A stretch of 64,000 nucleotides of DNA. Source: Halomicroarcula saliterrae (lineage in GTDB: Archaea > Halobacteriota > Halobacteria > Halobacteriales > Haloarculaceae). The stretch spans positions 124,001-188,000 of the forward strand of contig NZ_JAMQON010000006.1 of NCBI RefSeq assembly GCF_031624395.1, given 5' to 3'. The position numbers and the translations under genes were made by a program. This document shows, in pieces, positions 1 to 64,000 of the stretch. Each line of letters begins with the position of its first letter. Within the stretch, counting starts at the first letter, position 1. The notes beneath the pieces were generated by a model. The model ran no database searches and was not told the origin of the DNA. It saw only the letters and a list, made by a program, of their open reading frames with translations.

Positions 1-2
1 TC

Positions 3-632
3 GGCAGACGCATCGCTGACGGACTGGTCGAACACGGCGCGACGGTGTACGCCGGCGCGCGCGACCCGGCGGACGTGACCGACGACGACCGCCGCGCGGT
101 CGAACTGGACGTGACTGCGGACGACCAGATACGCGCCGCTGTGGACCGCATCGACGCGGAGGCGGGCCGGCTCGACGTGCTCGTCAACAACGCCGGCGTG
201 ATGGACTCGCGCGAGCCCCTCGACGCGATGGGGACCGACGTTATCGACCGCACACTGGCGACGAACCTCCGTGGGCCCGTCGTGCTGACGAGACAGGCTC
301 TCCCACGCCTGCTGGAGCGCGCGGGCGGCCGCGTGGTCAACGTCTCCTCCGGGCTGGGTGCCATCACCGAACCCCAGTCCGGCGACATGCCCGCCTACCG
401 CATCTCCAAGACGGGTCTGAACGGGCTGACACGGTATCTGGCCGGTGAGTACGGCGACGACGGCCTGCTCGCCAACTCGGTCTGTCCCGGCTACGTCCGG
501 ACCGACATGACAGACGGTGACGCCCCGAGAACGCCCGAACGGGGTGCCGAGACGCCGGTCTGGCTGGCGCGGTTTCGCCCCGAAGCCCCCAGCGGCGGCT
601 TCTGGCGGGATAGGCAGCGGATACACTGGTGA
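3..632 (+). CDS. Short-chain dehydrogenase/reductase, 5' end missing
   Basis: The reading frame is open from the first bases of the window, so the start codon and most of the Rossmann glycine motif lie upstream. It shows the SDR landmarks in order: LVNNAGVM (NNAG structural motif), a serine in VNVSSGLGA, and the catalytic YRISK (YxxxK) pair. The C-terminus SGGFWRDRQRIHW resembles the tail of SDRs that reduce small carbonyl compounds. It is therefore a classical NAD(P)-dependent oxidoreductase; the substrate cannot be told from the sequence. It is followed by a 72-base gap and the TFB-like gene on the same strand. Confidence 0.9.
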   Translation, partial: GRRIADGLVEHGATVYAGARDPADVTDDDRRAVELDVTADDQIRAAVDRIDAEAGRLDVLVNNAGVMDSREPLDAMGTDVIDRTLATNLRGPVVLTRQALPRLLERAGGRVVNVSSGLGAITEPQSGDMPAYRISKTGLNGLTRYLAGEYGDDGLLANSVCPGYVRTDMTDGDAPRTPERGAETPVWLARFRPEAPSGGFWRDRQRIHW

Positions 633-704
633 CGGGTGCGGTCGGTTCCCGAATCCCCTGACGGTATGCAAAACTTAACACCCTGACGCTCACAACGTGG
701 CATA

Positions 705-2507
705 ATGGCGAGCACTTCAGATAACACCGTGCAAAACCGGTTAGTTACTGTGAGCGAGAAGCTCCAGATACCTAATAATACGCTGCAGATAACACTGGTC
801 CGACTGGACCAGCTCCGCAACGAGCCGGACGTCAACGAGGACCGACTCGACGACACCGCCGCGGCGGCGCTGGCACTCTCCGCTCGGGAGGACGGGCTCC
901 CGGTCAGGGACAAGGAGATAGCGAACGTCTGGACGGAGACGCTCGACTCCCCGGAGGCCGAGATAGCCATCTCCAGCCAGCAGCTCGAAGCCGTCTCCGA
1001 CTACTTCGATATCGCGGAGGTCCCGCCCCACCCCATCTCCCTCGTCCAGCGCTTCGGCGAGGCCGTCGATATGCCCGAGGAACTAATCACGGTCGCACAC
1101 CGCCTCCTCCAGGACGCCTTCTCGCTGGACCCGACCGTCGTCGCCGGTGGTCCCTCGCCCGCGGCGACGGCCGGCGGGGTCCTCTCGCTGTCCGCGCTCG
1201 TCAACGGGCTCGGCGACAGCTACGAACAGAGCACACTCGGCAAAGTGTCCGGAACCAGCGAGGTGACGGTGCAGAACCGCTGTCGCGACCTCCAGGACCT
1301 GCTCGACGACCGCCTCCAGAGCGACCGATACCGGGTCGTCCCGGCCTCGAAAGCGCCCGACGAGCCGGCCGACAACCAACAGTCCGGCGACGGGGCCACC
1401 GGCCAGCAGTCGAGCGCTGACAGCACGAGCACCGGCCAGTGCAGTACCAGCCAGTCGAGCACCGGCCAGTCCAGTGACCAGCAGACCGCGGCCGACGGCG
1501 CCGGGAGCGCCGACACGGGAACTGAATCGGACGCCGACGCCGACTCGGCGGCCGAGGACGACCAGGACACGGGGGCGGTCCTCGAAACCGTGCGGTCTAT
1601 CTACCCGGACGAGCTGCCGACGACGACCAACGTGGCCGAGGCCCACGACACCAGCGAGTCGGCCGCCGCGGACGCGCTCGAAGCGCTCGCCGCCGACGGC
1701 GAGATTCAGCGCAAGCGCGCCGGCTCCGTCGACGTCTGGATTCCGGCCGGCCAGGACAGCGTCGGGTCGGCGCTGACCGTCGACGCGGTGGAGACGGAGA
1801 TAGACGCCCTGGTCGAGGAGCTCGACATCGGCTCCTCGACGCGGCTGCTGGCCCGCGGGATGGTCAGCGATGCCGTCGACGGCGCCGACGTCGAAGAGGC
1901 CGCGGAGCTCGCGGCGACGACGGTCGTCGCGGCCGCCCGGATGGGCGACGGGGACATCGACACCGTCGACGTGGCCCGCCATCGGGAGTTCGACCCGCGC
2001 GTCATCTCCCAGTGGCTGGACACGCTGGACGACGCGGTGGACGCGGACATCCCGCGCCGGGACGCCGAGGACATCGTCGAGGACGTGGTGGCCGAACTCG
2101 GACTCTCCGAGAGCATCCTCGCCGAGAGCCACCGGTCCCTGGAGCGCTACGACGGCGACGAGGAGTTCACCGCGGCGGAGCTCGGTGCCGGCGCCGTGCT
2201 CTTCGCCGCGACTATCGGCCAGACGCAGGTGGATATCGACCGGCTCGCCGCGCTCAGTGGCGCCGAGGCGAGCTACATCACCTCCGCGATGCACGGCATC
2301 GTCGTCTCGCTCTGTCTCGCGCTGGTCAGGGGCGACATCGACTACGAGGACTGCAACTGGACCACCGAGCTCCTCCAGTCCGAGCTGTCCCCGACCATCG
2401 GGGACTCCAGCACCGGCCGCGCCATCGCCGTCGCCAAGGCCTACACGGCCGGCCGCGAGGGCCACCACATCGACGAGACCACACTCGACGTGTTGCTCTC
2501 GGAGTGA
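705..2507 (+). CDS. TFB-like protein with four cyclin-like segments and a central winged-helix-like segment
   Basis: This 600-residue protein resembles the core of archaeal transcription factor B. Residues about 145-195 (PSPAATAGG, then SEVTVQNRCRDL) match the second cyclin repeat of TFB. An earlier segment with AAALALSAREDGLPV matches repeat one. A low-complexity Ser/Gln/Thr/Gly linker covers about 220-288, then a winged-helix-like stretch about 289-347 (ending GSVDVWIPA). Two more helical repeats follow; the last (ELGAGAVLFAATIG, residues about 490-530) again looks TFB-like. No CxxC zinc ribbon is visible, so it is not a standard TFB. It may be a DNA-binding regulator or a divergent TFB. 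A TATA-like AAAACTTAAC lies about 30 bases before the ATG. Confidence 0.6.
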   Translation: MASTSDNTVQNRLVTVSEKLQIPNNTLQITLVRLDQLRNEPDVNEDRLDDTAAAALALSAREDGLPVRDKEIANVWTETLDSPEAEIAISSQQLEAVSDYFDIAEVPPHPISLVQRFGEAVDMPEELITVAHRLLQDAFSLDPTVVAGGPSPAATAGGVLSLSALVNGLGDSYEQSTLGKVSGTSEVTVQNRCRDLQDLLDDRLQSDRYRVVPASKAPDEPADNQQSGDGATGQQSSADSTSTGQCSTSQSSTGQSSDQQTAADGAGSADTGTESDADADSAAEDDQDTGAVLETVRSIYPDELPTTTNVAEAHDTSESAAADALEALAADGEIQRKRAGSVDVWIPAGQDSVGSALTVDAVETEIDALVEELDIGSSTRLLARGMVSDAVDGADVEEAAELAATTVVAAARMGDGDIDTVDVARHREFDPRVISQWLDTLDDAVDADIPRRDAEDIVEDVVAELGLSESILAESHRSLERYDGDEEFTAAELGAGAVLFAATIGQTQVDIDRLAALSGAEASYITSAMHGIVVSLCLALVRGDIDYEDCNWTTELLQSELSPTIGDSSTGRAIAVAKAYTAGREGHHIDETTLDVLLSE

Positions 2508-2930
2508 TCAGAACAGGCTGTCCGTCGTCACCGCCCCGACGACGGAGAACACCGCGGCGACACTCAGCGCCCGGAAGGTGACGAGCAGTCGCGCTCTGGG
2601 GTCCAGCTCGCTCAGAAAGAGGTCCGGCGCGGTGATGGAAAACGCCAGCATACCGACCGAACCGAAAGCGACGATCATCACCGAGATGAACCGGACCGGA
2701 ATCCCGGCGACGGCCGCCTCGGTTCTGGGGTCACGGTCGTTGTCGGCGCCGTAGAGGCCGCCGTAACCGATGGCCATGATGGCGACGACGAGAAAGAGGC
2801 TGTGGTAGACGGTCATGTTCTGTGCCAGCAGCCACACCTCCTGTGTGACGACGAACGGCCCGGCAAGCAGGAACCCGCCGACTATCTGCTGGGCGGTGTC
2901 CGCGAGCTTGTGTTTCTGCCGTTGCTTCAT
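2508..2930 (-). CDS. DUF2391-like integral membrane protein
   Basis: A 140-residue protein starting at MKQRQKHKL; nine further in-frame codons upstream are possible but the lysine-rich start is the natural one. Four to five hydrophobic helices are visible (AQQIVGGFLLAGPFVVT, LFLVVAIMAIGYGG, RFISVMIVAFGSVGMLAF, and a C-terminal ALSVAAVFSVVGAVTT). The pattern fits the DUF2391 family of putative membrane proteins of unknown function. It is convergent with the TFB-like gene (its stop codon abuts that gene's end) and divergent from htpX. Confidence 0.7.
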   Translation of the reverse strand: MKQRQKHKLADTAQQIVGGFLLAGPFVVTQEVWLLAQNMTVYHSLFLVVAIMAIGYGGLYGADNDRDPRTEAAVAGIPVRFISVMIVAFGSVGMLAFSITAPDLFLSELDPRARLLVTFRALSVAAVFSVVGAVTTDSLF

Positions 2931-3024
2931 ATCTGAACCCTGTCGGCTCAGGGGCATACCAGTTCGGGCGCTCCGGTCGCAGTTTACGTGGACTTTTACG
3001 TCTCAGTTGCCAACTACTCTCCAC

Positions 3025-3855
3025 ATGAAACACGTCGGACTGAAACTACGCATGGCGTTCGTCGGTGCCGTCCTGGCGGCCTTTTATCTCGTCGCCGTCG
3101 GTATCGCGATGGTCCTGTTCGGGCCGGGAGTGTGGCCCATCGCCGTCGTCGGGAGCGTCCTGCTCGTCGGGTTCCAGTACAAGGTCGGCAAGTGGGCGGC
3201 GCTGCGCAGCGTCGGCGCCGAGGCGCTCTCGGAGGAGCAGTACCCACAGATACACCAGCAGGTGCGCCAGCTCTCCCGGGATATGGGCATCGAGAAGCCG
3301 GAGCTGAAGGTCGCCCGAATGGGAGTCCCGAACGCCTTCGCCGTCGGCCGGAAGGGCGCCGGCGTGGTCGTCATCTCCGCCGAACTGATGCAGCTGCTCG
3401 ACGACGACGAACTGGAGGGCGTCCTCGCCCACGAGCTGGCTCACATCGCCAACCGCGACGTTGTCACGATGGTCATCGGCCAGGGCATCGCCTCGATCGT
3501 CGGCGTCGCCGCGCAGTTCATCGTCCTCGTGACCGGGGACAACGACATCGCCGATTTCTTCCTGGCCATCGTCGTCGGGAACCTCGTCCAGTTCATGGTC
3601 ATGCTGTTCGTCCTCGCTATCTCGCGGTACCGCGAGTACGTGGCCGACGCCGACGCGAAAGACGCCATCGGCGGCGGCGACCCGCTCGCGCGGGCCCTGG
3701 AGAAGATATCGAGCGGCAACGAGCGGGCCGGCGAGTCGGCCGTCGACGACCAGGTGAGCGCCCTCTGTATCTTCGGGCGGTCCGGGAGCCTGGTGTCGAA
3801 GCTCGTCTCGACGCACCCGCCGACCGAGGAGCGCATCCGGCGGCTCCGCGAGTAG
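3025..3855 (+). CDS. htpX: HtpX-like M48 membrane metalloprotease
   Basis: 276 residues from the ATG of MKHVGLKLR. Two N-terminal membrane helices (about 12-50) are followed by the protease domain with the zinc motif HELAH at residues 136-140 and a downstream glutamate in RYREYVADADA that supplies the third zinc ligand. Another hydrophobic hairpin lies between (about 160-200). Length and order match archaeal HtpX, which degrades misfolded membrane proteins. In bacteria HtpX is a stress-response protease; here the small membrane gene that starts on the base after its stop is probably co-transcribed. Confidence 0.93.
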   Translation: MKHVGLKLRMAFVGAVLAAFYLVAVGIAMVLFGPGVWPIAVVGSVLLVGFQYKVGKWAALRSVGAEALSEEQYPQIHQQVRQLSRDMGIEKPELKVARMGVPNAFAVGRKGAGVVVISAELMQLLDDDELEGVLAHELAHIANRDVVTMVIGQGIASIVGVAAQFIVLVTGDNDIADFFLAIVVGNLVQFMVMLFVLAISRYREYVADADAKDAIGGGDPLARALEKISSGNERAGESAVDDQVSALCIFGRSGSLVSKLVSTHPPTEERIRRLRE

Positions 3856-4080
3856 ATGGTCGACATCCGCCAGCTCCTCGCCGTCGTTCTCGGCGCTCTC
3901 CTCGGGCTCGGGCTCGTCCTCGCCCCGCGGGCGGCGCTGCGGCTGTCGGTGTTTGTCGGGCCACAGCGCCGCCGCCGGGGTGAGTACGGGAGCGACGACC
4001 CGATTCCCGCCCTGTGGGTCTGGGCGACGCGCGGGCTCGGCGTCGTCTGTCTCGGCGTCGCCGCGGCTATCGCGCTCTGA
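3856..4080 (+). CDS. Small two-helix membrane protein
   Basis: A 74-residue protein whose ATG follows the htpX stop codon with no gap, implying coupled translation. Two hydrophobic segments (about 7-28 and 55-74) flank an Arg-rich loop (QRRRRGEYG) and a PALWVWATRGLG motif. Function is unknown; the location suggests an accessory of the HtpX protease or a neighbour carried in its transcript. Codon use is typical of the surrounding genes. Confidence 0.7.
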   Translation: MVDIRQLLAVVLGALLGLGLVLAPRAALRLSVFVGPQRRRRGEYGSDDPIPALWVWATRGLGVVCLGVAAAIAL

Positions 4081-4101
4081 GTTTCGCCGGCGAGCGCCGG
4101 T

Positions 4102-4527
4102 CTACGACCTGAACGTCTCGAAGTCAGCGCACAGCCGGTTCTGTGTCTCCCGTCCGGCCTGGAAGCGGCTGGCGATGGTCGACTGGTGCTCCGGACAGCC
4201 CAGTAACACCGCGGCGCCGCCGTCGACCGGAATCATTGCCCGGCGGGTGCCATGCGAGGAGAGGCGACAGCTGGGACAGGTGATGCCCCCTGCCGGCAGG
4301 TGAGCGAGCAGTCGCGCGCGCCCGCTGGTCGTGAGCCCACAGACCGCCCTGAACTGTTCGAGGTGGTCCTCACAGCCGGCCACCGGAAGCGTGAACTGGT
4401 CGAGCAGCAGGAACGAGACGGTCTCACGGCTCGGCGACGCCAGCGCCGCCCGACAGTCGCTACACGGGACCGGCGGCTGCTCGGCGGTCGCGTCCGGACG
4501 GGCCGTCGGTCTCTCCGGTGGGGCCAT
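4102..4527 (-). CDS. Haloarchaeal zinc-finger-like protein
   Basis: I start this at MAPPERPTARP (141 residues), because the longer frame upstream has no coding look. Several cysteine/histidine pairs are visible: CSDC, CEDH, CPSC and CPEH, spaced so that they could form one or two zinc sites. The rest is a mixed alpha/beta-like domain without a family I recognise. Haloarchaea carry many such small zinc proteins of unknown function. It is convergent with the htpX pair. Confidence 0.6.
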   Translation of the reverse strand: MAPPERPTARPDATAEQPPVPCSDCRAALASPSRETVSFLLLDQFTLPVAGCEDHLEQFRAVCGLTTSGRARLLAHLPAGGITCPSCRLSSHGTRRAMIPVDGGAAVLLGCPEHQSTIASRFQAGRETQNRLCADFETFRS

Positions 4528-4595
4528 CTTCCCGTGGCAGTCAGGTTCCCGGACACGTAAAAGGTGGGGCGACCGCTGCCGGGCGGCGGTAGGGG

Positions 4596-4606
4596 TATTA
4601 CTATAT
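4596..4606 (+). promoter_or_regulatory. TATA box of the DUF1508 gene
   Basis: The TATTACTATA sequence lies about 27-30 bases before the ATG at 4632, the spacing expected for a leaderless haloarchaeal transcript. This supports the start at MTDDTIF rather than at the upstream in-frame ATG (4605), which would fall between the TATA box and the expected start of transcription. Confidence 0.55.
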
Positions 4607-4631
4607 GTCTGCCAATTACATATCATATGCC

Positions 4632-5270
4632 ATGACAGATGATACCATCTTCGAGTCTGAGGAGACACGAAGTCGACGCGGGCTCGCGACGTACTTCCGA
4701 CGATTGGCGCGGCGACTCGGTCGCGGCGAACCCGTCCCGGCCGACGAGGAACAGACCGTCACCGTCGCGGTCCCGGACGACTCCGACTTCGAGGTGACGG
4801 TCGAGGAGGCCGACGGCACCGTCACGATGGGTGTCGAAATGGAGTTCCCCGCCGAGGCGGGCACCGTCGACACCGACGTCCACGCCAGCAAGGCGACTTT
4901 CGACCGCTACGAGGACAACCAGGGGAAGTGGCGCTGGCGGCTCGTCCACGACAACGGGAACATCATCGCCGACAGCAGCCAGGGGTACGCCTCGAAACAG
5001 AAGGCCGACCAGGGTCTCGAAAGCGTTCGCACGAACGCTCCAGGGGCGCTCGTCGTCGACACCACGAAAGACGAGACGGACGGCGCCGACGAGGGCAGCA
5101 AGGCGACCTTCGAGCTGTTCGCGGACAGCGGCGCGAAGTGGCGCTGGCGGCTCGTCCACGACAACGGGGATATCATCGCCGACGGCGGACAGGGGTACGC
5201 CTCGAAACAGAAGGCGAAACAGGGGCTCCGGAGCGTGAAGACGAACGTCCGGGGCGCCGAAATCCGGTAG
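4632..5270 (+). CDS. Tandem DUF1508 (YegP/HVO_2922-type) protein
   Basis: 212 residues. After a charged N-terminus (about 1-85) there are two near-identical DUF1508 repeats, each with the core KxxWRWRLVHDNGxII followed by GQGYASKQKA and an arginine/lysine-rich end (about 90-140 and 160-212). Such repeats dimerise in the small YegP-type proteins; the family's biochemical role is unknown. The two copies here suggest a pseudodimer in one chain. The nearly identical nucleotide sequence of the repeats points to recent duplication or gene conversion. Confidence 0.88.
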   Translation: MTDDTIFESEETRSRRGLATYFRRLARRLGRGEPVPADEEQTVTVAVPDDSDFEVTVEEADGTVTMGVEMEFPAEAGTVDTDVHASKATFDRYEDNQGKWRWRLVHDNGNIIADSSQGYASKQKADQGLESVRTNAPGALVVDTTKDETDGADEGSKATFELFADSGAKWRWRLVHDNGDIIADGGQGYASKQKAKQGLRSVKTNVRGAEIR

Positions 5271-5983
5271 CGCAGTTTTCCGACGGCGCGTTCGGATAAA
5301 CCACGTACCGCGATACGATATTCGTCGGCTGACGTTGCGAATGCCGATCAAAGCGTTCACGGATATCGACTCTCTCAGCCGGTGAGACGGCGGTTCCACC
5401 AAAGATATCTCTGTAAAAGTTAGAAATCCACCAAATCTATCGATTAGACTCCAGAAAGTAAGCGGGAAAACGACCCTGTGCCTATTGCTGCTGCTCAGGA
5501 AATTCGAACCCGGAACGGGTACTATATGAGTGTACTCAGCTCCTTATCCAGCCAGTCCAGAAACCGTGACAGAGTTATACGCGGTTTCTTCCTCGTATCA
5601 ATAACACCAATCCGATCCTGAGTCAGGAAGTCCACTAGCAACCACATAATCAAACTGCGCTCGACGACGTCTGACTACGCAGAGTCTGACCGTTTCTGTG
5701 ATCCCTCACTGGCTACCAGATATGGTTTGAGGGAGAGCGTGGTTCTTACACCCTGGTGTGTCCCTTTCCCGAAGCAAATCCCTAGTGCAACACCTCAACC
5801 ACGATGTTCCAGAGGCCGACAAGTCATGTCGGAACTGTGGCGTTACAAGCCCTAAGGGATAACTCAGACCCAACTGAGAGATGACAAGCGAAATTTTTTA
5901 TATTCACATGCCCTACTCTCAGATGAGGACGCAGGTCACTCCCTTGCCTTTGCGGCGGGGACTGACCTGGCAAGCATGTGCGG
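5271..5983. other. AT-richer gap with decayed coding fragments
   Basis: There is no intact gene of normal size. On the minus strand a frame from 5647 (ATG) to 5522 encodes 41 residues ending KELSTLI, and a shifted frame just after it ends in GFEFPEQQQ before a stop near 5481; together they look like the 3' end of a frameshifted gene. On the plus strand a short frame at about 5755-5861 ends in a SCRNCG zinc knuckle and TSPKG. A TATA-like TTTTTTATATT stands near 5893-5903 without an obvious gene after it. The stretch reads as a scar of past insertion and decay. Confidence 0.4.
5522..5647 (-). pseudogene. C-terminal remnant of an unrecognised gene
   Basis: A 41-codon frame starting MWLLVDFLTQDR and ending in KELSTLI. 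The same frame continues upstream of the ATG with SDVVERS, up to a stop codon. The amino-acid pattern (RFLDWLDKEL) looks coding, but there is no full-length gene, and a plausible continuation lies in another frame. I treat it as a decayed gene end. The SDVVERS-coding stretch resembles the end of the gene at 7039-7422. Confidence 0.3.
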
Positions 5984-6910
5984 TCACAGCGCACGTGTGC
6001 TGACGTCCGGCGGTTCCTTTCCGTTACAACTCATCCAACAGGTACTCCCGTACAACATCGGAGGTAACCGATTAGCAAGTGACTGGAGCGGCTGGCTCCC
6101 CCACACGTCATCAGAGGAGGGTCGGCGTCCTTCGATCCATGCAGCCGCACGGTCGTATCTTTGCTGTGACTGCCGACGGTCGCGGGAGCGAAGGCTGTAT
6201 AGCGTACATGGAGGGTCGTCTGAAACGTTCCACGAATTATCGATTCTCTGAACATCATACTCGATTCCCTCAATACCAGTTTCGGGTAGTTGACTTCTGA
6301 TGTATCCAGCAATGTAATCTGCTGCCGTCAGTTCTGGATAAACCCGATCGCCGTCTTGGAGTTGCGTGAGGTACACTGGAGTGACCCGATCTCCAAACCC
6401 GTTGAATTGTCGCGTCGCTGCTCTTCTAAGACGTTCTTGGCGAGAGCCGTACATCCGGTCCCCGCCATCATGAACCAGTGCTGCAGGTCCCTCATAGTCA
6501 GGAACAGTCTTTGACCCACCAGTTAGAGCTTTACTGGCAACAATGCAGGCTGTAGCCGCTCGTTGATCAACGGTATATGTTCCCCATCCCGCGACGGCGT
6601 ACCAAGTGATAGGGCTGGAGTCGAGAGAGGCAAGTAACTCCTCAACTGTTACAGATAGTTCCGCTTTCGACATACCCTGTGGCGTCGAGCTTGATTTGCT
6701 CTTCCATGGTTCGAGGCCGAGTTCGACGAGTAATTCGGCGAGAGATTCACCATATGACCGAGGACACTGCACCGCAGTCATAACGAAAGCGCCATCGTTC
6801 TGATTACCGGATTCATCGACACCAACAACATGACTGGCGTGTTGGACCGGTGGCTGTGTATCAACAATCCCATGTTCAAGCAACTCAATCTGCCGCAACC
6901 CCGACGACAT
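5984..6910 (-). CDS. DUF3800-like RNase H-fold protein
   Basis: 308 residues. The motif VVGVDESGN at about residues 28-36 is the hallmark first strand and acidic pair of the DUF3800/RNase H-like fold. Further acidic positions occur in ALVHDGGDR and in AADYIAGYIRS near residue 215, where the family has its last conserved aspartate. Such proteins are presumed nucleases and often sit in mobile or defence-associated regions. Codon use is visibly less GC-rich than the flanking core genes, consistent with horizontal transfer. It may be co-transcribed with the upstream minus-strand gene at 7039-7422. Confidence 0.55.
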   Translation of the reverse strand: MSSGLRQIELLEHGIVDTQPPVQHASHVVGVDESGNQNDGAFVMTAVQCPRSYGESLAELLVELGLEPWKSKSSSTPQGMSKAELSVTVEELLASLDSSPITWYAVAGWGTYTVDQRAATACIVASKALTGGSKTVPDYEGPAALVHDGGDRMYGSRQERLRRAATRQFNGFGDRVTPVYLTQLQDGDRVYPELTAADYIAGYIRSQLPETGIEGIEYDVQRIDNSWNVSDDPPCTLYSLRSRDRRQSQQRYDRAAAWIEGRRPSSDDVWGSQPLQSLANRLPPMLYGSTCWMSCNGKEPPDVSTRAL

Positions 6911-7038
6911 CTATGTTATTCAATTGTATTCACCTGTCGGGTAAATCTTCACGTAATGAATAGCTGGATGCTGTTCAATGAGCTCACGAAAAGATTGAGA
7001 AGTTCAGTATCGAAGCAGAGTACAGGAGAGTGGGGACG

Positions 7039-7422
7039 TCAAATGGTCGAACTGCGCTTGACGACTTCTGACTCTAAGAAGAAGTAGATATTCGGAAGAC
7101 GTGTATTCGGGGTTGCTACTAATACGGGTTCATTGAGCATCTTGTTCTTGACCCGGTTCGCCAAATTCTCTGCTTCAGAACTATTCGCAGGTAATTCGAA
7201 GAGGTCTTGTTTTGATTGAGATCGCACCCGACACTGGACAAAGAACCCGAATACATACTCTGTAGTTCCGATTGGAGCAAATACTACATCTTCGCCTGTA
7301 GGACCAGTTGTGTTGGTCCAAGCCTCAATTATCTCTTCAGCACCTGTTGTTGTCCTTTGATGCTCTGCAAGATTGTCCGAGTTGGGGGGAACGGTAAACC
7401 CGACTCTCAGACGTTCTCCCAC
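7039..7422 (-). CDS. Hypothetical protein of the accessory patch
   Basis: 127 residues from a GTG start at 7422. I recognise no domain. It has a central hydrophobic strand region (TTEYVFGFFVQCRV) and a C-terminal charged helix (AENLANRVKNKML). The frame upstream of the GTG still looks coding (NNDPFDRFRTVLEDR, then a TAG, then HYYGIAQYT), so the annotated start may be downstream of a nonsense mutation or the N-terminus may be lost. It lies 128 bases upstream of the DUF3800-like gene on the same strand and shares its lower GC. Confidence 0.5.
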   Translation of the reverse strand: MGERLRVGFTVPPNSDNLAEHQRTTTGAEEIIEAWTNTTGPTGEDVVFAPIGTTEYVFGFFVQCRVRSQSKQDLFELPANSSEAENLANRVKNKMLNEPVLVATPNTRLPNIYFFLESEVVKRSSTI

Positions 7423-7503
7423 GGTGTATTGGGCGATGCCGTAGTAGTGCTATCGGTCCTCAAGAACAGTGCGGAACCGGTCGAAGGGATCGTTGTTGAC
7501 TTG

Positions 7504-7791
7504 CTATTTTATCTCCGGCGCCCGCTCGTCGGTCCGACCGGGTAGTTCGACTTCGAGCTCCAGCGACGGCTCGCCCATCCCCTCGAAATCGATTTCGAGT
7601 TCGACGGGCTCGCCGAAGGCGAAGGGCAACTCCCACTCGTCGTCGACGATGGTTAGCTCGTCGCCGTCGCGCAGCTGTTCGCCGATGGCGATGAGGAACT
7701 CGCCGGCCTCGCTCGCGTCGAGGCGGTACTCCTGCTCGAAGTCGCGGCCGGCGCGGATTACGGATCGTTCGGCGTCTGAATCGTCAGCCAT
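7504..7791 (-). CDS. Amphi-Trp domain protein
   Basis: A 95-residue protein with the amphi-Trp layout: a helical EAGEFLIAIGEQLRDG segment followed by alternating hydrophobic/acidic strands around WELPFAFGEPVELEIDFEG. This family of about 70-100 residues is common in archaea and in bacteria, and its function is unknown. The very acidic composition and high GC mark the return to the core chromosome after the AT-richer patch. Confidence 0.85.
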   Translation of the reverse strand: MADDSDAERSVIRAGRDFEQEYRLDASEAGEFLIAIGEQLRDGDELTIVDDEWELPFAFGEPVELEIDFEGMGEPSLELEVELPGRTDERAPEIK

Positions 7792-7960
7792 GTGTCGGGC
7801 GACCTAACGTTCTCCGTCGGTACATCGCTTGCGGTCCACCCACTATCTTGTGGCTGTTTCGGACCGTCACGGCTGGTAGTCGCCGCGGCCGACACAGATA
7901 CGGCCCCGAGCGCCGGGGTCCGACCGTGGGCTTATGTGGACACCTGTCATCGTACTAACT

Positions 7961-8392
7961 ATGTCTCCACACAGCGTCGCGATGTCCGACGAGGAGCGCG
8001 ACGAGTTCCTCGGCCGGGGCGGAACGGGCGTGCTCTCGCTGTCGACCGACGACGGTCCGCCCCACGCCGTTCCCGTCTCCTACGGCTACGACGCGGCGGA
8101 AGCGACCTTCTACTTCCGGCTGGCGGTCGGCGCCGACGGGTCCAAAGGCGAGTTGAGCGACCGCCCCGTGACGTTCGTCTACTACGCTCAGGAAGACGGT
8201 GACTGGCACAGCGTCGTCGCCGAAGGCCACCTCGAAGACGTCGAACGCGAGGGCATCGAGACCGAGACGCTGGACGGGCTCCGTCGGGTCGATATCCCGC
8301 TCATCGGCATCTTCGACCACCCCACGCGCGAGGTCGATTTCGACTTCTGTCGCCTCGTTCCGGACGCCCTGAACGCCCGCGTCCAGTCCTGA
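7961..8392 (+). CDS. Pyridoxamine 5'-phosphate oxidase-related FMN-binding protein
   Basis: 143 residues starting at MSPHSVAM (a second candidate is the ATG seven codons later). The split-barrel pattern of the family is visible: GVLSLSTDDGPPHAVPVSYGYD, then ATFYFRLAVG and VTFVYYAQEDGDW, ending in a histidine-containing RREVDF-like strand. Members bind FMN, or F420 in related groups, and reduce or oxidise small molecules. The substrate cannot be assigned. The gene stands alone between the divergent amphi-Trp gene and the convergent VIT1-like gene. Confidence 0.8.
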   Translation: MSPHSVAMSDEERDEFLGRGGTGVLSLSTDDGPPHAVPVSYGYDAAEATFYFRLAVGADGSKGELSDRPVTFVYYAQEDGDWHSVVAEGHLEDVEREGIETETLDGLRRVDIPLIGIFDHPTREVDFDFCRLVPDALNARVQS

Positions 8393-8404
8393 GCGACTCC
8401 CCGG

Positions 8405-8986
8405 CTACCCCGGGAGGAACACGTTGACGACGGCGACGACGAGGCCGGCAAGCGCCATGCGGAGCGCCGCGACGTACCACCGCTGTCCGGATATCGACCC
8501 CATGTACGCGCCGAACACGCCGAGGATACCGATTCCGAGCGCGACGGCGACCAGCGCCGACTCGACCATCGAGAGGACCGCTCCTTCGAGGCCGAAGGGC
8601 GACAGCGGAACGAGAACCCCGATGAGGGGACCGAGCCCGCTCATGGTCGCGTGGACCAAGCGTGCGCCCTGCCGGTCCCGCTGGATGCGGGTGTCGTCGA
8701 GGTCCACCAGCATCGCCCGCTCCATGCGCAGTATCTCGGCTCTGGTCTCGGCCCGCTCTATCTCCCAGACGCTCCACACCGCCGAGGTACAGAGCCCGAC
8801 GGCGGCGCCGAGACCGATTTTGACGACCGTCAGGCCGTCCGGAACGCCCGAGAGGACGCTCCCGACGACGACGCCGATGCAGGTCAGTGTCCCGTCGAAA
8901 CCGTTGGAGACGAAGTACCGCCGCGATATCGAGCGGACGTCCTCGTCCCCCAGCAGCCGACGGAGCGCGCGGCGAATCGAGGCCAC
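8405..8986 (-). CDS. VIT1/CCC1-family transporter
   Basis: 193 residues. The motif SNGFDGTLTCIGVVVGS in the first membrane helix is characteristic of the VIT1/CCC1 (ferritin-like vacuolar iron/manganese transporter) family. A charged cytosolic segment (ERAETRAEILRMERAM) follows helix 2, and three more helices complete the expected five. Members move Fe2+ or Mn2+ out of the cytoplasm. Its stop lies just downstream of the start-proximal DUF211 gene on the same strand, and both face the P-type ATPase gene, suggesting a metal-homeostasis group. Confidence 0.8.
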   Translation of the reverse strand: MASIRRALRRLLGDEDVRSISRRYFVSNGFDGTLTCIGVVVGSVLSGVPDGLTVVKIGLGAAVGLCTSAVWSVWEIERAETRAEILRMERAMLVDLDDTRIQRDRQGARLVHATMSGLGPLIGVLVPLSPFGLEGAVLSMVESALVAVALGIGILGVFGAYMGSISGQRWYVAALRMALAGLVVAVVNVFLPG

Positions 8987-8992
8987 GAGCCC

Positions 8993-9283
8993 TCAGCGGT
9001 CCTGTGGGGTCGGCCGGTCCTCGACGACCCGCTCGCCACAGGAGACCTGGTCGACGGAGTGGACCGTGCCGCCGAGGCGCTCTACCTCGGCCTCGGTGGC
9101 CTCGACGTCGACCGCCTCGCCGGCGAGGGTTACCTTCACGTTCTGGACCTCCTTGTCCCGCTCGATGAGGGAGGCGGTGACGCCGTCGACGCCGTCGACG
9201 CCGCTGAGGTGGTCCGCGAACTCGGCGAGGTCGGGGTCGTGGGGTTTCAGGACGTCGACGACGAGGCGCTTGAGGGGTGCCAT
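8993..9283 (-). CDS. DUF211 domain protein
   Basis: 96 residues with the DUF211 pattern: LKRLVVDVLKPHDPDLAEFA at the start, a GVDGVTASLIERDKEV turn, and VKVTLAGEAVDVEATEAEVERLGG, ending in a conserved SVDQVSCG. The family forms ferredoxin-like oligomers in archaea with no confirmed function; metal binding has been proposed. It is six bases upstream of the VIT1-like gene and likely shares its transcript, and it is divergent from the ATPase with a 45-base gap. Confidence 0.85.
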   Translation of the reverse strand: MAPLKRLVVDVLKPHDPDLAEFADHLSGVDGVDGVTASLIERDKEVQNVKVTLAGEAVDVEATEAEVERLGGTVHSVDQVSCGERVVEDRPTPQDR

Positions 9284-9328
9284 AGCTACAAATGTGAACC
9301 GCCAGACACAAAACCGTGGCCGACCCCC

Positions 9329-11956
9329 ATGACTGCCGGAGACACCGACTCATCGGGGACCGCGGCGCCACACACTCACTCCCCCGCCGACGTGCTGGCG
9401 GCCTACGACACCGAACCGGCGGGGCTCTCGGCGGACGAGGCGACCCGGCGTCTCGCCGACCACGGCCACAACGAGGTCGAGCGCGGGGGCGGACGCGGCG
9501 CCCTCGACATCCTCGTCGCGCAGTTCGACAGCGCGCTCATCTGGGTACTGGTGGCCGCCGCGGCCCTCTCGGTGTGGGCCGGGCACGCGGTCGATGCGGT
9601 CCTCATCGCCGTCATCGTGGCCGCCAACGGCGTCTTCGGGTTCCTGCAGGACTACCGGGCCGAGGAGAGTCTCGACGCGCTCCGCGAGCTGACCGCGCCG
9701 ACGGCGACGGCGCGTCGCGACGGCGAGGCGACCGCAGTCGACGCCACGTCGCTCGTCCCGGGCGATATCGTCGAGCTCTCGGGCGGCGACGTCGTCCCGG
9801 CGGACGGCCGCCTGTTAGAGGCCCGCTCGCTGGAGGTCGACGAGGCGGCGCTCACCGGTGAGAGCGTGCCCGTCTCGAAAGGGGTCGCTCCGGTCGCCGC
9901 CGACACGCCGCTCGCCGAGCGGACTCCGATGGTTTACAAGGGGACGAACGTCACCCGCGGCAGCGGTGTCGCCGTCGTCACCGCGACCGGGATGGACACC
10001 GAGGTCGGCGGTATCGCCGGCGAACTCGCCGGGACGGCCGAGACCGACACGCCGCTGCAGGTAGAACTCGACAGGCTGGGCCGGGTGCTCGGCATCGGCG
10101 TCGTCGTCCTGGCGGCGCTCGTCGTCCCCCTCCTGCTCCTGCGTGGCACCGACCCCGTCCAGTCGGCGCTGACGGCCATCTCGCTCGCCGTCGCCGCCGT
10201 TCCCGAGGGGTTGCCCGCGGTGGTGACACTGACCCTCGCCCTCGGCGTCAGGCGGATGGCCGACGAGGACGCCCTCGTCCGGCGGTTGCCGGCCGTCGAG
10301 GCGCTGGGTGCCGTCGACGTCATCTGTACGGACAAGACCGGGACCCTGACCGAGGGGGAGATGTCGGTCAGCCGGATTTGGGTAAACGACAGCATCGTCC
10401 GGCCGGACCAGTCGGCCGAGCCGCCCGACGCCGAGCGCGTCGACCAGCTGCTCCGGGCCGGGACGCTCTGTAACGACGCCACCGTCGAGGCTGGCGACCC
10501 GACCGAGCGAGCCATCGTCGCGGCGGCCCGGGAGCGCGGTATCGACGTGGCGACGCTCCGCGCGGCGCGGCCACGAACCGGCGAGATACCCTTCTCCTCG
10601 GAACGCAAGTGGATGGGGACCGTCCACGACGACGCGGTGTACGTCAAGGGCGCACCGGAAGTCGTGCTCTCGAAGGCGGACCGGGTCCACACCGCCGACG
10701 GCCCCCGGGAACTGACCGAGGCGTCCCGGGACCGGATTCACGCTCAGGTCGGCGCGTTCGCCGACGACGCCCTGCGGGTGCTCGCAGTCGGCACCGCCGA
10801 GTCGGCCGACGTGGTCGAACGCGACGCCGCCGGCGACCCGGCCGACGTCAGCGGCGGCCTGACTTTCCTCGGTCTGGTCGGGATGATAGACCCGGCCCGC
10901 GAGGAGGTGGCCGGGGCGGTCGCGGCGACCCAGCGGGCCGGCATCGACGTGAAGATGGTGACCGGCGACAACGCCCGGACCGCCGCCGCAATCGGTGCCA
11001 CGCTGGGGCTGGGCGGTGCTGTCGTGACCGGCCGCGACGTCGAGGCGCTCACCGACGACCAGCTCCGCGACCGAGCCGAGTCGGTCGACATCTTCGCCCG
11101 CACCGCCCCCGAGCAGAAGGTCCGTATCCTCCGGGCGCTTCAGGCCGGCGGTCACGTCGTCGCGATGACGGGCGACGGCGTCAACGACGCCCCGGCGCTG
11201 AAAAACGCCGACATCGGGGTCGCGATGGGGGTTCGTGGCACTGACGTGGCGAAACAGGCCAGCGACATCGTCCTGCTGGACGACGACTACGCGACCATCG
11301 AGCGGGCCGTCGAACGCGGACGGGCCATCTTCGACAACGTCTGGAAGTTCGTCGGCTACCTACTGAGCGCGAACGTGGCCGAGGTGGCCATCGTCTTCAT
11401 CGCGTCCCTGCTCGGCTATCTCGTGCTCCCAGCGGTCCAGTTGCTCTGGATAAATCTGCTGACGGACGGGCTGCCGGCGCTGGCGCTGGGCGTCGACCCC
11501 CGGAGCGGTGACGTGATGGAGCGTCCCCCTCGGGACCCCGAGCGCGGCATCGTCGACCGCGGGATGCTCGGGCTCGTCGGCGGGACCGGCACCGTCTCGA
11601 CGGCGGCGATTCTCGGACTGCTGTTTCTCACGCTCGGCGGCGCGCCGTCGGTCACCCCCTACGTCACGACGATGGTGTTTACCGCGTTCGTGTTTCTGGA
11701 GTTCGAGAAGCTCTACGTCATCCGCTGGCTCCGGGAGACACCGACGCTCTCGAACCGGTGGCTCGCCGCCGCGGTCGGTGGCTCCGTGGCGCTGCAACTC
11801 GCAGTACTCTACACGCCGCTTGCCGACTCCTTCGGGACGGTCCCGCTCGGGCTCGCGGACTGGGGGCTCATCGGGGGCCTGATGCTAGCGGTGTTGCCGC
11901 TCTATCTCGTCGTGGCATACCTCGTGCGCCGAGTCACTGTCGGGGCCGACGGCTGA
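9329..11956 (+). CDS. P2-type cation-transporting ATPase
   Basis: 875 residues starting at [10 protein letters not shown]. All P-type ATPase signatures are present: the N-terminal cation-ATPase domain, the actuator loop with LTGESVPV, membrane helix 4 with PEGLPAVVT, the phosphorylation site DKTGTLT with Asp335, and the hinge TGDGVNDAP at about 614-622. Helix 6 reads [20 protein letters not shown]. There is no CPC/CPX motif and no heavy-metal domain, so it belongs to the P2 (Ca2+- or Na+/K+-like) group rather than the copper group. The exact ion is not resolved. Confidence 0.93.
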
Positions 11957-11973
11957 CGCCGACGCGAGTCGAC

Positions 11974-13665
11974 TCAGCGACGCTCGGGCGCAGCGTCCAC
12001 CGGTGCGACGTCGTACTGCTTGAGGAACTGCTGAACCGCTTCGTCCGGGCCCGCGAGCGTCAGCCGCTCTTCGCCGGTCAGCGTTCGCTGGGGGTCGATG
12101 GTGCTGGAGAGGCCGGTCTCGTCCTCGACGGCGATGATGCGACAGCCGGTCGCCTCGTAGATGCCCGACCCCGCGACGGTCGACCCGGCGAGTGGCGTCG
12201 CGGGCACGCGGATGAGTCGGATCTGACTCGCCGGGGCGAGCACGTCCTCGCCGCGCAGCTCCATCGCGACCATCCGGGCGCTCACCCGGGGCACCGAGAG
12301 GACGTAGTCCGCTCCGGCGGAGAGCGCTTTCCGCGTGGCGTCGGTGTCGTTGACGCGGACCAGTATTTCGACGTCGGGGTTCATCGACCGCGCGAGGACC
12401 GTCGTCAGCAGCGACATCGAGTCGTCCGCCAGTCCCACGATAATCGCACCGGCGTCTTCGATACCGGCCTCGCGGAGCAGCTCCTTCGACCCCACGTCGC
12501 CGACGAGGTCGACCCCGTTGCGGCGCTCCATATCGACGGTCACCACCTCGACGCCCGCCTCGGCGATGAGCTCGCTCGCGGCCTGTCCGACTTCGCCCTG
12601 TCCGACGACGATGATGTTGTCGTGCTCCGCGAGCCCCCGCGCCTGCCGGGTCGCGTCGCTGAACGCCTCCAGGGCCTCGTGGCCGCCCGAGACCAGCAAC
12701 ACGGTGTTGTCCCGGATTATCGCGTCCGGGTCCGGCGGGAGCTGGAGCTCCCCGTCTATCCACGCGCCGATGATGTTCGCCCCGGTCGCCTCCCGTATCC
12801 GGGAGTTCCTGATGCGGGTTCCGACGAGCGGGCTGCCGTGTCGGACCGGGAGTTCCGTCACCTCTAGGTCGCCGCCGAGGGCGACCGTGTCGAGCTCCGA
12901 ACTGAACGACGAGAGCGCCTTCTCGGCGAGGCGGCGCCCGAGCAGTCCGTGGGGCGAGAGCACGCTGTCCGCGCCGGCGTCGAGCAGGACGTCGCGCATG
13001 TCGCTGTCGTCGGAGAGCGCGATGACGTCTACGTCCTCGCGGACCGACTGCACAGTCAGTATCGTGTTGACGTTCGCGTCCCCCGCGTCGGTGATGACCG
13101 CCCGCGCCGTCCCGATGCTGGCCCGCTCGAAGGCCCGCGCGTCCTGAGGGGAGCCGTGGATAACCGAGTAGCCGTCGTCGGAGAGCTCCTTGGCGTTCGC
13201 TTCGTCGGAGGCGATGAGGACGTACTCGATGCCCAGCTCACGGAGCTCTTCCAGCAGGACGGCCGAATCACGCCGGTATTCGCAGATGACGACGTGGTCC
13301 GATTTCGGCGTCAGCCGGTCGTCGAGGTTCACCTCGGCCCCGGTAAACAGCGGGATGATGATGAGCCGCAGCGTGAAAAACCCGAGCGCGATACCCGATA
13401 TCTGGGTCGCCGCGACGAACAGGAACATCGCGGGGTGGCTCCAGTAGCCGGCGTCCTGCCCGTACCCCGTCGTCGTCATCGTCTGGACGACGAACTCGAA
13501 GGAGGCAAACAGCGACTGGTCGACTCCCTCCAGGTGAGCCAGCGCGAGGTTGTAGGTGACCGTATAGCAGAGCACGAGCCCCACGAGTCCGGTGAGATAG
13601 TAGAGTATCAGCCGATTGCGTCTGGAGTACTCGATTTCGGGGAGCGACCACGAGAACAGTTTCAT
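11974..13665 (-). CDS. Two-helix K+ channel-like protein with tandem RCK/TrkA domains
   Basis: 563 residues starting at MKLFSWSLPE. Two membrane helices flank a pore loop TMTTTGYGQD, which resembles the TVGYG potassium filter. A TrkA-N domain begins about residue 120 (DHVVICEYRRD) and a second one about 345 (DNIIVVGQGEVG), with TrkA-C segments after each. The domain order is that of an RCK-gated potassium channel. It is convergent with the P-type ATPase (17 bases between stops) and borders the repeat array of the partition locus. Confidence 0.88.
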   Translation of the reverse strand: MKLFSWSLPEIEYSRRNRLILYYLTGLVGLVLCYTVTYNLALAHLEGVDQSLFASFEFVVQTMTTTGYGQDAGYWSHPAMFLFVAATQISGIALGFFTLRLIIIPLFTGAEVNLDDRLTPKSDHVVICEYRRDSAVLLEELRELGIEYVLIASDEANAKELSDDGYSVIHGSPQDARAFERASIGTARAVITDAGDANVNTILTVQSVREDVDVIALSDDSDMRDVLLDAGADSVLSPHGLLGRRLAEKALSSFSSELDTVALGGDLEVTELPVRHGSPLVGTRIRNSRIREATGANIIGAWIDGELQLPPDPDAIIRDNTVLLVSGGHEALEAFSDATRQARGLAEHDNIIVVGQGEVGQAASELIAEAGVEVVTVDMERRNGVDLVGDVGSKELLREAGIEDAGAIIVGLADDSMSLLTTVLARSMNPDVEILVRVNDTDATRKALSAGADYVLSVPRVSARMVAMELRGEDVLAPASQIRLIRVPATPLAGSTVAGSGIYEATGCRIIAVEDETGLSSTIDPQRTLTGEERLTLAGPDEAVQQFLKQYDVAPVDAAPERR

Positions 13666-13756
13666 TCGGATTGGTACCGACTTTCGGGCAACGCGAACAA
13701 ATAGATTCGGTCTCCGTGGAACCCCCCGGTAGCGGGCAGTCGACCCGCTCGAAGGC

Positions 13757-14170
13757 ATCTGTTACGTCTGTCTGTCATAGCTGTCTGTAACGACTGTCTG
13801 GTATGAGACGCTGTATCTGCCCGATGTCGGGCGACTTTCGCGACGCGACGGTGTCACAGCGGATGGTCAGGATGGTCTGGAACCGATATCTGTCTTGGAT
13901 AGCTGACCGAGATTTCTGTAACAGCTCACTGTCATAGTTATCTGTTATCGGCTTCTGTCACAGAAATCTGTATCGGCTGTTCGGGGCCGATGGCTGTAAC
14001 AGCGCTCCGGGGTGAACGAGGGCTCGAACCGAGTACCGGAGCTGTCGAGGGCAAAACCGCAGTACTGCAGACGTTACAGACGAAAATAACAGACGAATGT
14101 TACAGACTACTATAACAGATAACTGGCACAAATGTCTGACACAGATTTATGCGACAGGCACGCAACAGAG
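13757..14170. repeat. Bidirectional TCTGTnA repeat array before parA (candidate parS/operator)
   Basis: The gap between the channel gene and parA contains at least twelve copies of a 7-9 base element. Rightward copies (TCTGT followed by tA, cA or aA) occur near 13758, 13771, 13784, 13915, 13928, 13941, 13954, 13967 and 13993. Leftward copies (TnACAG or TAACAG) occur near 14073, 14087, 14098, 14112 and 14136. Several are palindromic (TTCTGTCACAGA). A stretch of about 70 bases without copies separates the two orientations. Placement next to a ParA gene suggests a centromere-like site or autoregulatory operators. Confidence 0.6.
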
Positions 14171-14176
14171 TGGCAT

Positions 14177-15163
14177 ATGATAACGGCCGTTGTGTACTCG
14201 GAGTCGGGGGGGACGTACAAGACGACGATGACCGCCAACCTCGCGGTCGCGCTCCACCGCATGGGGCTGAAGACGCTCGTGCTGGACCTCGACCCGCAGG
14301 AGGGAAATCTCACGAGCCTCTTCGAGGCCGGTGGTCGCCGGAGTGACCCGGACGCGGACAATCTGGTCAAGCACATCCTCGACATGCCCGATGGCTCCTT
14401 CGACGACCTCGTCGAGACGACGGCCGAGGGCGTCGATATCGTGCCGAGCCACGACATGCTGGGCGATTTCACGTCGAATCTGGAACAGAAGATATCCTAC
14501 GAGACGGGCATGCAGAACATGAGCCGCGAGGAGTACCCCCGGTTCGAGCTCCTGTACGACCTGCTGTGGGAGACCGAGGGGGTACAGGAGGAGTACGACG
14601 CCGTCCTCATCGACCCCAACGCCCGCGCCGAGGACCTGCTGTACAACGCTATCTTCGCCCTCCGGACGCTCGTCGCCCCGGTCAAACCCGCGGGCAAGGG
14701 GAACCTGAGTCTCGACGGGCTGGGCGAGCTCGTGGGGAACATGGAGCGCCAGCTCGACATCGAGGTCGGCCTCTCCTGTGTGGTCCCCTCGGGCGTCGGG
14801 CAGACCAACGCTCACCAGCAGTACCGCGAGCAGTTCGAGAACACGCCGGAGTTCGCCACGCCGGTCAGTATCGGGAACCGCGAGAGCCTGATGGACGCGA
14901 TGTGGGAGGCCCGCGGGTCGGCGTTCAAGGTGGTCGAGGAGCGCTGGAAGACCTTCGAGCGCGACGGGGAGATGGTGAGCGAGCCGGGCCAGCGCCGGGT
15001 CCGGGACCGGGAGATCGAGACGCTGCGGAAGCTGTACGCGCTGGCCTACTTCATCGCGACCGAGACGTTCGACGCCGACGTCGACCCGCTGCTAGACGTC
15101 ACGGTCGACGGCGAGACGCGTCGGATAGACCTCCGCGAGACGCGGGAGGTGACGACGGCATGA
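14177..15163 (+). CDS. ParA/Soj-family partition ATPase
   Basis: 328 residues from the ATG of MITAVVYSE. It has a ParA P-loop, here SESGGTYKTT (residues 8-17), with the nucleotide-contacting lysine K15, then LVLDLDPQEGNLT (switch I/Walker A' region) and a Walker B at EYDAVLIDPNA. The signature lysine of deviant Walker A boxes (KGG) is replaced by serine and the usual GK by YK. The C-terminal half is longer than in minimal Soj. An alternative ATG lies 15 codons upstream at 14132, inside the repeat array. The stop overlaps the next start. Confidence 0.85.
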   Translation: MITAVVYSESGGTYKTTMTANLAVALHRMGLKTLVLDLDPQEGNLTSLFEAGGRRSDPDADNLVKHILDMPDGSFDDLVETTAEGVDIVPSHDMLGDFTSNLEQKISYETGMQNMSREEYPRFELLYDLLWETEGVQEEYDAVLIDPNARAEDLLYNAIFALRTLVAPVKPAGKGNLSLDGLGELVGNMERQLDIEVGLSCVVPSGVGQTNAHQQYREQFENTPEFATPVSIGNRESLMDAMWEARGSAFKVVEERWKTFERDGEMVSEPGQRRVRDREIETLRKLYALAYFIATETFDADVDPLLDVTVDGETRRIDLRETREVTTA

Positions 15164-15597
15164 CCAACTTCAAGTCCGGCTCCGGGAATCTCGATTTCGG
15201 CGGTGACAGCGACGAGGAGTCGACTGGCGAGCGGGCCGACACCGAGGTGGCGGGTAGCTCGACGGCCGACCCGGACGGGAGCGAGACCGCCGGAGCGACG
15301 GTCGACGGGGACGCGACCGACGACCGGCCATCGACGCGGCGGTCGGGCGGCGAGACCTACCCGTACTTCGTCCGACGGAACAACGTCGGCGACGAGCGGG
15401 ACACCCGCCTGGAGATTCACGTCCGTGACAAGGTGGCTGACCAAGAAGCGGGGTTCCGCCACGACCTCGCCGAACAGCTCGGCGCGAGCGACGTCTCGAA
15501 GACCGACGCCCGGGAGTTCGCCCTGCTTGCGGCCTTCGAACACCCCGAACGGGTCGCCGAGCTCATGCGCGAGGAGGGGTTCGACTCGCTGGGGTGA
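15160..15597 (+). CDS. Putative ParA partner protein (DNA-binding/adaptor candidate)
   Basis: 145 residues; its ATG overlaps the parA stop (ATGA), so the two are translationally coupled. The first 60 residues are acidic and disordered-looking (Asp/Glu/Ser/Thr). The second half, from ETYPYFVRRNN to the end, is ordered: a strand (RLEIHVRDKV) and two or three helices (FRHDLAEQLG, AREFALLAAFEHPERVAELM). I recognise no ParB/Noc motif. By position it is the likely centromere-binding or adaptor partner of the upstream ATPase. Confidence 0.55.
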   Translation: MTNFKSGSGNLDFGGDSDEESTGERADTEVAGSSTADPDGSETAGATVDGDATDDRPSTRRSGGETYPYFVRRNNVGDERDTRLEIHVRDKVADQEAGFRHDLAEQLGASDVSKTDAREFALLAAFEHPERVAELMREEGFDSLG

Positions 15598-15674
15598 GAC
15601 CACCCGTTCGCCGGTCGGTTTCCGGATACGTCCCACTCCGCGCCCTTTTAGTTCCCCGGCGGTGAGAGGTTCGT

Positions 15675-16622
15675 ATGACTGATACGGGGGTCGAGGACCG
15701 CTGGACCGCGACGGCCGACCTCGGTGTGACCGTTCTGTCGGTCGCGCTGGTGGCTGTGGTCGCCTTCTCCCCCGCGGGCTCGGTGCGCCCGCTGGCCCTC
15801 GCCGTCGGGGTACCGTTCGTCCTGCTGGTCCCCGGCTACGCGTTCGTCTCGGCCGTCTTCCCCCGGGCCGGGGAGACAGGGCCGACGGACGAGCCGGGGA
15901 TGTCGTGGCTCGGCCGGCTCGGCCTGAGCGTCGGCGGGAGCGTCGTCGCGGTCGGGGTCGTCGGCGGCCTGCTGGATTTCACCGTCTGGGGGTTCCAGCG
16001 CGAGGCGGTCGTGGCCGGGCTCTGTCTGTTCACGCTCGCCGCGACAGTCGTCGCGTGGTACCGCCGCCGGCGACTCCCGGTCGACCGCCGCGCGGGCACT
16101 ACTGCCGGGGCGATAGCGGCCCGCACGCGAACGGCGGTCCGCGGTGACGGGGTCGCGGGCACGCTGCTGACGCTCGTCGTGCTCCTGTCGGCCGCCGGCG
16201 CGGTCGGTGTCGTCGCAGAGGAGTCGGCGAACGACGGCCTCGTCACCGAGTTCTACCTGCTCGGCGAGGACGGGTCGGGCGAGCTCGTCGCGGACAGCTA
16301 CCCCGAGGCGGCGACGGTCGGTGAACCCACGACGGTCGGTGTCGGCGTCGGCACGACCGGCCCGCGGGCGTTCGATGGACGCGTCGTTGCCCGCCTCGAA
16401 CGCATCACGCGCGAGGGCGACACCATCCGGGTGCGCGACGCGCGGGTTCTCGACCAGTTCAGCGTCCGGGTCGGCCCCGGTGAGACGACCGTGCGGCGCC
16501 ACACCGTCCAGCCGCCCTTCGCCGGCGAGCGACTCCGTCTCACCTACCGGCTGTACCGAGCGGGCGCCGACTCGCCGCTCCGGCAGGTCCACATCTGGCT
16601 AACTGTCACTCGTCCGGCCTGA
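15675..16622 (+). CDS. DUF1616 membrane protein
   Basis: 315 residues with four or five membrane helices: two close together (about 18-65, including RPLALAVGVPFVLLVPGYAFVSA), two around 80-130, and one near 160-180. It ends in an extracellular beta-rich domain (about 190-315) that begins with EFYLLGEDGSGELVADSYP. The PGYA motif and layout fit DUF1616, a haloarchaeal family often next to glycosylation genes. A paralogue with the same ectodomain lies at 58700-59728. Confidence 0.8.
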   Translation: MTDTGVEDRWTATADLGVTVLSVALVAVVAFSPAGSVRPLALAVGVPFVLLVPGYAFVSAVFPRAGETGPTDEPGMSWLGRLGLSVGGSVVAVGVVGGLLDFTVWGFQREAVVAGLCLFTLAATVVAWYRRRRLPVDRRAGTTAGAIAARTRTAVRGDGVAGTLLTLVVLLSAAGAVGVVAEESANDGLVTEFYLLGEDGSGELVADSYPEAATVGEPTTVGVGVGTTGPRAFDGRVVARLERITREGDTIRVRDARVLDQFSVRVGPGETTVRRHTVQPPFAGERLRLTYRLYRAGADSPLRQVHIWLTVTRPA

Positions 16623-16696
16623 TATTTCCGGGTTCTGTCGGCATCTATATTATCCGGACGGTCGTCGAATGGGACGTACATGGGTGTGGACTGGCG

Positions 16697-18499
16697 ATGA
16701 GTGAGCATTCAGTCGGTGACTCCGGGAGCCACAGTGACGTCTCCGTGACGCGCTCGGTCGTCGACCTAGACGGTGACCGCCACCTCTCAGTGGTGTCGAT
16801 GACCGGGGACGGGAGCGATTCGACGGTGGTCCGAATCACTGATACGCTCCCGGACTCGCACACGCTCCACCTCGGCCGGACGGAGCATTCGGTCGAAAAC
16901 GGTGGGACGCTCGACGTCGAGACCGCTGTCGGTCCCGACGAGGTGGTCCGCTTTGGCTACGTGCTCGCCGGCTCCGAGGAGCCGACGCTCGCCGACCTGA
17001 CGGTCGAACTGGACACGGACCTGCGGACGGACGGCGGTATCCGTGCCGTCTGGCGGGGGCCGGACGGACAGGAGGCGCCACTCGTGGTGGCGCCGGACCG
17101 ACTGCTCGGCAGTCAGGGCCTGGAGCTCCCGGTCGTTTCGGGGCCGACATCGAACGGGTCCCGGGCGGCCGCCGACTCCGAACGCGCGGTCTCGCCCCTG
17201 GACGGCGCCGCCATCGGCGTCGTGCTCACGCCGACCAACGGGGACGCGGCGCTGCGGACGGTGTTGCGGGCGACCCGGCGGGGCCACACGGTGTTTGTCA
17301 CCTACAGCGGCCGCTCGGCCGACGTGGAGTCGCTCGACCAGCTCTCCTCGCTCGGCGCGCTCGTCGTCGAGCCGCCGGGGACGAAGACCTCCCAGTCCGC
17401 CCTCAACCGGCTACTCTCCGAGGCCGCCCGCGAGCGGGGGCTGCCCGGCATCGTCCTGCAGACGCGGGACTGCCCGCGCATCGACTACGACCGGACGGCC
17501 GAGGCGTACGAGAGGGCCGACTACGAGGTGGTCGCGATTCCGGAGAACTGGACCACCTCGTCCGACAGCCCGACGGTCGTCGTCGGCATCCCGGCGTACA
17601 ACGCCGCCACGAGCATCGGCGCCGTCGTGGAGCGAGCGGCCGCCTTCGCCGACGAGGTGGTCGTCGTCGACGACGGGAGCCGCGACGAGACGGCCGTTCG
17701 TGCCCGGGAGGCCGGGGCATCGGTGGTCATTCACGAGGTGAACCGCGGCTACGGCGGGGCGCTCAAGACCCTCTTCCGGACGGCCGCGGACCGCGACGCG
17801 GAGCATCTCGTCGTCATCGACGCGGACGGGCAACACGACCCCTCGGACATCCCGATGCTGGTAGAGACCCAGACCCGCGACGACGCCGATATCGTCATCG
17901 GCAGCCGGTACGTGGGCGAGCGGGACACGAAGATCCCGTTCGTCCGGTCTATCGGCCTCGGGCTCATCAACGGCCTCACCAACGCGAGTATGGGGAATCT
18001 CCGCCCGAGCGGCTTCGTCCACGACACGCAGAGCGGCTACCGGGCCTACAGCCGACGGGCCGTCCGCTCGCTCGCGGCGGACCCGATGATAGGGAACAAC
18101 ATGGGCGCGAGCACCGACATCCTCTATCACGCCCACCGGGCCAGACTCGGTATCAGCGAGGTGCCGACGACGGTGTACTACGACGTGGAGAACTCCAGTT
18201 CGCAGGGCTCGCTCTCACACGGCGTCGACCTGCTGCGCAACATCGTCTGGACCGTCGAGTACGGCCGCCCGCTTCTGGTCGTGGGGATGCCCGGCGCCAT
18301 CTCGACGGTCATGGGTATCGCCGTCACGGTCCTGTTGCTCACGACGTATCTGGAGACCGGCACGGTGTATGCCCACCAGCTCCTCGTCTCGATCCTGTTC
18401 GCAGTCGGCGGTATCCTGCTGTGTATCGCGGCGATACTGATGCACGTGCTGAACGTCCACCCGACGATGAAGCGACTCACGACCGATGCCAACAACTAA
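16697..18499 (+). CDS. Family 2 glycosyltransferase with N-terminal extension and two C-terminal membrane helices
   Basis: 600 residues. Residues 1 to about 165 form a beta-rich domain I do not recognise. The region about 170-285 is Rossmann-like and mentions no catalytic motif. The GT2 domain starts near 294 (VVVGIPAYNAATS) with the nucleotide-binding VVVDDGS, the metal motif DADGQHD at about 374-380, and the acceptor-side TQSGYRAYSRRA. Two hydrophobic helices close the protein (about 535-590). This layout matches dolichyl-phosphate sugar synthases that use a lipid acceptor at the membrane. It opens the glycan cluster. Confidence 0.85.
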   Translation: MSEHSVGDSGSHSDVSVTRSVVDLDGDRHLSVVSMTGDGSDSTVVRITDTLPDSHTLHLGRTEHSVENGGTLDVETAVGPDEVVRFGYVLAGSEEPTLADLTVELDTDLRTDGGIRAVWRGPDGQEAPLVVAPDRLLGSQGLELPVVSGPTSNGSRAAADSERAVSPLDGAAIGVVLTPTNGDAALRTVLRATRRGHTVFVTYSGRSADVESLDQLSSLGALVVEPPGTKTSQSALNRLLSEAARERGLPGIVLQTRDCPRIDYDRTAEAYERADYEVVAIPENWTTSSDSPTVVVGIPAYNAATSIGAVVERAAAFADEVVVVDDGSRDETAVRAREAGASVVIHEVNRGYGGALKTLFRTAADRDAEHLVVIDADGQHDPSDIPMLVETQTRDDADIVIGSRYVGERDTKIPFVRSIGLGLINGLTNASMGNLRPSGFVHDTQSGYRAYSRRAVRSLAADPMIGNNMGASTDILYHAHRARLGISEVPTTVYYDVENSSSQGSLSHGVDLLRNIVWTVEYGRPLLVVGMPGAISTVMGIAVTVLLLTTYLETGTVYAHQLLVSILFAVGGILLCIAAILMHVLNVHPTMKRLTTDANN

Positions 18500-18558
18500 G
18501 CGGATTGCCCGACACCCTCGGGACATGTTCCGAGCGGCACCAGCGGCGGTGGGCCAGC

Positions 18559-19230
18559 GTGGGTAGCGAGGCCGCAACCGGTGGCGGGCTCCGCGACCGG
18601 TTCGGCCCGCGGAACCCGGCCCCCGCGTTCGGGGTCCTCGGGGTCGGCCTCGTCGGGGCCGCCGTCGCCGTCCCGGCCTTCGAGACGCTGCTTTTCGCCT
18701 GGGGCGGCACCGCGCTGTTTGCCGCCGTGCTCCTGCGGTTCGTCACCACCACCGCGACGGTCCCGGCAGCCGTCGCGACGGATGTCCACGCCGTCGCTGC
18801 GGGGAACGCGCGCCGGTTCGCGGGCACCGGCCCGCACCGATACGTCCCCGACGGCGACTCCGTCTCGCTCGTCGTCGGGGGGGACGCTTCCGGCGACCGG
18901 CCCGGGACGGCGCTCGACCCCGTCGGCGAGCGCCTGCTGGCGCCGCTCGCGGAGCCAGCCTCCGAGCCGACCGTCGAGAACCGCGTGCCGGTCCTCCTCG
19001 ACGCCGTCGTCCACGACCTCGAACTGGCCGCCGGCGCGCGGAGCCGGACGACCGACACGGGCGTCGAAGTCACCGTCACCGGCGTGCAGGTCGGCACGGC
19101 GGAGCTGTTCGACCATCCCGCCGTCTCCGTCGTCGGCGTCGGGCTCGCCGACGCGCTCTCGGCGCCGGTCCGGGTCGACCCGACAGTCGAGGACGGCCGG
19201 CTGGTCGTGGCCTGTCACTGGCGCGAGTAG
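18559..19230 (+). CDS. Two-helix membrane protein with soluble domain, paralogue of 57775-58629
   Basis: 223 residues from a GTG start (GSEAATGGG follows). Two membrane helices (AFGVLGVGLVGAAVAVPAF and LFAWGGTALFAAVLLRFV) precede a soluble domain of about 150 residues. The order of motifs (ERLLAPLAEPA, VHDLELAAGA, GTAELFDHPAVSVVGVGLADAL, and a C-terminal CHWRE) parallels the protein at 57775-58629, which ends in CSWDE. Function is unknown. In both places it neighbours DUF1616 and DUF457-like genes. Confidence 0.65.
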   Translation: MGSEAATGGGLRDRFGPRNPAPAFGVLGVGLVGAAVAVPAFETLLFAWGGTALFAAVLLRFVTTTATVPAAVATDVHAVAAGNARRFAGTGPHRYVPDGDSVSLVVGGDASGDRPGTALDPVGERLLAPLAEPASEPTVENRVPVLLDAVVHDLELAAGARSRTTDTGVEVTVTGVQVGTAELFDHPAVSVVGVGLADALSAPVRVDPTVEDGRLVVACHWRE

Positions 19231-19236
19231 CCGGCC

Positions 19237-19509
19237 CTAGAACGTGGCGACGAACTTCTCGAGCGTTCGCAGTCCGACGACGACAGCGAACACGACCGTT
19301 CCCGCGACGAGCGGCCAGCGGAGCCGCGAGCGCCACGCCGGCGTCGCGTGGACCGGTGCGGTCAGCGCCGTGAGCAGCGCCAGTCCGAAAAAGGCGCTCA
19401 CGAAGACGAACTCCAGTGTCAGCGCCCCGGCCGTCGCCAGCAGCCCGACACTCCCCAGCGTCCACCCGGTCTGGGCGTAGAGGAACCGGCGCTGTCTCGC
19501 TGTGGTCAT
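19237..19509 (-). CDS. Small three-helix membrane protein
   Basis: 90 residues with three hydrophobic segments: GWTLGSVGLLATAGALTL, FVSAFFGLALLTALTAP and WPLVAGTVVFAVVVGL. The N-terminus MTTARQRRFLYAQ is positively charged. I recognise no family. It is convergent with the preceding gene (6-base gap) and divergent from the DUF457-like gene. Confidence 0.6.
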   Translation of the reverse strand: MTTARQRRFLYAQTGWTLGSVGLLATAGALTLEFVFVSAFFGLALLTALTAPVHATPAWRSRLRWPLVAGTVVFAVVVGLRTLEKFVATF

Positions 19510-19612
19510 CTCAGGTCCGCTACCCCGGCGACGACTATAGTTCCTGTGGGTCCCAGTGGCGCGTCACTCGGTCGGCGGGTTCAAGCCAGTTGGCACCGTC
19601 CTTGTCACAGAG

Positions 19613-20158
19613 ATGTTCCCGTGGACTCACGCCGCCTTCGGCTACGCGCTCTTCGTCCTCCTGGCCGGAGCGCTCGTCGCCCTGGGGCTGCGTGGGCGCC
19701 TCTCGAAAGCGGAGCTACTCGCCGTGGTCTTCGCCACGCAGCTCCCGGACCTCGTCGACAAACCGCTGGCCTGGTGGTTCGCCCTCATCCCCTCCGGGCG
19801 GTCGCTGGCGCACTCGCTGGTGCTCGCCGTCCCGCTCTCGCTTGCCGTCCTCGCCGTCGCCCGCCACCGCGGCCACGCCGAGGTCGGGCTCGCCTTCGCC
19901 GTCGGCTACGCCAGCCACCTCGTCGGTGACGTCTACGTCGCGGTGTACTACTGGCGGGTCGAGGAGTTCACGTTCCTCCTGTGGCCCGTCCTGCCGGCCT
20001 ACCCCTACGACGACTACGCCGGTCTGGGGGCGCTCGTCGGCGGCATCGAACTGACGACGCCGCTGCTTTCGGCCGTCGGCCTCGCGGTGTTCGCCGGCCT
20101 CGTCTTCCTCGTGCACTTCTTGCGGGCGCCGTGGTGGTCCCCCGCGGTCCGGCGCTGA
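19613..20158 (+). CDS. DUF457/YdjM-like membrane-bound metal-dependent hydrolase
   Basis: 181 residues starting at MFPWTHAAFGYA; a further 19 codons of open frame precede it without a better start. The sequence has the YdjM layout: a histidine in the first helix (WTHAAFGY), the LPDLVDKPLAWWF segment, HSLVLAVPLS, and SHLVGDVYVAVYYW, giving a set of His/Asp residues on membrane helices that could bind a metal. The family is predicted to be a membrane hydrolase; the substrate is unknown. A paralogue lies at 59767-60294 with the same DKPLAW motif. Confidence 0.8.
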   Translation: MFPWTHAAFGYALFVLLAGALVALGLRGRLSKAELLAVVFATQLPDLVDKPLAWWFALIPSGRSLAHSLVLAVPLSLAVLAVARHRGHAEVGLAFAVGYASHLVGDVYVAVYYWRVEEFTFLLWPVLPAYPYDDYAGLGALVGGIELTTPLLSAVGLAVFAGLVFLVHFLRAPWWSPAVRR

Positions 20159-20253
20159 CCGGCCCCGCTCGTCCGCTGCGTTCCAGTTCCCGCCGCGTGC
20201 ATCGCAACTGCAACACTTTTGCTACCGCCCACTGAAGGGGAGGCAACGCATCG

Positions 20254-22221
20254 ATGGTCTCTCTCTCGCAGTTCCGACGGCCCTCCTACGTCCCCGTCGC
20301 TGTCTGTCTGCTAGCAGTCGTCGGACTGGTCGCCGCGGCCGTTCTCGAACTGGTCCCGCGGCCGACGCTGCTTCGCGCCGCGTTCACCCTCTTTGGCGCG
20401 GTCGTCGCGCTAGCGCTGTACGCCGCCTCCCGTGCGGGACCGCCGTCGGCGTCGCGGCGTCTCTCCCCCGATATCGCGACGAAAGCCGTCGTCGCGCTGG
20501 CCGCCGGCGCCGTCGTCGCCACGGCGATGCTCGACACCCGCCTGCTCCCGTTCGCGGTCGTCCTCCCGGTCGGGTTCGCCCTCGTCGCGCTCCAGCTCCG
20601 GGCCGACCCCTCCGTCCCGGCCGTGCTGACACAGCTCTGTGCGCTGTTTGTCGCCCCGCGGCTGGGCAAGTATCTCACGACCGGCTTCTACTTCGGCGGC
20701 ACCGACACGTTCGCTCACGTCGCCGCCGTCGACACCCTCGTTCGGGCGCGGTACACGCCCGCGATTCCCCACGGGTACGACCTCTATCCCGTCTTTCACT
20801 TCCTCGTCGGGACGGTCACGCACATCACGGGGCTGCCGGCCTACGACGCGCTGGTGCTCACCGGCGTCGCGCTGTTCACGCTGTGTGTCCCGCTCGCGTA
20901 TCTCCTGGGAGCGGCCGTCTTCGGTTCGACGCGGCTTGGACTGGCGACGGCGCTCGCGGCCGCCGTTCTGGAGTTCTTCGCGTACCACGCGCTGTATTTC
21001 TACCCGCAGGCGCTCGCTGTCGTCCTCCTGCTGGTCGCTCTCTACGCCAACAGACAGCTCCTGAGCGCCCGGTTCGAGGGGCCCTACCGCCGCCACTCCG
21101 TGTTCGTGCTGGCGCTGGTGGCGACGATGGTCGTCACCCACCACCTGACGTATCTCCTCTTTGCCGGCCTGCTCGCGGCCGCCGCGCCGGTGGCGCTCGC
21201 GCGCTCGCGGCTCTTCCCCGAGGCCGGCCTGAGCCGCTCGCTGCGATACCGGTGGCTGTTTCCGGGCGTTCTCGGCGGGCTCTTCCTCCTCGTCTACTGG
21301 GCCTACTCGCCGAGTCTCATCCTCGTCGGTATCTTCGAGCTGACCCTCGGCGTGCTGTTCGACGTCGTCGACGTGCCGACCGCCCGGCTGTTCACCTACG
21401 GCGTGACACTGCCCGCCGACACGCTCGACCGGGCGGTCGCGTGGCTGCTGACGCCGACCGGGCTGTACGCCACCGGGCTGGGCGCGGTCCTGCTGCTCGC
21501 GGGCTACGAACTCCTCGACGACCTCTCGGCGTACCGGCGCGGGTTCACGCTCGCTGTCACCGGGCTGGGCCTCTCGGCGCTGTTGCTCCCGCTTCCCGTC
21601 CCGATTCCACAGATAGAGCGGCTGAAGTTCGTCGTGTCGCTGTTCGCGCTGTTGCCACTGGCCGTCGGCCTCCACCGGGCGCTCGCCGTCGAGCGCCGCT
21701 ACGTGGTCGCGTCGCTCCTGCTGGTGGCGACCCTCGGGGGCGCGACGGCGTTTACCGTCCTCGCGGCCGACGACACGACCCGCGTCTACATCGACGAGCC
21801 GCGCGAGCAGGTGTCGATGTCGAACGGCGAGTACCGGTCGGTCCGGACGACTGCGGCGTTCGTACAGGGGTACGGCAACGGCACCGTGGCCACCGACCGG
21901 GTGACCAACCGGGCCTTCGAGACCGCCCGGTTCAACGCGACCCGGCCGCTCCGGGCCCGCTCGGCGGGCGTGCGAACCGACGCGACCTACCTCGTCGCGC
22001 GCGAGCGCTGGACCGACCACGTGGTCGCGCTCGGCCAGGGGGTACGCACCGGCGACCTGAACAGCTTCGCCGTCTCACAGCGGCGCTTCGAGGCGGCCGA
22101 CGCGACGGCGAACAAAGTGTACACGACGGACGGCGTCCGGGTGTACCGGAGCTCGGACGGGTTCCGCGGGGTCTACGGCGAGAACGGGAGCGCGCGGAAC
22201 AGCACGCTCCGCGCCAGATAG
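20254..22221 (+). CDS. Large polytopic membrane protein, GT-C-like glycosyltransferase candidate
   Basis: 655 residues with at least eleven hydrophobic helices in the first 510 residues, followed by a soluble extracellular domain of about 140 residues (from TRVYIDEPREQ). After the fourth or fifth helix there is a loop FYFGGTDTFAHVAAVD with an aspartate and histidine, followed by GYDLYPVFHFLVGT; acidic loops of this kind are typical of GT-C enzymes that use lipid-linked sugars. The family assignment is inferred from this layout. It fits the surrounding glycan genes as a polyprenyl-phosphate-dependent transferase or a polymerase. Confidence 0.6.
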   Translation: MVSLSQFRRPSYVPVAVCLLAVVGLVAAAVLELVPRPTLLRAAFTLFGAVVALALYAASRAGPPSASRRLSPDIATKAVVALAAGAVVATAMLDTRLLPFAVVLPVGFALVALQLRADPSVPAVLTQLCALFVAPRLGKYLTTGFYFGGTDTFAHVAAVDTLVRARYTPAIPHGYDLYPVFHFLVGTVTHITGLPAYDALVLTGVALFTLCVPLAYLLGAAVFGSTRLGLATALAAAVLEFFAYHALYFYPQALAVVLLLVALYANRQLLSARFEGPYRRHSVFVLALVATMVVTHHLTYLLFAGLLAAAAPVALARSRLFPEAGLSRSLRYRWLFPGVLGGLFLLVYWAYSPSLILVGIFELTLGVLFDVVDVPTARLFTYGVTLPADTLDRAVAWLLTPTGLYATGLGAVLLLAGYELLDDLSAYRRGFTLAVTGLGLSALLLPLPVPIPQIERLKFVVSLFALLPLAVGLHRALAVERRYVVASLLLVATLGGATAFTVLAADDTTRVYIDEPREQVSMSNGEYRSVRTTAAFVQGYGNGTVATDRVTNRAFETARFNATRPLRARSAGVRTDATYLVARERWTDHVVALGQGVRTGDLNSFAVSQRRFEAADATANKVYTTDGVRVYRSSDGFRGVYGENGSARNSTLRAR

Positions 22222-22949
22222 GCGACCGAGTAGGGGTGCGGCGTGATGCGGACCGCCCGCCCGAGAAAGGTGACCGCGCGGTCGTAGTCGCCGGCGGCGT
22301 GACAGGCCACGCCGAGGTCCGTGTAGAGCTGGTTGTAGTAGACCGTGAGATACGGCTGGGCGGCCGGGACCCGCTCGCTGACCAGATAGCCGAAGCGTTT
22401 GGCGTGTTCGCGGTACTCGTCGACGGCCATCCCCGAGGCCATCATGCTCCCCTCGTGGCGGCGCCGCGAGAACAGGTCCGGGCAGCAACAGACGCCGCCC
22501 TCGGTCGCCGCTTCGAGGACGTACAGCAGGTCTTCGCCGCGCTGGAGCCCCGTCTCGAAGCGGACGCCGACCTGCTCCGTGTCGACGAGGATGGCCGAGG
22601 TGACCTCCGAGAGCTCGCCGACGAACACGTCGTAGACGAAATCGTCGAGCGTCGTCGGCGGCCCCTGCACGCAGAGCCCGGCCCCGGTCTCCCGCATCCG
22701 GTCGAGCTGGCGTTCGAGCTTGTCGGTGGCCCAGAGGTCGTCGGCGTCGAGGAAGGCGACGTAGCGCTCGCCGGCCCGCTCCAGCCCCGCGTTGCGGGCG
22801 TCCGCCGGCCCGGTGTCGACGTCGTCGACGACGACCAGCTCGGTCGGGACGGTCTGGTCCGCGACCGTGCGTTTCGCCTCTTCCAGCATCGACTCGGGCG
22901 TGTACCGCTCGCTGTACGGGATGACGACCGAGACTGTCTCGCTCACCAT
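22173..22949 (-). CDS. Family 2 glycosyltransferase
   Basis: 258 residues starting at MVSETVSVVIPYS. GT2 motifs: SVVIPYSERY, ELVVVDDVDTGPADARNAGL and the metal site AFLDADDLW at about 90-98. The C-terminal 60 residues contain a TPR-like helical segment (LYTDLGVACHAAGDYDRAVTFLGRAVRI). Its 3' end overlaps the end of the convergent GT-C-like gene by about 50 bases. Its start overlaps the stop of the GT4 gene upstream, marking a four-gene operon transcribed leftward from 26299. Confidence 0.85.
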   Translation of the reverse strand: MVSETVSVVIPYSERYTPESMLEEAKRTVADQTVPTELVVVDDVDTGPADARNAGLERAGERYVAFLDADDLWATDKLERQLDRMRETGAGLCVQGPPTTLDDFVYDVFVGELSEVTSAILVDTEQVGVRFETGLQRGEDLLYVLEAATEGGVCCCPDLFSRRRHEGSMMASGMAVDEYREHAKRFGYLVSERVPAAQPYLTVYYNQLYTDLGVACHAAGDYDRAVTFLGRAVRITPHPYSVAYLARSVLFRALPFSP

Positions 22950-24154
22950 TCGGCCAGCACCTCCGCGTGGACCTCGGTCACCTGCTCGGCGTGATGTGAC
23001 CACGTCCACTGCTGGTCCAGCAGCCGCTGGCGGCCGGCCCGTCCCATCTCGCGCAGCCGCGCCGGCTCGTCGAGCAGCCGGTCGAGCGTCGCCGTCAGCC
23101 GCTCGGGGGCTTTCGGCGGGACGAGCACGCCGGTCTCGCCGTCGACGACCATCTCCGGGATGCCGCCGACGTCCGAGGCGACGACGGGCGTCTCGGCGGC
23201 CATCGCCTCGTAGACGACCGTCGGGCGCCCCTCCCGCCAGCTAGGGTGGACGAGGGCGTCGGCCGCGACCTGCCAGCGCCGCAGCGCCACGGGGTCTAAC
23301 CGCCACTGCGAGCGGGCGGGGTGGGAGAGCTCGCCGAGCCGGTCCAGCAGCCACCACCGGAGGTCCCCCTCGTGGCCGACCGTCACGAGCATCACGTCGT
23401 CGCGGTCGAGCGCGTCGACGGCCGCGACGAGCTCTTTGAGCCCCTTCTGCTCGGTGTAGGCCCCGACCGACAGCAGCAGTTTCGTGTCGGGGTCGATACC
23501 GAGCTCGGCCCGAATCTGTTCGCGCCGGTCCGTCGGGAACTTCTCGGGGTCCTCGCCGATGGGGACGGTGGTCACCTTCTCGGCGGGGGCGAAACGCCGG
23601 GCCACGCCGGCCAGTTCGTCGCTGACGACGAGGATACGGGCCGCGTAGTCGACGGTCTCCCGGATGCGCCGCTGGGCCTGCTCGTTGAACGAATCGAAGT
23701 TGTGGAGGTCGACGGCGTGGCTGTTGACCACGAGCGGGACGTCGTGGGCCCGGCAGTACGGCAGGAGCCCGTAGCCGTCCAGATAGATGTCCGAGGTGTG
23801 GACGATGTCGTGGGGCGTCTCGAACGTCCGCTCGACGTAGCGGGGCACCCGCTTTTGCAGCGAGTCGCCCGAGATGTGGTAGAAGTGCCGCTTGGGAACC
23901 ATGTAGAGAAAGCGCGGGTAGTGGGCCACGTAGGTCCCCCACCGCTCGGTCTTCGGGACCCGCGAGTACTCGGAGTTGGGCCCGACCGGCGGCGCGACGG
24001 GCGTCGGCACCACCACGTCGAGGTCGGCGTTCGTCCGGTTGATGGCGTCGAACGACCGGTGGTTGAACGGCGATCGGACCTGCAGCGAGTGGCTCTGGTG
24101 GTGGATACAGCAGGCCAGCACGTCGTAGGGCGCTCCGTCGGCGGGACCGCTCAT
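22943..24154 (-). CDS. Family 4 glycosyltransferase (copy 2)
   Basis: 403 residues from MSGPADGAPY. GT-B fold: an N-terminal acceptor domain (RSPFNHRSFDAINR) and a C-terminal donor domain with KLLLSVGAYTEQKG, then HPSWREGRPTVVYEAMAAETPVVAS, which is the E-x7-E region of GT4 enzymes, and VGGIPEMVVDGETGVLVPP. It is closely similar to the protein at 25064-26299 throughout its length, so the two come from a tandem duplication. It overlaps genes on both sides (4 and 7 bases). Confidence 0.9.
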   Translation of the reverse strand: MSGPADGAPYDVLACCIHHQSHSLQVRSPFNHRSFDAINRTNADLDVVVPTPVAPPVGPNSEYSRVPKTERWGTYVAHYPRFLYMVPKRHFYHISGDSLQKRVPRYVERTFETPHDIVHTSDIYLDGYGLLPYCRAHDVPLVVNSHAVDLHNFDSFNEQAQRRIRETVDYAARILVVSDELAGVARRFAPAEKVTTVPIGEDPEKFPTDRREQIRAELGIDPDTKLLLSVGAYTEQKGLKELVAAVDALDRDDVMLVTVGHEGDLRWWLLDRLGELSHPARSQWRLDPVALRRWQVAADALVHPSWREGRPTVVYEAMAAETPVVASDVGGIPEMVVDGETGVLVPPKAPERLTATLDRLLDEPARLREMGRAGRQRLLDQQWTWSHHAEQVTEVHAEVLAEW

Positions 24155-25071
24155 CGCTCCCTCCCGGCGAGGGCCCGCAGGCCCAGCACCGACCAGAACG
24201 CCAGCCTGGCGAGGTTCTTGGGGCGCGCGACGGTCCCGGCGTCGAGGTAGTCGGCGGCCTCGCCAAAGCGGCCCTCGGCGAGGAAGTGGCCGACGAGTCC
24301 CATCCGGTGCACCTGCCGGACCGGGACCCCACGGGCTTCGAGCTCGCGAACGAGGTCGGCGTTTCGCTCCAGGTACCGGCGGTCGTTTGCCACGTAGGCC
24401 TCCGCGGGGGCGTCCCCGGTGAAGTGGGTCAGCGCGAGCGGTTCGTCGACGTAGGCGAGTTTCCCGACGCCGAGCACCCGGAGGACGAGGTCCCAGTCCT
24501 CGTAGATAGCGAGCCCCTCGTCGAACTCGCCGGCGGCCGCCAGCGCGCTCCGTTCGACCAGCAGCGTCGACCCCGGCCCCATGAACACCTGCATCGAGAG
24601 CAGCGACTCGGCCAGCTCCCGGCCGCCCTCCCGCGGTGCCGTCGACCGAAACAAGCGCTCCGAGACGACCGTGGCGAGTCGCCCGGCCGCCGAGAGCCCC
24701 GCCGTCGCCACGTCGCAGTAGGCCCCGACCCACCCCTCGCCGCGCTCGTCGACGGCGGCCAGTTGCCGTTCGAGCTTCCGGGGGAGCCACTCGTCGTCCG
24801 AGTCGAGGAAGGCGACGTACTCGCCGCGGGCCGCCGCGACGCCGGTGTTGCGGGCGGCGCTGACGCCCCGGTTTCGCTCGTGGGCGAGCGGGCGGACCCG
24901 CTCGTCGTCGTACCCCTCGACGACGCCCCGCGTCCCGTCGCTGCTGCCGTCGTCGACGACGACCACTTCGAGGTCGGCCATCGTCTGGGCGAGCGCGCTG
25001 TCGATGGCCCGGCCGACCACGTCGGCGCGCTCGTAGGCCGGAACCACGACGCTGACGCGGGGCTCAGTCAC
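24151..25071 (-). CDS. Family 2 glycosyltransferase
   Basis: 306 residues. GT2 core: VSVVVPAYERADVVGRAI, VVVVDDGSSDGTRG, NRGVSAARNTGVAAARG and the metal site AFLDSDDEW (about 92-100). The later IYEDWDLVLRVL carries the conserved acidic and tryptophan residues of the acceptor site. The C-terminus includes a helical repeat-like segment (GHFLAEGRFGEAADYLDAG) as in the GT2 at 22173. Both ends overlap the flanking GT4 genes, so all four are probably one transcript. Confidence 0.9.
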   Translation of the reverse strand: MTEPRVSVVVPAYERADVVGRAIDSALAQTMADLEVVVVDDGSSDGTRGVVEGYDDERVRPLAHERNRGVSAARNTGVAAARGEYVAFLDSDDEWLPRKLERQLAAVDERGEGWVGAYCDVATAGLSAAGRLATVVSERLFRSTAPREGGRELAESLLSMQVFMGPGSTLLVERSALAAAGEFDEGLAIYEDWDLVLRVLGVGKLAYVDEPLALTHFTGDAPAEAYVANDRRYLERNADLVRELEARGVPVRQVHRMGLVGHFLAEGRFGEAADYLDAGTVARPKNLARLAFWSVLGLRALAGRER

Positions 25072-26299
25072 GCATGACCCTCCGGTGGACCTCGGTCAGG
25101 CGCTCGCCGTGGCGGGTCCACGTCCACTGCTGGTCCAGCAGCCGCTGCAGGCCGGCGACGCCCAGCTCCCGCAGTCGCTCGGGGTCGTCGAGCAGGTAAT
25201 CGAGCGCCTCGGTCACCGCCGCGGCGTCGTACGGCGGGACGAGCACGCCGGTCTCGCCGTCGACGACCATCTCCGGGATGCCGCCGACGTTCGAGGCCAG
25301 CACGGGCGTCTCGGCGGCCATCGCCTCGTAGATGACCGTCGGCCGCGCCTCGAAGTAGCTGGGCAGGACGAGCAGGTCGGCCGCGACGTGCAGCCGCCGG
25401 ACGGCGATGGGGTCGAGCTCCCAGTAGGCGTGTGCGGGGTGGCGCAGTTCCCCCAGCCTGTCGAGGAACCACCAGCGCAGCGCCCCGCCGTGGCCGACGG
25501 CGGCGACGCTCACGTCCTCGCGGTCCAGTGCTTCGAGCGCGGCGGCCAGCTCCCGGACGCCCTTCTCCTTCTCGAAGCGGCCGACGTACAGCAGCAGCTT
25601 CGTGTCGGGGTCGATACCCAGCTCCGCGCGAATCGCCTCGCGTCGGTCACGGGGGTACTTCTCGGGGTCCTCGCCGATGGGGAGGGTCTCCACCTTGCTC
25701 GCGGGGGCGAAGCGCCGGGCGATGTCGGCGAGTTCGTCGCTGACGGTCAGGACGGCCGAGGCGTAGTCGATGGTCTCGCGAATCCGGGCCTGAACGCCGT
25801 CGTTGAACGTCTCGAAGTTCTTCAGGTCGCCCGCGTGCGAGAGCGCCACCAGCGGGATGTCGTGGGCTCGACAGTAGTCGAGGAGACCGTAGCCGTCGAG
25901 ATAGAAACTGCAGGCCTGGGCCACGTCGTGGGGCGTCTCGAAGGTCGACTCCACGTAGCGCCGCGCGCGCCTTCGCAGCGAGTCGCCCGAGCGGTGGTAG
26001 AAGTAGCGTTTCGGCAGCGCGTAGAGGTACCGCGGATAGTGGACCTCGTAGCTTCCCCAGCGCTCGGTCTTCGGGACGTGTCGGTACTCCGAGAACGGGC
26101 CGACCGGCGGGGCGAAGGGCGTCGGTGACACCACGTCGAGGTCGACGCCGGTGGCTGCGAGCGCGTCGAACGAGCGGTGGTTGAACGGCGTCCGAACCGG
26201 GAAGACGTGGCTCGGGTGCTCCGTCGCGCAGCCGAGGGCGCGGTAGGGGTGGGCTGACTCGACGGGCACGTCGCTTCGGGAGGGAGCGTCATCTGACAT
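25064..26299 (-). CDS. Family 4 glycosyltransferase (copy 1)
   Basis: 411 residues starting at MSDDAPSRSDV. Same domain order and motifs as the gene at 22943: RTPFNHRSFDAL, KLLLYVGRFEKEKG, LPSYFEARPTVIYEAMAAETPVLAS, VGGIPEMVVDGETGVLVPP and the C-terminal LLDQQWTWTRH. It is the first gene of the leftward GT operon. It probably transfers a sugar from a nucleotide donor to a lipid-linked glycan on the cytoplasmic face; neither donor nor acceptor can be inferred. Confidence 0.9.
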   Translation of the reverse strand: MSDDAPSRSDVPVESAHPYRALGCATEHPSHVFPVRTPFNHRSFDALAATGVDLDVVSPTPFAPPVGPFSEYRHVPKTERWGSYEVHYPRYLYALPKRYFYHRSGDSLRRRARRYVESTFETPHDVAQACSFYLDGYGLLDYCRAHDIPLVALSHAGDLKNFETFNDGVQARIRETIDYASAVLTVSDELADIARRFAPASKVETLPIGEDPEKYPRDRREAIRAELGIDPDTKLLLYVGRFEKEKGVRELAAALEALDREDVSVAAVGHGGALRWWFLDRLGELRHPAHAYWELDPIAVRRLHVAADLLVLPSYFEARPTVIYEAMAAETPVLASNVGGIPEMVVDGETGVLVPPYDAAAVTEALDYLLDDPERLRELGVAGLQRLLDQQWTWTRHGERLTEVHRRVMRD

Positions 26300-26461
26300 G
26301 AGAGAGCACGTCGCCACACGGCGGTGGGACGGTGTAGTGTCCTGCTATACACCGAGTCCTGTGTTATGCCTTCCGGGGAGTATTCAGTTAGATAACGCTT
26401 TTCCTGCCCGATACCCTACGGACGGCAGTGTGTTTCCTATCGCCCGAACTGAGCTGGTACC

Positions 26462-27634
26462 GTGACGCCCCCGCTCGGTCGCCGCGCCTACCTCGCTGCC
26501 CTGCTCGCGTCGACGACCGCCGGCTGCTCGCTGTGGGGCGGTGAGGCGGTGCCGACCGAGACACAGGCCACGCCGTCGGCCGTCGACTCGCTCGTGACCG
26601 GGCGGGTCGTCGCTGTCGGACCCAACTTCGAGCGGACGACGGTCGCGACCGACGGGACCGAGACGCCGGTCCAAGACGCGCTGGACGCCATCGCGGACTC
26701 CGGCGGTCGCGTCTACCTCCCGCCGGGGCGGACGCGCGAGCGCGGTCCCGTTCGCCCGCACGCAAACACCGGGATTTACGGCTTCGGGATGAACGTCTCC
26801 GTCCTCGAAATCGCCCGGTCCGGCACCGACGGCATCCGGTTCGACCGGGTCCAGCGCGCGAACCGCGTCCAGCTGGACGGCTTCGAGCTCCGGGGACCGG
26901 GCCCGGACACCGAGTCGGGCGTGGCGATACGTTTCCGCGACAACGGTGCCGACCCCGTCACCGACCCGGCGGACTTCTACGTCGGCCGGCTCTACTGCTG
27001 GGGGTGGACGAACTCGGTGTACCGGGTCGAGGAGGGCGTCGGCCCCTTTCAGGGTCGCCACGATTTCCTCCGGATGGACGACTGCGACGCCGGCGACGAG
27101 GACGCGCTTCTCGAATGGCGTGCCGCCTACGGCCCGGCCAACTGGTTCGGGACGGTGGTGGCGTACCCGTCGGCGTCGTGGAGCGGCGCCGACAGCGGCC
27201 TGCTGTACCAGCGCGGGGGCGGGCTCTCCGTCGGCGACATCACGACCGGTGCGACCACGGGACGGCTCGTCGATATCCGCGAGGGGCGCCTCCACGTCGG
27301 GCGCCTCCACTACGAGCCGGTCGACCAGCGGTCGGTCCCGGAGTCGCTGGTCCGTATCGGCGGCGACGGGGCGACGCGGGTCACCGACGTCCTCGTCGAC
27401 TCGGGTTCGGTCCGGTACGTCTACGAACTCGCAGACGGCACCGGCAACGCGGTCCTGTTCGGCCCGCGCGAGGGCCGCGGGACGATCCGCGAGAACATCG
27501 TCGCTGTCACCGGCCAGCTCGACCGGACCCGTCGCTCGTGGTACTTCGGTCGCTCCGGGGACGTCGACGTGAACGGGTCCCGGGGGACCGGTAGCCTCCG
27601 CGTCCTTGGCGCTGCCGGGACCGGCCTGGGCTGA
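26462..27634 (+). CDS. Tat-exported lipoprotein with beta-helix fold, paralogue of 29890-31218
   Basis: 390 residues from a GTG start. A twin-arginine signal (GRRAYLAALLASTTAGC) ends in a lipobox cysteine, Cys22, so it is exported folded and lipid-anchored. The rest shows short turns of a right-handed beta-helix (LDGFELRGPG, IRFRDNG, GRLVDIREGRLHVGRLHYEP), with a polysaccharide-lyase-like start VQDALDAIADSGGRVYLPPG. It shares YGPANWFGT and CDAGDED with the protein at 29890-31218. It could bind or modify surface polysaccharide; no catalytic residues are certain. Confidence 0.7.
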   Translation: MTPPLGRRAYLAALLASTTAGCSLWGGEAVPTETQATPSAVDSLVTGRVVAVGPNFERTTVATDGTETPVQDALDAIADSGGRVYLPPGRTRERGPVRPHANTGIYGFGMNVSVLEIARSGTDGIRFDRVQRANRVQLDGFELRGPGPDTESGVAIRFRDNGADPVTDPADFYVGRLYCWGWTNSVYRVEEGVGPFQGRHDFLRMDDCDAGDEDALLEWRAAYGPANWFGTVVAYPSASWSGADSGLLYQRGGGLSVGDITTGATTGRLVDIREGRLHVGRLHYEPVDQRSVPESLVRIGGDGATRVTDVLVDSGSVRYVYELADGTGNAVLFGPREGRGTIRENIVAVTGQLDRTRRSWYFGRSGDVDVNGSRGTGSLRVLGAAGTGLG

Positions 27635-27680
27635 CGCCGGCACCGACAGGACTATTCGCTGACCCCGCGAGCGAGCAACC

Positions 27681-28700
27681 GTGACGGACGAGCGCCCCGA
27701 CGAGGCGACCGACCCGCTCGTGTCGGTCGTCGTCGTCACCTACAACTCCGAGCGGACCGTCGGCGAGACGCTTTCCTCGCTCGCCGACCAGACCTATCCC
27801 GACGACCGGTACGAGGTCGTCGTCGTCGACGGCGGGAGCACCGACGGGACCGCCGGGCTCGCCGGCGACCACGGCGCGCAGTTCCACGTCGTCGAGGGCG
27901 GGACCATCGGTGCCTGTCGGAACCGCGGCGTCGACGTTGCCGCCGGCGACTTCGTCGCCTTCACCGACTCGGACTGTGCGGTCCCGTCCACGTGGCTGCG
28001 CTCACACGTCGACCGCATCGCGGACGCGGACGACCATATCGTCGGCGTCGGCGGCCCGAACCGGCCGTTCCCGTCGGACCCGCCCTTCGCGAAACTGGTC
28101 GGGAGCCTCCAAGGGACGGTGTTCGGCTCCGGCGGCTCGCCCCAGTCCCACGCCATCGACCGGGTCCGGGAGGTCCGCTCGGTCGCCTGCTGTAACGTCC
28201 TCTACGACGCTTCGATATTCGACGCCTACCGCTTCGACGGCGACATCAACGTCGGCGAGGACGCGGAGTTTCACTTCCGTCTCTCCGAGGCGGGCCACCG
28301 GTTCCTCTTCGACCCGGCTATCGCCGTCTCACACCACCTCTCGCCGACCTTCGCCGCGTTTTGCGAGAAGAGCCGCTCCTACGGCTACGCGATGGCCCGT
28401 ATCCAGCGCCGCCACGGCAAAGTCATCCGGTGGTACTCGGCGCTGCCCTCGCTCGCCCTACTGGGCGGCTCGGTCGCGGCGCTCGACGACCTCGGCAAGC
28501 GCCGGTTGCGCAACGTCCCGCTGCTCGCGCTCTCTTTCCTGCTGGTCAGCGGCTACGCGACGCGGCAGGTGTACCGCGACCGCCACAGCGGGCTGGCCCT
28601 GCTCGTGCCGCTCATGCTCGCGGCCCAGTACGGCTACTACGGTCTCGGCTTCCTCGAAGGGCTGCTGGCGCCCGACCCCGTGCCCCAGGAGCTCCCGTAG
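27681..28700 (+). CDS. Family 2 glycosyltransferase with C-terminal membrane helices
   Basis: 339 residues from a GTG start. GT2 motifs: VSVVVVTYNSERTVGETL, VVVVDGGSTDGT, GACRNRGVDVAAGDFVAFTDSDC (metal site FTDSD) and NVGEDAEFHFRL (ED catalytic region). Two or three hydrophobic helices near the C-terminus (LPSLALLGGSVAAL, VPLLALSFLLVSGYA, LLVPLMLAAQYGYYGLGF) anchor it. It follows the beta-helix gene on the same strand by 46 bases and may be co-transcribed. Confidence 0.88.
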   Translation: MTDERPDEATDPLVSVVVVTYNSERTVGETLSSLADQTYPDDRYEVVVVDGGSTDGTAGLAGDHGAQFHVVEGGTIGACRNRGVDVAAGDFVAFTDSDCAVPSTWLRSHVDRIADADDHIVGVGGPNRPFPSDPPFAKLVGSLQGTVFGSGGSPQSHAIDRVREVRSVACCNVLYDASIFDAYRFDGDINVGEDAEFHFRLSEAGHRFLFDPAIAVSHHLSPTFAAFCEKSRSYGYAMARIQRRHGKVIRWYSALPSLALLGGSVAALDDLGKRRLRNVPLLALSFLLVSGYATRQVYRDRHSGLALLVPLMLAAQYGYYGLGFLEGLLAPDPVPQELP

Positions 28701-28720
28701 GCCAGGCCCTGCCGGCCTCC

Positions 28721-29836
28721 CTAGGCGCGATAGATACCGATGGCCCAGTGGTGTTCGCCCAGCAGCTGATACCCCAGCCCGAGGTTCCCGTCGACCGCAC
28801 AGTGCCACCCCTCGCCGTCGTACCAGGGGTCGACCTGATGCATGGCGCCGGAGTTCCATCCCAGCCCGCCCGGCGGTTCGAGCGCCGGCGAGTGGGCGCG
28901 CTCAGCGTCCGTGTACGTCGTCGGCGTGAGCTCGGTTATCTCGAAGGCCCGCACGCGCTCGCCGTAGCGCCGCTTGCAGTCCTGATAGAACGCCAGCACG
29001 TGGTCGTCGAAGACGACGGGGCGACCGCCGGGCCGGGCCGCCCGGGGCCGGTTCCGGGCGACCGGGTTCCCCTCGTGTGGCGTCCAGTCGGACGCTTCGA
29101 GCGCGTCGCTGTAGTAGGCATAGAGGTCGGTGCCGTCGCCCAGCAGCGCCCACCAGCGGTCCTCCCAGCGGAACGGGCTGAAATCGTGCAGCGGCGTCGC
29201 GGGCCGGACGAGGTCCGTGACCTCGGTCCACTCGTGGGGGAACGAGTCGGCCCGGTACAGCGTCACGGGAGCCGGACCGCGCTCCTTGGCCCAGCGGTCG
29301 GGCACCATGTAGTGGTCCCCCTGCCAGGTGAACACGTAGGGGTAGGACAGGTGTTCGTCCGTCTCCAGGACGACCCGGTCGTACGCCCAGTCGTAGCCGT
29401 CGTCGCTCTCGGCGTGCGCGATGGCCGCCGTGGGGTCGCGGTTGTGCGTGTACACCTCGAAAAAGCAGTGCCACTCGCCCGAGTCGGTGATAAAGAGAAA
29501 GGGGTCCGCGACGCAGTCGGTCCGCCCGAAGTCGGTCACGTCGGCGGCAGTCAACACCGGACTGATGTGGTCGGAGGGGACGAACCGGGCGGGCGGTCGC
29601 TCGGCCGCCGAGGGGTACTCGGGGACGTTCTCGCCGTCGTACAGTCCGTCGACGTCGGCCGCCGGCGGGGAGTGGGTCGATTTCGGCTGTCGCATGTGCA
29701 GTTTCTCACCGGTGTGCCAGGCCAATCGCTCTATCAGCGTCGACCTGGCGAGTCGGGTCCGGAGTCTGCTCGCCAGCGGGTCGGGCCGGTACTTCGAGTG
29801 AGCGAGCAACTCGTCGTCTCCCGTGTTGTCGGGCAT
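28721..29836 (-). CDS. GH43-like beta-propeller protein related to GIPC-transferase N-terminal domains
   Basis: 371 residues. The chain has the five-bladed pattern of GH43/glucosamine inositolphosphorylceramide transferase N-terminal domains: TDCVADPFLFITDSGEWHCFFEVY, YDWAYDRVVLETDEHLSYPYVF, YMVPDRWAKE, LYRADSFPHEWTEV, HDFSPFRWEDRWWALLG and a final WHCAVDGNLG. No separate glycosyltransferase domain follows. Such stand-alone domains occur in polysaccharide clusters; whether it is an enzyme or a sugar-binding protein is unclear. No signal peptide is visible. Confidence 0.6.
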   Translation of the reverse strand: MPDNTGDDELLAHSKYRPDPLASRLRTRLARSTLIERLAWHTGEKLHMRQPKSTHSPPAADVDGLYDGENVPEYPSAAERPPARFVPSDHISPVLTAADVTDFGRTDCVADPFLFITDSGEWHCFFEVYTHNRDPTAAIAHAESDDGYDWAYDRVVLETDEHLSYPYVFTWQGDHYMVPDRWAKERGPAPVTLYRADSFPHEWTEVTDLVRPATPLHDFSPFRWEDRWWALLGDGTDLYAYYSDALEASDWTPHEGNPVARNRPRAARPGGRPVVFDDHVLAFYQDCKRRYGERVRAFEITELTPTTYTDAERAHSPALEPPGGLGWNSGAMHQVDPWYDGEGWHCAVDGNLGLGYQLLGEHHWAIGIYRA

Positions 29837-29889
29837 ACAGTTATCAGTCAGTGGCGACGGCGGTACTTAATCCCATAGGCTCGCCGTGG

Positions 29890-31218
29890 CTAGAAACCGG
29901 TCCCCGCGGTCCCGAGCGCACGGAAGCCGCCGGTGGCGCCCTCGCTGTGTGTCACCGTCACGTCGTCGGGCGACCCCTGGTAGAGCGACGGCTCGTCGGG
30001 GTCGACGGGGTAGGCGAGGTTGACGAGGTTCGACGTGATATCCGCCTCGGCGCCCAGTTCGATGTAGGGGCCCAGAATCTTCCGGTTGGGCGCGTTCCCG
30101 CTGAAGCTGTCGAAGCCCAGTTCGTAGACGTAGTCGGCCACGCCGGTGACGTGTTTGACCGTGTCGATGACGGCCGTCCCGTGGCCGCGCAGACGGACGA
30201 TAGCCGGCGGGTTCGTCGGGTTCGTCGTCGGCTCCCAGTGGACGTTGCCAAATTCCAGAAGGCTGTCCCACGTCTGGTCGATGGCGACGCCGGCGGACCC
30301 GCCCATCGTGAGATAGTCCACCGTCTGGGTCCCGCCGCGCGAGTAGAACACCGTCGTGTTCTGGCCGCTGACGGTCGCGCTCGGGTAGGCCGCGATGGTG
30401 CCGAACCAGTTGGCCGGGCCGTAGTACGAGCGGAACTCGAAGAGGCCGTCCTCGTCGCCGGCGTCACACTCGTAGATGGTCAGTTGCTCGTGGCGACACT
30501 GGAACGGGCCCACGTCCTGGTCGACGCGGTAGACCGAGTTGTTCCAGCCCCAGAACAGCAGGCGCCCCACGAAGAGGTCCTGCGTATCCCGGTTCGTGTG
30601 GTGGATGGCCACGCCGGTCGGCTGGGTGCCGGCCGGCCCGTTCAGCGCGAAGCCGTCCAGCTTGACGCGGCTGGTGCCCGAGTCGCGGTCGAACAGGATG
30701 CCGTCGGCGCTCCGGTCGGTGATGGATACCTTCGATATCTCGACGCCCAGCCCCAGGAGCTGGGTCTCCTCGTAGGGGCGAATCGGCCCCGTCTCCTCGA
30801 CGACGCCGGCGGGGAGGCGGACCTCGCCGCCGCCCGCGGCGTTCACGATGTCGAGTGCGTCCTGAATCGGGGTGTCCGTCCCGGCGGGGTCGACCGACTG
30901 CGGGGCCGTGTTGTTGCGGCCGATGGCGACGACAACGCCCTGCAGCAACAGCGAGGTTACGCCGTCGCCTTCGACCGAGGTCGCCCCGCCCGCGCCGATG
31001 GTCCCGAGCTGGTTCCAGGCGCCGCCCTCGCCCAGATAGACGTTGCCGGTGTCGGTCGCGAGGAACTTCGCGCCGGCCTTGGCGACGTAGTTCGAGCGAC
31101 TGGCGTCGGTGTCGCGGATTTCGACGTCCGTGTCGATTCGTTCGAAGTTGCGGTTCAGCGGTTCGTCCCAGTCGAGGGTTCCCTCGGCCGGAGTCTCGTA
31201 TTGGTGGTTGTCTGTCAT
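29890..31218 (-). CDS. Beta-helix protein with phage tail-like N-terminus
   Basis: 442 residues. Its first 75 residues (LDWDEPLNRNFERIDTD, then AGAKFLATDTGNVYLGEGGAW) resemble the start of phage tail-fibre or receptor-binding proteins. A right-handed beta-helix follows from about 115 (IQDALDIVNAAGGGEVRLPAG). It shares CDAGDED, YGPANWFGT and an AGTGF tail with the Tat lipoprotein at 26462. There is no export signal. The ATG overlaps the stop of the upstream LamG lipoprotein gene (ATGA), so the two are coupled. Confidence 0.65.
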   Translation of the reverse strand: MTDNHQYETPAEGTLDWDEPLNRNFERIDTDVEIRDTDASRSNYVAKAGAKFLATDTGNVYLGEGGAWNQLGTIGAGGATSVEGDGVTSLLLQGVVVAIGRNNTAPQSVDPAGTDTPIQDALDIVNAAGGGEVRLPAGVVEETGPIRPYEETQLLGLGVEISKVSITDRSADGILFDRDSGTSRVKLDGFALNGPAGTQPTGVAIHHTNRDTQDLFVGRLLFWGWNNSVYRVDQDVGPFQCRHEQLTIYECDAGDEDGLFEFRSYYGPANWFGTIAAYPSATVSGQNTTVFYSRGGTQTVDYLTMGGSAGVAIDQTWDSLLEFGNVHWEPTTNPTNPPAIVRLRGHGTAVIDTVKHVTGVADYVYELGFDSFSGNAPNRKILGPYIELGAEADITSNLVNLAYPVDPDEPSLYQGSPDDVTVTHSEGATGGFRALGTAGTGF

Positions 31219-33119
31219 CAGTTGCTCCCGTCGCCGCCGCCGTAGCCGTAGCTGCCGTAGCCGCGCTCGCCGAACTCGTCGTTCGGCACCGGCGTCGCGG
31301 TGTTCGTCGGTGTCGGGGTAGTAGTCTGCGTGGGGGTAGTCGTCGGCGTCGGAGTGGGTGTCGGCGTCGGCTCCTCGGTCGACCCGCCCGAATCGGTCCC
31401 GCCGACCAGCGCGGCGACCTGGTCGGCCGTCAGTGCGACGTCGTACACGCGCACGTCGTCGATTGCCCCGTTCATACCGTAGTAGCTGGTGTAGCCGTTG
31501 TCGCCGTAGCCGACGTACAGCGACCGGTTGCTCGGCACGACGCCGCCGGACTGGCTGCTGTCCCGGTCGACTTCCGCCCCGTCGAGATACATCACGAGGG
31601 TCTCACCGTCCCAGGTACAGCAGACGTGGTGCCACTCGCCGTCGTAGGTCTCGACGTCGGGATTGACCGACGCCTGGCCGCTCTCGACGCCGACGTGGGC
31701 CCGGATACTGCTCGGGGTCTGGACGTCGACGGCGTACCCTTCGTCGCCGTACCGCGAGTCGGCCTTCTGGACGACGGTCTGTTCCAGGTCGCCACTCGTC
31801 GTTCGGTACCAGCCGCCAAAAGAGAGCGCCGCCGTCGGGTTCAGTGCCCCCGTGTTCGGGACCTCGACGTAATCGTCCGGGCTGGCACCGAAGGCGACGC
31901 CCGAGCCGCCGAACACGCCGTCGGTGTCGAGCGTCGGCGACCCGCGGACGAACCCGTCCGCCGCGCCGGCGCTGTCGGCCACCGTCGTGGCGCCCGTCTC
32001 GGCAAACGCCCAGCGCGCCACCGGCGCCGGCTGTGACGACGGTTCTGTCGGCGTCGGTGTGGGTGTCGGCGTCGGCGTTGGCGTGGGTGTGGGGGTAGCT
32101 GTCGGCGTCGGCGTTGGCGTAGGGGTTGGTGTCGGCGTGAGTGTGGGGGTAGCTGTCGGCGTTGATGTCTCCGTTGGCGTTGGCGTCTCCGTCGGCGTGG
32201 GTATAGCCGTCGGCGTGGGTGTAGCCGTCGCAGTTTCCGTCTCCGTCGGCGTGGGCGTGACGACCCCCTCGTACAGCGCGGTGACCTCGTCGTCGGTCAG
32301 GGCGCGGCCGTACACCCGCACTTCGTCGATGGCCCCGTCCATGTCGTAGTAGCTGGTGTAGCCGTTGTCGCCCCAGCCGATGTACAGCGACCGGTCGCTG
32401 TGGACCACGCGACCGGACTGGCTGCTGTCCCGGCCAACTTCCGCCCCGTCGAGATACATCACGAGGACGCCGCCGTCCCACGTACAGCAGACGTGGTGCC
32501 ACTGGTCGTCCTGCGTGGCTACGCCCCACGGGTTGACCGACGCCTGGCCGCTCTCCACGCCGACGTGGGCCCGCAGGCTGTTGTCGGTCTGGACCTCGAC
32601 GGCGTACCCCCGGTCGCCGTAGCGGCTGTCGGCTTTCTGGACGACGGTCTGGCTGTTGGCGCCGCTCCCGGTCCGGTACCAGCCGCCGAAGGTGACGGCG
32701 TCGGGGCGGAGCGCCCCGGCGTCTGCCACCTCGACGTAGTTGTCCGGACTGCCCCCGAACTCGCAGGCCGTCGAGTCGTAGACGCCGGGGACGCCCCGGT
32801 CGGGGTTGCCCCGAACCGCGCCGTCGTTACCGCCGGCGACGTCCGTGACGGTCCCGTCGGTCCCGTCGAGCGGCCAGTGGCCGACCAGCCCGTCGCTCGG
32901 CCCGACGACCGCGAGCGTCGACGACAACAGTGCCGGCGAGACGATGTCGCTGACACGCCAGCTGACGCCGCCGTACCCGAGCAGATACTCGGACCGGGTG
33001 TCAGCTCCCAGACAGCCGGCCAGCGACGTCGCTCCGAGCGCGCTGACGCCCGTGAGCTTCAGCAGTGTCCGACGTGACAGGTCGCTATCGCCATCTCCGG
33101 GTGGTGGTTCTGTTGCCAT
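31218..33119 (-). CDS. Tat lipoprotein with two LamG domains joined by a Thr-Pro repeat linker
   Basis: 633 residues from [11 protein letters not shown] twin-arginine signal ([10 protein letters not shown]) ends in the lipobox LAGC with Cys36. Two LamG/concanavalin-like domains (about 75-275 and 370-575) share the core [34 protein letters not shown] and [15 protein letters not shown]. Between them lies a Thr-Pro-rich linker of about 85 residues coded by 6- and 12-base repeats (about 32040-32270), and a shorter Thr-Pro tail follows. It is likely a cell-surface adhesin or glycan-binding protein. Confidence 0.85.
32042..32270. repeat. Hexanucleotide-type microsatellite coding the Thr-Pro linker
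   Basis: On the plus strand the sequence is a run of GTCGGC/GTTGGC/GTGGGT-type hexamers, read on the minus strand as Thr-Pro codons of the LamG lipoprotein. Units are multiples of six, so gain or loss of units changes linker length without a frameshift. Interruptions with GCTGTC and GATGTC show that the tract is not perfectly uniform. Confidence 0.8.
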
Positions 33120-33141
33120 CTCAGTACCATAATCTACCAGC

Positions 33142-33150
33142 AAATATACC
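33142..33150 (-). promoter_or_regulatory. TATA box of the LamG/beta-helix operon
   Basis: On the minus strand GGTATATTTG lies about 25-28 bases before the ATG at 33119. This spacing fits a leaderless transcript and supports [10 protein letters not shown] as the start over the further upstream in-frame ATG at 33143, which would lie within the TATA box. Confidence 0.5.
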
Positions 33151-33180
33151 CCTTACTACTACAGTCGTCGAATATCTGTA

Positions 33181-33393
33181 ATGAAACAACGAGAACGTCT
33201 CGCGATAAAAACGACTGGGCGGTGGAATTGCGCCAGTGAACACTCTAATCGTCTGTGGACGTTCCGTGGCAATTCGCGGTCTGTCGAACACCGCGTGACC
33301 GCCACTGTCTGCTCGCTCGCCGACTCGCTCACTACCACTCGGAGGGTAGTTGCACCGGAATCGGACTCCGCTCGCGTTCCGACTAACTGTTAA
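33181..33393. other. Intergenic region without a supported gene
   Basis: About 300 bases separate the divergent LamG and sugar-dehydrogenase genes (33120-33417). A 70-codon plus-strand frame exists here, but its residue composition (scattered Arg, Ser, Thr, no acidic bias) does not look haloarchaeal. I see only promoter elements at the two ends. Confidence 0.5.
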
Positions 33394-33396
33394 ATA
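33387..33396 (+). promoter_or_regulatory. TATA box of the sugar dehydrogenase gene
   Basis: CTGTTAAATA lies about 25 bases before the ATG at 33418, the leaderless spacing seen for other genes in this window. Confidence 0.5.
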
Positions 33397-33417
33397 GCTC
33401 CGACACTACGCCGTGAT

Positions 33418-34815
33418 ATGACTCGGCGAACTCCCAATCGCCCACCCGGTAGCTCGCGACTCTCGCGCCGACGGCTGTTACGAACGCTCGGCGCCGTCGG
33501 TGTGACGACGGCACTCGCGGGCTGCTCGCTGGGCGGCCGTGAGGGAGCGACCACTCCCCCGACGGAGGGCACACCGACGGGTGAGACGCCCACCGGGGAG
33601 ACGGGCGGAGGGCCGGAGAACTACTTCGAACGGGGGCCGACGGTCGGCGTGACCGAGGTGGCGAGCGGACTGGTCTCGCCCAGCGCTCTCGTCACCGCCG
33701 ACGACCGGCGGTTCGTCGTCGACCAGGTCGGCACGGTGTACGCCCACGACGACGACGGACTCCAGTCGACGCCGTTCCTCGATATCTCGGACCGCCTCGT
33801 CGCCCTCGGGGAGGGTCTCCCGAACTGGGTCGCCTACGACGAGCGCGGCCTGCTGGGGCTCGCTTTCCACCCGGAGTTCCCGTCGAACCGCCGCCTGTAC
33901 GTCCGCTACAGCGCGCCCAGCGACGACCCCGAACTGGACCACCGCGAACGCCTCTCGGAGTTCCGCGCCACCGAGGACCGCTCCGGCGTCGTCCCCGACA
34001 GCGAGCGCGTGCTGCTCGACCTGCCCTGGCCCCGTCCCATCCACCAGTCCGGGACCATCGAGTTCGGCCCGGACGGCTACCTCTATGGCGCCCTCGGCGA
34101 CGGGCTGAACCCGTTCAACGGGCAAAACCTCGACACGCTCAAGGGGTGTATCGTCCGCATCGACGTGGACGAACGCACCGGCGACCTGCCCTACGCCGTC
34201 CCGGACGACAACCCGCTGGTCGGTGCGGACGGTCGCGACGAGCTGTACGCGTGGGGGCTGCGCAACCCCTGGAAGATGGCCTTCAGCGGCGACCGGCTCA
34301 TCCTGGGCGACGTGGGACAGGCCACCTGGGAGGAGGTCAACGTCGTCGAGAAGGGCGGCAACTACGGCTGGCCGCTGAAAGAGGGGTTCCACTGTCACGA
34401 CCCGCAACTTGGGACCAGCACCGGCGGGGAGTGTGTCGTCGAGTCCGACCGGGGCGAACCGCTCCTCGACCCCGTTCTGGAGTTCCCCCACTTCGACGAG
34501 GCGGGCGACGCCGTCGGCTTCGCCGTCATCGGCGGCCACGTCCACGCCGGCGATATCGACGCGCTACGGGACGACTACCTCTTTGGCGTGTTCACGAGCT
34601 CCTTCACCGCGGCCGCCGGTCGGCTCGTCGCCGCGACGCCCCGGGCCTCGGGTCAGTGGCCCATGCGGGAGCTCCGGGTCGACGGCGGGCTCGACATACA
34701 GGTGCTCTCGCTCGGGCAGGACGACGGTGACAGCTACGTGCTGGGAACGCGTGCGGCGCTGGCCGAGGATCCGCTCTCGAAACAGCAGGGCGTCGTCTAC
34801 CGGCTGACGAGCTGA
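33418..34815 (+). CDS. PQQ-dependent aldose sugar dehydrogenase-type lipoprotein
   Basis: 465 residues. A Tat signal (SRRRLLRTLG) is followed by the lipobox ALAGC with Cys36 and a Thr/Gly/Glu linker to about residue 60. The beta-propeller has the family's landmarks: ERGLLGLAFHPEFPSNRRLYVRYS, GTIEFGPDGYLYGALGDG, LYAWGLRNPWKMAF, and GDVGQATWEEVNVVEKGGNYGWPLKEG. In the family this fold binds PQQ and calcium and oxidises sugars outside the membrane; related proteins lack cofactor. Its presence in a glycan cluster suggests action on surface or released sugars. Confidence 0.85.
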   Translation: MTRRTPNRPPGSSRLSRRRLLRTLGAVGVTTALAGCSLGGREGATTPPTEGTPTGETPTGETGGGPENYFERGPTVGVTEVASGLVSPSALVTADDRRFVVDQVGTVYAHDDDGLQSTPFLDISDRLVALGEGLPNWVAYDERGLLGLAFHPEFPSNRRLYVRYSAPSDDPELDHRERLSEFRATEDRSGVVPDSERVLLDLPWPRPIHQSGTIEFGPDGYLYGALGDGLNPFNGQNLDTLKGCIVRIDVDERTGDLPYAVPDDNPLVGADGRDELYAWGLRNPWKMAFSGDRLILGDVGQATWEEVNVVEKGGNYGWPLKEGFHCHDPQLGTSTGGECVVESDRGEPLLDPVLEFPHFDEAGDAVGFAVIGGHVHAGDIDALRDDYLFGVFTSSFTAAAGRLVAATPRASGQWPMRELRVDGGLDIQVLSLGQDDGDSYVLGTRAALAEDPLSKQQGVVYRLTS

Positions 34816-34893
34816 GAGTCCGCGTGATAGCGACGCCCGCGCACCTCGGCGACTCGGGCCTGTCCGGGGACGCTCTCGGTCGTCGACACCCTC

Positions 34894-36309
34894 TCACCCG
34901 CGGATGTTCCGCACGTTCTCCACGATTTTCACGCGCAGCGGCGGCGCCGCCAGCACGCCGCCCCCGTAGACGGCCGCCGAGAGCGCGACGGCCGCGAGGA
35001 GGGTCGCCGGCGTCTCGACGGCCAGCAGCCGTGTCAGCCCGACCAGGGCGACCCCCATCCCGATGGCGGCGGCGACGGTCCAGCTCACGTCCCGGACCGG
35101 GAACCGGACCGCGGTGAGCCGCCCGAGGTAGTAGCCCAGGATCAGTGTGTTCACCGTCACCGACAGGAGCGTGGCGAACGCCGCCCCGACGAGGCCGTAG
35201 ACGGGCACCAAGAGGACGTTCAGGACGACGTTCATCGACAGGGAGACAACGGTGGCGATAGCGCCGTATTTGGGCCTGTCGAACGCCTGAATCGCCTTGT
35301 CGAAGACGAGGTTCACCGCCTGCGGGAGCTTCTCGACCATGAGCACGAGGAACGCGGCCGCGGCGATGGTGTACTCCGGCCCGAAGATGACGCCCAGAAT
35401 CTCCCGCCCGATGACGGCCACACCCACCACCGAGGGGACGATGAGCAACAGCGAGGTGGTCATGGCGTCCGAAAGCAGGTCCCGGACTTTCTCGACCGCG
35501 CCGTCGGCCTGCCACGCCGAGAGCTGCGGGAACAGGACCCGGGCGAAGACCGTGCTGAACATGATGGCCGTCGTGGTCAGCCGCCAGGCGAGCTCGTAGG
35601 CGCCGACGGCGGCCTGCGAGAGGAAAAAGCCGATGACGATGACGTCCATCCAGTTGTAGACGTGCCCGCCCAGCCCCCAGATGCCGTTGAACTTCGCGTA
35701 GTCGTACAGCGATCGCAGGTGGTACCGGCCGGGGCGGGACAGCGGCGTCGAGACGCGGAGACTCGCGCCGACGAGCAACACCGTGTAGCTGACGAGCAGG
35801 GCGTACACCAGCGCACGGACGCCGTACCCGTACTGGAGCAGTCCGACGGCGACGGTGAGGAAGGTGAGGCTCCGCAGGAAGTGCAGGACGGCGGTCTGGG
35901 CGACCCGCAGCTCGCCCTGCAGGACGTGGACGACCAGCATAGAGAGCTCGAAGGCGACGACGACGCCGACGAGCTCCACGGCGAGGTCGGCCCCGACGTA
36001 GGCCGCGAGCGGCTCGCGGACGGCCAGTACGGCGGCCGAGACGACCACGATGAGCAGGAGCTTCAGGACGACCGCGGCGCCGAACATCTGCCCCGGGTCC
36101 TCGCCGGCGCTGATGCGCTTCTCGACGGCCCCGCGCAGCCCGAAGTCGACGACAGTGGCCATCGTGTACAGGGTCGCCTCGAACAGGAAGAAGACGCCGA
36201 GCAGCGTCGCCCCCAGCTCGCGGGCGAAGTAGACCGTGCCGAAAAAGCCGATGGCGGTGTTCAACAGCTCGACGACGAACAGCAGGGAGCTCGCGCGTGC
36301 GAGGTTCAT
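34894..36309 (-). CDS. Wzx-type polysaccharide flippase
   Basis: 471 residues starting at MNLARASSLLFVVE; the longer frame upstream has no coding character. Twelve to fourteen membrane helices are visible, starting with FVVELLNTAIGFFGTVYFARELG, the signature of the polysaccharide-transport (Wzx/MATE-like) family. Such proteins flip lipid-linked glycans across the membrane. The sequence YNWMDVIVIGFFLSQAAVGAYELAWRL in the middle is the typical central helix pair. The gene is downstream of the epimerase and oxidoreductase, with 55 bases between, in a three-gene leftward group. Confidence 0.9.
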   Translation of the reverse strand: MNLARASSLLFVVELLNTAIGFFGTVYFARELGATLLGVFFLFEATLYTMATVVDFGLRGAVEKRISAGEDPGQMFGAAVVLKLLLIVVVSAAVLAVREPLAAYVGADLAVELVGVVVAFELSMLVVHVLQGELRVAQTAVLHFLRSLTFLTVAVGLLQYGYGVRALVYALLVSYTVLLVGASLRVSTPLSRPGRYHLRSLYDYAKFNGIWGLGGHVYNWMDVIVIGFFLSQAAVGAYELAWRLTTTAIMFSTVFARVLFPQLSAWQADGAVEKVRDLLSDAMTTSLLLIVPSVVGVAVIGREILGVIFGPEYTIAAAAFLVLMVEKLPQAVNLVFDKAIQAFDRPKYGAIATVVSLSMNVVLNVLLVPVYGLVGAAFATLLSVTVNTLILGYYLGRLTAVRFPVRDVSWTVAAAIGMGVALVGLTRLLAVETPATLLAAVALSAAVYGGGVLAAPPLRVKIVENVRNIRG

Positions 36310-36364
36310 CGTCCGTCGAAGCGGCGGCGGCGAGAGCGTTCCCCGGGGACCACGCCCGCGCATG

Positions 36365-37288
36365 TTACAGCAGACCCACCGATTCGTACCACGCGACCGT
36401 CTCGCCGACGGCGGCCCGCCAGGACCGCTGGGACACCGGTGCCTGTTCCGTGAGCTCCTCGCGGACGGTGCCGTAGTCACCCCGTTCGAGGAACCCCTCC
36501 CCCGGCACCGGTGAGATGCCGACGCGGTACAGCAGGTCCATGGCCGGTTTGACGCCCCACCGAATCGCACCGTAGGGGACGTTGACGACGCGGTGGCTCC
36601 CGGGCGTGTGGCTGGCGATAGCACCCAGCACCTGCTTGTTCGAGAGGTTCGGCCCGGTGACGAGGTGGCGCCCCGCGGCTTCGCCGTCCAGACAGTGGAC
36701 GACACTGGCGGTCACGTCGTCGACGTGGACGATGTTGTACTCGTCGAGGGTGTACAGCGGCGGGACGAGCAGGCGGTTCGTCGCCACCGGACGGACGTGC
36801 TCGAATCTGGTCAGGCGGTAGTCCCGCGGCCCGAAGATGTAGGTCGGGTAGACGGCCGACACCTCGAAGGGATGCTCGCGGCCAAAGAGCAACTCCTCTG
36901 AGGCGAGTTTCGACTGCTGGTACGCCGAGTCGGCGTCCGCGGGCACCGCGGGGTGGGCGCCGATGGTGCTTGCGAAGACGAACTGGGACACGTCGGCGTC
37001 GGCCGCCGCCTCGACCAGTCGCTCGGTGCCGGTGGCGTTCGTCCCGGCCATTCGGGCCGTGTCGTAGACGGCGGCAGCGAGGTGGACGACGCCGTCGACG
37101 CCGTCGAGCGTCGCGGCCAGCGAGCCGGGGTCGTCGAGGTCGCCCTCGACGACACCGACGCCGTCTGGCAGGCGCGCCGTCGAGGACGAGGGCCGAATCA
37201 TCGCGACGGGCTCGTGGTCGGTGTCATCGAGGGCCGCCAGCAGGTTCAGGCCGATAAAACCCGTCGCGCCCGTCACGAGGACTCTCAT
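36365..37288 (-). CDS. NAD-dependent epimerase/dehydratase (extended SDR)
   Basis: 307 residues from MRVLVTGATGFIG, the NAD-binding GxxGxxG motif. The catalytic pair is YQQSK (Tyr and Lys of YxxxK) with the upstream threonine in FASTIGAHP. EGDLDDPGSL and DEYNIVHVDDVTASVVHCL are typical of nucleotide-sugar epimerases/dehydratases and of related reductases. The substrate is not determined. The ATG overlaps the stop of the preceding Gfo/Idh/MocA gene. Confidence 0.88.
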   Translation of the reverse strand: MRVLVTGATGFIGLNLLAALDDTDHEPVAMIRPSSSTARLPDGVGVVEGDLDDPGSLAATLDGVDGVVHLAAAVYDTARMAGTNATGTERLVEAAADADVSQFVFASTIGAHPAVPADADSAYQQSKLASEELLFGREHPFEVSAVYPTYIFGPRDYRLTRFEHVRPVATNRLLVPPLYTLDEYNIVHVDDVTASVVHCLDGEAAGRHLVTGPNLSNKQVLGAIASHTPGSHRVVNVPYGAIRWGVKPAMDLLYRVGISPVPGEGFLERGDYGTVREELTEQAPVSQRSWRAAVGETVAWYESVGLL

Positions 37289-38295
37289 CGCCCGCCCTCC
37301 CCGTCGGCGCCGCTTCGCTCGTAGACGCTGTCGATGACTTCGGCGACGGCGACACCGCGGCTGGCCGGGGCCGCCGTCTCGGTGTCGCCCGCGGCGGCGT
37401 GGTCCGCGAAGTCGTGGATGCGCGCGGTGTGGGCGTCCTCGTCGCCCGCGGGGAACAGGTTCGCGACGCCGATGTCCACCAGCGGGAGCGACCCCTGTTT
37501 GAACTCGAAGGGGCGCCCGTGGACGTCGCCCTGCAGGGTCTCGGAATCGAGTTCCAGCCACCCCTCGGTGCCGACGACGAGGACGCGGCTGACGCCCTCG
37601 GTCTGTGTCCACGTCGCCGACAGCTCCACCGGGACGCCGTCGAACGACAGCGAGACGCGAGCCGCGTCCTCCACTGGACGGTCGCGGAGATGCCGGACGG
37701 TCGCCCCGGTCACGGCCGGCGCTTCGCCGAACAGCTCACAGAGCACGTCGAGCGAGTGGGGGAACAGGTCGCGGGCGACGCCACCGCCCGACAGGTCGGG
37801 GTTGTAGTACCAGCCCACCGACGGCGGGGCCGAGTGGTGGGCGATGGTAACCTCGACGACGTCGCCGAGCATGTCGTTTCCGAGCAGCTCCAGCGCTCGC
37901 TCGTAGTTCCGGTAGTAGCGGTGGAGATAGCCGACCTGTGTGACGACCCCGGCTCGCTCGGCCGCCTCGGCCATCCGCCGTGCGCTCTCGGCCGACAGCG
38001 CCAGGGGTTTCTCACAGAGGACGTGACAGCCCGCCCCGACGGCGGCCAGAAAAATCCCCTCGTGAGTGCTGGGCGGTGTGCAGATGCTGACGACGTCGAG
38101 GTCGTGGGCCGCGAGCATGGCCTCGGCGTCGGCGTAGCCCGGGAGGGACAGCTCCCTTTCGACGGTCGCCCGCCGGCCGTCGTCGCGCTCGGCGAAGGCG
38201 ACGACGCGGGTCCGCGGATGCGAGGTGAACGCCGGCACGTGGTAGTCTGTGGCCATCCAGCCGGCCCCGACTACCCCGACGGCAAGTTCGGTCAT
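37285..38295 (-). CDS. Gfo/Idh/MocA-family oxidoreductase
   Basis: 336 residues. Rossmann start VGVVGAGWMATDYHVPAF, then ICTPPSTHEG and the family signature CEKPLALS near residues 93-100. The C-terminal sheet domain includes GGGVARDLFPHSLDVLCELFG with the conserved histidine of the sugar-binding site. Members oxidise or reduce C3 of nucleotide sugars or inositol. It is the first gene of a leftward group with the epimerase and the flippase, so it probably makes a sugar for the exported glycan. Confidence 0.9.
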   Translation of the reverse strand: MTELAVGVVGAGWMATDYHVPAFTSHPRTRVVAFAERDDGRRATVERELSLPGYADAEAMLAAHDLDVVSICTPPSTHEGIFLAAVGAGCHVLCEKPLALSAESARRMAEAAERAGVVTQVGYLHRYYRNYERALELLGNDMLGDVVEVTIAHHSAPPSVGWYYNPDLSGGGVARDLFPHSLDVLCELFGEAPAVTGATVRHLRDRPVEDAARVSLSFDGVPVELSATWTQTEGVSRVLVVGTEGWLELDSETLQGDVHGRPFEFKQGSLPLVDIGVANLFPAGDEDAHTARIHDFADHAAAGDTETAAPASRGVAVAEVIDSVYERSGADGEGGR

Positions 38296-38315
38296 ACGTC
38301 CCTCTGTTTAGTGAC

Positions 38316-38325
38316 GGATATAAAG
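38316..38325 (-). promoter_or_regulatory. TATA box of the oxidoreductase-epimerase-flippase group
   Basis: On the minus strand CTTTATATCC is centred about 26 bases before the ATG at 38295, indicating a leaderless transcript for the three-gene group. Confidence 0.55.
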
Positions 38326-38407
38326 CCATCTACAGACCGACTCTCCGCTGAGAACGTCCGCTTCGTCGAAACATACAGTTAGGATGCCTGCCGGATACGT
38401 TCAGCCA

Positions 38408-39469
38408 ATGAGCGCGCTCACGACCTCGGTCCACCGGTCTATCACCGAGGTCAAACAGGGGGAGTGGAACGCGATAGTCGCCCAGCAGGCGGACACCGGC
38501 AGCGTCTTCGAGCGCTACGAGTGGCTCAGGGCCTACGAGCGCGGGACGGGCGCGGACGCCCGCCACGTGCAGGTCCGAAAGAGCGGCACCCTCGTCGGCG
38601 TCCACCCGTCGTTCGTCCGCCCGCTCCCGGGGACGCCGTTCAGATTTCTGGGCCCGGCCAGACCCGGGACGAACGGGGCGTTGATCGCCACCGACGAAGC
38701 CGCCGTGTTCGCCGCTATCGCCGACGAGATGGCGGCGCTCACCTCGGGGCGGACTATCGGTCACCTGTTGCGGCCCGCCGGCGACCGGTCGCTGCGCTAC
38801 GGGACCCGGCTCCGCGAGCGGGACTACTACCCGTCGGTGCGTGACTGCCGGTTCGTCCTCGACATCGACCGCCCGTGGGACGCCGTCCTCGGGGACCTCT
38901 CCGGGAAGAAGCGGCGGAACCTCAGGAAGGCCGACGAGGCCGGGGTGACCGCGACGGACGTCCCCGTAACGCCCGACAGCATCGACGCCTTCGCCGGGCG
39001 CCACGCCGACCACATGACGCGCCTCGGCGGTGACGGGGCCTCGCCGGCGCTCCTCCGAGCGCTTCTTGCCACCGTCGGCGACCGGCTGAAACTGTTCCGG
39101 GCGACCGTCGACGGTGAACCCGCCGGGGAACTGCTCGCGGTCCTCGACGACGAGCGGGGGACGCTCGTGCTCCTGTTCCCGGCGTACGACCCCGCCAACT
39201 TCACGCAGTTCCCGTCGGAGGCGCTCTACCGGGCGGCCATCCAGTGGGGTATCGACGCCGGCTACGCGACCTGCGATTTCGGCGAGACGACGCCCGAGTT
39301 CACCGACGGGACGTTCTCGTTCAAGACCGACTTCGGCGGCGAGGTGCGGCCGACGCTCCGGTGGGAGCGCATCGACTCGCTGGTCGGCCGGGTGTTCTAT
39401 CTGCTCGGGAGCGACCGCGTCGTCGGCCGGCTGTTCGGGGCCGGGCGCTCCGCCCGGCCGGAGCGATAG
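38408..39469 (+). CDS. FemAB/GNAT-like acyltransferase
   Basis: 353 residues from MSALTTSVHRS (eight further codons upstream are possible). It has two GNAT-like halves as in FemAB proteins: DTGSVFERYEWLRAYERGTG and HVQVRKSGTLVGVHPSFVRP in the first, and GDLSGKKRRNLRKADEAGV, GEPAGELLAVLDDERGTLVLLFPAYDP and LYRAAIQWGIDAGYATCDFGE in the second. Such proteins transfer acyl or aminoacyl groups to sugars or cell-wall precursors and are frequent in polysaccharide clusters. The substrate is not known. Confidence 0.8.
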   Translation: MSALTTSVHRSITEVKQGEWNAIVAQQADTGSVFERYEWLRAYERGTGADARHVQVRKSGTLVGVHPSFVRPLPGTPFRFLGPARPGTNGALIATDEAAVFAAIADEMAALTSGRTIGHLLRPAGDRSLRYGTRLRERDYYPSVRDCRFVLDIDRPWDAVLGDLSGKKRRNLRKADEAGVTATDVPVTPDSIDAFAGRHADHMTRLGGDGASPALLRALLATVGDRLKLFRATVDGEPAGELLAVLDDERGTLVLLFPAYDPANFTQFPSEALYRAAIQWGIDAGYATCDFGETTPEFTDGTFSFKTDFGGEVRPTLRWERIDSLVGRVFYLLGSDRVVGRLFGAGRSARPER

Positions 39470-39542
39470 CGACTGGGAACTACTGCCGGTAACTGGCCAC
39501 AATTTTAACTGTGAGCTGTGCTAACTATTGACTTGATGGCCC

Positions 39543-40049
39543 ATGTACGAGACCATCCTGTTTCCAACCGATGGCAGCGACGCTGCCGACACGGCACTCG
39601 CCCACGCTGTCGACCACGCGCGCCAGTACGGGGCGACCTTGCACGTCCTGTTCGTGGCGCAGGACGATTTCGGTCCGTCGGGCCTCGTCCAGCAGGACCA
39701 CGAGGGCGTCGAGCGGTCGGAGATGGTCGGGGAGGACCACGAGACCCAGTCGTCGGGCATGACCAACGAGGACCCGGAGCGACTGGGCGCCGTCGCCGAG
39801 CGCGGCGAGGCCATCGTCTCCGAGGTCGCCGAGTCGGTCGGTGACAACGTGGCAGTCGAGACGGCCGTCCGCAGGGGGACCCCCTACGAGCGCATCCTGG
39901 ACTACGCCGACGAGGAAGGCGCCGACATGGTCGTGATGGGGACCCACGGCCGGACCGGCGTCGACCGCTATCTCCTCGGGAGCGTCACCGAGAAGATCGT
40001 CCGGACCGCCGACGCGCCGGTACTCACGGTCCGCAGGGACGGGGCGTAG
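39543..40049 (+). CDS. Universal stress protein (UspA family)
   Basis: 168 residues. Canonical start YETILFPTDGSDAADTALAHAVDHA and the ATP-binding end VMGTHGRTGVDRYLLGSVTEKIVRTADAPVLTV, which has the G-2x-G-9x-G-(S/T) pattern. A middle segment of about 40 extra residues (QDDFGPSG to GMTNEDPER), rich in Glu, Asp and Gln, is longer than in minimal UspA. It binds ATP in related proteins and is linked to stress survival. Confidence 0.93.
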   Translation: MYETILFPTDGSDAADTALAHAVDHARQYGATLHVLFVAQDDFGPSGLVQQDHEGVERSEMVGEDHETQSSGMTNEDPERLGAVAERGEAIVSEVAESVGDNVAVETAVRRGTPYERILDYADEEGADMVVMGTHGRTGVDRYLLGSVTEKIVRTADAPVLTVRRDGA

Positions 40050-40322
40050 CCACGCGCCGTCGGCGTCGTCAACACCCGCCACCGCGTGACCGGACGGCGA
40101 CCGCGTTCAGACCACTGTAGTCGCCGTCGAAAATCAATGCACACCCGACCGCACGACGACACTGCGGCCGGTGTGTGAATCGTTTTAGCGGGCGCGCCTC
40201 TCGGGTGGTAGACGCCCCGGCTCGGCGGGGTGGACGCATGGTTCGGAACTGCCCACAGCTGGCCACACCGCTCGGAGATGCCAAAACCTGTCGTCGCCAA
40301 CCGTGGCAGGGGGTCGACGACA
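40050..40322. other. Intergenic stretch without a supported gene
   Basis: About 270 bases between convergent genes. Open frames here are short and Arg-rich and look like shadows. A GC-rich inverted sequence (CGCCCCGGCTCGGCGGGGTG near 40211-40230) could form a hairpin and serve as a terminator between the two converging genes. Confidence 0.4.
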
Positions 40323-40706
40323 CTACACCGCGAGACAGGCCGTCAGGTCGGTGCTGCTCACCATGCCGGTGACCCGGTCGTCCGAGTCGACGACGGGCAG
40401 ATGGCTGATGTCGTTGCTGACCATCCGTTGGGCCGCCGTCGCGACGCTCGCGGTCGGGGCCACCGTCTCGACGCCGGTCGTCATACAGTCACCGACCGTC
40501 GTCGCCGACGTGTCCTGTGCGGCGACGCCCAGTTCCATGTAGTCGGTCGCCGTGAAGATGCCCTCGACGGCGCACTCCTCTGTGATTACGACGACCGATT
40601 TGATATCCTCTCGCGCCATCGCTCTGACGACGTCGCTCGTTCGGTCGGTCGGCGCCACGGTCAGGACGGGTGCCGTCATCACGTCCGAAACGGGTTGGTC
40701 CGCCAT
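40323..40706 (-). CDS. CBS-pair protein
   Basis: 127 residues from MADQPVSDVM. Two CBS motifs: VMTAPVLTVAPTDRTSDVVRAMAREDIKSVVV with FTATDYMELG, and CMTTGVETVAPTASVATAAQRMVSNDISHLPVVD with VSSTDLTACL. A stand-alone pair of this kind binds adenine nucleotides or related ligands and regulates partner proteins; the partner is unknown here. Confidence 0.9.
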   Translation of the reverse strand: MADQPVSDVMTAPVLTVAPTDRTSDVVRAMAREDIKSVVVITEECAVEGIFTATDYMELGVAAQDTSATTVGDCMTTGVETVAPTASVATAAQRMVSNDISHLPVVDSDDRVTGMVSSTDLTACLAV

Positions 40707-40800
40707 ACGCCGTGGTTGCAGTGACAGCCGCAAGAACTTTGGGTGTCATTCACCAGCACGGTTGCGAAGCCATTCACACTCGTCCGTGCCTCACCGACGG

Positions 40801-40953
40801 TCACCGATGTGGCGCTGTGAAGTACGAGTCGTCCTGCAGCCCGTCGGTTATCTCCCGGAGTCCAACGCGCTCACAGCTCCCACAGCGGTTCGTCGGCGGG
40901 TTCGCGTACACCGTCTTGCACTCGTCACAGACGAAAAACTGCAGCCCGAGCAT
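40801..40953 (-). CDS. Small zinc-ribbon protein (DUF7129-like)
   Basis: 50 residues from MLGLQFFVCDECK. The pairs CDEC and CGSC, about 15 residues apart with NPPTNR between them, form a rubredoxin-like zinc knuckle. Haloarchaea contain many such proteins of about 50 residues, annotated as putative zinc-binding proteins, with no known function. The gene is downstream of thioredoxin on the same strand (65-base gap). Confidence 0.7.
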   Translation of the reverse strand: MLGLQFFVCDECKTVYANPPTNRCGSCERVGLREITDGLQDDSYFTAPHR

Positions 40954-41018
40954 GGCTCCTCTCGGGGACGTGTGGACAAAAACCGTCCGGGCCGCGCTCG
41001 TCCCGAGATGTGGCCCTT

Positions 41019-41375
41019 CTACGTGTACGAGTCCACGAGAGACCGCAGTTGCCCCTCCGGCTGGACGCCGACGACCTCTTCGACCTGCGTCCCATCGGCG
41101 AACAGGACGAGTGTCGGCACCCCACGGACGCCGTAGGCGCTCGCCAGTTGCTGGTTCACGTCGACGTCCACCTTCGCGACTGTCGCCCCCGTCTCTTCGG
41201 CCAGTCGCTCGACGACGGGTTCGAGCATCGTGCAGGGGCCACACCAGTCGGCGTAGAAGTCGACGAGGACCACGTCCTCGGTCTCTACGAGGCCGTCGAG
41301 CTCGTCGGCGCTCGACACAGCGACAGGTTCGTCTGACGGTTCCGCGTCGGTGTCCGGTGTCGTCTCGGTTGCCAT
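41019..41375 (-). CDS. Thioredoxin
   Basis: 118 residues starting at MATETTPDTD. After an acidic extension of about 25 residues comes the thioredoxin fold with the active site WCGPC (Cys45, Cys48) and the cis-proline loop RGVPTLVLF. It reduces protein disulfides and, in this neighbourhood, may reduce persulfides or sulfur carriers. An ACAATACTGT element lies 49-58 bases before the start, upstream of a TATA-like CTTAAAC. Confidence 0.95.
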   Translation of the reverse strand: MATETTPDTDAEPSDEPVAVSSADELDGLVETEDVVLVDFYADWCGPCTMLEPVVERLAEETGATVAKVDVDVNQQLASAYGVRGVPTLVLFADGTQVEEVVGVQPEGQLRSLVDSYT

Positions 41376-41423
41376 CACCCGGTAGTAGGGGCTTCGAGAG
41401 TTTAAGAGTTTTGGGAATATTAT

Positions 41424-41433
41424 ACAATACTGT
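41424..41433 (-). promoter_or_regulatory. ACAATACTGT element before thioredoxin
   Basis: The palindrome-like ACAATACTGT is preceded on the plus strand by AGTTTTGGGAA and four bases. The same order AGTTTTGGGAA-n4-ATACAATA occurs at 43256-43278. Its position upstream of the TATA box suggests an activator or co-regulator site. Related elements precede other sulfur genes (47215 and 47352). Confidence 0.5.
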
Positions 41434-41499
41434 CTGTACTGGAAGACGTCGGGGACTCGGTTCGATCGGCTGACGGTCACTCGGAGAGCGAACGCCGTT

Positions 41500-41904
41500 C
41501 TACCCCTCGACTTGCGGCGGAGCGTCGGTCTCTTCCTCGTACTTCCGCTCGAACTCCCCGATGAGCTGTCCCATCTTGGCGTACCAGTCGTTGAGCATCC
41601 GCTGCATCTCCCCGGCGATTTTCGAGGGGTCCGTCGGCCTGTAGACGTGGTAGTAGCCCCCCTGGTCGTAGTTTATCTGCTCTTTCTGGATGAAGCCCGT
41701 CTGGAGCAGGCGCTGGACCGCCCGATACGCCGTCGAGCGCTCTCGGTCGACGGCTTCGGCTATCTCGTCGACGGTGAGCGGTTCGTCGGCGTCGACGAGC
41801 GCCTGAAAGCACTCCTTGTCGAGCTGCTTGAGGCCGTGAAAACACTCCAGCAGCCCCTCACACTCCATGTCCTGTTGTAGCTGTTCGGTCATCGAGTCTG
41901 GCAT
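41500..41904 (-). CDS. TrmB-like winged-helix regulator with N-terminal cysteines
   Basis: 134 residues from MPDSMTEQLQ. The winged helix covers about 35-85 (QALVDADEPLTVDEIAEAV, then ERSTAYRAVQRLLQTGFIQ), the TrmB/MarR-like type. A C-terminal helix (KIAGEMQRMLNDWYAKMGQLIGEFERKYEE) should dimerise. Three cysteines lie in the N-terminal 35 residues (C15, C21 and C32), suitable for a thiol or persulfide sensor. It sits between thioredoxin and the sulfur transport genes and is the best candidate regulator of this region. Confidence 0.8.
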   Translation of the reverse strand: MPDSMTEQLQQDMECEGLLECFHGLKQLDKECFQALVDADEPLTVDEIAEAVDRERSTAYRAVQRLLQTGFIQKEQINYDQGGYYHVYRPTDPSKIAGEMQRMLNDWYAKMGQLIGEFERKYEEETDAPPQVEG

Positions 41905-41955
41905 CAGTATACGTAGACGGAGGTGCCGTGTCTGTAAAAAGATTCGTGTGGAGTT

Positions 41956-41967
41956 TACACAATCGTG
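41956..41967 (-). promoter_or_regulatory. ACACAATCGTGT palindrome before the regulator gene
   Basis: A short inverted repeat with arms ACAC and GTGT lies about 55 bases before the regulator start and 12 bases from the TauE stop. It partly matches the ACAATAYTGT element and could be an autoregulatory site. Confidence 0.35.
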
Positions 41968-41978
41968 TGCCAACGCCG

Positions 41979-49911: not shown

Positions 49912-51171
49912 ATGCCGAAATCGGCCGATTCACACACCCGGAGCAACCCCTCCTGGACGCTGCTGGACCGCGACGGGCTCGTGGACGCCTACTGGGACGC
50001 CGTCGCGCCCGCGATGCGAGCGGACGGCCTCGACCCCGAGACCGACCAGCCGACCTACGACTGGCTCAACGACAACGGCTTCCGTCGCTTCATCTACACT
50101 CTTCAGGAGCACCACGACACTACGGTCACGGAGTTCTGGGAGCAGGAGCTCGGACTCGAATCCCGGGGATACGAGTGGGCAGTCGACCACGAAGACACCG
50201 TCGACGCGCTCGAACGCTATCTCGACCGCCAGCAACAGCGCAAGTCCTGGAGCGAGTCCACCGTCGACGCCCACCGAAGTCGACTCGGCCGGTACGTCCG
50301 GGCCTACGCTGCCGTGAACGAGACCGACGACCTCATCTCTCCAGTCGCCCGGGAGTCGGCTGTCCCGGCCCACGAGGCCGTCGACGCCTGCTGGGCGACT
50401 TTCGATGCCCTGGACGAGGCGGTCGCTCGCGAGACGCTTCGCCGTATCTACATCACGGTCTCGGACTGGTACACAACGCTGGTCAGCCGGCGTGAGGCCG
50501 CACTGAACCCCACGGACGGACTGGATTACAACTGGAGCGGTGACGACGCCGGGCCGACGTCGAACCCACCGCTGGGTCCGGCCCACGTCACAGCGCTGTT
50601 CGACGCCACTACCGAGACGCGTGAGCGGCTCCTCGTCGTGGCACTCTGTGGGTGGGGACTGCGCTCCGGGGAGGTCGCCGCACTCCACGCCGACCAGCTG
50701 GTCCTCGACGACGACGCCCCCCGCATCGAGTTCGAGAGCCGCAAGAACGGTCCGGGGTCGGTCGCGCTCATCTACGGGCAGGGTGTCGTGGAAGACCGGA
50801 TACGAGAGTGTGCCGACGAGACGGACTGGAGTGGCTATCTGTTCCCGTCGCCTCGGTCGGCCAGCGGCCACCGGACCGGCGGGACGATTCGGAACTGGTT
50901 CGACGAGCTCGCTCACCGAGCCGATATCCCCGACGAAATCGGCGGTCGCAAGCCAGTGCCCCAGATGGCCCGGCGGTTCTGGTACGACCGCTACTCCTCG
51001 ACCGTGGAGGAACTGGTCGAACACCAGATACAGGCGGTCGCCGAGGAACAGGGCAGCGCATCGGCCAGCGTGGTCTGGGACGACTACCTCTCCGAGGACC
51101 GGCGTCGGGAGCTCCGACGAGAGTTCATGCGAGAGAAGCTCTCTGACGCCTTCGATAGCGGCGGGACCTGA
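49912..51171 (+). CDS. Tyrosine recombinase/integrase-like protein
   Basis: 419 residues from MPKSADSHTR. The N-terminal half is a SAM-like core-binding domain (SWSESTVDAHRSRLGRYVRAY). The catalytic domain shows ALCGWGLRSGEVAALHADQL with the first active-site arginine (R251). The usual HxxR is replaced by QMAR (Q351, R354), and a tyrosine in WDDYLS (Y392) stands at the nucleophile position. It resembles XerC/D-like integrases common in haloarchaea. No island boundary is visible, so it may be a resident recombinase. Confidence 0.75.
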   Translation: MPKSADSHTRSNPSWTLLDRDGLVDAYWDAVAPAMRADGLDPETDQPTYDWLNDNGFRRFIYTLQEHHDTTVTEFWEQELGLESRGYEWAVDHEDTVDALERYLDRQQQRKSWSESTVDAHRSRLGRYVRAYAAVNETDDLISPVARESAVPAHEAVDACWATFDALDEAVARETLRRIYITVSDWYTTLVSRREAALNPTDGLDYNWSGDDAGPTSNPPLGPAHVTALFDATTETRERLLVVALCGWGLRSGEVAALHADQLVLDDDAPRIEFESRKNGPGSVALIYGQGVVEDRIRECADETDWSGYLFPSPRSASGHRTGGTIRNWFDELAHRADIPDEIGGRKPVPQMARRFWYDRYSSTVEELVEHQIQAVAEEQGSASASVVWDDYLSEDRRRELRREFMREKLSDAFDSGGT

Positions 51172-51295
51172 AAACTGGCACCGTCGTCTCACCCGCGAGG
51201 TCGTGCGTATCGGTGCCTGTCGTCGGGCTCGGCCGCCTCTCCGGCGGTGCGCAGTGTCGCGAGTTCCCGTACACCCCGAAACGTACGGTCTGTCG

Positions 51296-52213
51296 CTACT
51301 TGTACTGCTGGCAGACGCGCTCTATTCCCGTCTCGAAGTCGATACTGGGCTCCCAGCCCGTCGCCTCGCGGATCTTCGACGAGTCCGCACAGGTATCGTG
51401 GACGTAGACGTCCTCTGGAATCGGGTTCTCGACGTAGGTCGGTTCGACGTCGGTCCCCAGCTCGTCGTTTATCATCTCGACGACGGTGTTGAAGCTGTAG
51501 CGCTCGCCGGTGCCGAGGTTGTAGATACCGGTGAGCCCGTGCTCGGCCGTCTGTTCGATACCACGGACGATATCGGACACGTGGGTGAAATCGCGGGTCT
51601 GTTCGCCGTCGCCGTAGAGCTTCGGCTGGTTCCCCTGGGCGATGTCGTCGGCGAACTGCGCGATGACGTTCGCGTACTCGCCCTTGTGTTCCTCGGCGCC
51701 GCCGTAGCCCTGATAGACGGAGAAGAACCTGAGCCCCGCCATGTTCATGTCGTAGTGGTTGGCGAAGTACTCGCCGTACCGCTCCCGGGCCAGTTTCGAC
51801 GCTTCGTAGCCGGTGTTGGTCTCGACGGCCATGTCCTCCGGCGACGGGTTCGTCCGGCTCCCGTAGATGGACGAGGTAGTCGCGTAGACGACGGTGTCAC
51901 AGCCGTCCTGCCGGGCCTGGTCCACGGTGTTGACGAACCCCTCGACGTTGACGCGGGCGCCCTTCGTCGGGTTGTCCTCGTGCATGGCGTAGGACGACAG
52001 CGCGGCCAGGTGGACGACCACGTCGACGTCGGTCGGGAGGTCGTCGTCGAGGACGCTCTGTTCCCTGAATTCGACTTCTCTGTTCAGATTCTCCGGCGTC
52101 CCGAGGTAGCCGTCGTCTAGCGCGACGACGTCGTTGTCGGCGGCCAGCGTGTTCGCGAAGTTCGCCCCGATGAATCCGGCTCCGCCGGTGATGAGGATCC
52201 GCTGATTTTCCAT
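51296..52213 (-). CDS. NAD-dependent sugar-nucleotide epimerase (GalE-like)
   Basis: 305 residues from MENQRILITGGAGFIG. NAD motif GxxGxxG, the catalytic threonine/serine in YATTSSIYG, and YEASK for YxxxK. GIYNLGTGERYSF and DFTHVSDIVRGI are typical of UDP-glucose/UDP-N-acetylglucosamine 4-epimerases and related dehydratases. It would supply nucleotide sugars to the glycan clusters. A TATA-like TTATAATC lies close upstream on the minus strand (about 52228-52236). Confidence 0.9.
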   Translation of the reverse strand: MENQRILITGGAGFIGANFANTLAADNDVVALDDGYLGTPENLNREVEFREQSVLDDDLPTDVDVVVHLAALSSYAMHEDNPTKGARVNVEGFVNTVDQARQDGCDTVVYATTSSIYGSRTNPSPEDMAVETNTGYEASKLARERYGEYFANHYDMNMAGLRFFSVYQGYGGAEEHKGEYANVIAQFADDIAQGNQPKLYGDGEQTRDFTHVSDIVRGIEQTAEHGLTGIYNLGTGERYSFNTVVEMINDELGTDVEPTYVENPIPEDVYVHDTCADSSKIREATGWEPSIDFETGIERVCQQYK

Positions 52214-52384
52214 ATGGGAGATACAGGATAGGATTATAACTGCTTGGCGGTTTATTTTTTAATCAAAAACCGGATAGATAGTTCCACACTGGACTCTCTG
52301 CGGACCCGCTCGTCGTATCCGACAGCCGAAGAAACGGTTCATTCTGGCGGAGCTTCCGAGCCCAACCGGCCGATTCGACGGGGA

Positions 52385-52471
52385 GTGAATCATACGGTTA
52401 TCGACGGCCTCCTCCGGTCGGAGTACCCCGGCTACGACGCGTGGCGGTCGCGGCTGAGCCTCGCCGACTGA
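52385..52471 (+). other. Short coding-like frame of unclear status
   Basis: From GTG 52385 the frame encodes NHTVIDGLLRSEYPGYD and further acidic residues, 28 residues in all, with haloarchaeal codon use. The upstream part of the same open frame (from 52244) does not look coding. It could be the end of a decayed gene or a small protein. No family is recognised. Confidence 0.2.
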
Positions 52472-52538
52472 GCGGGCCGGAGTCGGTGTCGGGATTTCGA
52501 TACTGTTATTTCCTGTCGGATATCCGAACGTGACAGTG

Positions 52539-52922
52539 ATGCAATTCGACCACGCGGGTCTCGCGACCGACGACGTAGCGGAGTTGAGCCAGCAGTTCGC
52601 CGCGCTGTTCGAGGTCGATATCGTTCACGAGGAGACGTTCGACGGGATGAAAATCGCGTTTCTCGACTTCGGCAACGGGTACTTCGAGCTGCTCGAACCG
52701 ATGGATTCGGGCCCCATCAGCCGACATCTCGAACGAAACGGCCCCGGGATCCACCATCTCGCCGTCGAGACCGAAGACCTCGAATCAGCCCTCGCGCGGG
52801 CTCGCGATGCCGGTGTCGAACTCATCGACGAACGACCCCGCGAGGGGGCGTGGGGCCACAGCGTCGCGTTCCTCCATCCGAGAGACACGGGCGGCATCCT
52901 GCTGGAGTTCGTCGAACACTGA
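52539..52922 (+). CDS. mce: Methylmalonyl-CoA epimerase (VOC family)
   Basis: 127 residues from MQFDHAGLATDDV; a GTG three codons upstream (52530) is the alternative start. Vicinal-oxygen-chelate fold with metal ligands in FDHAGLA (His), YFELLEP (Glu), HHLAVET (His) and GILLEFVE (Glu). The family interconverts R- and S-methylmalonyl-CoA in propionate and odd-chain metabolism. The mutase gene is not in the window. A TATA-like GTTATTT is about 30 bases upstream. Confidence 0.88.
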   Translation: MQFDHAGLATDDVAELSQQFAALFEVDIVHEETFDGMKIAFLDFGNGYFELLEPMDSGPISRHLERNGPGIHHLAVETEDLESALARARDAGVELIDERPREGAWGHSVAFLHPRDTGGILLEFVEH

Positions 52923-52940
52923 GTTCGGCGTCGACCGCTA

Positions 52941-53393
52941 TCACGGCGCCCGCAGGTCGGCCAGATTCCGTACCATCGCTCGGACCTGTGGCAGAGTCTC
53001 CGGCGGCAACTCTTCCGGTGACAGCCACTGATAGCCGCGAATCCCCTCACAGTCGTTGGGCTCGGGCGGCTCAGTGACCGCACACTCGAAGATGGTGTAC
53101 ATGGAAACGACGTTCGGTCGCGAGGCGTGTACGTACGGAAACCGCCTGAGTGGCGACCCGAGGACGGACTCACACTGCAGTTCTTCCCGAAGTTCGCGAC
53201 GCAGCGCTGCCCGAGGTGTCTCCCCGGGTTCTACCCCCCCGCCCGGCAGCGTCCAGAACGCTTTGCCGTCCCCGTGGCGCTCTTCGAGCAACAACACGGC
53301 GTTCGAGCTGGTCACGAGCCCCTTGACGCCCTGTCGAACTCGGCGTTCGCCGGGCAGAAACTGCGTGGTTCCCGTCTCTTGGTTCGTCTCCAT
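52941..53393 (-). CDS. Nudix hydrolase
   Basis: 150 residues from METNQETGTTQ. The Nudix box GGGVEPGETPRAALRRELREE (about residues 51-71) has the full GX5EX7REUXEE pattern. The preceding AFWTLPGGG and following FECAVTEPPEPNDCEG are typical flanks. It hydrolyses a nucleoside diphosphate linked to another group; the substrate is not resolved. Confidence 0.9.
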   Translation of the reverse strand: METNQETGTTQFLPGERRVRQGVKGLVTSSNAVLLLEERHGDGKAFWTLPGGGVEPGETPRAALRRELREELQCESVLGSPLRRFPYVHASRPNVVSMYTIFECAVTEPPEPNDCEGIRGYQWLSPEELPPETLPQVRAMVRNLADLRAP

Positions 53394-53528
53394 GCGGTGT
53401 ATAACTCCGTGCAATTATGTCTCGGTCTGCGATGAAATAACTTCTCCCTTGGAGTAAATGCATGTTATATGTAACCACACCACAGTGTGGCGGTCCGGGT
53501 TCGACAGCTCCCCGTCGATACGGGCCGG

Positions 53529-55604
53529 TCAGCGGGATTCCTCGTCGACCACTGTCGTCGCTGCATCGATAGCGTCGACCGCCCCGTCGTACGTGATACT
53601 GCCCTTGAACGACGCCCGTTCGTAGGCCACCGACACGTCCGACAGGGCCGACAGCCTGTCGGACTCCAGTCGTTTGTGGCAGGCGGTCACAAACTCTCGG
53701 TGGGTGAGCGCGTCGGGGAGGTCCGCTTCGTGTGCCAGACGACTGCGGACGGCGCTGTAGGCGGCCACGGCAGCCATCTCGGGCTCGTTGCTCGAAAGGG
53801 TCGAACGGGCCAGGTCGAGCCACTCGCGACTGTACTCGACCGTGTCGTCGTCAGTCGAAGGGACCTCGGGTTCGACGGCTTCCGGTGTCGGCTCTGCCGT
53901 GTCGGTATCACGGCGGGACCAGACCACCAGGGCGCCGATGAGGACCAGAAGGAACCCGCCCCCGACTCCCTCCAGTAGCGTTATCTCGTCGTCTACCAGA
54001 CCGGCCAGTGTCGCCCCGATGCCGCCGGAACTGCCCGGCACCTGCACAATCGTCTCGGACTCGCTTCCATCGAGGTTCGTCCCGGTCCCGGTAAAGGTCG
54101 CCGTCACGAGTAGCTCCCCGGCGCTGAAACTGGCGTTGTTCGAGCCCTCGGCTACCTGTAACTGGAAGTACCCCGTCCGGTTCGTGGTGACCGTGCTCTG
54201 GAAATCGCCAAACGCAACCCGTACGGACTGGTTCGCGATCGACGCCCCCGCCGCTGTGGTCAGTCGGCCCCGCATCGTCACTGCCTCACCGGCCGTCACC
54301 ACACCGACCGATAGCGCCGTCTCCGTCGGCGTCACGTTGATGGCGGTCGCCGTCTCGGCGGGGCCGACAGCGAGGTCCGAACGGGACTGTGTCACCCGGA
54401 GCGTCGTTTCGCCGGTCGCCAGGGACGCCGGCACCCGTTGACTGATTGTGCTCGTACCGTTCCCGGTGGTGACGGTGCCGACCGTGGTCGTCCCGAGCGT
54501 CTGTGTCACCGGCAACGAGGGGACGGGTCGTCCGCCGGCAGTCGCGGTGAGACGCGTCGAGACCGCCTCACCGTAGCCGACCGACTGTGGCGTCCCCGTC
54601 GTCGATAACGTCAGTGGGACCTGCGTGACGTTCGCCGAGACGTTCGCCCGTGCACCGAAGTAGCCCAGCGACGACCGCGGGACGTACTGGACCCGGACTG
54701 TCGTCGCGTTCGCCGGGATACTGACCGGTCGATACCGGACGGTGAACGACCCCGAGGCGTTCGTCGTGGTCCGGTACAGCCGGTTCCCGACCCTGAGCCG
54801 GACCCGCTGGTCGTCGACGGGCTCCCCCCTGTCCGTCGACAGTTGTCCGGTTATCGCCATCGGGTCGGTGAACGACACGTCCGTGCCGTTCGTTTCGACG
54901 TCCAGGGTCGTCCCGACGAACGACTCCGCCCGAACTGTCTCCTGTTCCCGACTGACCGTCCGAGCGACCGACCTGACCTCCGTCCGTAGCTCGTCCGTCT
55001 CGGTCCCGGTCCGGGCTTCGAGGGTCCTGTACTGGGCCCTGAGCGATTCGTTCTGGGCCCGCGTGGCGTTGGCTAACCGCTCTAAGTCGCGGGCGTACTC
55101 GCGGGCCCCGGACTCGTTCCCCCGTGCGCGAGCGCCCCGGTACTGCCGCAGGGTCGTGGTGTAGGTCGCAGTCGTGTTCGTAAACTCCCGCTGACTGGCG
55201 CCCAGCGCTCGCAGCGTCGCGACCGTGCGGTCGTCGGTCTGGTTGCCGGTTTCGTTAGCTACCTCGCTGTAGCGCCGCAGGTCGCTGGCGTACCCCGCAC
55301 CGAGAGCCGAGCGGGCGGAGTCGAACCGCTCCGCCGAGAGGTCGCGTGTGCTCTGGCGTAACTTATCGAAGAGGGACCGTTCGAGATATCCACGCAGCCG
55401 CTGTACGTCACCCTGCTCTGACACCGACCCGGGACGTTCCTGACTCACTGTCGCGTTCGAGCCGTCTCCCGGAGTCGCTTGCTGGGCCGACGGGCCCGGC
55501 TGCACGTCGGCGCCACCAGCGACCCCGGGAGCGGTGGCGACGAGTGAGCCCACGACGAGAAGAGACAGAAAGAGAGAGGAGAGGGTTCGTTCTGAGCGGT
55601 CCAT
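53529..55604 (-). CDS. Exported membrane-anchored protein with DUF4129-like cytoplasmic end
   Basis: 691 residues. A Sec signal peptide (LFLSLLVVGSLVATAPGVAGG) is followed by a helical, coiled-coil-like region (about 65-235), two or three Ig-like repeats (about 250-545), and one membrane helix (GGGFLLVLIGALVVWS, near 565). A C-terminal cytoplasmic helical domain (YSREWLDLARSTLSSNEPEMAAVAAYSAVRSRL) fits DUF4129. There are more than ten N-x-S/T sequons in the ectodomain. It is divergent from DUF58 and probably belongs with it in a MoxR-type module. Confidence 0.75.
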   Translation of the reverse strand: MDRSERTLSSLFLSLLVVGSLVATAPGVAGGADVQPGPSAQQATPGDGSNATVSQERPGSVSEQGDVQRLRGYLERSLFDKLRQSTRDLSAERFDSARSALGAGYASDLRRYSEVANETGNQTDDRTVATLRALGASQREFTNTTATYTTTLRQYRGARARGNESGAREYARDLERLANATRAQNESLRAQYRTLEARTGTETDELRTEVRSVARTVSREQETVRAESFVGTTLDVETNGTDVSFTDPMAITGQLSTDRGEPVDDQRVRLRVGNRLYRTTTNASGSFTVRYRPVSIPANATTVRVQYVPRSSLGYFGARANVSANVTQVPLTLSTTGTPQSVGYGEAVSTRLTATAGGRPVPSLPVTQTLGTTTVGTVTTGNGTSTISQRVPASLATGETTLRVTQSRSDLAVGPAETATAINVTPTETALSVGVVTAGEAVTMRGRLTTAAGASIANQSVRVAFGDFQSTVTTNRTGYFQLQVAEGSNNASFSAGELLVTATFTGTGTNLDGSESETIVQVPGSSGGIGATLAGLVDDEITLLEGVGGGFLLVLIGALVVWSRRDTDTAEPTPEAVEPEVPSTDDDTVEYSREWLDLARSTLSSNEPEMAAVAAYSAVRSRLAHEADLPDALTHREFVTACHKRLESDRLSALSDVSVAYERASFKGSITYDGAVDAIDAATTVVDEESR

Positions 55605-55725
55605 AGTTGAATTCTTTACGCGAGGGTTTGAAAATTCTCCGTCTCGGCGTCGCCCTCGCGAACGCCGTCGCTGGTGAGTCCGTCTCCCGATGACTTAACT
55701 TCCAGCTCTCCGTGACTGTAATCAG

Positions 55726-57150
55726 ATGCAGGTGACACGCCGATACTGGACGGCGGTGGCGCTGGTGGCCTCGCTAGCGGTGTGGGCCGTCGTGCTCGAA
55801 CGCCAGCTGCTACTCCTCGGTGCCGTGGCCCTCGCCAGTTGGCTGCTGACCCGTCAGTATCGGTTCGTTCGCACGACCCGCTCCGTGGTCGGGGCACTGG
55901 ATGTCACACAGCGTATCGAAGACACACGCGTGGCCGCGGGCAGGGAGACGGTCGGAGAGCTCTCGGTACAGGCCGAGGAGGGTATCCGGTCCGGTGTCGT
56001 CGTCGAGACGACACCCCCGGCCGGTGGTGACGGGGCGGGCGCGCGCGTGTCTCTGAAACCGGGGTCACAGCGGGCCAGCGGTTCCTTCGAGCTTCAGTGG
56101 CCCGTTGCGGGGTCGTTCACCGTCCCCCGGCCGACGGCGCAGTTCCGGGACTCGCTCGGACTGTTCGGACAGCGCGTGCCAGTGGGGACGGAATCGGCGG
56201 TCACAGTCGAGCCGCGGGCACCGCGTGACCTGTTCATCGGAGAGCGTGACAAACGGGTACCGGCGGGCCTTGGCGAACACGAGACGGAGCAAAGCGGCAG
56301 TGGGCTCACGCCGGCGGAGATACGCAAATACCAGCCCGGGGACACCCCACGCCGGATCGACTGGAACGCCACCGCCCGTCGCAACGAGCTGTACGTCCGC
56401 GAGTTCGAGACCGAATCGGAGCTGTCGACGCTCCTGGTTTTCGACCACCGAGCGACGATGGGGACCGGACGCGACCGGGAGACGAAGCTCGATTACGCCC
56501 GGCAGGTGGCCCTCGCAGTCGTGGGAGACATCCGCGAGCGAGGCGACGCGCTGGGGTGGTACGCCGTCGGCGACCGCGGTCTGACCGAGACGTTCGCGCC
56601 GAGTCCGGCCACGAACCAACACCGGCTAATCACGGAGCGGCTGCGGTCGCTGGAACCGACCGTCGCGGAGTCCGAGGGACAGTCAGACTGGACGGACCCG
56701 GCACAGGCCCGACAGACCGCGACCCGGCTGGACGGCGAGACGGCGTTCGATAGCAAACTGAAGCCGTTCCTGTCGGACACGAACGCCTACGTCAAACGGT
56801 TCGCCGACCAGCCGCTCTTTGGCGGCCTCCGGACGGCCGAGACCCGTATCCACGGCGACCTCCGAACGATACTTGTCACCGACGACCGGAACCAGACCGA
56901 GCTCCGGGAGACGGTCCGGAACGCCCGACGGGGGAACGGGGAGGTCGTGGTCTTTCTGACCCCGTCAGTGCTGTTCGAGGCGCAGTCGTTAGCCGACGTC
57001 GACGACGCCTACCGACGGTATCAGGCCTTCGAGGACTTCCGGGAGGAACTCGGCTCGCTATCGAGAGTCACCGTGTTCGAGGTCAGCCCCACCGAGCGAC
57101 TTTCGACCGTCCTCGCTGCCGACGACAGTGAGCGGGGGGTACCACAGTGA
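55726..57150 (+). CDS. DUF58 protein
   Basis: 474 residues. Two membrane helices at the start (AVALVASLAVWAVVL and LLLLGAVALASWLLT) are followed by a beta-rich segment and the DUF58 core with GLTPAEIRKYQPGDTPRRIDWNATARRNELYVREFE, the R-x-Y-x-x-G-D-x-x-R-x-I-D-W signature. A vWA-like half follows (LLVFDHRATMGTGRD). These proteins occur with MoxR ATPases and transglutaminase/DUF4129 proteins. The next gene starts within its stop codon. Confidence 0.88.
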   Translation: MQVTRRYWTAVALVASLAVWAVVLERQLLLLGAVALASWLLTRQYRFVRTTRSVVGALDVTQRIEDTRVAAGRETVGELSVQAEEGIRSGVVVETTPPAGGDGAGARVSLKPGSQRASGSFELQWPVAGSFTVPRPTAQFRDSLGLFGQRVPVGTESAVTVEPRAPRDLFIGERDKRVPAGLGEHETEQSGSGLTPAEIRKYQPGDTPRRIDWNATARRNELYVREFETESELSTLLVFDHRATMGTGRDRETKLDYARQVALAVVGDIRERGDALGWYAVGDRGLTETFAPSPATNQHRLITERLRSLEPTVAESEGQSDWTDPAQARQTATRLDGETAFDSKLKPFLSDTNAYVKRFADQPLFGGLRTAETRIHGDLRTILVTDDRNQTELRETVRNARRGNGEVVVFLTPSVLFEAQSLADVDDAYRRYQAFEDFREELGSLSRVTVFEVSPTERLSTVLAADDSERGVPQ

Positions 57151-57668
57151 CACCGGCACCGGCTGATTCGGAGGCGAGTTCGTCGAACTCCACCCGGTTG
57201 GACGCCTTGCGCTGGTCGTCGTGGCGGGGGTGGGCCGACCTCGTCGTTCTGGTGGCCGTGCTGGTGACCTTCTGGGACCTCGGCGGGCTCTTCGGGGCCT
57301 TCGGCTGGCTCCTCGTCGTCGCGGCCTGGGCGGTGGTTCCGCGGACCGTCGCGTTCGTCATCGGCCAGTTCGTTCTGGTCGTGCTCGCCCCGCCGGGTCT
57401 CCCACTGACGGCAGTCGCGCCCGGGGCGGCGGCGCTTATCGCGCTGCTCCTGATCGACTTGCGCTCGGAGTCTCGACCGCTCTTCGGCACGGTCGTGTTT
57501 CTGGGGTTCGCGGCCTTGCTGGGTGTCCTCACGGGCGGGCTCGCCCGCTCCGTCGGACTCCTCGCGGCCGCTGGTACTCTGCTGGCTGCCGTCGGGCTCC
57601 TCGCGTACCTGTTACATCGCTACTCGCTCTTGCCCGTCGAGTCGGCGTCGACCGCGACGGAACCGTGA
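57147..57668 (+). CDS. Small polytopic membrane protein of the DUF58 operon
   Basis: 173 residues from a GTG that overlaps the DUF58 stop (GTGA). Four to five hydrophobic helices (LVVLVAVLVTFWDLGGLFGAFGWLLVV, FVIGQFVLVVLAPPGLP, GTVVFLGFAALLGVLTGG, LLAAAGTLLAAVGLLAYLL). It resembles the DUF7519-type haloarchaeal proteins that follow DUF58 genes. Function is unknown; the overlap implies one complex. Confidence 0.7.
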   Translation: MTPAPADSEASSSNSTRLDALRWSSWRGWADLVVLVAVLVTFWDLGGLFGAFGWLLVVAAWAVVPRTVAFVIGQFVLVVLAPPGLPLTAVAPGAAALIALLLIDLRSESRPLFGTVVFLGFAALLGVLTGGLARSVGLLAAAGTLLAAVGLLAYLLHRYSLLPVESASTATEP

Positions 57669-57774
57669 CCGGACTCCGGTCGGTGGAGGGTGTTTTCTTC
57701 GACGACCGAAAGCGACACAATAATCAGGACGCGCTCTCCAGAGCCGTGTAACCGGGCGCCAGCTCCCACCACAA

Positions 57775-58629
57775 ATGAGCACCAAGGGCCACGCCACCGA
57801 AGCGACCGACGACGAACACTCCCGTGAGGAGCTGCGCACACAACTCGAACTCCTGGCCGAGGAAAACGAGCGGCTCCACGAATCGTACGTGCAGGCCAAG
57901 ACGACACAGTACCGCCAGACAGCTATCGGACTCTGTCTCGTCGGCGTCCTGGCAGTCGGCGGCGCAGTACTCCTCCCGAACGCGCGCGACGTCCTCGTTG
58001 CCCTCGCGGGTATCGGACTGTTCGGCGCTGTTCTCACCTACTACCTCACCCCGGCGACGTTCGTCTCCGCGGAGGTCGGCAGGGACATCTACTCGGTGTT
58101 TGCCGGCAACGAGGCGGCGCTGGTCTCGGAGCTGGGCCTGTCGGACGAGCGCGTCTACGTCCCGGTACGGAACGGTGACGAGGTCCGGTTGTTCGTCCCG
58201 CAGCGGTGGCCCTACGTCCTACCGGAGGAACGCGAGCTGTCCGGGACTATCGTGGTCCCCGAGGGCGACGCCACGCGCGGACTGGCGCTGGAACCCAGTG
58301 GGGGTCGCCTCTTGACAGCCGTGGAGGACGCCGTCAGCGGCGCGCTGGCCACCGAGCCCACGACCCTCACCGACCAGCTCTCCGACGCCGTGGTCGAGCA
58401 GTTCGAGATAGCCGAACACATCTCGAAGGGGACGGACACCGACGACGGGACCATTACGGTCGCCGTCCGCGGGTCCGTCTACGGCAAGCCGACGCAGTTC
58501 GACCACCCGATAGCGTCCCTCCTCGCCGTGGGTCTGGCGTCCGGCCTCGGCGAACCGGTGTCCCTCGACGTGAACGAGGCCACTGACAACGAGGATACGT
58601 TCTTCGTCACCTGTAGCTGGGACGAGTAG
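57775..58629 (+). CDS. Coiled-coil two-helix membrane protein, paralogue of 18559-19230
   Basis: 284 residues. A coiled coil (REELRTQLELLAEENERLHESYVQ) precedes two membrane helices (TAIGLCLVGVLAVGGAVLLP and VLVALAGIGLFGAVLTYYL) and a soluble domain of about 190 residues ending in CSWDE. Order and motifs (LLTAVEDAVSGALA, KPTQFDHPIASLLAVGLASGL) match the protein at 18559, which lacks the coiled coil. Function unknown; it lies with a DUF1616 and a DUF457-like gene, as in the first cluster. Confidence 0.7.
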   Translation: MSTKGHATEATDDEHSREELRTQLELLAEENERLHESYVQAKTTQYRQTAIGLCLVGVLAVGGAVLLPNARDVLVALAGIGLFGAVLTYYLTPATFVSAEVGRDIYSVFAGNEAALVSELGLSDERVYVPVRNGDEVRLFVPQRWPYVLPEERELSGTIVVPEGDATRGLALEPSGGRLLTAVEDAVSGALATEPTTLTDQLSDAVVEQFEIAEHISKGTDTDDGTITVAVRGSVYGKPTQFDHPIASLLAVGLASGLGEPVSLDVNEATDNEDTFFVTCSWDE

Positions 58630-58667
58630 CACGGAGCGGGTTGGGGTTAGACGGTCAGGACCACGAC

Positions 58668-58677
58668 ATTTATATCT
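58668..58677 (+). promoter_or_regulatory. TATA box of the DUF1616 gene
   Basis: ATTTATATC lies about 25-30 bases before the ATG at 58700, consistent with a leaderless transcript. Confidence 0.55.
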
Positions 58678-58699
58678 GGGACCTACCTCTTCAAGGAAA

Positions 58700-59728
58700 A
58701 TGAGTCGGCTGCGAAATATATGGTTGCTCGTCCCGCGGCCACTCGCACGGGTCCCGGCCGACCTGGCAGCAGTCGGCGTGCTGGTACTCGCCACCAACGT
58801 ACTGGTGTTTCTCCCAGTACTCCGGGACACTCCACTTCGCGTACTCGTCGGCATTCCACTGGTGCTGTTCGCGCCCGGATACGCCCTACTCGCGGCCCTG
58901 TTTCCCGAATCGGGACTGGAAAAATCGTCCGTGAGAGACGACAGCGAACCCAAGCTGGACTCCCCAGCGGAGGGCGTCAGCATCGGGGGACTGGAGCGGG
59001 TGGCCCTATCGCTGGGACTGAGTATCGCCGTCGTGGCGCTCGCGGGGCTGTTGTTGAACTACACCCCGTGGGGAATCAGGTCAGTACCCATCATGGTCGC
59101 TCTCTCCGGATTTACGCTATCGTTCACCGGTATCGCCGTCCGTCGCCGGTGGGTGATACCGGAAGCGGACCGGTTTCGGGTTCCGTACCGAGACTGGTAC
59201 GCGCGTGCCCGAGCGGAATTCGTCGCTCCCGACTCACAGACCGACCTCGTCCTCAACGTGGGGCTCGTGGTGAGCGTGTTACTGTTAGCCACGAGCGTCG
59301 GATACGCCGTCTCCGTCCCACAGGAGGGCGAATCCTTCTCGGAGTTCTATCTGGTCACGGAGAACGAGTCCGGGCAACTGGTCGCCGACGACTATCCCAC
59401 CGAGTTCGACCGCGGCCAGCCGCGGTCGCTGGTAGTGGGCATCAGCAACAACGAACACGAGCAGACGTCGTACACAGTCATCGTCCAGTTACAGCGTGTC
59501 ACGCGGTTGGACAACGAGACCCGCATAGACGAATCGACGCAGCTGGCTCGGTACCAACCCACGCTGGCACACAACGAGACGTGGACACGACAACACTCGG
59601 TCGCCCCGGAGACGACCGGCAGTGGCCTCCGGCTCCGGTATCTGCTCTACCGCGGTCAGGTCGACGAGCCTATCGACCGCTCGGCCGCCTATCGAAAACT
59701 CCACCTCTGGGTGGACGTGACTCAGTAG
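58700..59728 (+). CDS. DUF1616 membrane protein (second copy)
   Basis: 342 residues. Helices LAAVGVLVLATNVLVFLPVL, RVLVGIPLVLFAPGYALLAALF and two more near residues 95-145, then a helix at about 185-205, and an extracellular beta domain beginning EFYLVTENESGQLVADDYPTEF. The PGYA motif and ectodomain parallel those at 15675-16622. It carries several N-x-S/T sites in the ectodomain, suggesting it is glycosylated. Confidence 0.82.
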   Translation: MSRLRNIWLLVPRPLARVPADLAAVGVLVLATNVLVFLPVLRDTPLRVLVGIPLVLFAPGYALLAALFPESGLEKSSVRDDSEPKLDSPAEGVSIGGLERVALSLGLSIAVVALAGLLLNYTPWGIRSVPIMVALSGFTLSFTGIAVRRRWVIPEADRFRVPYRDWYARARAEFVAPDSQTDLVLNVGLVVSVLLLATSVGYAVSVPQEGESFSEFYLVTENESGQLVADDYPTEFDRGQPRSLVVGISNNEHEQTSYTVIVQLQRVTRLDNETRIDESTQLARYQPTLAHNETWTRQHSVAPETTGSGLRLRYLLYRGQVDEPIDRSAAYRKLHLWVDVTQ

Positions 59729-59734
59729 ACACAT

Positions 59735-59743
59735 ATTTTTATT
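59735..59743 (+). promoter_or_regulatory. TATA box of the DUF457-like gene
   Basis: TTTTTATTT lies about 25-30 bases before the ATG at 59767, the usual leaderless spacing. Confidence 0.45.
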
Positions 59744-59766
59744 TGCGGTGTCGAGAAGTGGTATAA

Positions 59767-60294
59767 ATGAGGCCGGTAGAGCACTTCGCCGTCGCTGTGA
59801 TTCCAGTCCTCGTATACACCGTTGTTCGTCACCGCCGGCTCCCGTCCGGGCCGGGACTGCTACTGGTCTTGCTCGCGTCCCAGCTGCCCGACATCATCGA
59901 CAAACCGCTCGCCTGGACGTTCGGTATCATTCCCAGCGGGCGCATGCTGGCACACTCCGTGGTGGTCGCCGTCCCGATTCTCGTCGTGGGCACTGCCATC
60001 GCCGCCAGAAAAGGGGCTGGGCGTCGCGCCGTCCTGTTCAGTCTCGTCTATCTCGCACACATCGCGGGCGATTTCTATCAGCTACTCTGGAAGGGTCGGG
60101 ACGCGTACTTTTATCCGAACCTGTTCTGGCCGCTGATGGAAGCGAATCCGGACCTGAACCCGTCCTTCGCGGCGAACGCTCCGCCGAACGATATGTTCAT
60201 ACTGGTTTCGCTAGTGGTCTTCCCGCTGGTGGTACTGTACGGACTCGTCCACGTGGTTCTGTCCCGCCGACAGAATGGCGATTGGCACAGCTAG
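59767..60294 (+). CDS. DUF457/YdjM-like membrane hydrolase (second copy)
   Basis: 175 residues. Same layout as the gene at 19613: HFAVAVIPVLVYTVV, SQLPDIIDKPLAWTFGIIPSGRMLAHSVVVAVPIL and AHIAGDFYQLLW. The His/Asp positions (PDIIDKP, AHS, AHIAGD) are conserved between the copies and could bind metal. Substrate unknown. Confidence 0.8.
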   Translation: MRPVEHFAVAVIPVLVYTVVRHRRLPSGPGLLLVLLASQLPDIIDKPLAWTFGIIPSGRMLAHSVVVAVPILVVGTAIAARKGAGRRAVLFSLVYLAHIAGDFYQLLWKGRDAYFYPNLFWPLMEANPDLNPSFAANAPPNDMFILVSLVVFPLVVLYGLVHVVLSRRQNGDWHS

Positions 60295-60579
60295 GGACTG
60301 AAGAGAAAGCCCGACTGTCTGTCCCGGTGTTTTCACGAGCGGGAACTACTCCAGAACGTCTCGACTCGATGTCCGATAAATACTGTCTGGTCCGGTATTT
60401 AGGGGCTCTCAGCACGTCTTTACCGATGGCAGGTAGTTACCGCGTGGTAACACGATGGGGTGATGTTGATTATTAGCCACCACGTACTTATGTCGAGAAT
60501 TCCCCTAATACTATCCACGTCCGCAGTCGTAATATGGTAGTCTCAGTGCCAGAATCTGCCCTCCGGACTCGATAGCTAT
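60295..60579. other. AT-rich intergenic region
   Basis: About 285 bases between the DUF457-like gene and the beta-helix gene. It is AT-richer than its flanks, with several TATA-like stretches (GATTATTAG near 60468, CTAATACTATC near 60507). I see no gene or structured RNA. It probably holds the promoter of the following gene and the end of the previous transcript. Confidence 0.35.
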
Positions 60580-61881
60580 ATGTCAAAAGATAGCGAGCCG
60601 ACGAAAGAAGAGCTCGAAGCGAGGATTGCGGCGCTCGAACGGATAGTCGAGCGAGCGTTGCCGAGCCGGCGACAGGTACTCAAAGGCCTCGGCGTTCTTG
60701 GTGCAGGCGGGATATCGCTCGCAGCAAGCGGTTCGGCGGGTGCTTCCACGGGAGACGCGACACAGATCGGTACCCCCTCCGATAGACCGACCATCTACGC
60801 GGACGACATCGACGCGAACGCTCTCACTGTCGATACCGTCGAGAGCCACATCGACAACGGGACGAGAATCGTCCACGACGTATCTGAACTCCAGCGGACG
60901 CTAAACGATGCGGCCGATGCCGCCTCCGCGGACAGGCCACAGGCGGTCCATCTCGTCCCCGACAGGGTCTACGATATCACGGAGACGATAACCGTGCCCA
61001 GATTCGTCACTCTGTACAGTAACGCAGCTATCTTGCGCGTTCAAGAAGACAGAGACATCATCCGTATGGACGGAGGGAGCAGACAGGACGGTGTCTTGAA
61101 AATCAAGGTTCACGACTCGGTCAACTACAGTTCGGACGCGTTGAAGATATCCGCAGTCAGTTCACCCACAACACCGATTGCCAGGGCAGAATCAAACGTC
61201 GTTATCGGCGGTCCAGTGACCGTCGTCGGGTCCCGAAGCGGTGGCGCCGGCCTGGTTCTAGAAGGCGGTGACACATCCGGAAAGTACGTCACGCACTGCT
61301 ATCTCAACGTGGTTACGATTGCCGGATTCGACATCGGAATCGATGCTCGATCAGGTGCCAAAGGTAACGGATTTCTCAACAGCAACAAAGTTCCGAACTG
61401 TACCTTCCTGTTCTGCAACACGGCGATTCGACACACGGGAGCGTCCGAAGCGAAGGTACTGATCGGTGGGCACATTCAGGGCAGCAACGTCGATATCGGA
61501 GTCGATTCGTCAGATGCCGACGTCCCGATTACTGGCGGGTCAGTTCGATTTGACGGTCACTTCGAGGACGTTCACCAGACCAGATATCCCGTCCGCGGAG
61601 GCGATATGAAAATCACGACGAGGGGTGGCATTTCGAACTGGAACAGCGACGGTCAGAACTGGTCCGGGTTGGGGCTTGGCACCACTATCGACGGGTTCGG
61701 CTACGAAAGCTCGGACGCCGTGGAACCGCACCCGCGTAACTGGCGTCCCGGAGACATGGTAATCTTTCAGAACACTGCTGACGGCAGCGGCAGCGGGCTC
61801 TACGTACGGACCGCACAGTGGCAGATGGCAAAAATCAGTGATGCGCCGCCACAGCCAAACAACAACAGTCTCTTCGAGTAG
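60580..61881 (+). CDS. Tat-exported right-handed beta-helix protein
   Basis: 433 residues. A predicted coiled coil (TKEELEARIAALERIVERAL) precedes a twin-arginine signal (SRRQVLKGLGVLGAGGISLAASG; RR at 30-31) without a lipobox cysteine, so it is released or held otherwise. The rest shows beta-helix turns (ITVPRFVTLYSNAAILRV, SNVVIGGPVTVVGSRSGG, NKVPNCTFLFCNTAIRHTG). Its AT-richer codon use differs from the other glycan genes. It may act on or bind surface polysaccharide; no catalytic residues are assigned. Confidence 0.7.
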   Translation: MSKDSEPTKEELEARIAALERIVERALPSRRQVLKGLGVLGAGGISLAASGSAGASTGDATQIGTPSDRPTIYADDIDANALTVDTVESHIDNGTRIVHDVSELQRTLNDAADAASADRPQAVHLVPDRVYDITETITVPRFVTLYSNAAILRVQEDRDIIRMDGGSRQDGVLKIKVHDSVNYSSDALKISAVSSPTTPIARAESNVVIGGPVTVVGSRSGGAGLVLEGGDTSGKYVTHCYLNVVTIAGFDIGIDARSGAKGNGFLNSNKVPNCTFLFCNTAIRHTGASEAKVLIGGHIQGSNVDIGVDSSDADVPITGGSVRFDGHFEDVHQTRYPVRGGDMKITTRGGISNWNSDGQNWSGLGLGTTIDGFGYESSDAVEPHPRNWRPGDMVIFQNTADGSGSGLYVRTAQWQMAKISDAPPQPNNNSLFE

Positions 61882-61911
61882 CGCAGAACGACAGGCCCGC
61901 TGGGTGTCGGG

Positions 61912-63252
61912 TTACCGGTATCCGAGCGCTTCGAGCTGGTCCTGTACCATCGCCGACGCCTCGCCCTCGATATCCATGTCGTCCCAGCTGTCCGGAAGCT
62001 GTGCCACTAGCCGCTCCATGGTTTCCTCCGATAGCGTGTCGAACGTCTCGCCACCGGCGTCTTTCACTGTCGCGCCCAGCGTGATATCTCTCGTCTGAGA
62101 GCGAATCACCTTCTCGTTCCCCTGATATACCGCTTTTCGTTCCGTTCCGTACCGGGTCGCCTCACAGACGGTCGAGCGGTCCGACGGAATCCCCTCGAAC
62201 CAGCTGACACCGTCGAACGTCGGGTCCGTGATACCCACGCCGTCACAGATTGTGCGTGGGATATCCCTGCCGTTAGGCAAGCCGGCAAACGTCGGGCCGT
62301 CGCGTGACGGATGATGCACCGCTAGTGGCACTCGGGCGATCTCATCCAGCGGTGTGCCCCCGTGTCCGACACCGTAGTTCGGGCGCGAATCCGCGAACTG
62401 CTTGTCGAGTTCGTGGTTCTCCCACATGGCTTCGCCGTGGTCACCGACGACGACAACGAGCGTGTCGTCCAAGATTTCAGAGAGGTGTGATTCGAGGGTG
62501 TCCTCTACGTAGTCGAGCGCCGCTTGGTAGAGTCGGAGTCGTTGTTCGCGCCACTGAGGCGGTGCAGCACTGTAGTCCTCGGTGTACTTGTCCAGTTCGG
62601 CCAGTCCTTCGAGGGACGTATCGACGTCTCGGTTTCGGACGTACTCCTCCGGTGGCTCTATCGGGGCGTGCAGGTCACCGAGCTGCAGGTAGGCGTAGCT
62701 CAGCTCCCGATTGCGCCGCCAGCTTCGGTAGTCGGAGAGCACCGTTTCGGCGGGCGCGTCCCCGTAGACACGGTGGGACTGGTACCAGCCGTTGAGCGCG
62801 AGATACGGTGTGATGAACGCACTCCCGAGGTACGTCTCGTACCCCGCCGCTTCGAGCACCGCGGGGAGAGTCTCGGTGCCACCGTACTGCTTTGGAATGG
62901 CGAACGACTCGTCGTCCGGGTGCGTGTGCGCGACGGCGCCGTGTTCGTGCGGTGGGAGGCCAGTCTGCATCGACGTGACCGACGGAAACGTCCACGTCCC
63001 GGGAGCGACGGCTCTGGTGAAATCCAGCTGTAGGAGGTCCGGCGCAAAATCCGGTCGCAGCGCGTCGATAACCAGCACGACAACGTGGTCCGGTGCGTCG
63101 GGACCGGCCGTGGGCGACGCTGTCACCTCGTTCTGGTGCTTTTTGTCCGCCTGGCGCGAGAGATATCGATAGTACAGCGGACCGAAGTGAGTTTGCAAGT
63201 CTAACGGAGCCTTCTTCTGGGCTTTCCGAGCTAACTCGGTTATACGAGACAT
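61912..63252 (-). CDS. Sulfatase-like alkaline-phosphatase superfamily protein
   Basis: 446 residues. The metal-binding start VVVLVIDALRPDFAP, the nucleophile region VAPGTWTFPSVTSMQTGLPPHEHGAV, and the later VVVVGDHGEAMWEN are the three core motifs of the alkaline-phosphatase superfamily, sulfatase/phosphoglycerol-transferase branch. No signal peptide is visible, so it is probably cytoplasmic or membrane-peripheral. In glycan clusters such proteins add or remove sulfate or phosphate groups. It is divergent from the next gene. Confidence 0.85.
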   Translation of the reverse strand: MSRITELARKAQKKAPLDLQTHFGPLYYRYLSRQADKKHQNEVTASPTAGPDAPDHVVVLVIDALRPDFAPDLLQLDFTRAVAPGTWTFPSVTSMQTGLPPHEHGAVAHTHPDDESFAIPKQYGGTETLPAVLEAAGYETYLGSAFITPYLALNGWYQSHRVYGDAPAETVLSDYRSWRRNRELSYAYLQLGDLHAPIEPPEEYVRNRDVDTSLEGLAELDKYTEDYSAAPPQWREQRLRLYQAALDYVEDTLESHLSEILDDTLVVVVGDHGEAMWENHELDKQFADSRPNYGVGHGGTPLDEIARVPLAVHHPSRDGPTFAGLPNGRDIPRTICDGVGITDPTFDGVSWFEGIPSDRSTVCEATRYGTERKAVYQGNEKVIRSQTRDITLGATVKDAGGETFDTLSEETMERLVAQLPDSWDDMDIEGEASAMVQDQLEALGYR

Positions 63253-63392
63253 TCTCTCTAAAATTACGAAGGACCTCCGTCGTATTTATCGATGGCTACT
63301 TCGATGCGCTACTGGTAGTTTTTATTATATGTTTGCCCCTCTAAATTTAACTTCTATGGGGGAGATTGTACCGAAGTGAGGGAATCAGAAGT

Positions 63393-64000
63393 ATGTATAT
63401 CGTCCAATGGCTCCGGGAAAGCAAGGTGCGCATCCGACAGGACGGGATGACCGGTGCGAAGCGTTCATTGCAGCCAGTCAAGAACAAACTGATATCTCTG
63501 GGGGACGTTCTCACAGACTCCGGACGACCGATTTACGAGTTCGACTGGGACCTCCTCGTTATCCTCGACGCCTGTCGACTAGATCTGATGCGGGAAGTGG
63601 CAGACGAATACGAGTGGATCGAGGACCTCGGGTCGATACGGTCCGTCAACAGCGCGACCGCCGCCTGGATGCGGGATACGTTTGTCCAGTCGTATCGTGA
63701 AGAGATGGCTGAAACGTCGTACGTCTGTGGGAACCCGTTCAGCGAAAGCCAGTTACGGGCGGGCGATTTTGCGGAACTTGCCGAGATATGGCAGTCCGCA
63801 TGGGTGGAACCGGGAACGGTACCCCCAGAGGCGATTACCGACGAGACTATTCGGCGGATGCGTGATTCCGATACCGAGCGCGTCATCGCTCACTACATGC
63901 AGCCCCACTGTCCGTTCCTCGACGCTGACGACCTGAGCAAAGGGAAGGAACTGGACAATTTCGGCGATCAGGAGTGGCGAGATGTCTGGGAGAAACTGTC
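63393..64000 (+). CDS. Sulfatase-like protein, 3' end beyond the window
   Basis: An open frame from ATG 63393 (MYIVQWLRESKVRIRQ) runs to the end of the window, 202 codons so far. It shows FDWDLLVILDACRLDLMREVA, corresponding to the first metal-binding strand of the alkaline-phosphatase superfamily, then SIRSVNSATAAWM at the nucleophile position and a later HYMQPHCPFL. The catalytic end lies outside. It is divergent from the sulfatase-like gene at 61912, and the pair could act on the same glycan. Confidence 0.75.
   Translation, partial: MYIVQWLRESKVRIRQDGMTGAKRSLQPVKNKLISLGDVLTDSGRPIYEFDWDLLVILDACRLDLMREVADEYEWIEDLGSIRSVNSATAAWMRDTFVQSYREEMAETSYVCGNPFSESQLRAGDFAELAEIWQSAWVEPGTVPPEAITDETIRRMRDSDTERVIAHYMQPHCPFLDADDLSKGKELDNFGDQEWRDVWEKL

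Follow-up and report, generated by a model that had tools for sequence, protein, structure and literature searches.

Halomicroarcula saliterrae carries a dense array of short repeats in front of a gene encoding a ParA-type ATPase, which raises the question of what these repeats are for and which protein would read them. The initial annotation, covering the 64,000-nucleotide stretch of DNA analyzed here (hereafter the window), described them as a mirror image of dispersed TCTGTnA elements and proposed a centromere-like site or a set of operators next to parA and its coupled partner gene. We consider it likely, judging from sequence, that the array is both centromere and operator of a haloarchaeal partition module similar to type Ib ParABS systems, with the small second protein of the operon serving as centromere-binding protein and autorepressor. 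The sequence-level steps toward this reading are the fixed pitch and palindromic unit of the array, its occurrence only once on its replicon, its conservation, the switching of its code between subfamilies, the different codes of co-resident systems, and its overlap with the parA promoter.

The unit of the array is a 13-bp palindrome with the consensus RTCTGTWACAGAY, and the TCTGTnA elements are its half-sites. Using a PWM trained on 45 orthologous loci from which the window was excluded, we detected ca. 18 units between positions 13757 and 14159, arranged at exact 13-bp steps within three blocks of 3 + 8 + 7 units, so that dispersed elements in mirror image capture only half of the picture. 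The distal block (13757..13795) comprises three units at 13757, 13770, and 13783 with PWM scores of 9.9–11.7, while the middle block (13875..14004) has units at 13875, 13888, 13914, 13927, 13940, 13953, 13966, and 13992 and holds the 13-bp register with two degenerate positions. Several copies had been noted as palindromic, and this extends to the whole unit, with near-perfect examples in TTCTGTAACAGCT at 13914 and TTCTGTCACAGAA at 13953. Seven contiguous units (14069, 14082, 14095, 14108, 14121, 14134, and 14147) form the proximal block (14069..14159); no strand is assigned to any of the blocks. The one gap of ca. 70 bases that had been described corresponds to an empty stretch of ca. 64 bp between the middle and proximal blocks (14005..14068), but a second empty stretch at ca. 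13796–13874 separates the distal from the middle block and makes the array three-parted instead of two-sided. This second gap had been overlooked together with the 13-bp pitch and the extension of the last block into the parA promoter. Strict TCTGTNA copies point rightward at six positions left of the 64-bp gap (13758, 13771, 13784, 13915, 13941, and 13954) and leftward at four positions right of it (14074, 14087, 14100, and 14113), with one further, palindromic copy on the left side; the original count of about nine rightward and about five leftward copies holds when one mismatch is allowed.

Chance is a poor explanation for this arrangement. The 420 bp before parA contain 11 of the 30 strict TCTGTNA copies that the 64-kb window has on its two strands as well as 16 PWM sites (score ≥6) and 10 pairs of sites spaced by exactly 13 bp, compared to means of 0.67 sites and 0.002 pairs (maxima 4 and 1) in 1,000 dinucleotide-preserving shuffles of the same region. 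The contig of the window (C6) measures 236,344 bp and has identical 127-bp ends, indicating that it is circular. In a PWM scan of this whole replicon, all 10 exact 13-bp site pairs fell into the array and 0 elsewhere, and two TCTGT cores 13 bp apart occur at nine places genome-wide, seven of them in the array. The motif is thus not equally dense across the plasmid, on which we found no second array and only an isolated three-unit site at C6:224.6 kb. This intergenic site (GCTGTAACGTCCG TCTGTAACAGATA TCTGTAATCACTT at G000:C6:224613-224650, locus L079) lies 86 kb from the array and contains the best-scoring single unit of the replicon.

The same 13-bp array is kept in 43 of 45 near orthologous parA loci of named haloarchaea, and this conservation, together with its uniqueness on the plasmid, supports the original proposal of a centromere-like site and/or operators beside parA and its coupled partner. 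Autocorrelation of the sequence upstream of parA is strongest at lag 13 or 26 in 43/45 loci (z mostly 4–12), compared to values near zero in downstream control regions of the orthologous loci. Successive sites are spaced by exactly 13 bp in 330 cases across the 45 orthologous loci, followed in frequency by 26, 39, and 52 bp, with a median of 13 sites per locus (range 5–22). A gap of at least 45 bp precedes the proximal block in 40 of 46 loci (the 45 orthologues plus the window), and Haloarcula rara (L095) as the closest relative shares the three-block layout of the window. We rejected the idea that the blocks are set apart by a constant length or phase, given that gap sizes vary from 48 to 370 bp (median 84.5) and are multiples of 13 in only 9 of 40 cases. 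As to the mirror image, 32 of the 43 loci examined have left-strong distal and right-strong proximal units (p about 3e-4 in a Wilcoxon test, kinship ignored), with the window among the most extreme of them. Yet it is not the essence of the array, because the elements are palindromes and the polarity of their half-sites is only a tendency over these 43 loci, so that we rejected mirror-image orientation as a defining feature.

Of 146 genomes in the window's order, 70 contain homologues of the partner protein. Such homologues also occur in 108 plasmid records that span about 34 genera, with pHS3 and pNRC200 of Halobacterium salinarum among them, and the par family is plasmid-borne. Among 295 genomes sampled across the phylum, 29 match the partner profile, all of them in the window's own order, and no member of the family was seen outside haloarchaea in this sample. 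Phages were rejected as relatives, since their ParA matches were all weak, as in phiCh1, which has its own ParA. One draft genome (G069) contains two near-type loci, both with parA genes broken by assembly gaps.

The parA gene (14177..15163, forward strand) encodes a ParA-type ATPase of 328 aa that matches Pfam AAA_31 with 62.8 bits (cut-off 27), and all orthologues use the ATG at 14177 and not the longer open reading frame start at 14132. It has no N-terminal HTH extension, as the AAA_31 match starts at residue 5 and the P-loop at residue 10. Its Walker A motif reads ESGGTYKTT and is devoid of the signature lysine of the deviant Walker A motif (KGGxxK[ST]), which is replaced by Ser or Ala across this ParA family: among 88 members checked, all 45 near ones have ESGGT[YF]KT and all 43 distant ones E[AS]GGxxK[ST]. 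Absence of the signature lysine is unusual among ParA/MinD ATPases.

The start of the partner gene (15160..15597, forward strand) overlaps the parA stop codon by 4 bp and encodes a protein of 145 aa that belongs to a conserved family and is predicted to bind the centromere. In the loci listed, the partner measures 127–174 aa, and its start is almost always located no more than ca. 4 bp from the parA stop. It has no Pfam or NCBIfam match, including none to a ParB-CTPase or HTH domain, and sequence-profile searches against Pfam and PDB matched no known DNA-binding family. In all members, an (M/F)KxGxG...F motif at the N-terminus is followed by a variable, acidic linker and then by a C-terminal domain of ca. 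78 aa. The N-terminal motif, in full (M/F)KxGxGxxxF (15160..15204, forward strand), is predicted to be a ParA-contacting peptide; its residues K5, G7, G9, and F13 are invariant in A3, and the same motif recurs in distant subfamilies. For the C-terminal domain (YPYFVRR...RLEIHVRD...KTDAREFAL...; 15358..15594, forward strand), an alternating x-h-x-h-R pattern followed by two helices and a KTDxREA motif suggests a dimeric DNA-binding domain resembling the ribbon-helix-helix fold, and the hydrophobic moment favors a strand at the expected place in 24 of 39 partner sequences. AlphaFold monomers (two models) show two or three helices with pLDDT above 90 and draw the supposed strand in a long helix at lower confidence, and Foldseek/VIA-align with these models gave no significant fold match. 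A ribbon-helix-helix fold is likely by sequence pattern, with support from neither AlphaFold nor databases. Together with the missing match to a known family and the absent signature lysine, the helix that AlphaFold places at the strand counts against the reading of the locus as centromere and operator. Many RefSeq haloarchaeal plasmids have the partner gene annotated as "acyl-CoA dehydrogenase", apparently a propagated misannotation that is corrected here.

The initial annotation was right that such an array does not match the 14–16 base palindromes of parS, and it fits the type of array bound by small centromere-binding proteins (type Ib/II). Like the locus studied here, the type Ib systems pSM19035 delta-omega-parS and TP228 ParFGH with their ribbon-helix-helix ParB proteins combine a short ParA without N-terminal HTH, a small protein, here a predicted one, that binds the centromere and is encoded directly downstream, and a series of short repeats that precedes parA and can also serve as operator. 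The haloarchaeal loci share with them the ParA without N-terminal extension, the small downstream gene in the same operon, and tandem repeats overlapping the promoter, and the order of tail motif, acidic linker, and C-terminal domain in the partner is similar to ParG-type proteins. They differ in replacing the 7-bp heptads by two to four blocks of 13-bp palindromes repeated every 13 bp, and in having a predicted centromere-binding protein without detectable sequence relation to any ribbon-helix-helix family, a ParA without signature lysine, and an archaeal host. Given the missing lysine and the unconfirmed ribbon-helix-helix fold, we regard the module as a variant of type Ib and not as a plain member. 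In pSM19035, contiguous repeats work in either orientation, and it takes at least four of them to activate the ATPase fully (PMC9499535).

Type II ParMRC systems such as ParR/parC of C. perfringens likewise use direct-repeat arrays that are bound by a small ParR, but their motor is the actin-like ParM and not a ParA-type P-loop ATPase as found here; about ten ParR/parC specificity families decide which of these plasmids coexist (PMC9426499). Canonical bacterial ParABS systems also pair a ParA ATPase with a site-specific partner, yet theirs is a CTPase ParB with HTH acting at a 14–16 bp parS, whereas the haloarchaeal partner has neither ParB-CTPase nor HTH domain and faces a 13-bp repeat array; according to a recent survey, chromosomal ParABS is generally absent from archaea (PMC12704722). 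The SegAB and AspA-ParB-ParA systems of Sulfolobales are likewise archaeal segregation cassettes with a ParA-type ATPase. Both SegB and AspA have other sites and folds.

How tightly the repeats are linked to the partner is apparent from more distant subfamilies (ParA identity ca. 35–42%), most of whose arrays retain the 13-bp pitch with different palindromes, including TATAGCTATA, AGTnTAACT(A), TTAGCTAA, ATCTTAGAT, CAGTAATACTG, and a TTCAA type; a further code of the TTGAACCA type was spotted by eye. At least seven partner subfamilies each have their own 13-bp motif, and this motif tracks the predicted strand of the partner (RLEIHVR, VPxFLR, xQYFLR, RPxFLR, TVQLHLQ, VHQLFV, and RLTFFVH). Scanning each group of loci with all motifs gave a strongly diagonal picture of 4.4–7.9 own-motif sites with an exact 13-bp neighbor per locus compared to 0–2.0 for other motifs. 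For the distant matrices, which started from seeds chosen by eye and had the scored loci as training set, the diagonal values are partly circular, unlike the near-zero off-diagonal ones and the spacings. Repeats also differ between co-resident systems in nine genomes that have several of them (five in G020 and four each in G131 and G057). In the one clear case examined of a second copy of the same type (G105), parA and the array have been lost next to an insertion. Another locus, L174 (G020:C3), has upstream tandem repeats of 26 bp (ACTAATGATAATTACTACTATCCCCT) that equal two 13-bp steps and lacks the GTCTGAC box described below.

We propose that one dimer of the C-terminal domain of the partner would sit on each palindrome and that neighboring dimers would stack along the block; 13 bp amount to ca. 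1.25 helical turns, so that four units make up ca. five turns. The N-terminal peptide with its invariant lysine, held on the acidic linker, might contact ParA and stimulate its ATPase activity, the plasmid could then be pulled along nucleoid-bound ParA, and the subfamily-specific code would set plasmid compatibility. Tentatively, and with the odds rather against it, these loci might even represent a partition class specific to haloarchaea in which a ParA without signature lysine cooperates with a protein that is neither ribbon-helix-helix nor HTH and coats palindromes at 13-bp pitch, with interchangeable codes sorting co-resident megaplasmids into compatibility groups.

Close to parA, a GTCTGAC box (14134..14140, forward strand) is located 43 bp before the start codon and conserved at 41–47 bp in most loci (39/45 in the near family and 28/42 in distant families). 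It is followed by a TATA-like TTTATG element (14146..14151, forward strand), which lies among shared columns near the start codon across loci and is centered ca. 28 bp before the ATG, a distance that, given haloarchaeal promoter spacing, suggests that the parA transcript is probably leaderless. The box stands ca. 6 bp before the TATA-like element, is common to subfamilies with quite different repeat sequences, and might be bound by another factor or represent a special element of the core promoter. Since the last two units of the proximal block overlie this core promoter, their occupancy should shut it, and parA would be repressed by a proximal block that keeps out TBP/TFB. The same overlap would suit an array that is nothing but the autoregulatory operator of the parA operon, with the centromere elsewhere or the operon doing another job such as positioning other cargo, and a few distant loci with merely one to three units beside the promoter (e.g., L061, L065, L068, and L075) would indeed fit an operator better than a centromere. 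We nevertheless consider this unlikely, because ca. 400 bp of sequence, with 13 units in the median locus and most of them far upstream of the promoter in separate blocks, exceed what a repressor needs, the 236-kb replicon offers no array besides this one and the isolated three-unit site, and known type Ib systems combine operator and centromere.

Short direct repeats on a plasmid adjoining a maintenance gene are also reminiscent of the iterons bound by the initiator at a plasmid replication origin, but the Orc1/Cdc6 gene of the replicon (C6:58.2-59.3 kb) is ca. 79 kb away from the array, the orthologous loci read have integrases or unrelated genes and no annotated replication gene at their flanks, and the repeat code varies with the ParA partner, which makes this explanation highly improbable. 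It is just as hard to believe that the arrays are bound by a recombinase or a host regulator that has nothing to do with the partner, as the shared GTCTGAC box, where another factor may therefore act, and the integrases annotated upstream in several loci could suggest. A factor of the host would have no use for a separate code for every par subfamily in the same cell, and both the cross-scan and the co-resident systems link the code to the par operon.

Archaeal plasmid centromeres have been named as an open question (PMC5120986). Read as the centromere and operator of a type Ib-like module, the array would provide a sequence-level answer for haloarchaeal plasmids that comprises the place of the centromere, the repeat unit and the step at which it recurs, and at least seven codes, each going with a partner subfamily. 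We found no earlier description of the repeats, the motifs, or haloarchaeal ParA centromeres in the open-licence literature, and they may be described elsewhere. In Haloferax or Halobacterium, it becomes possible to test for centromere activity, for the specificity of the partner, and for incompatibility between plasmids, and possible uses include stable haloarchaeal vectors and plasmid typing.

Two observations concern the surroundings of the par locus on other plasmids. Of the five annotated plasmids read, three (L164 on Halanaeroarchaeum pHSR2-01, L163, and L166) have a divergent site-specific integrase gene upstream of the array, and this gene could encode a multimer resolvase. On pHS3 of H. 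salinarum R1 (L165), the par locus directly adjoins a gas-vesicle gene cluster.
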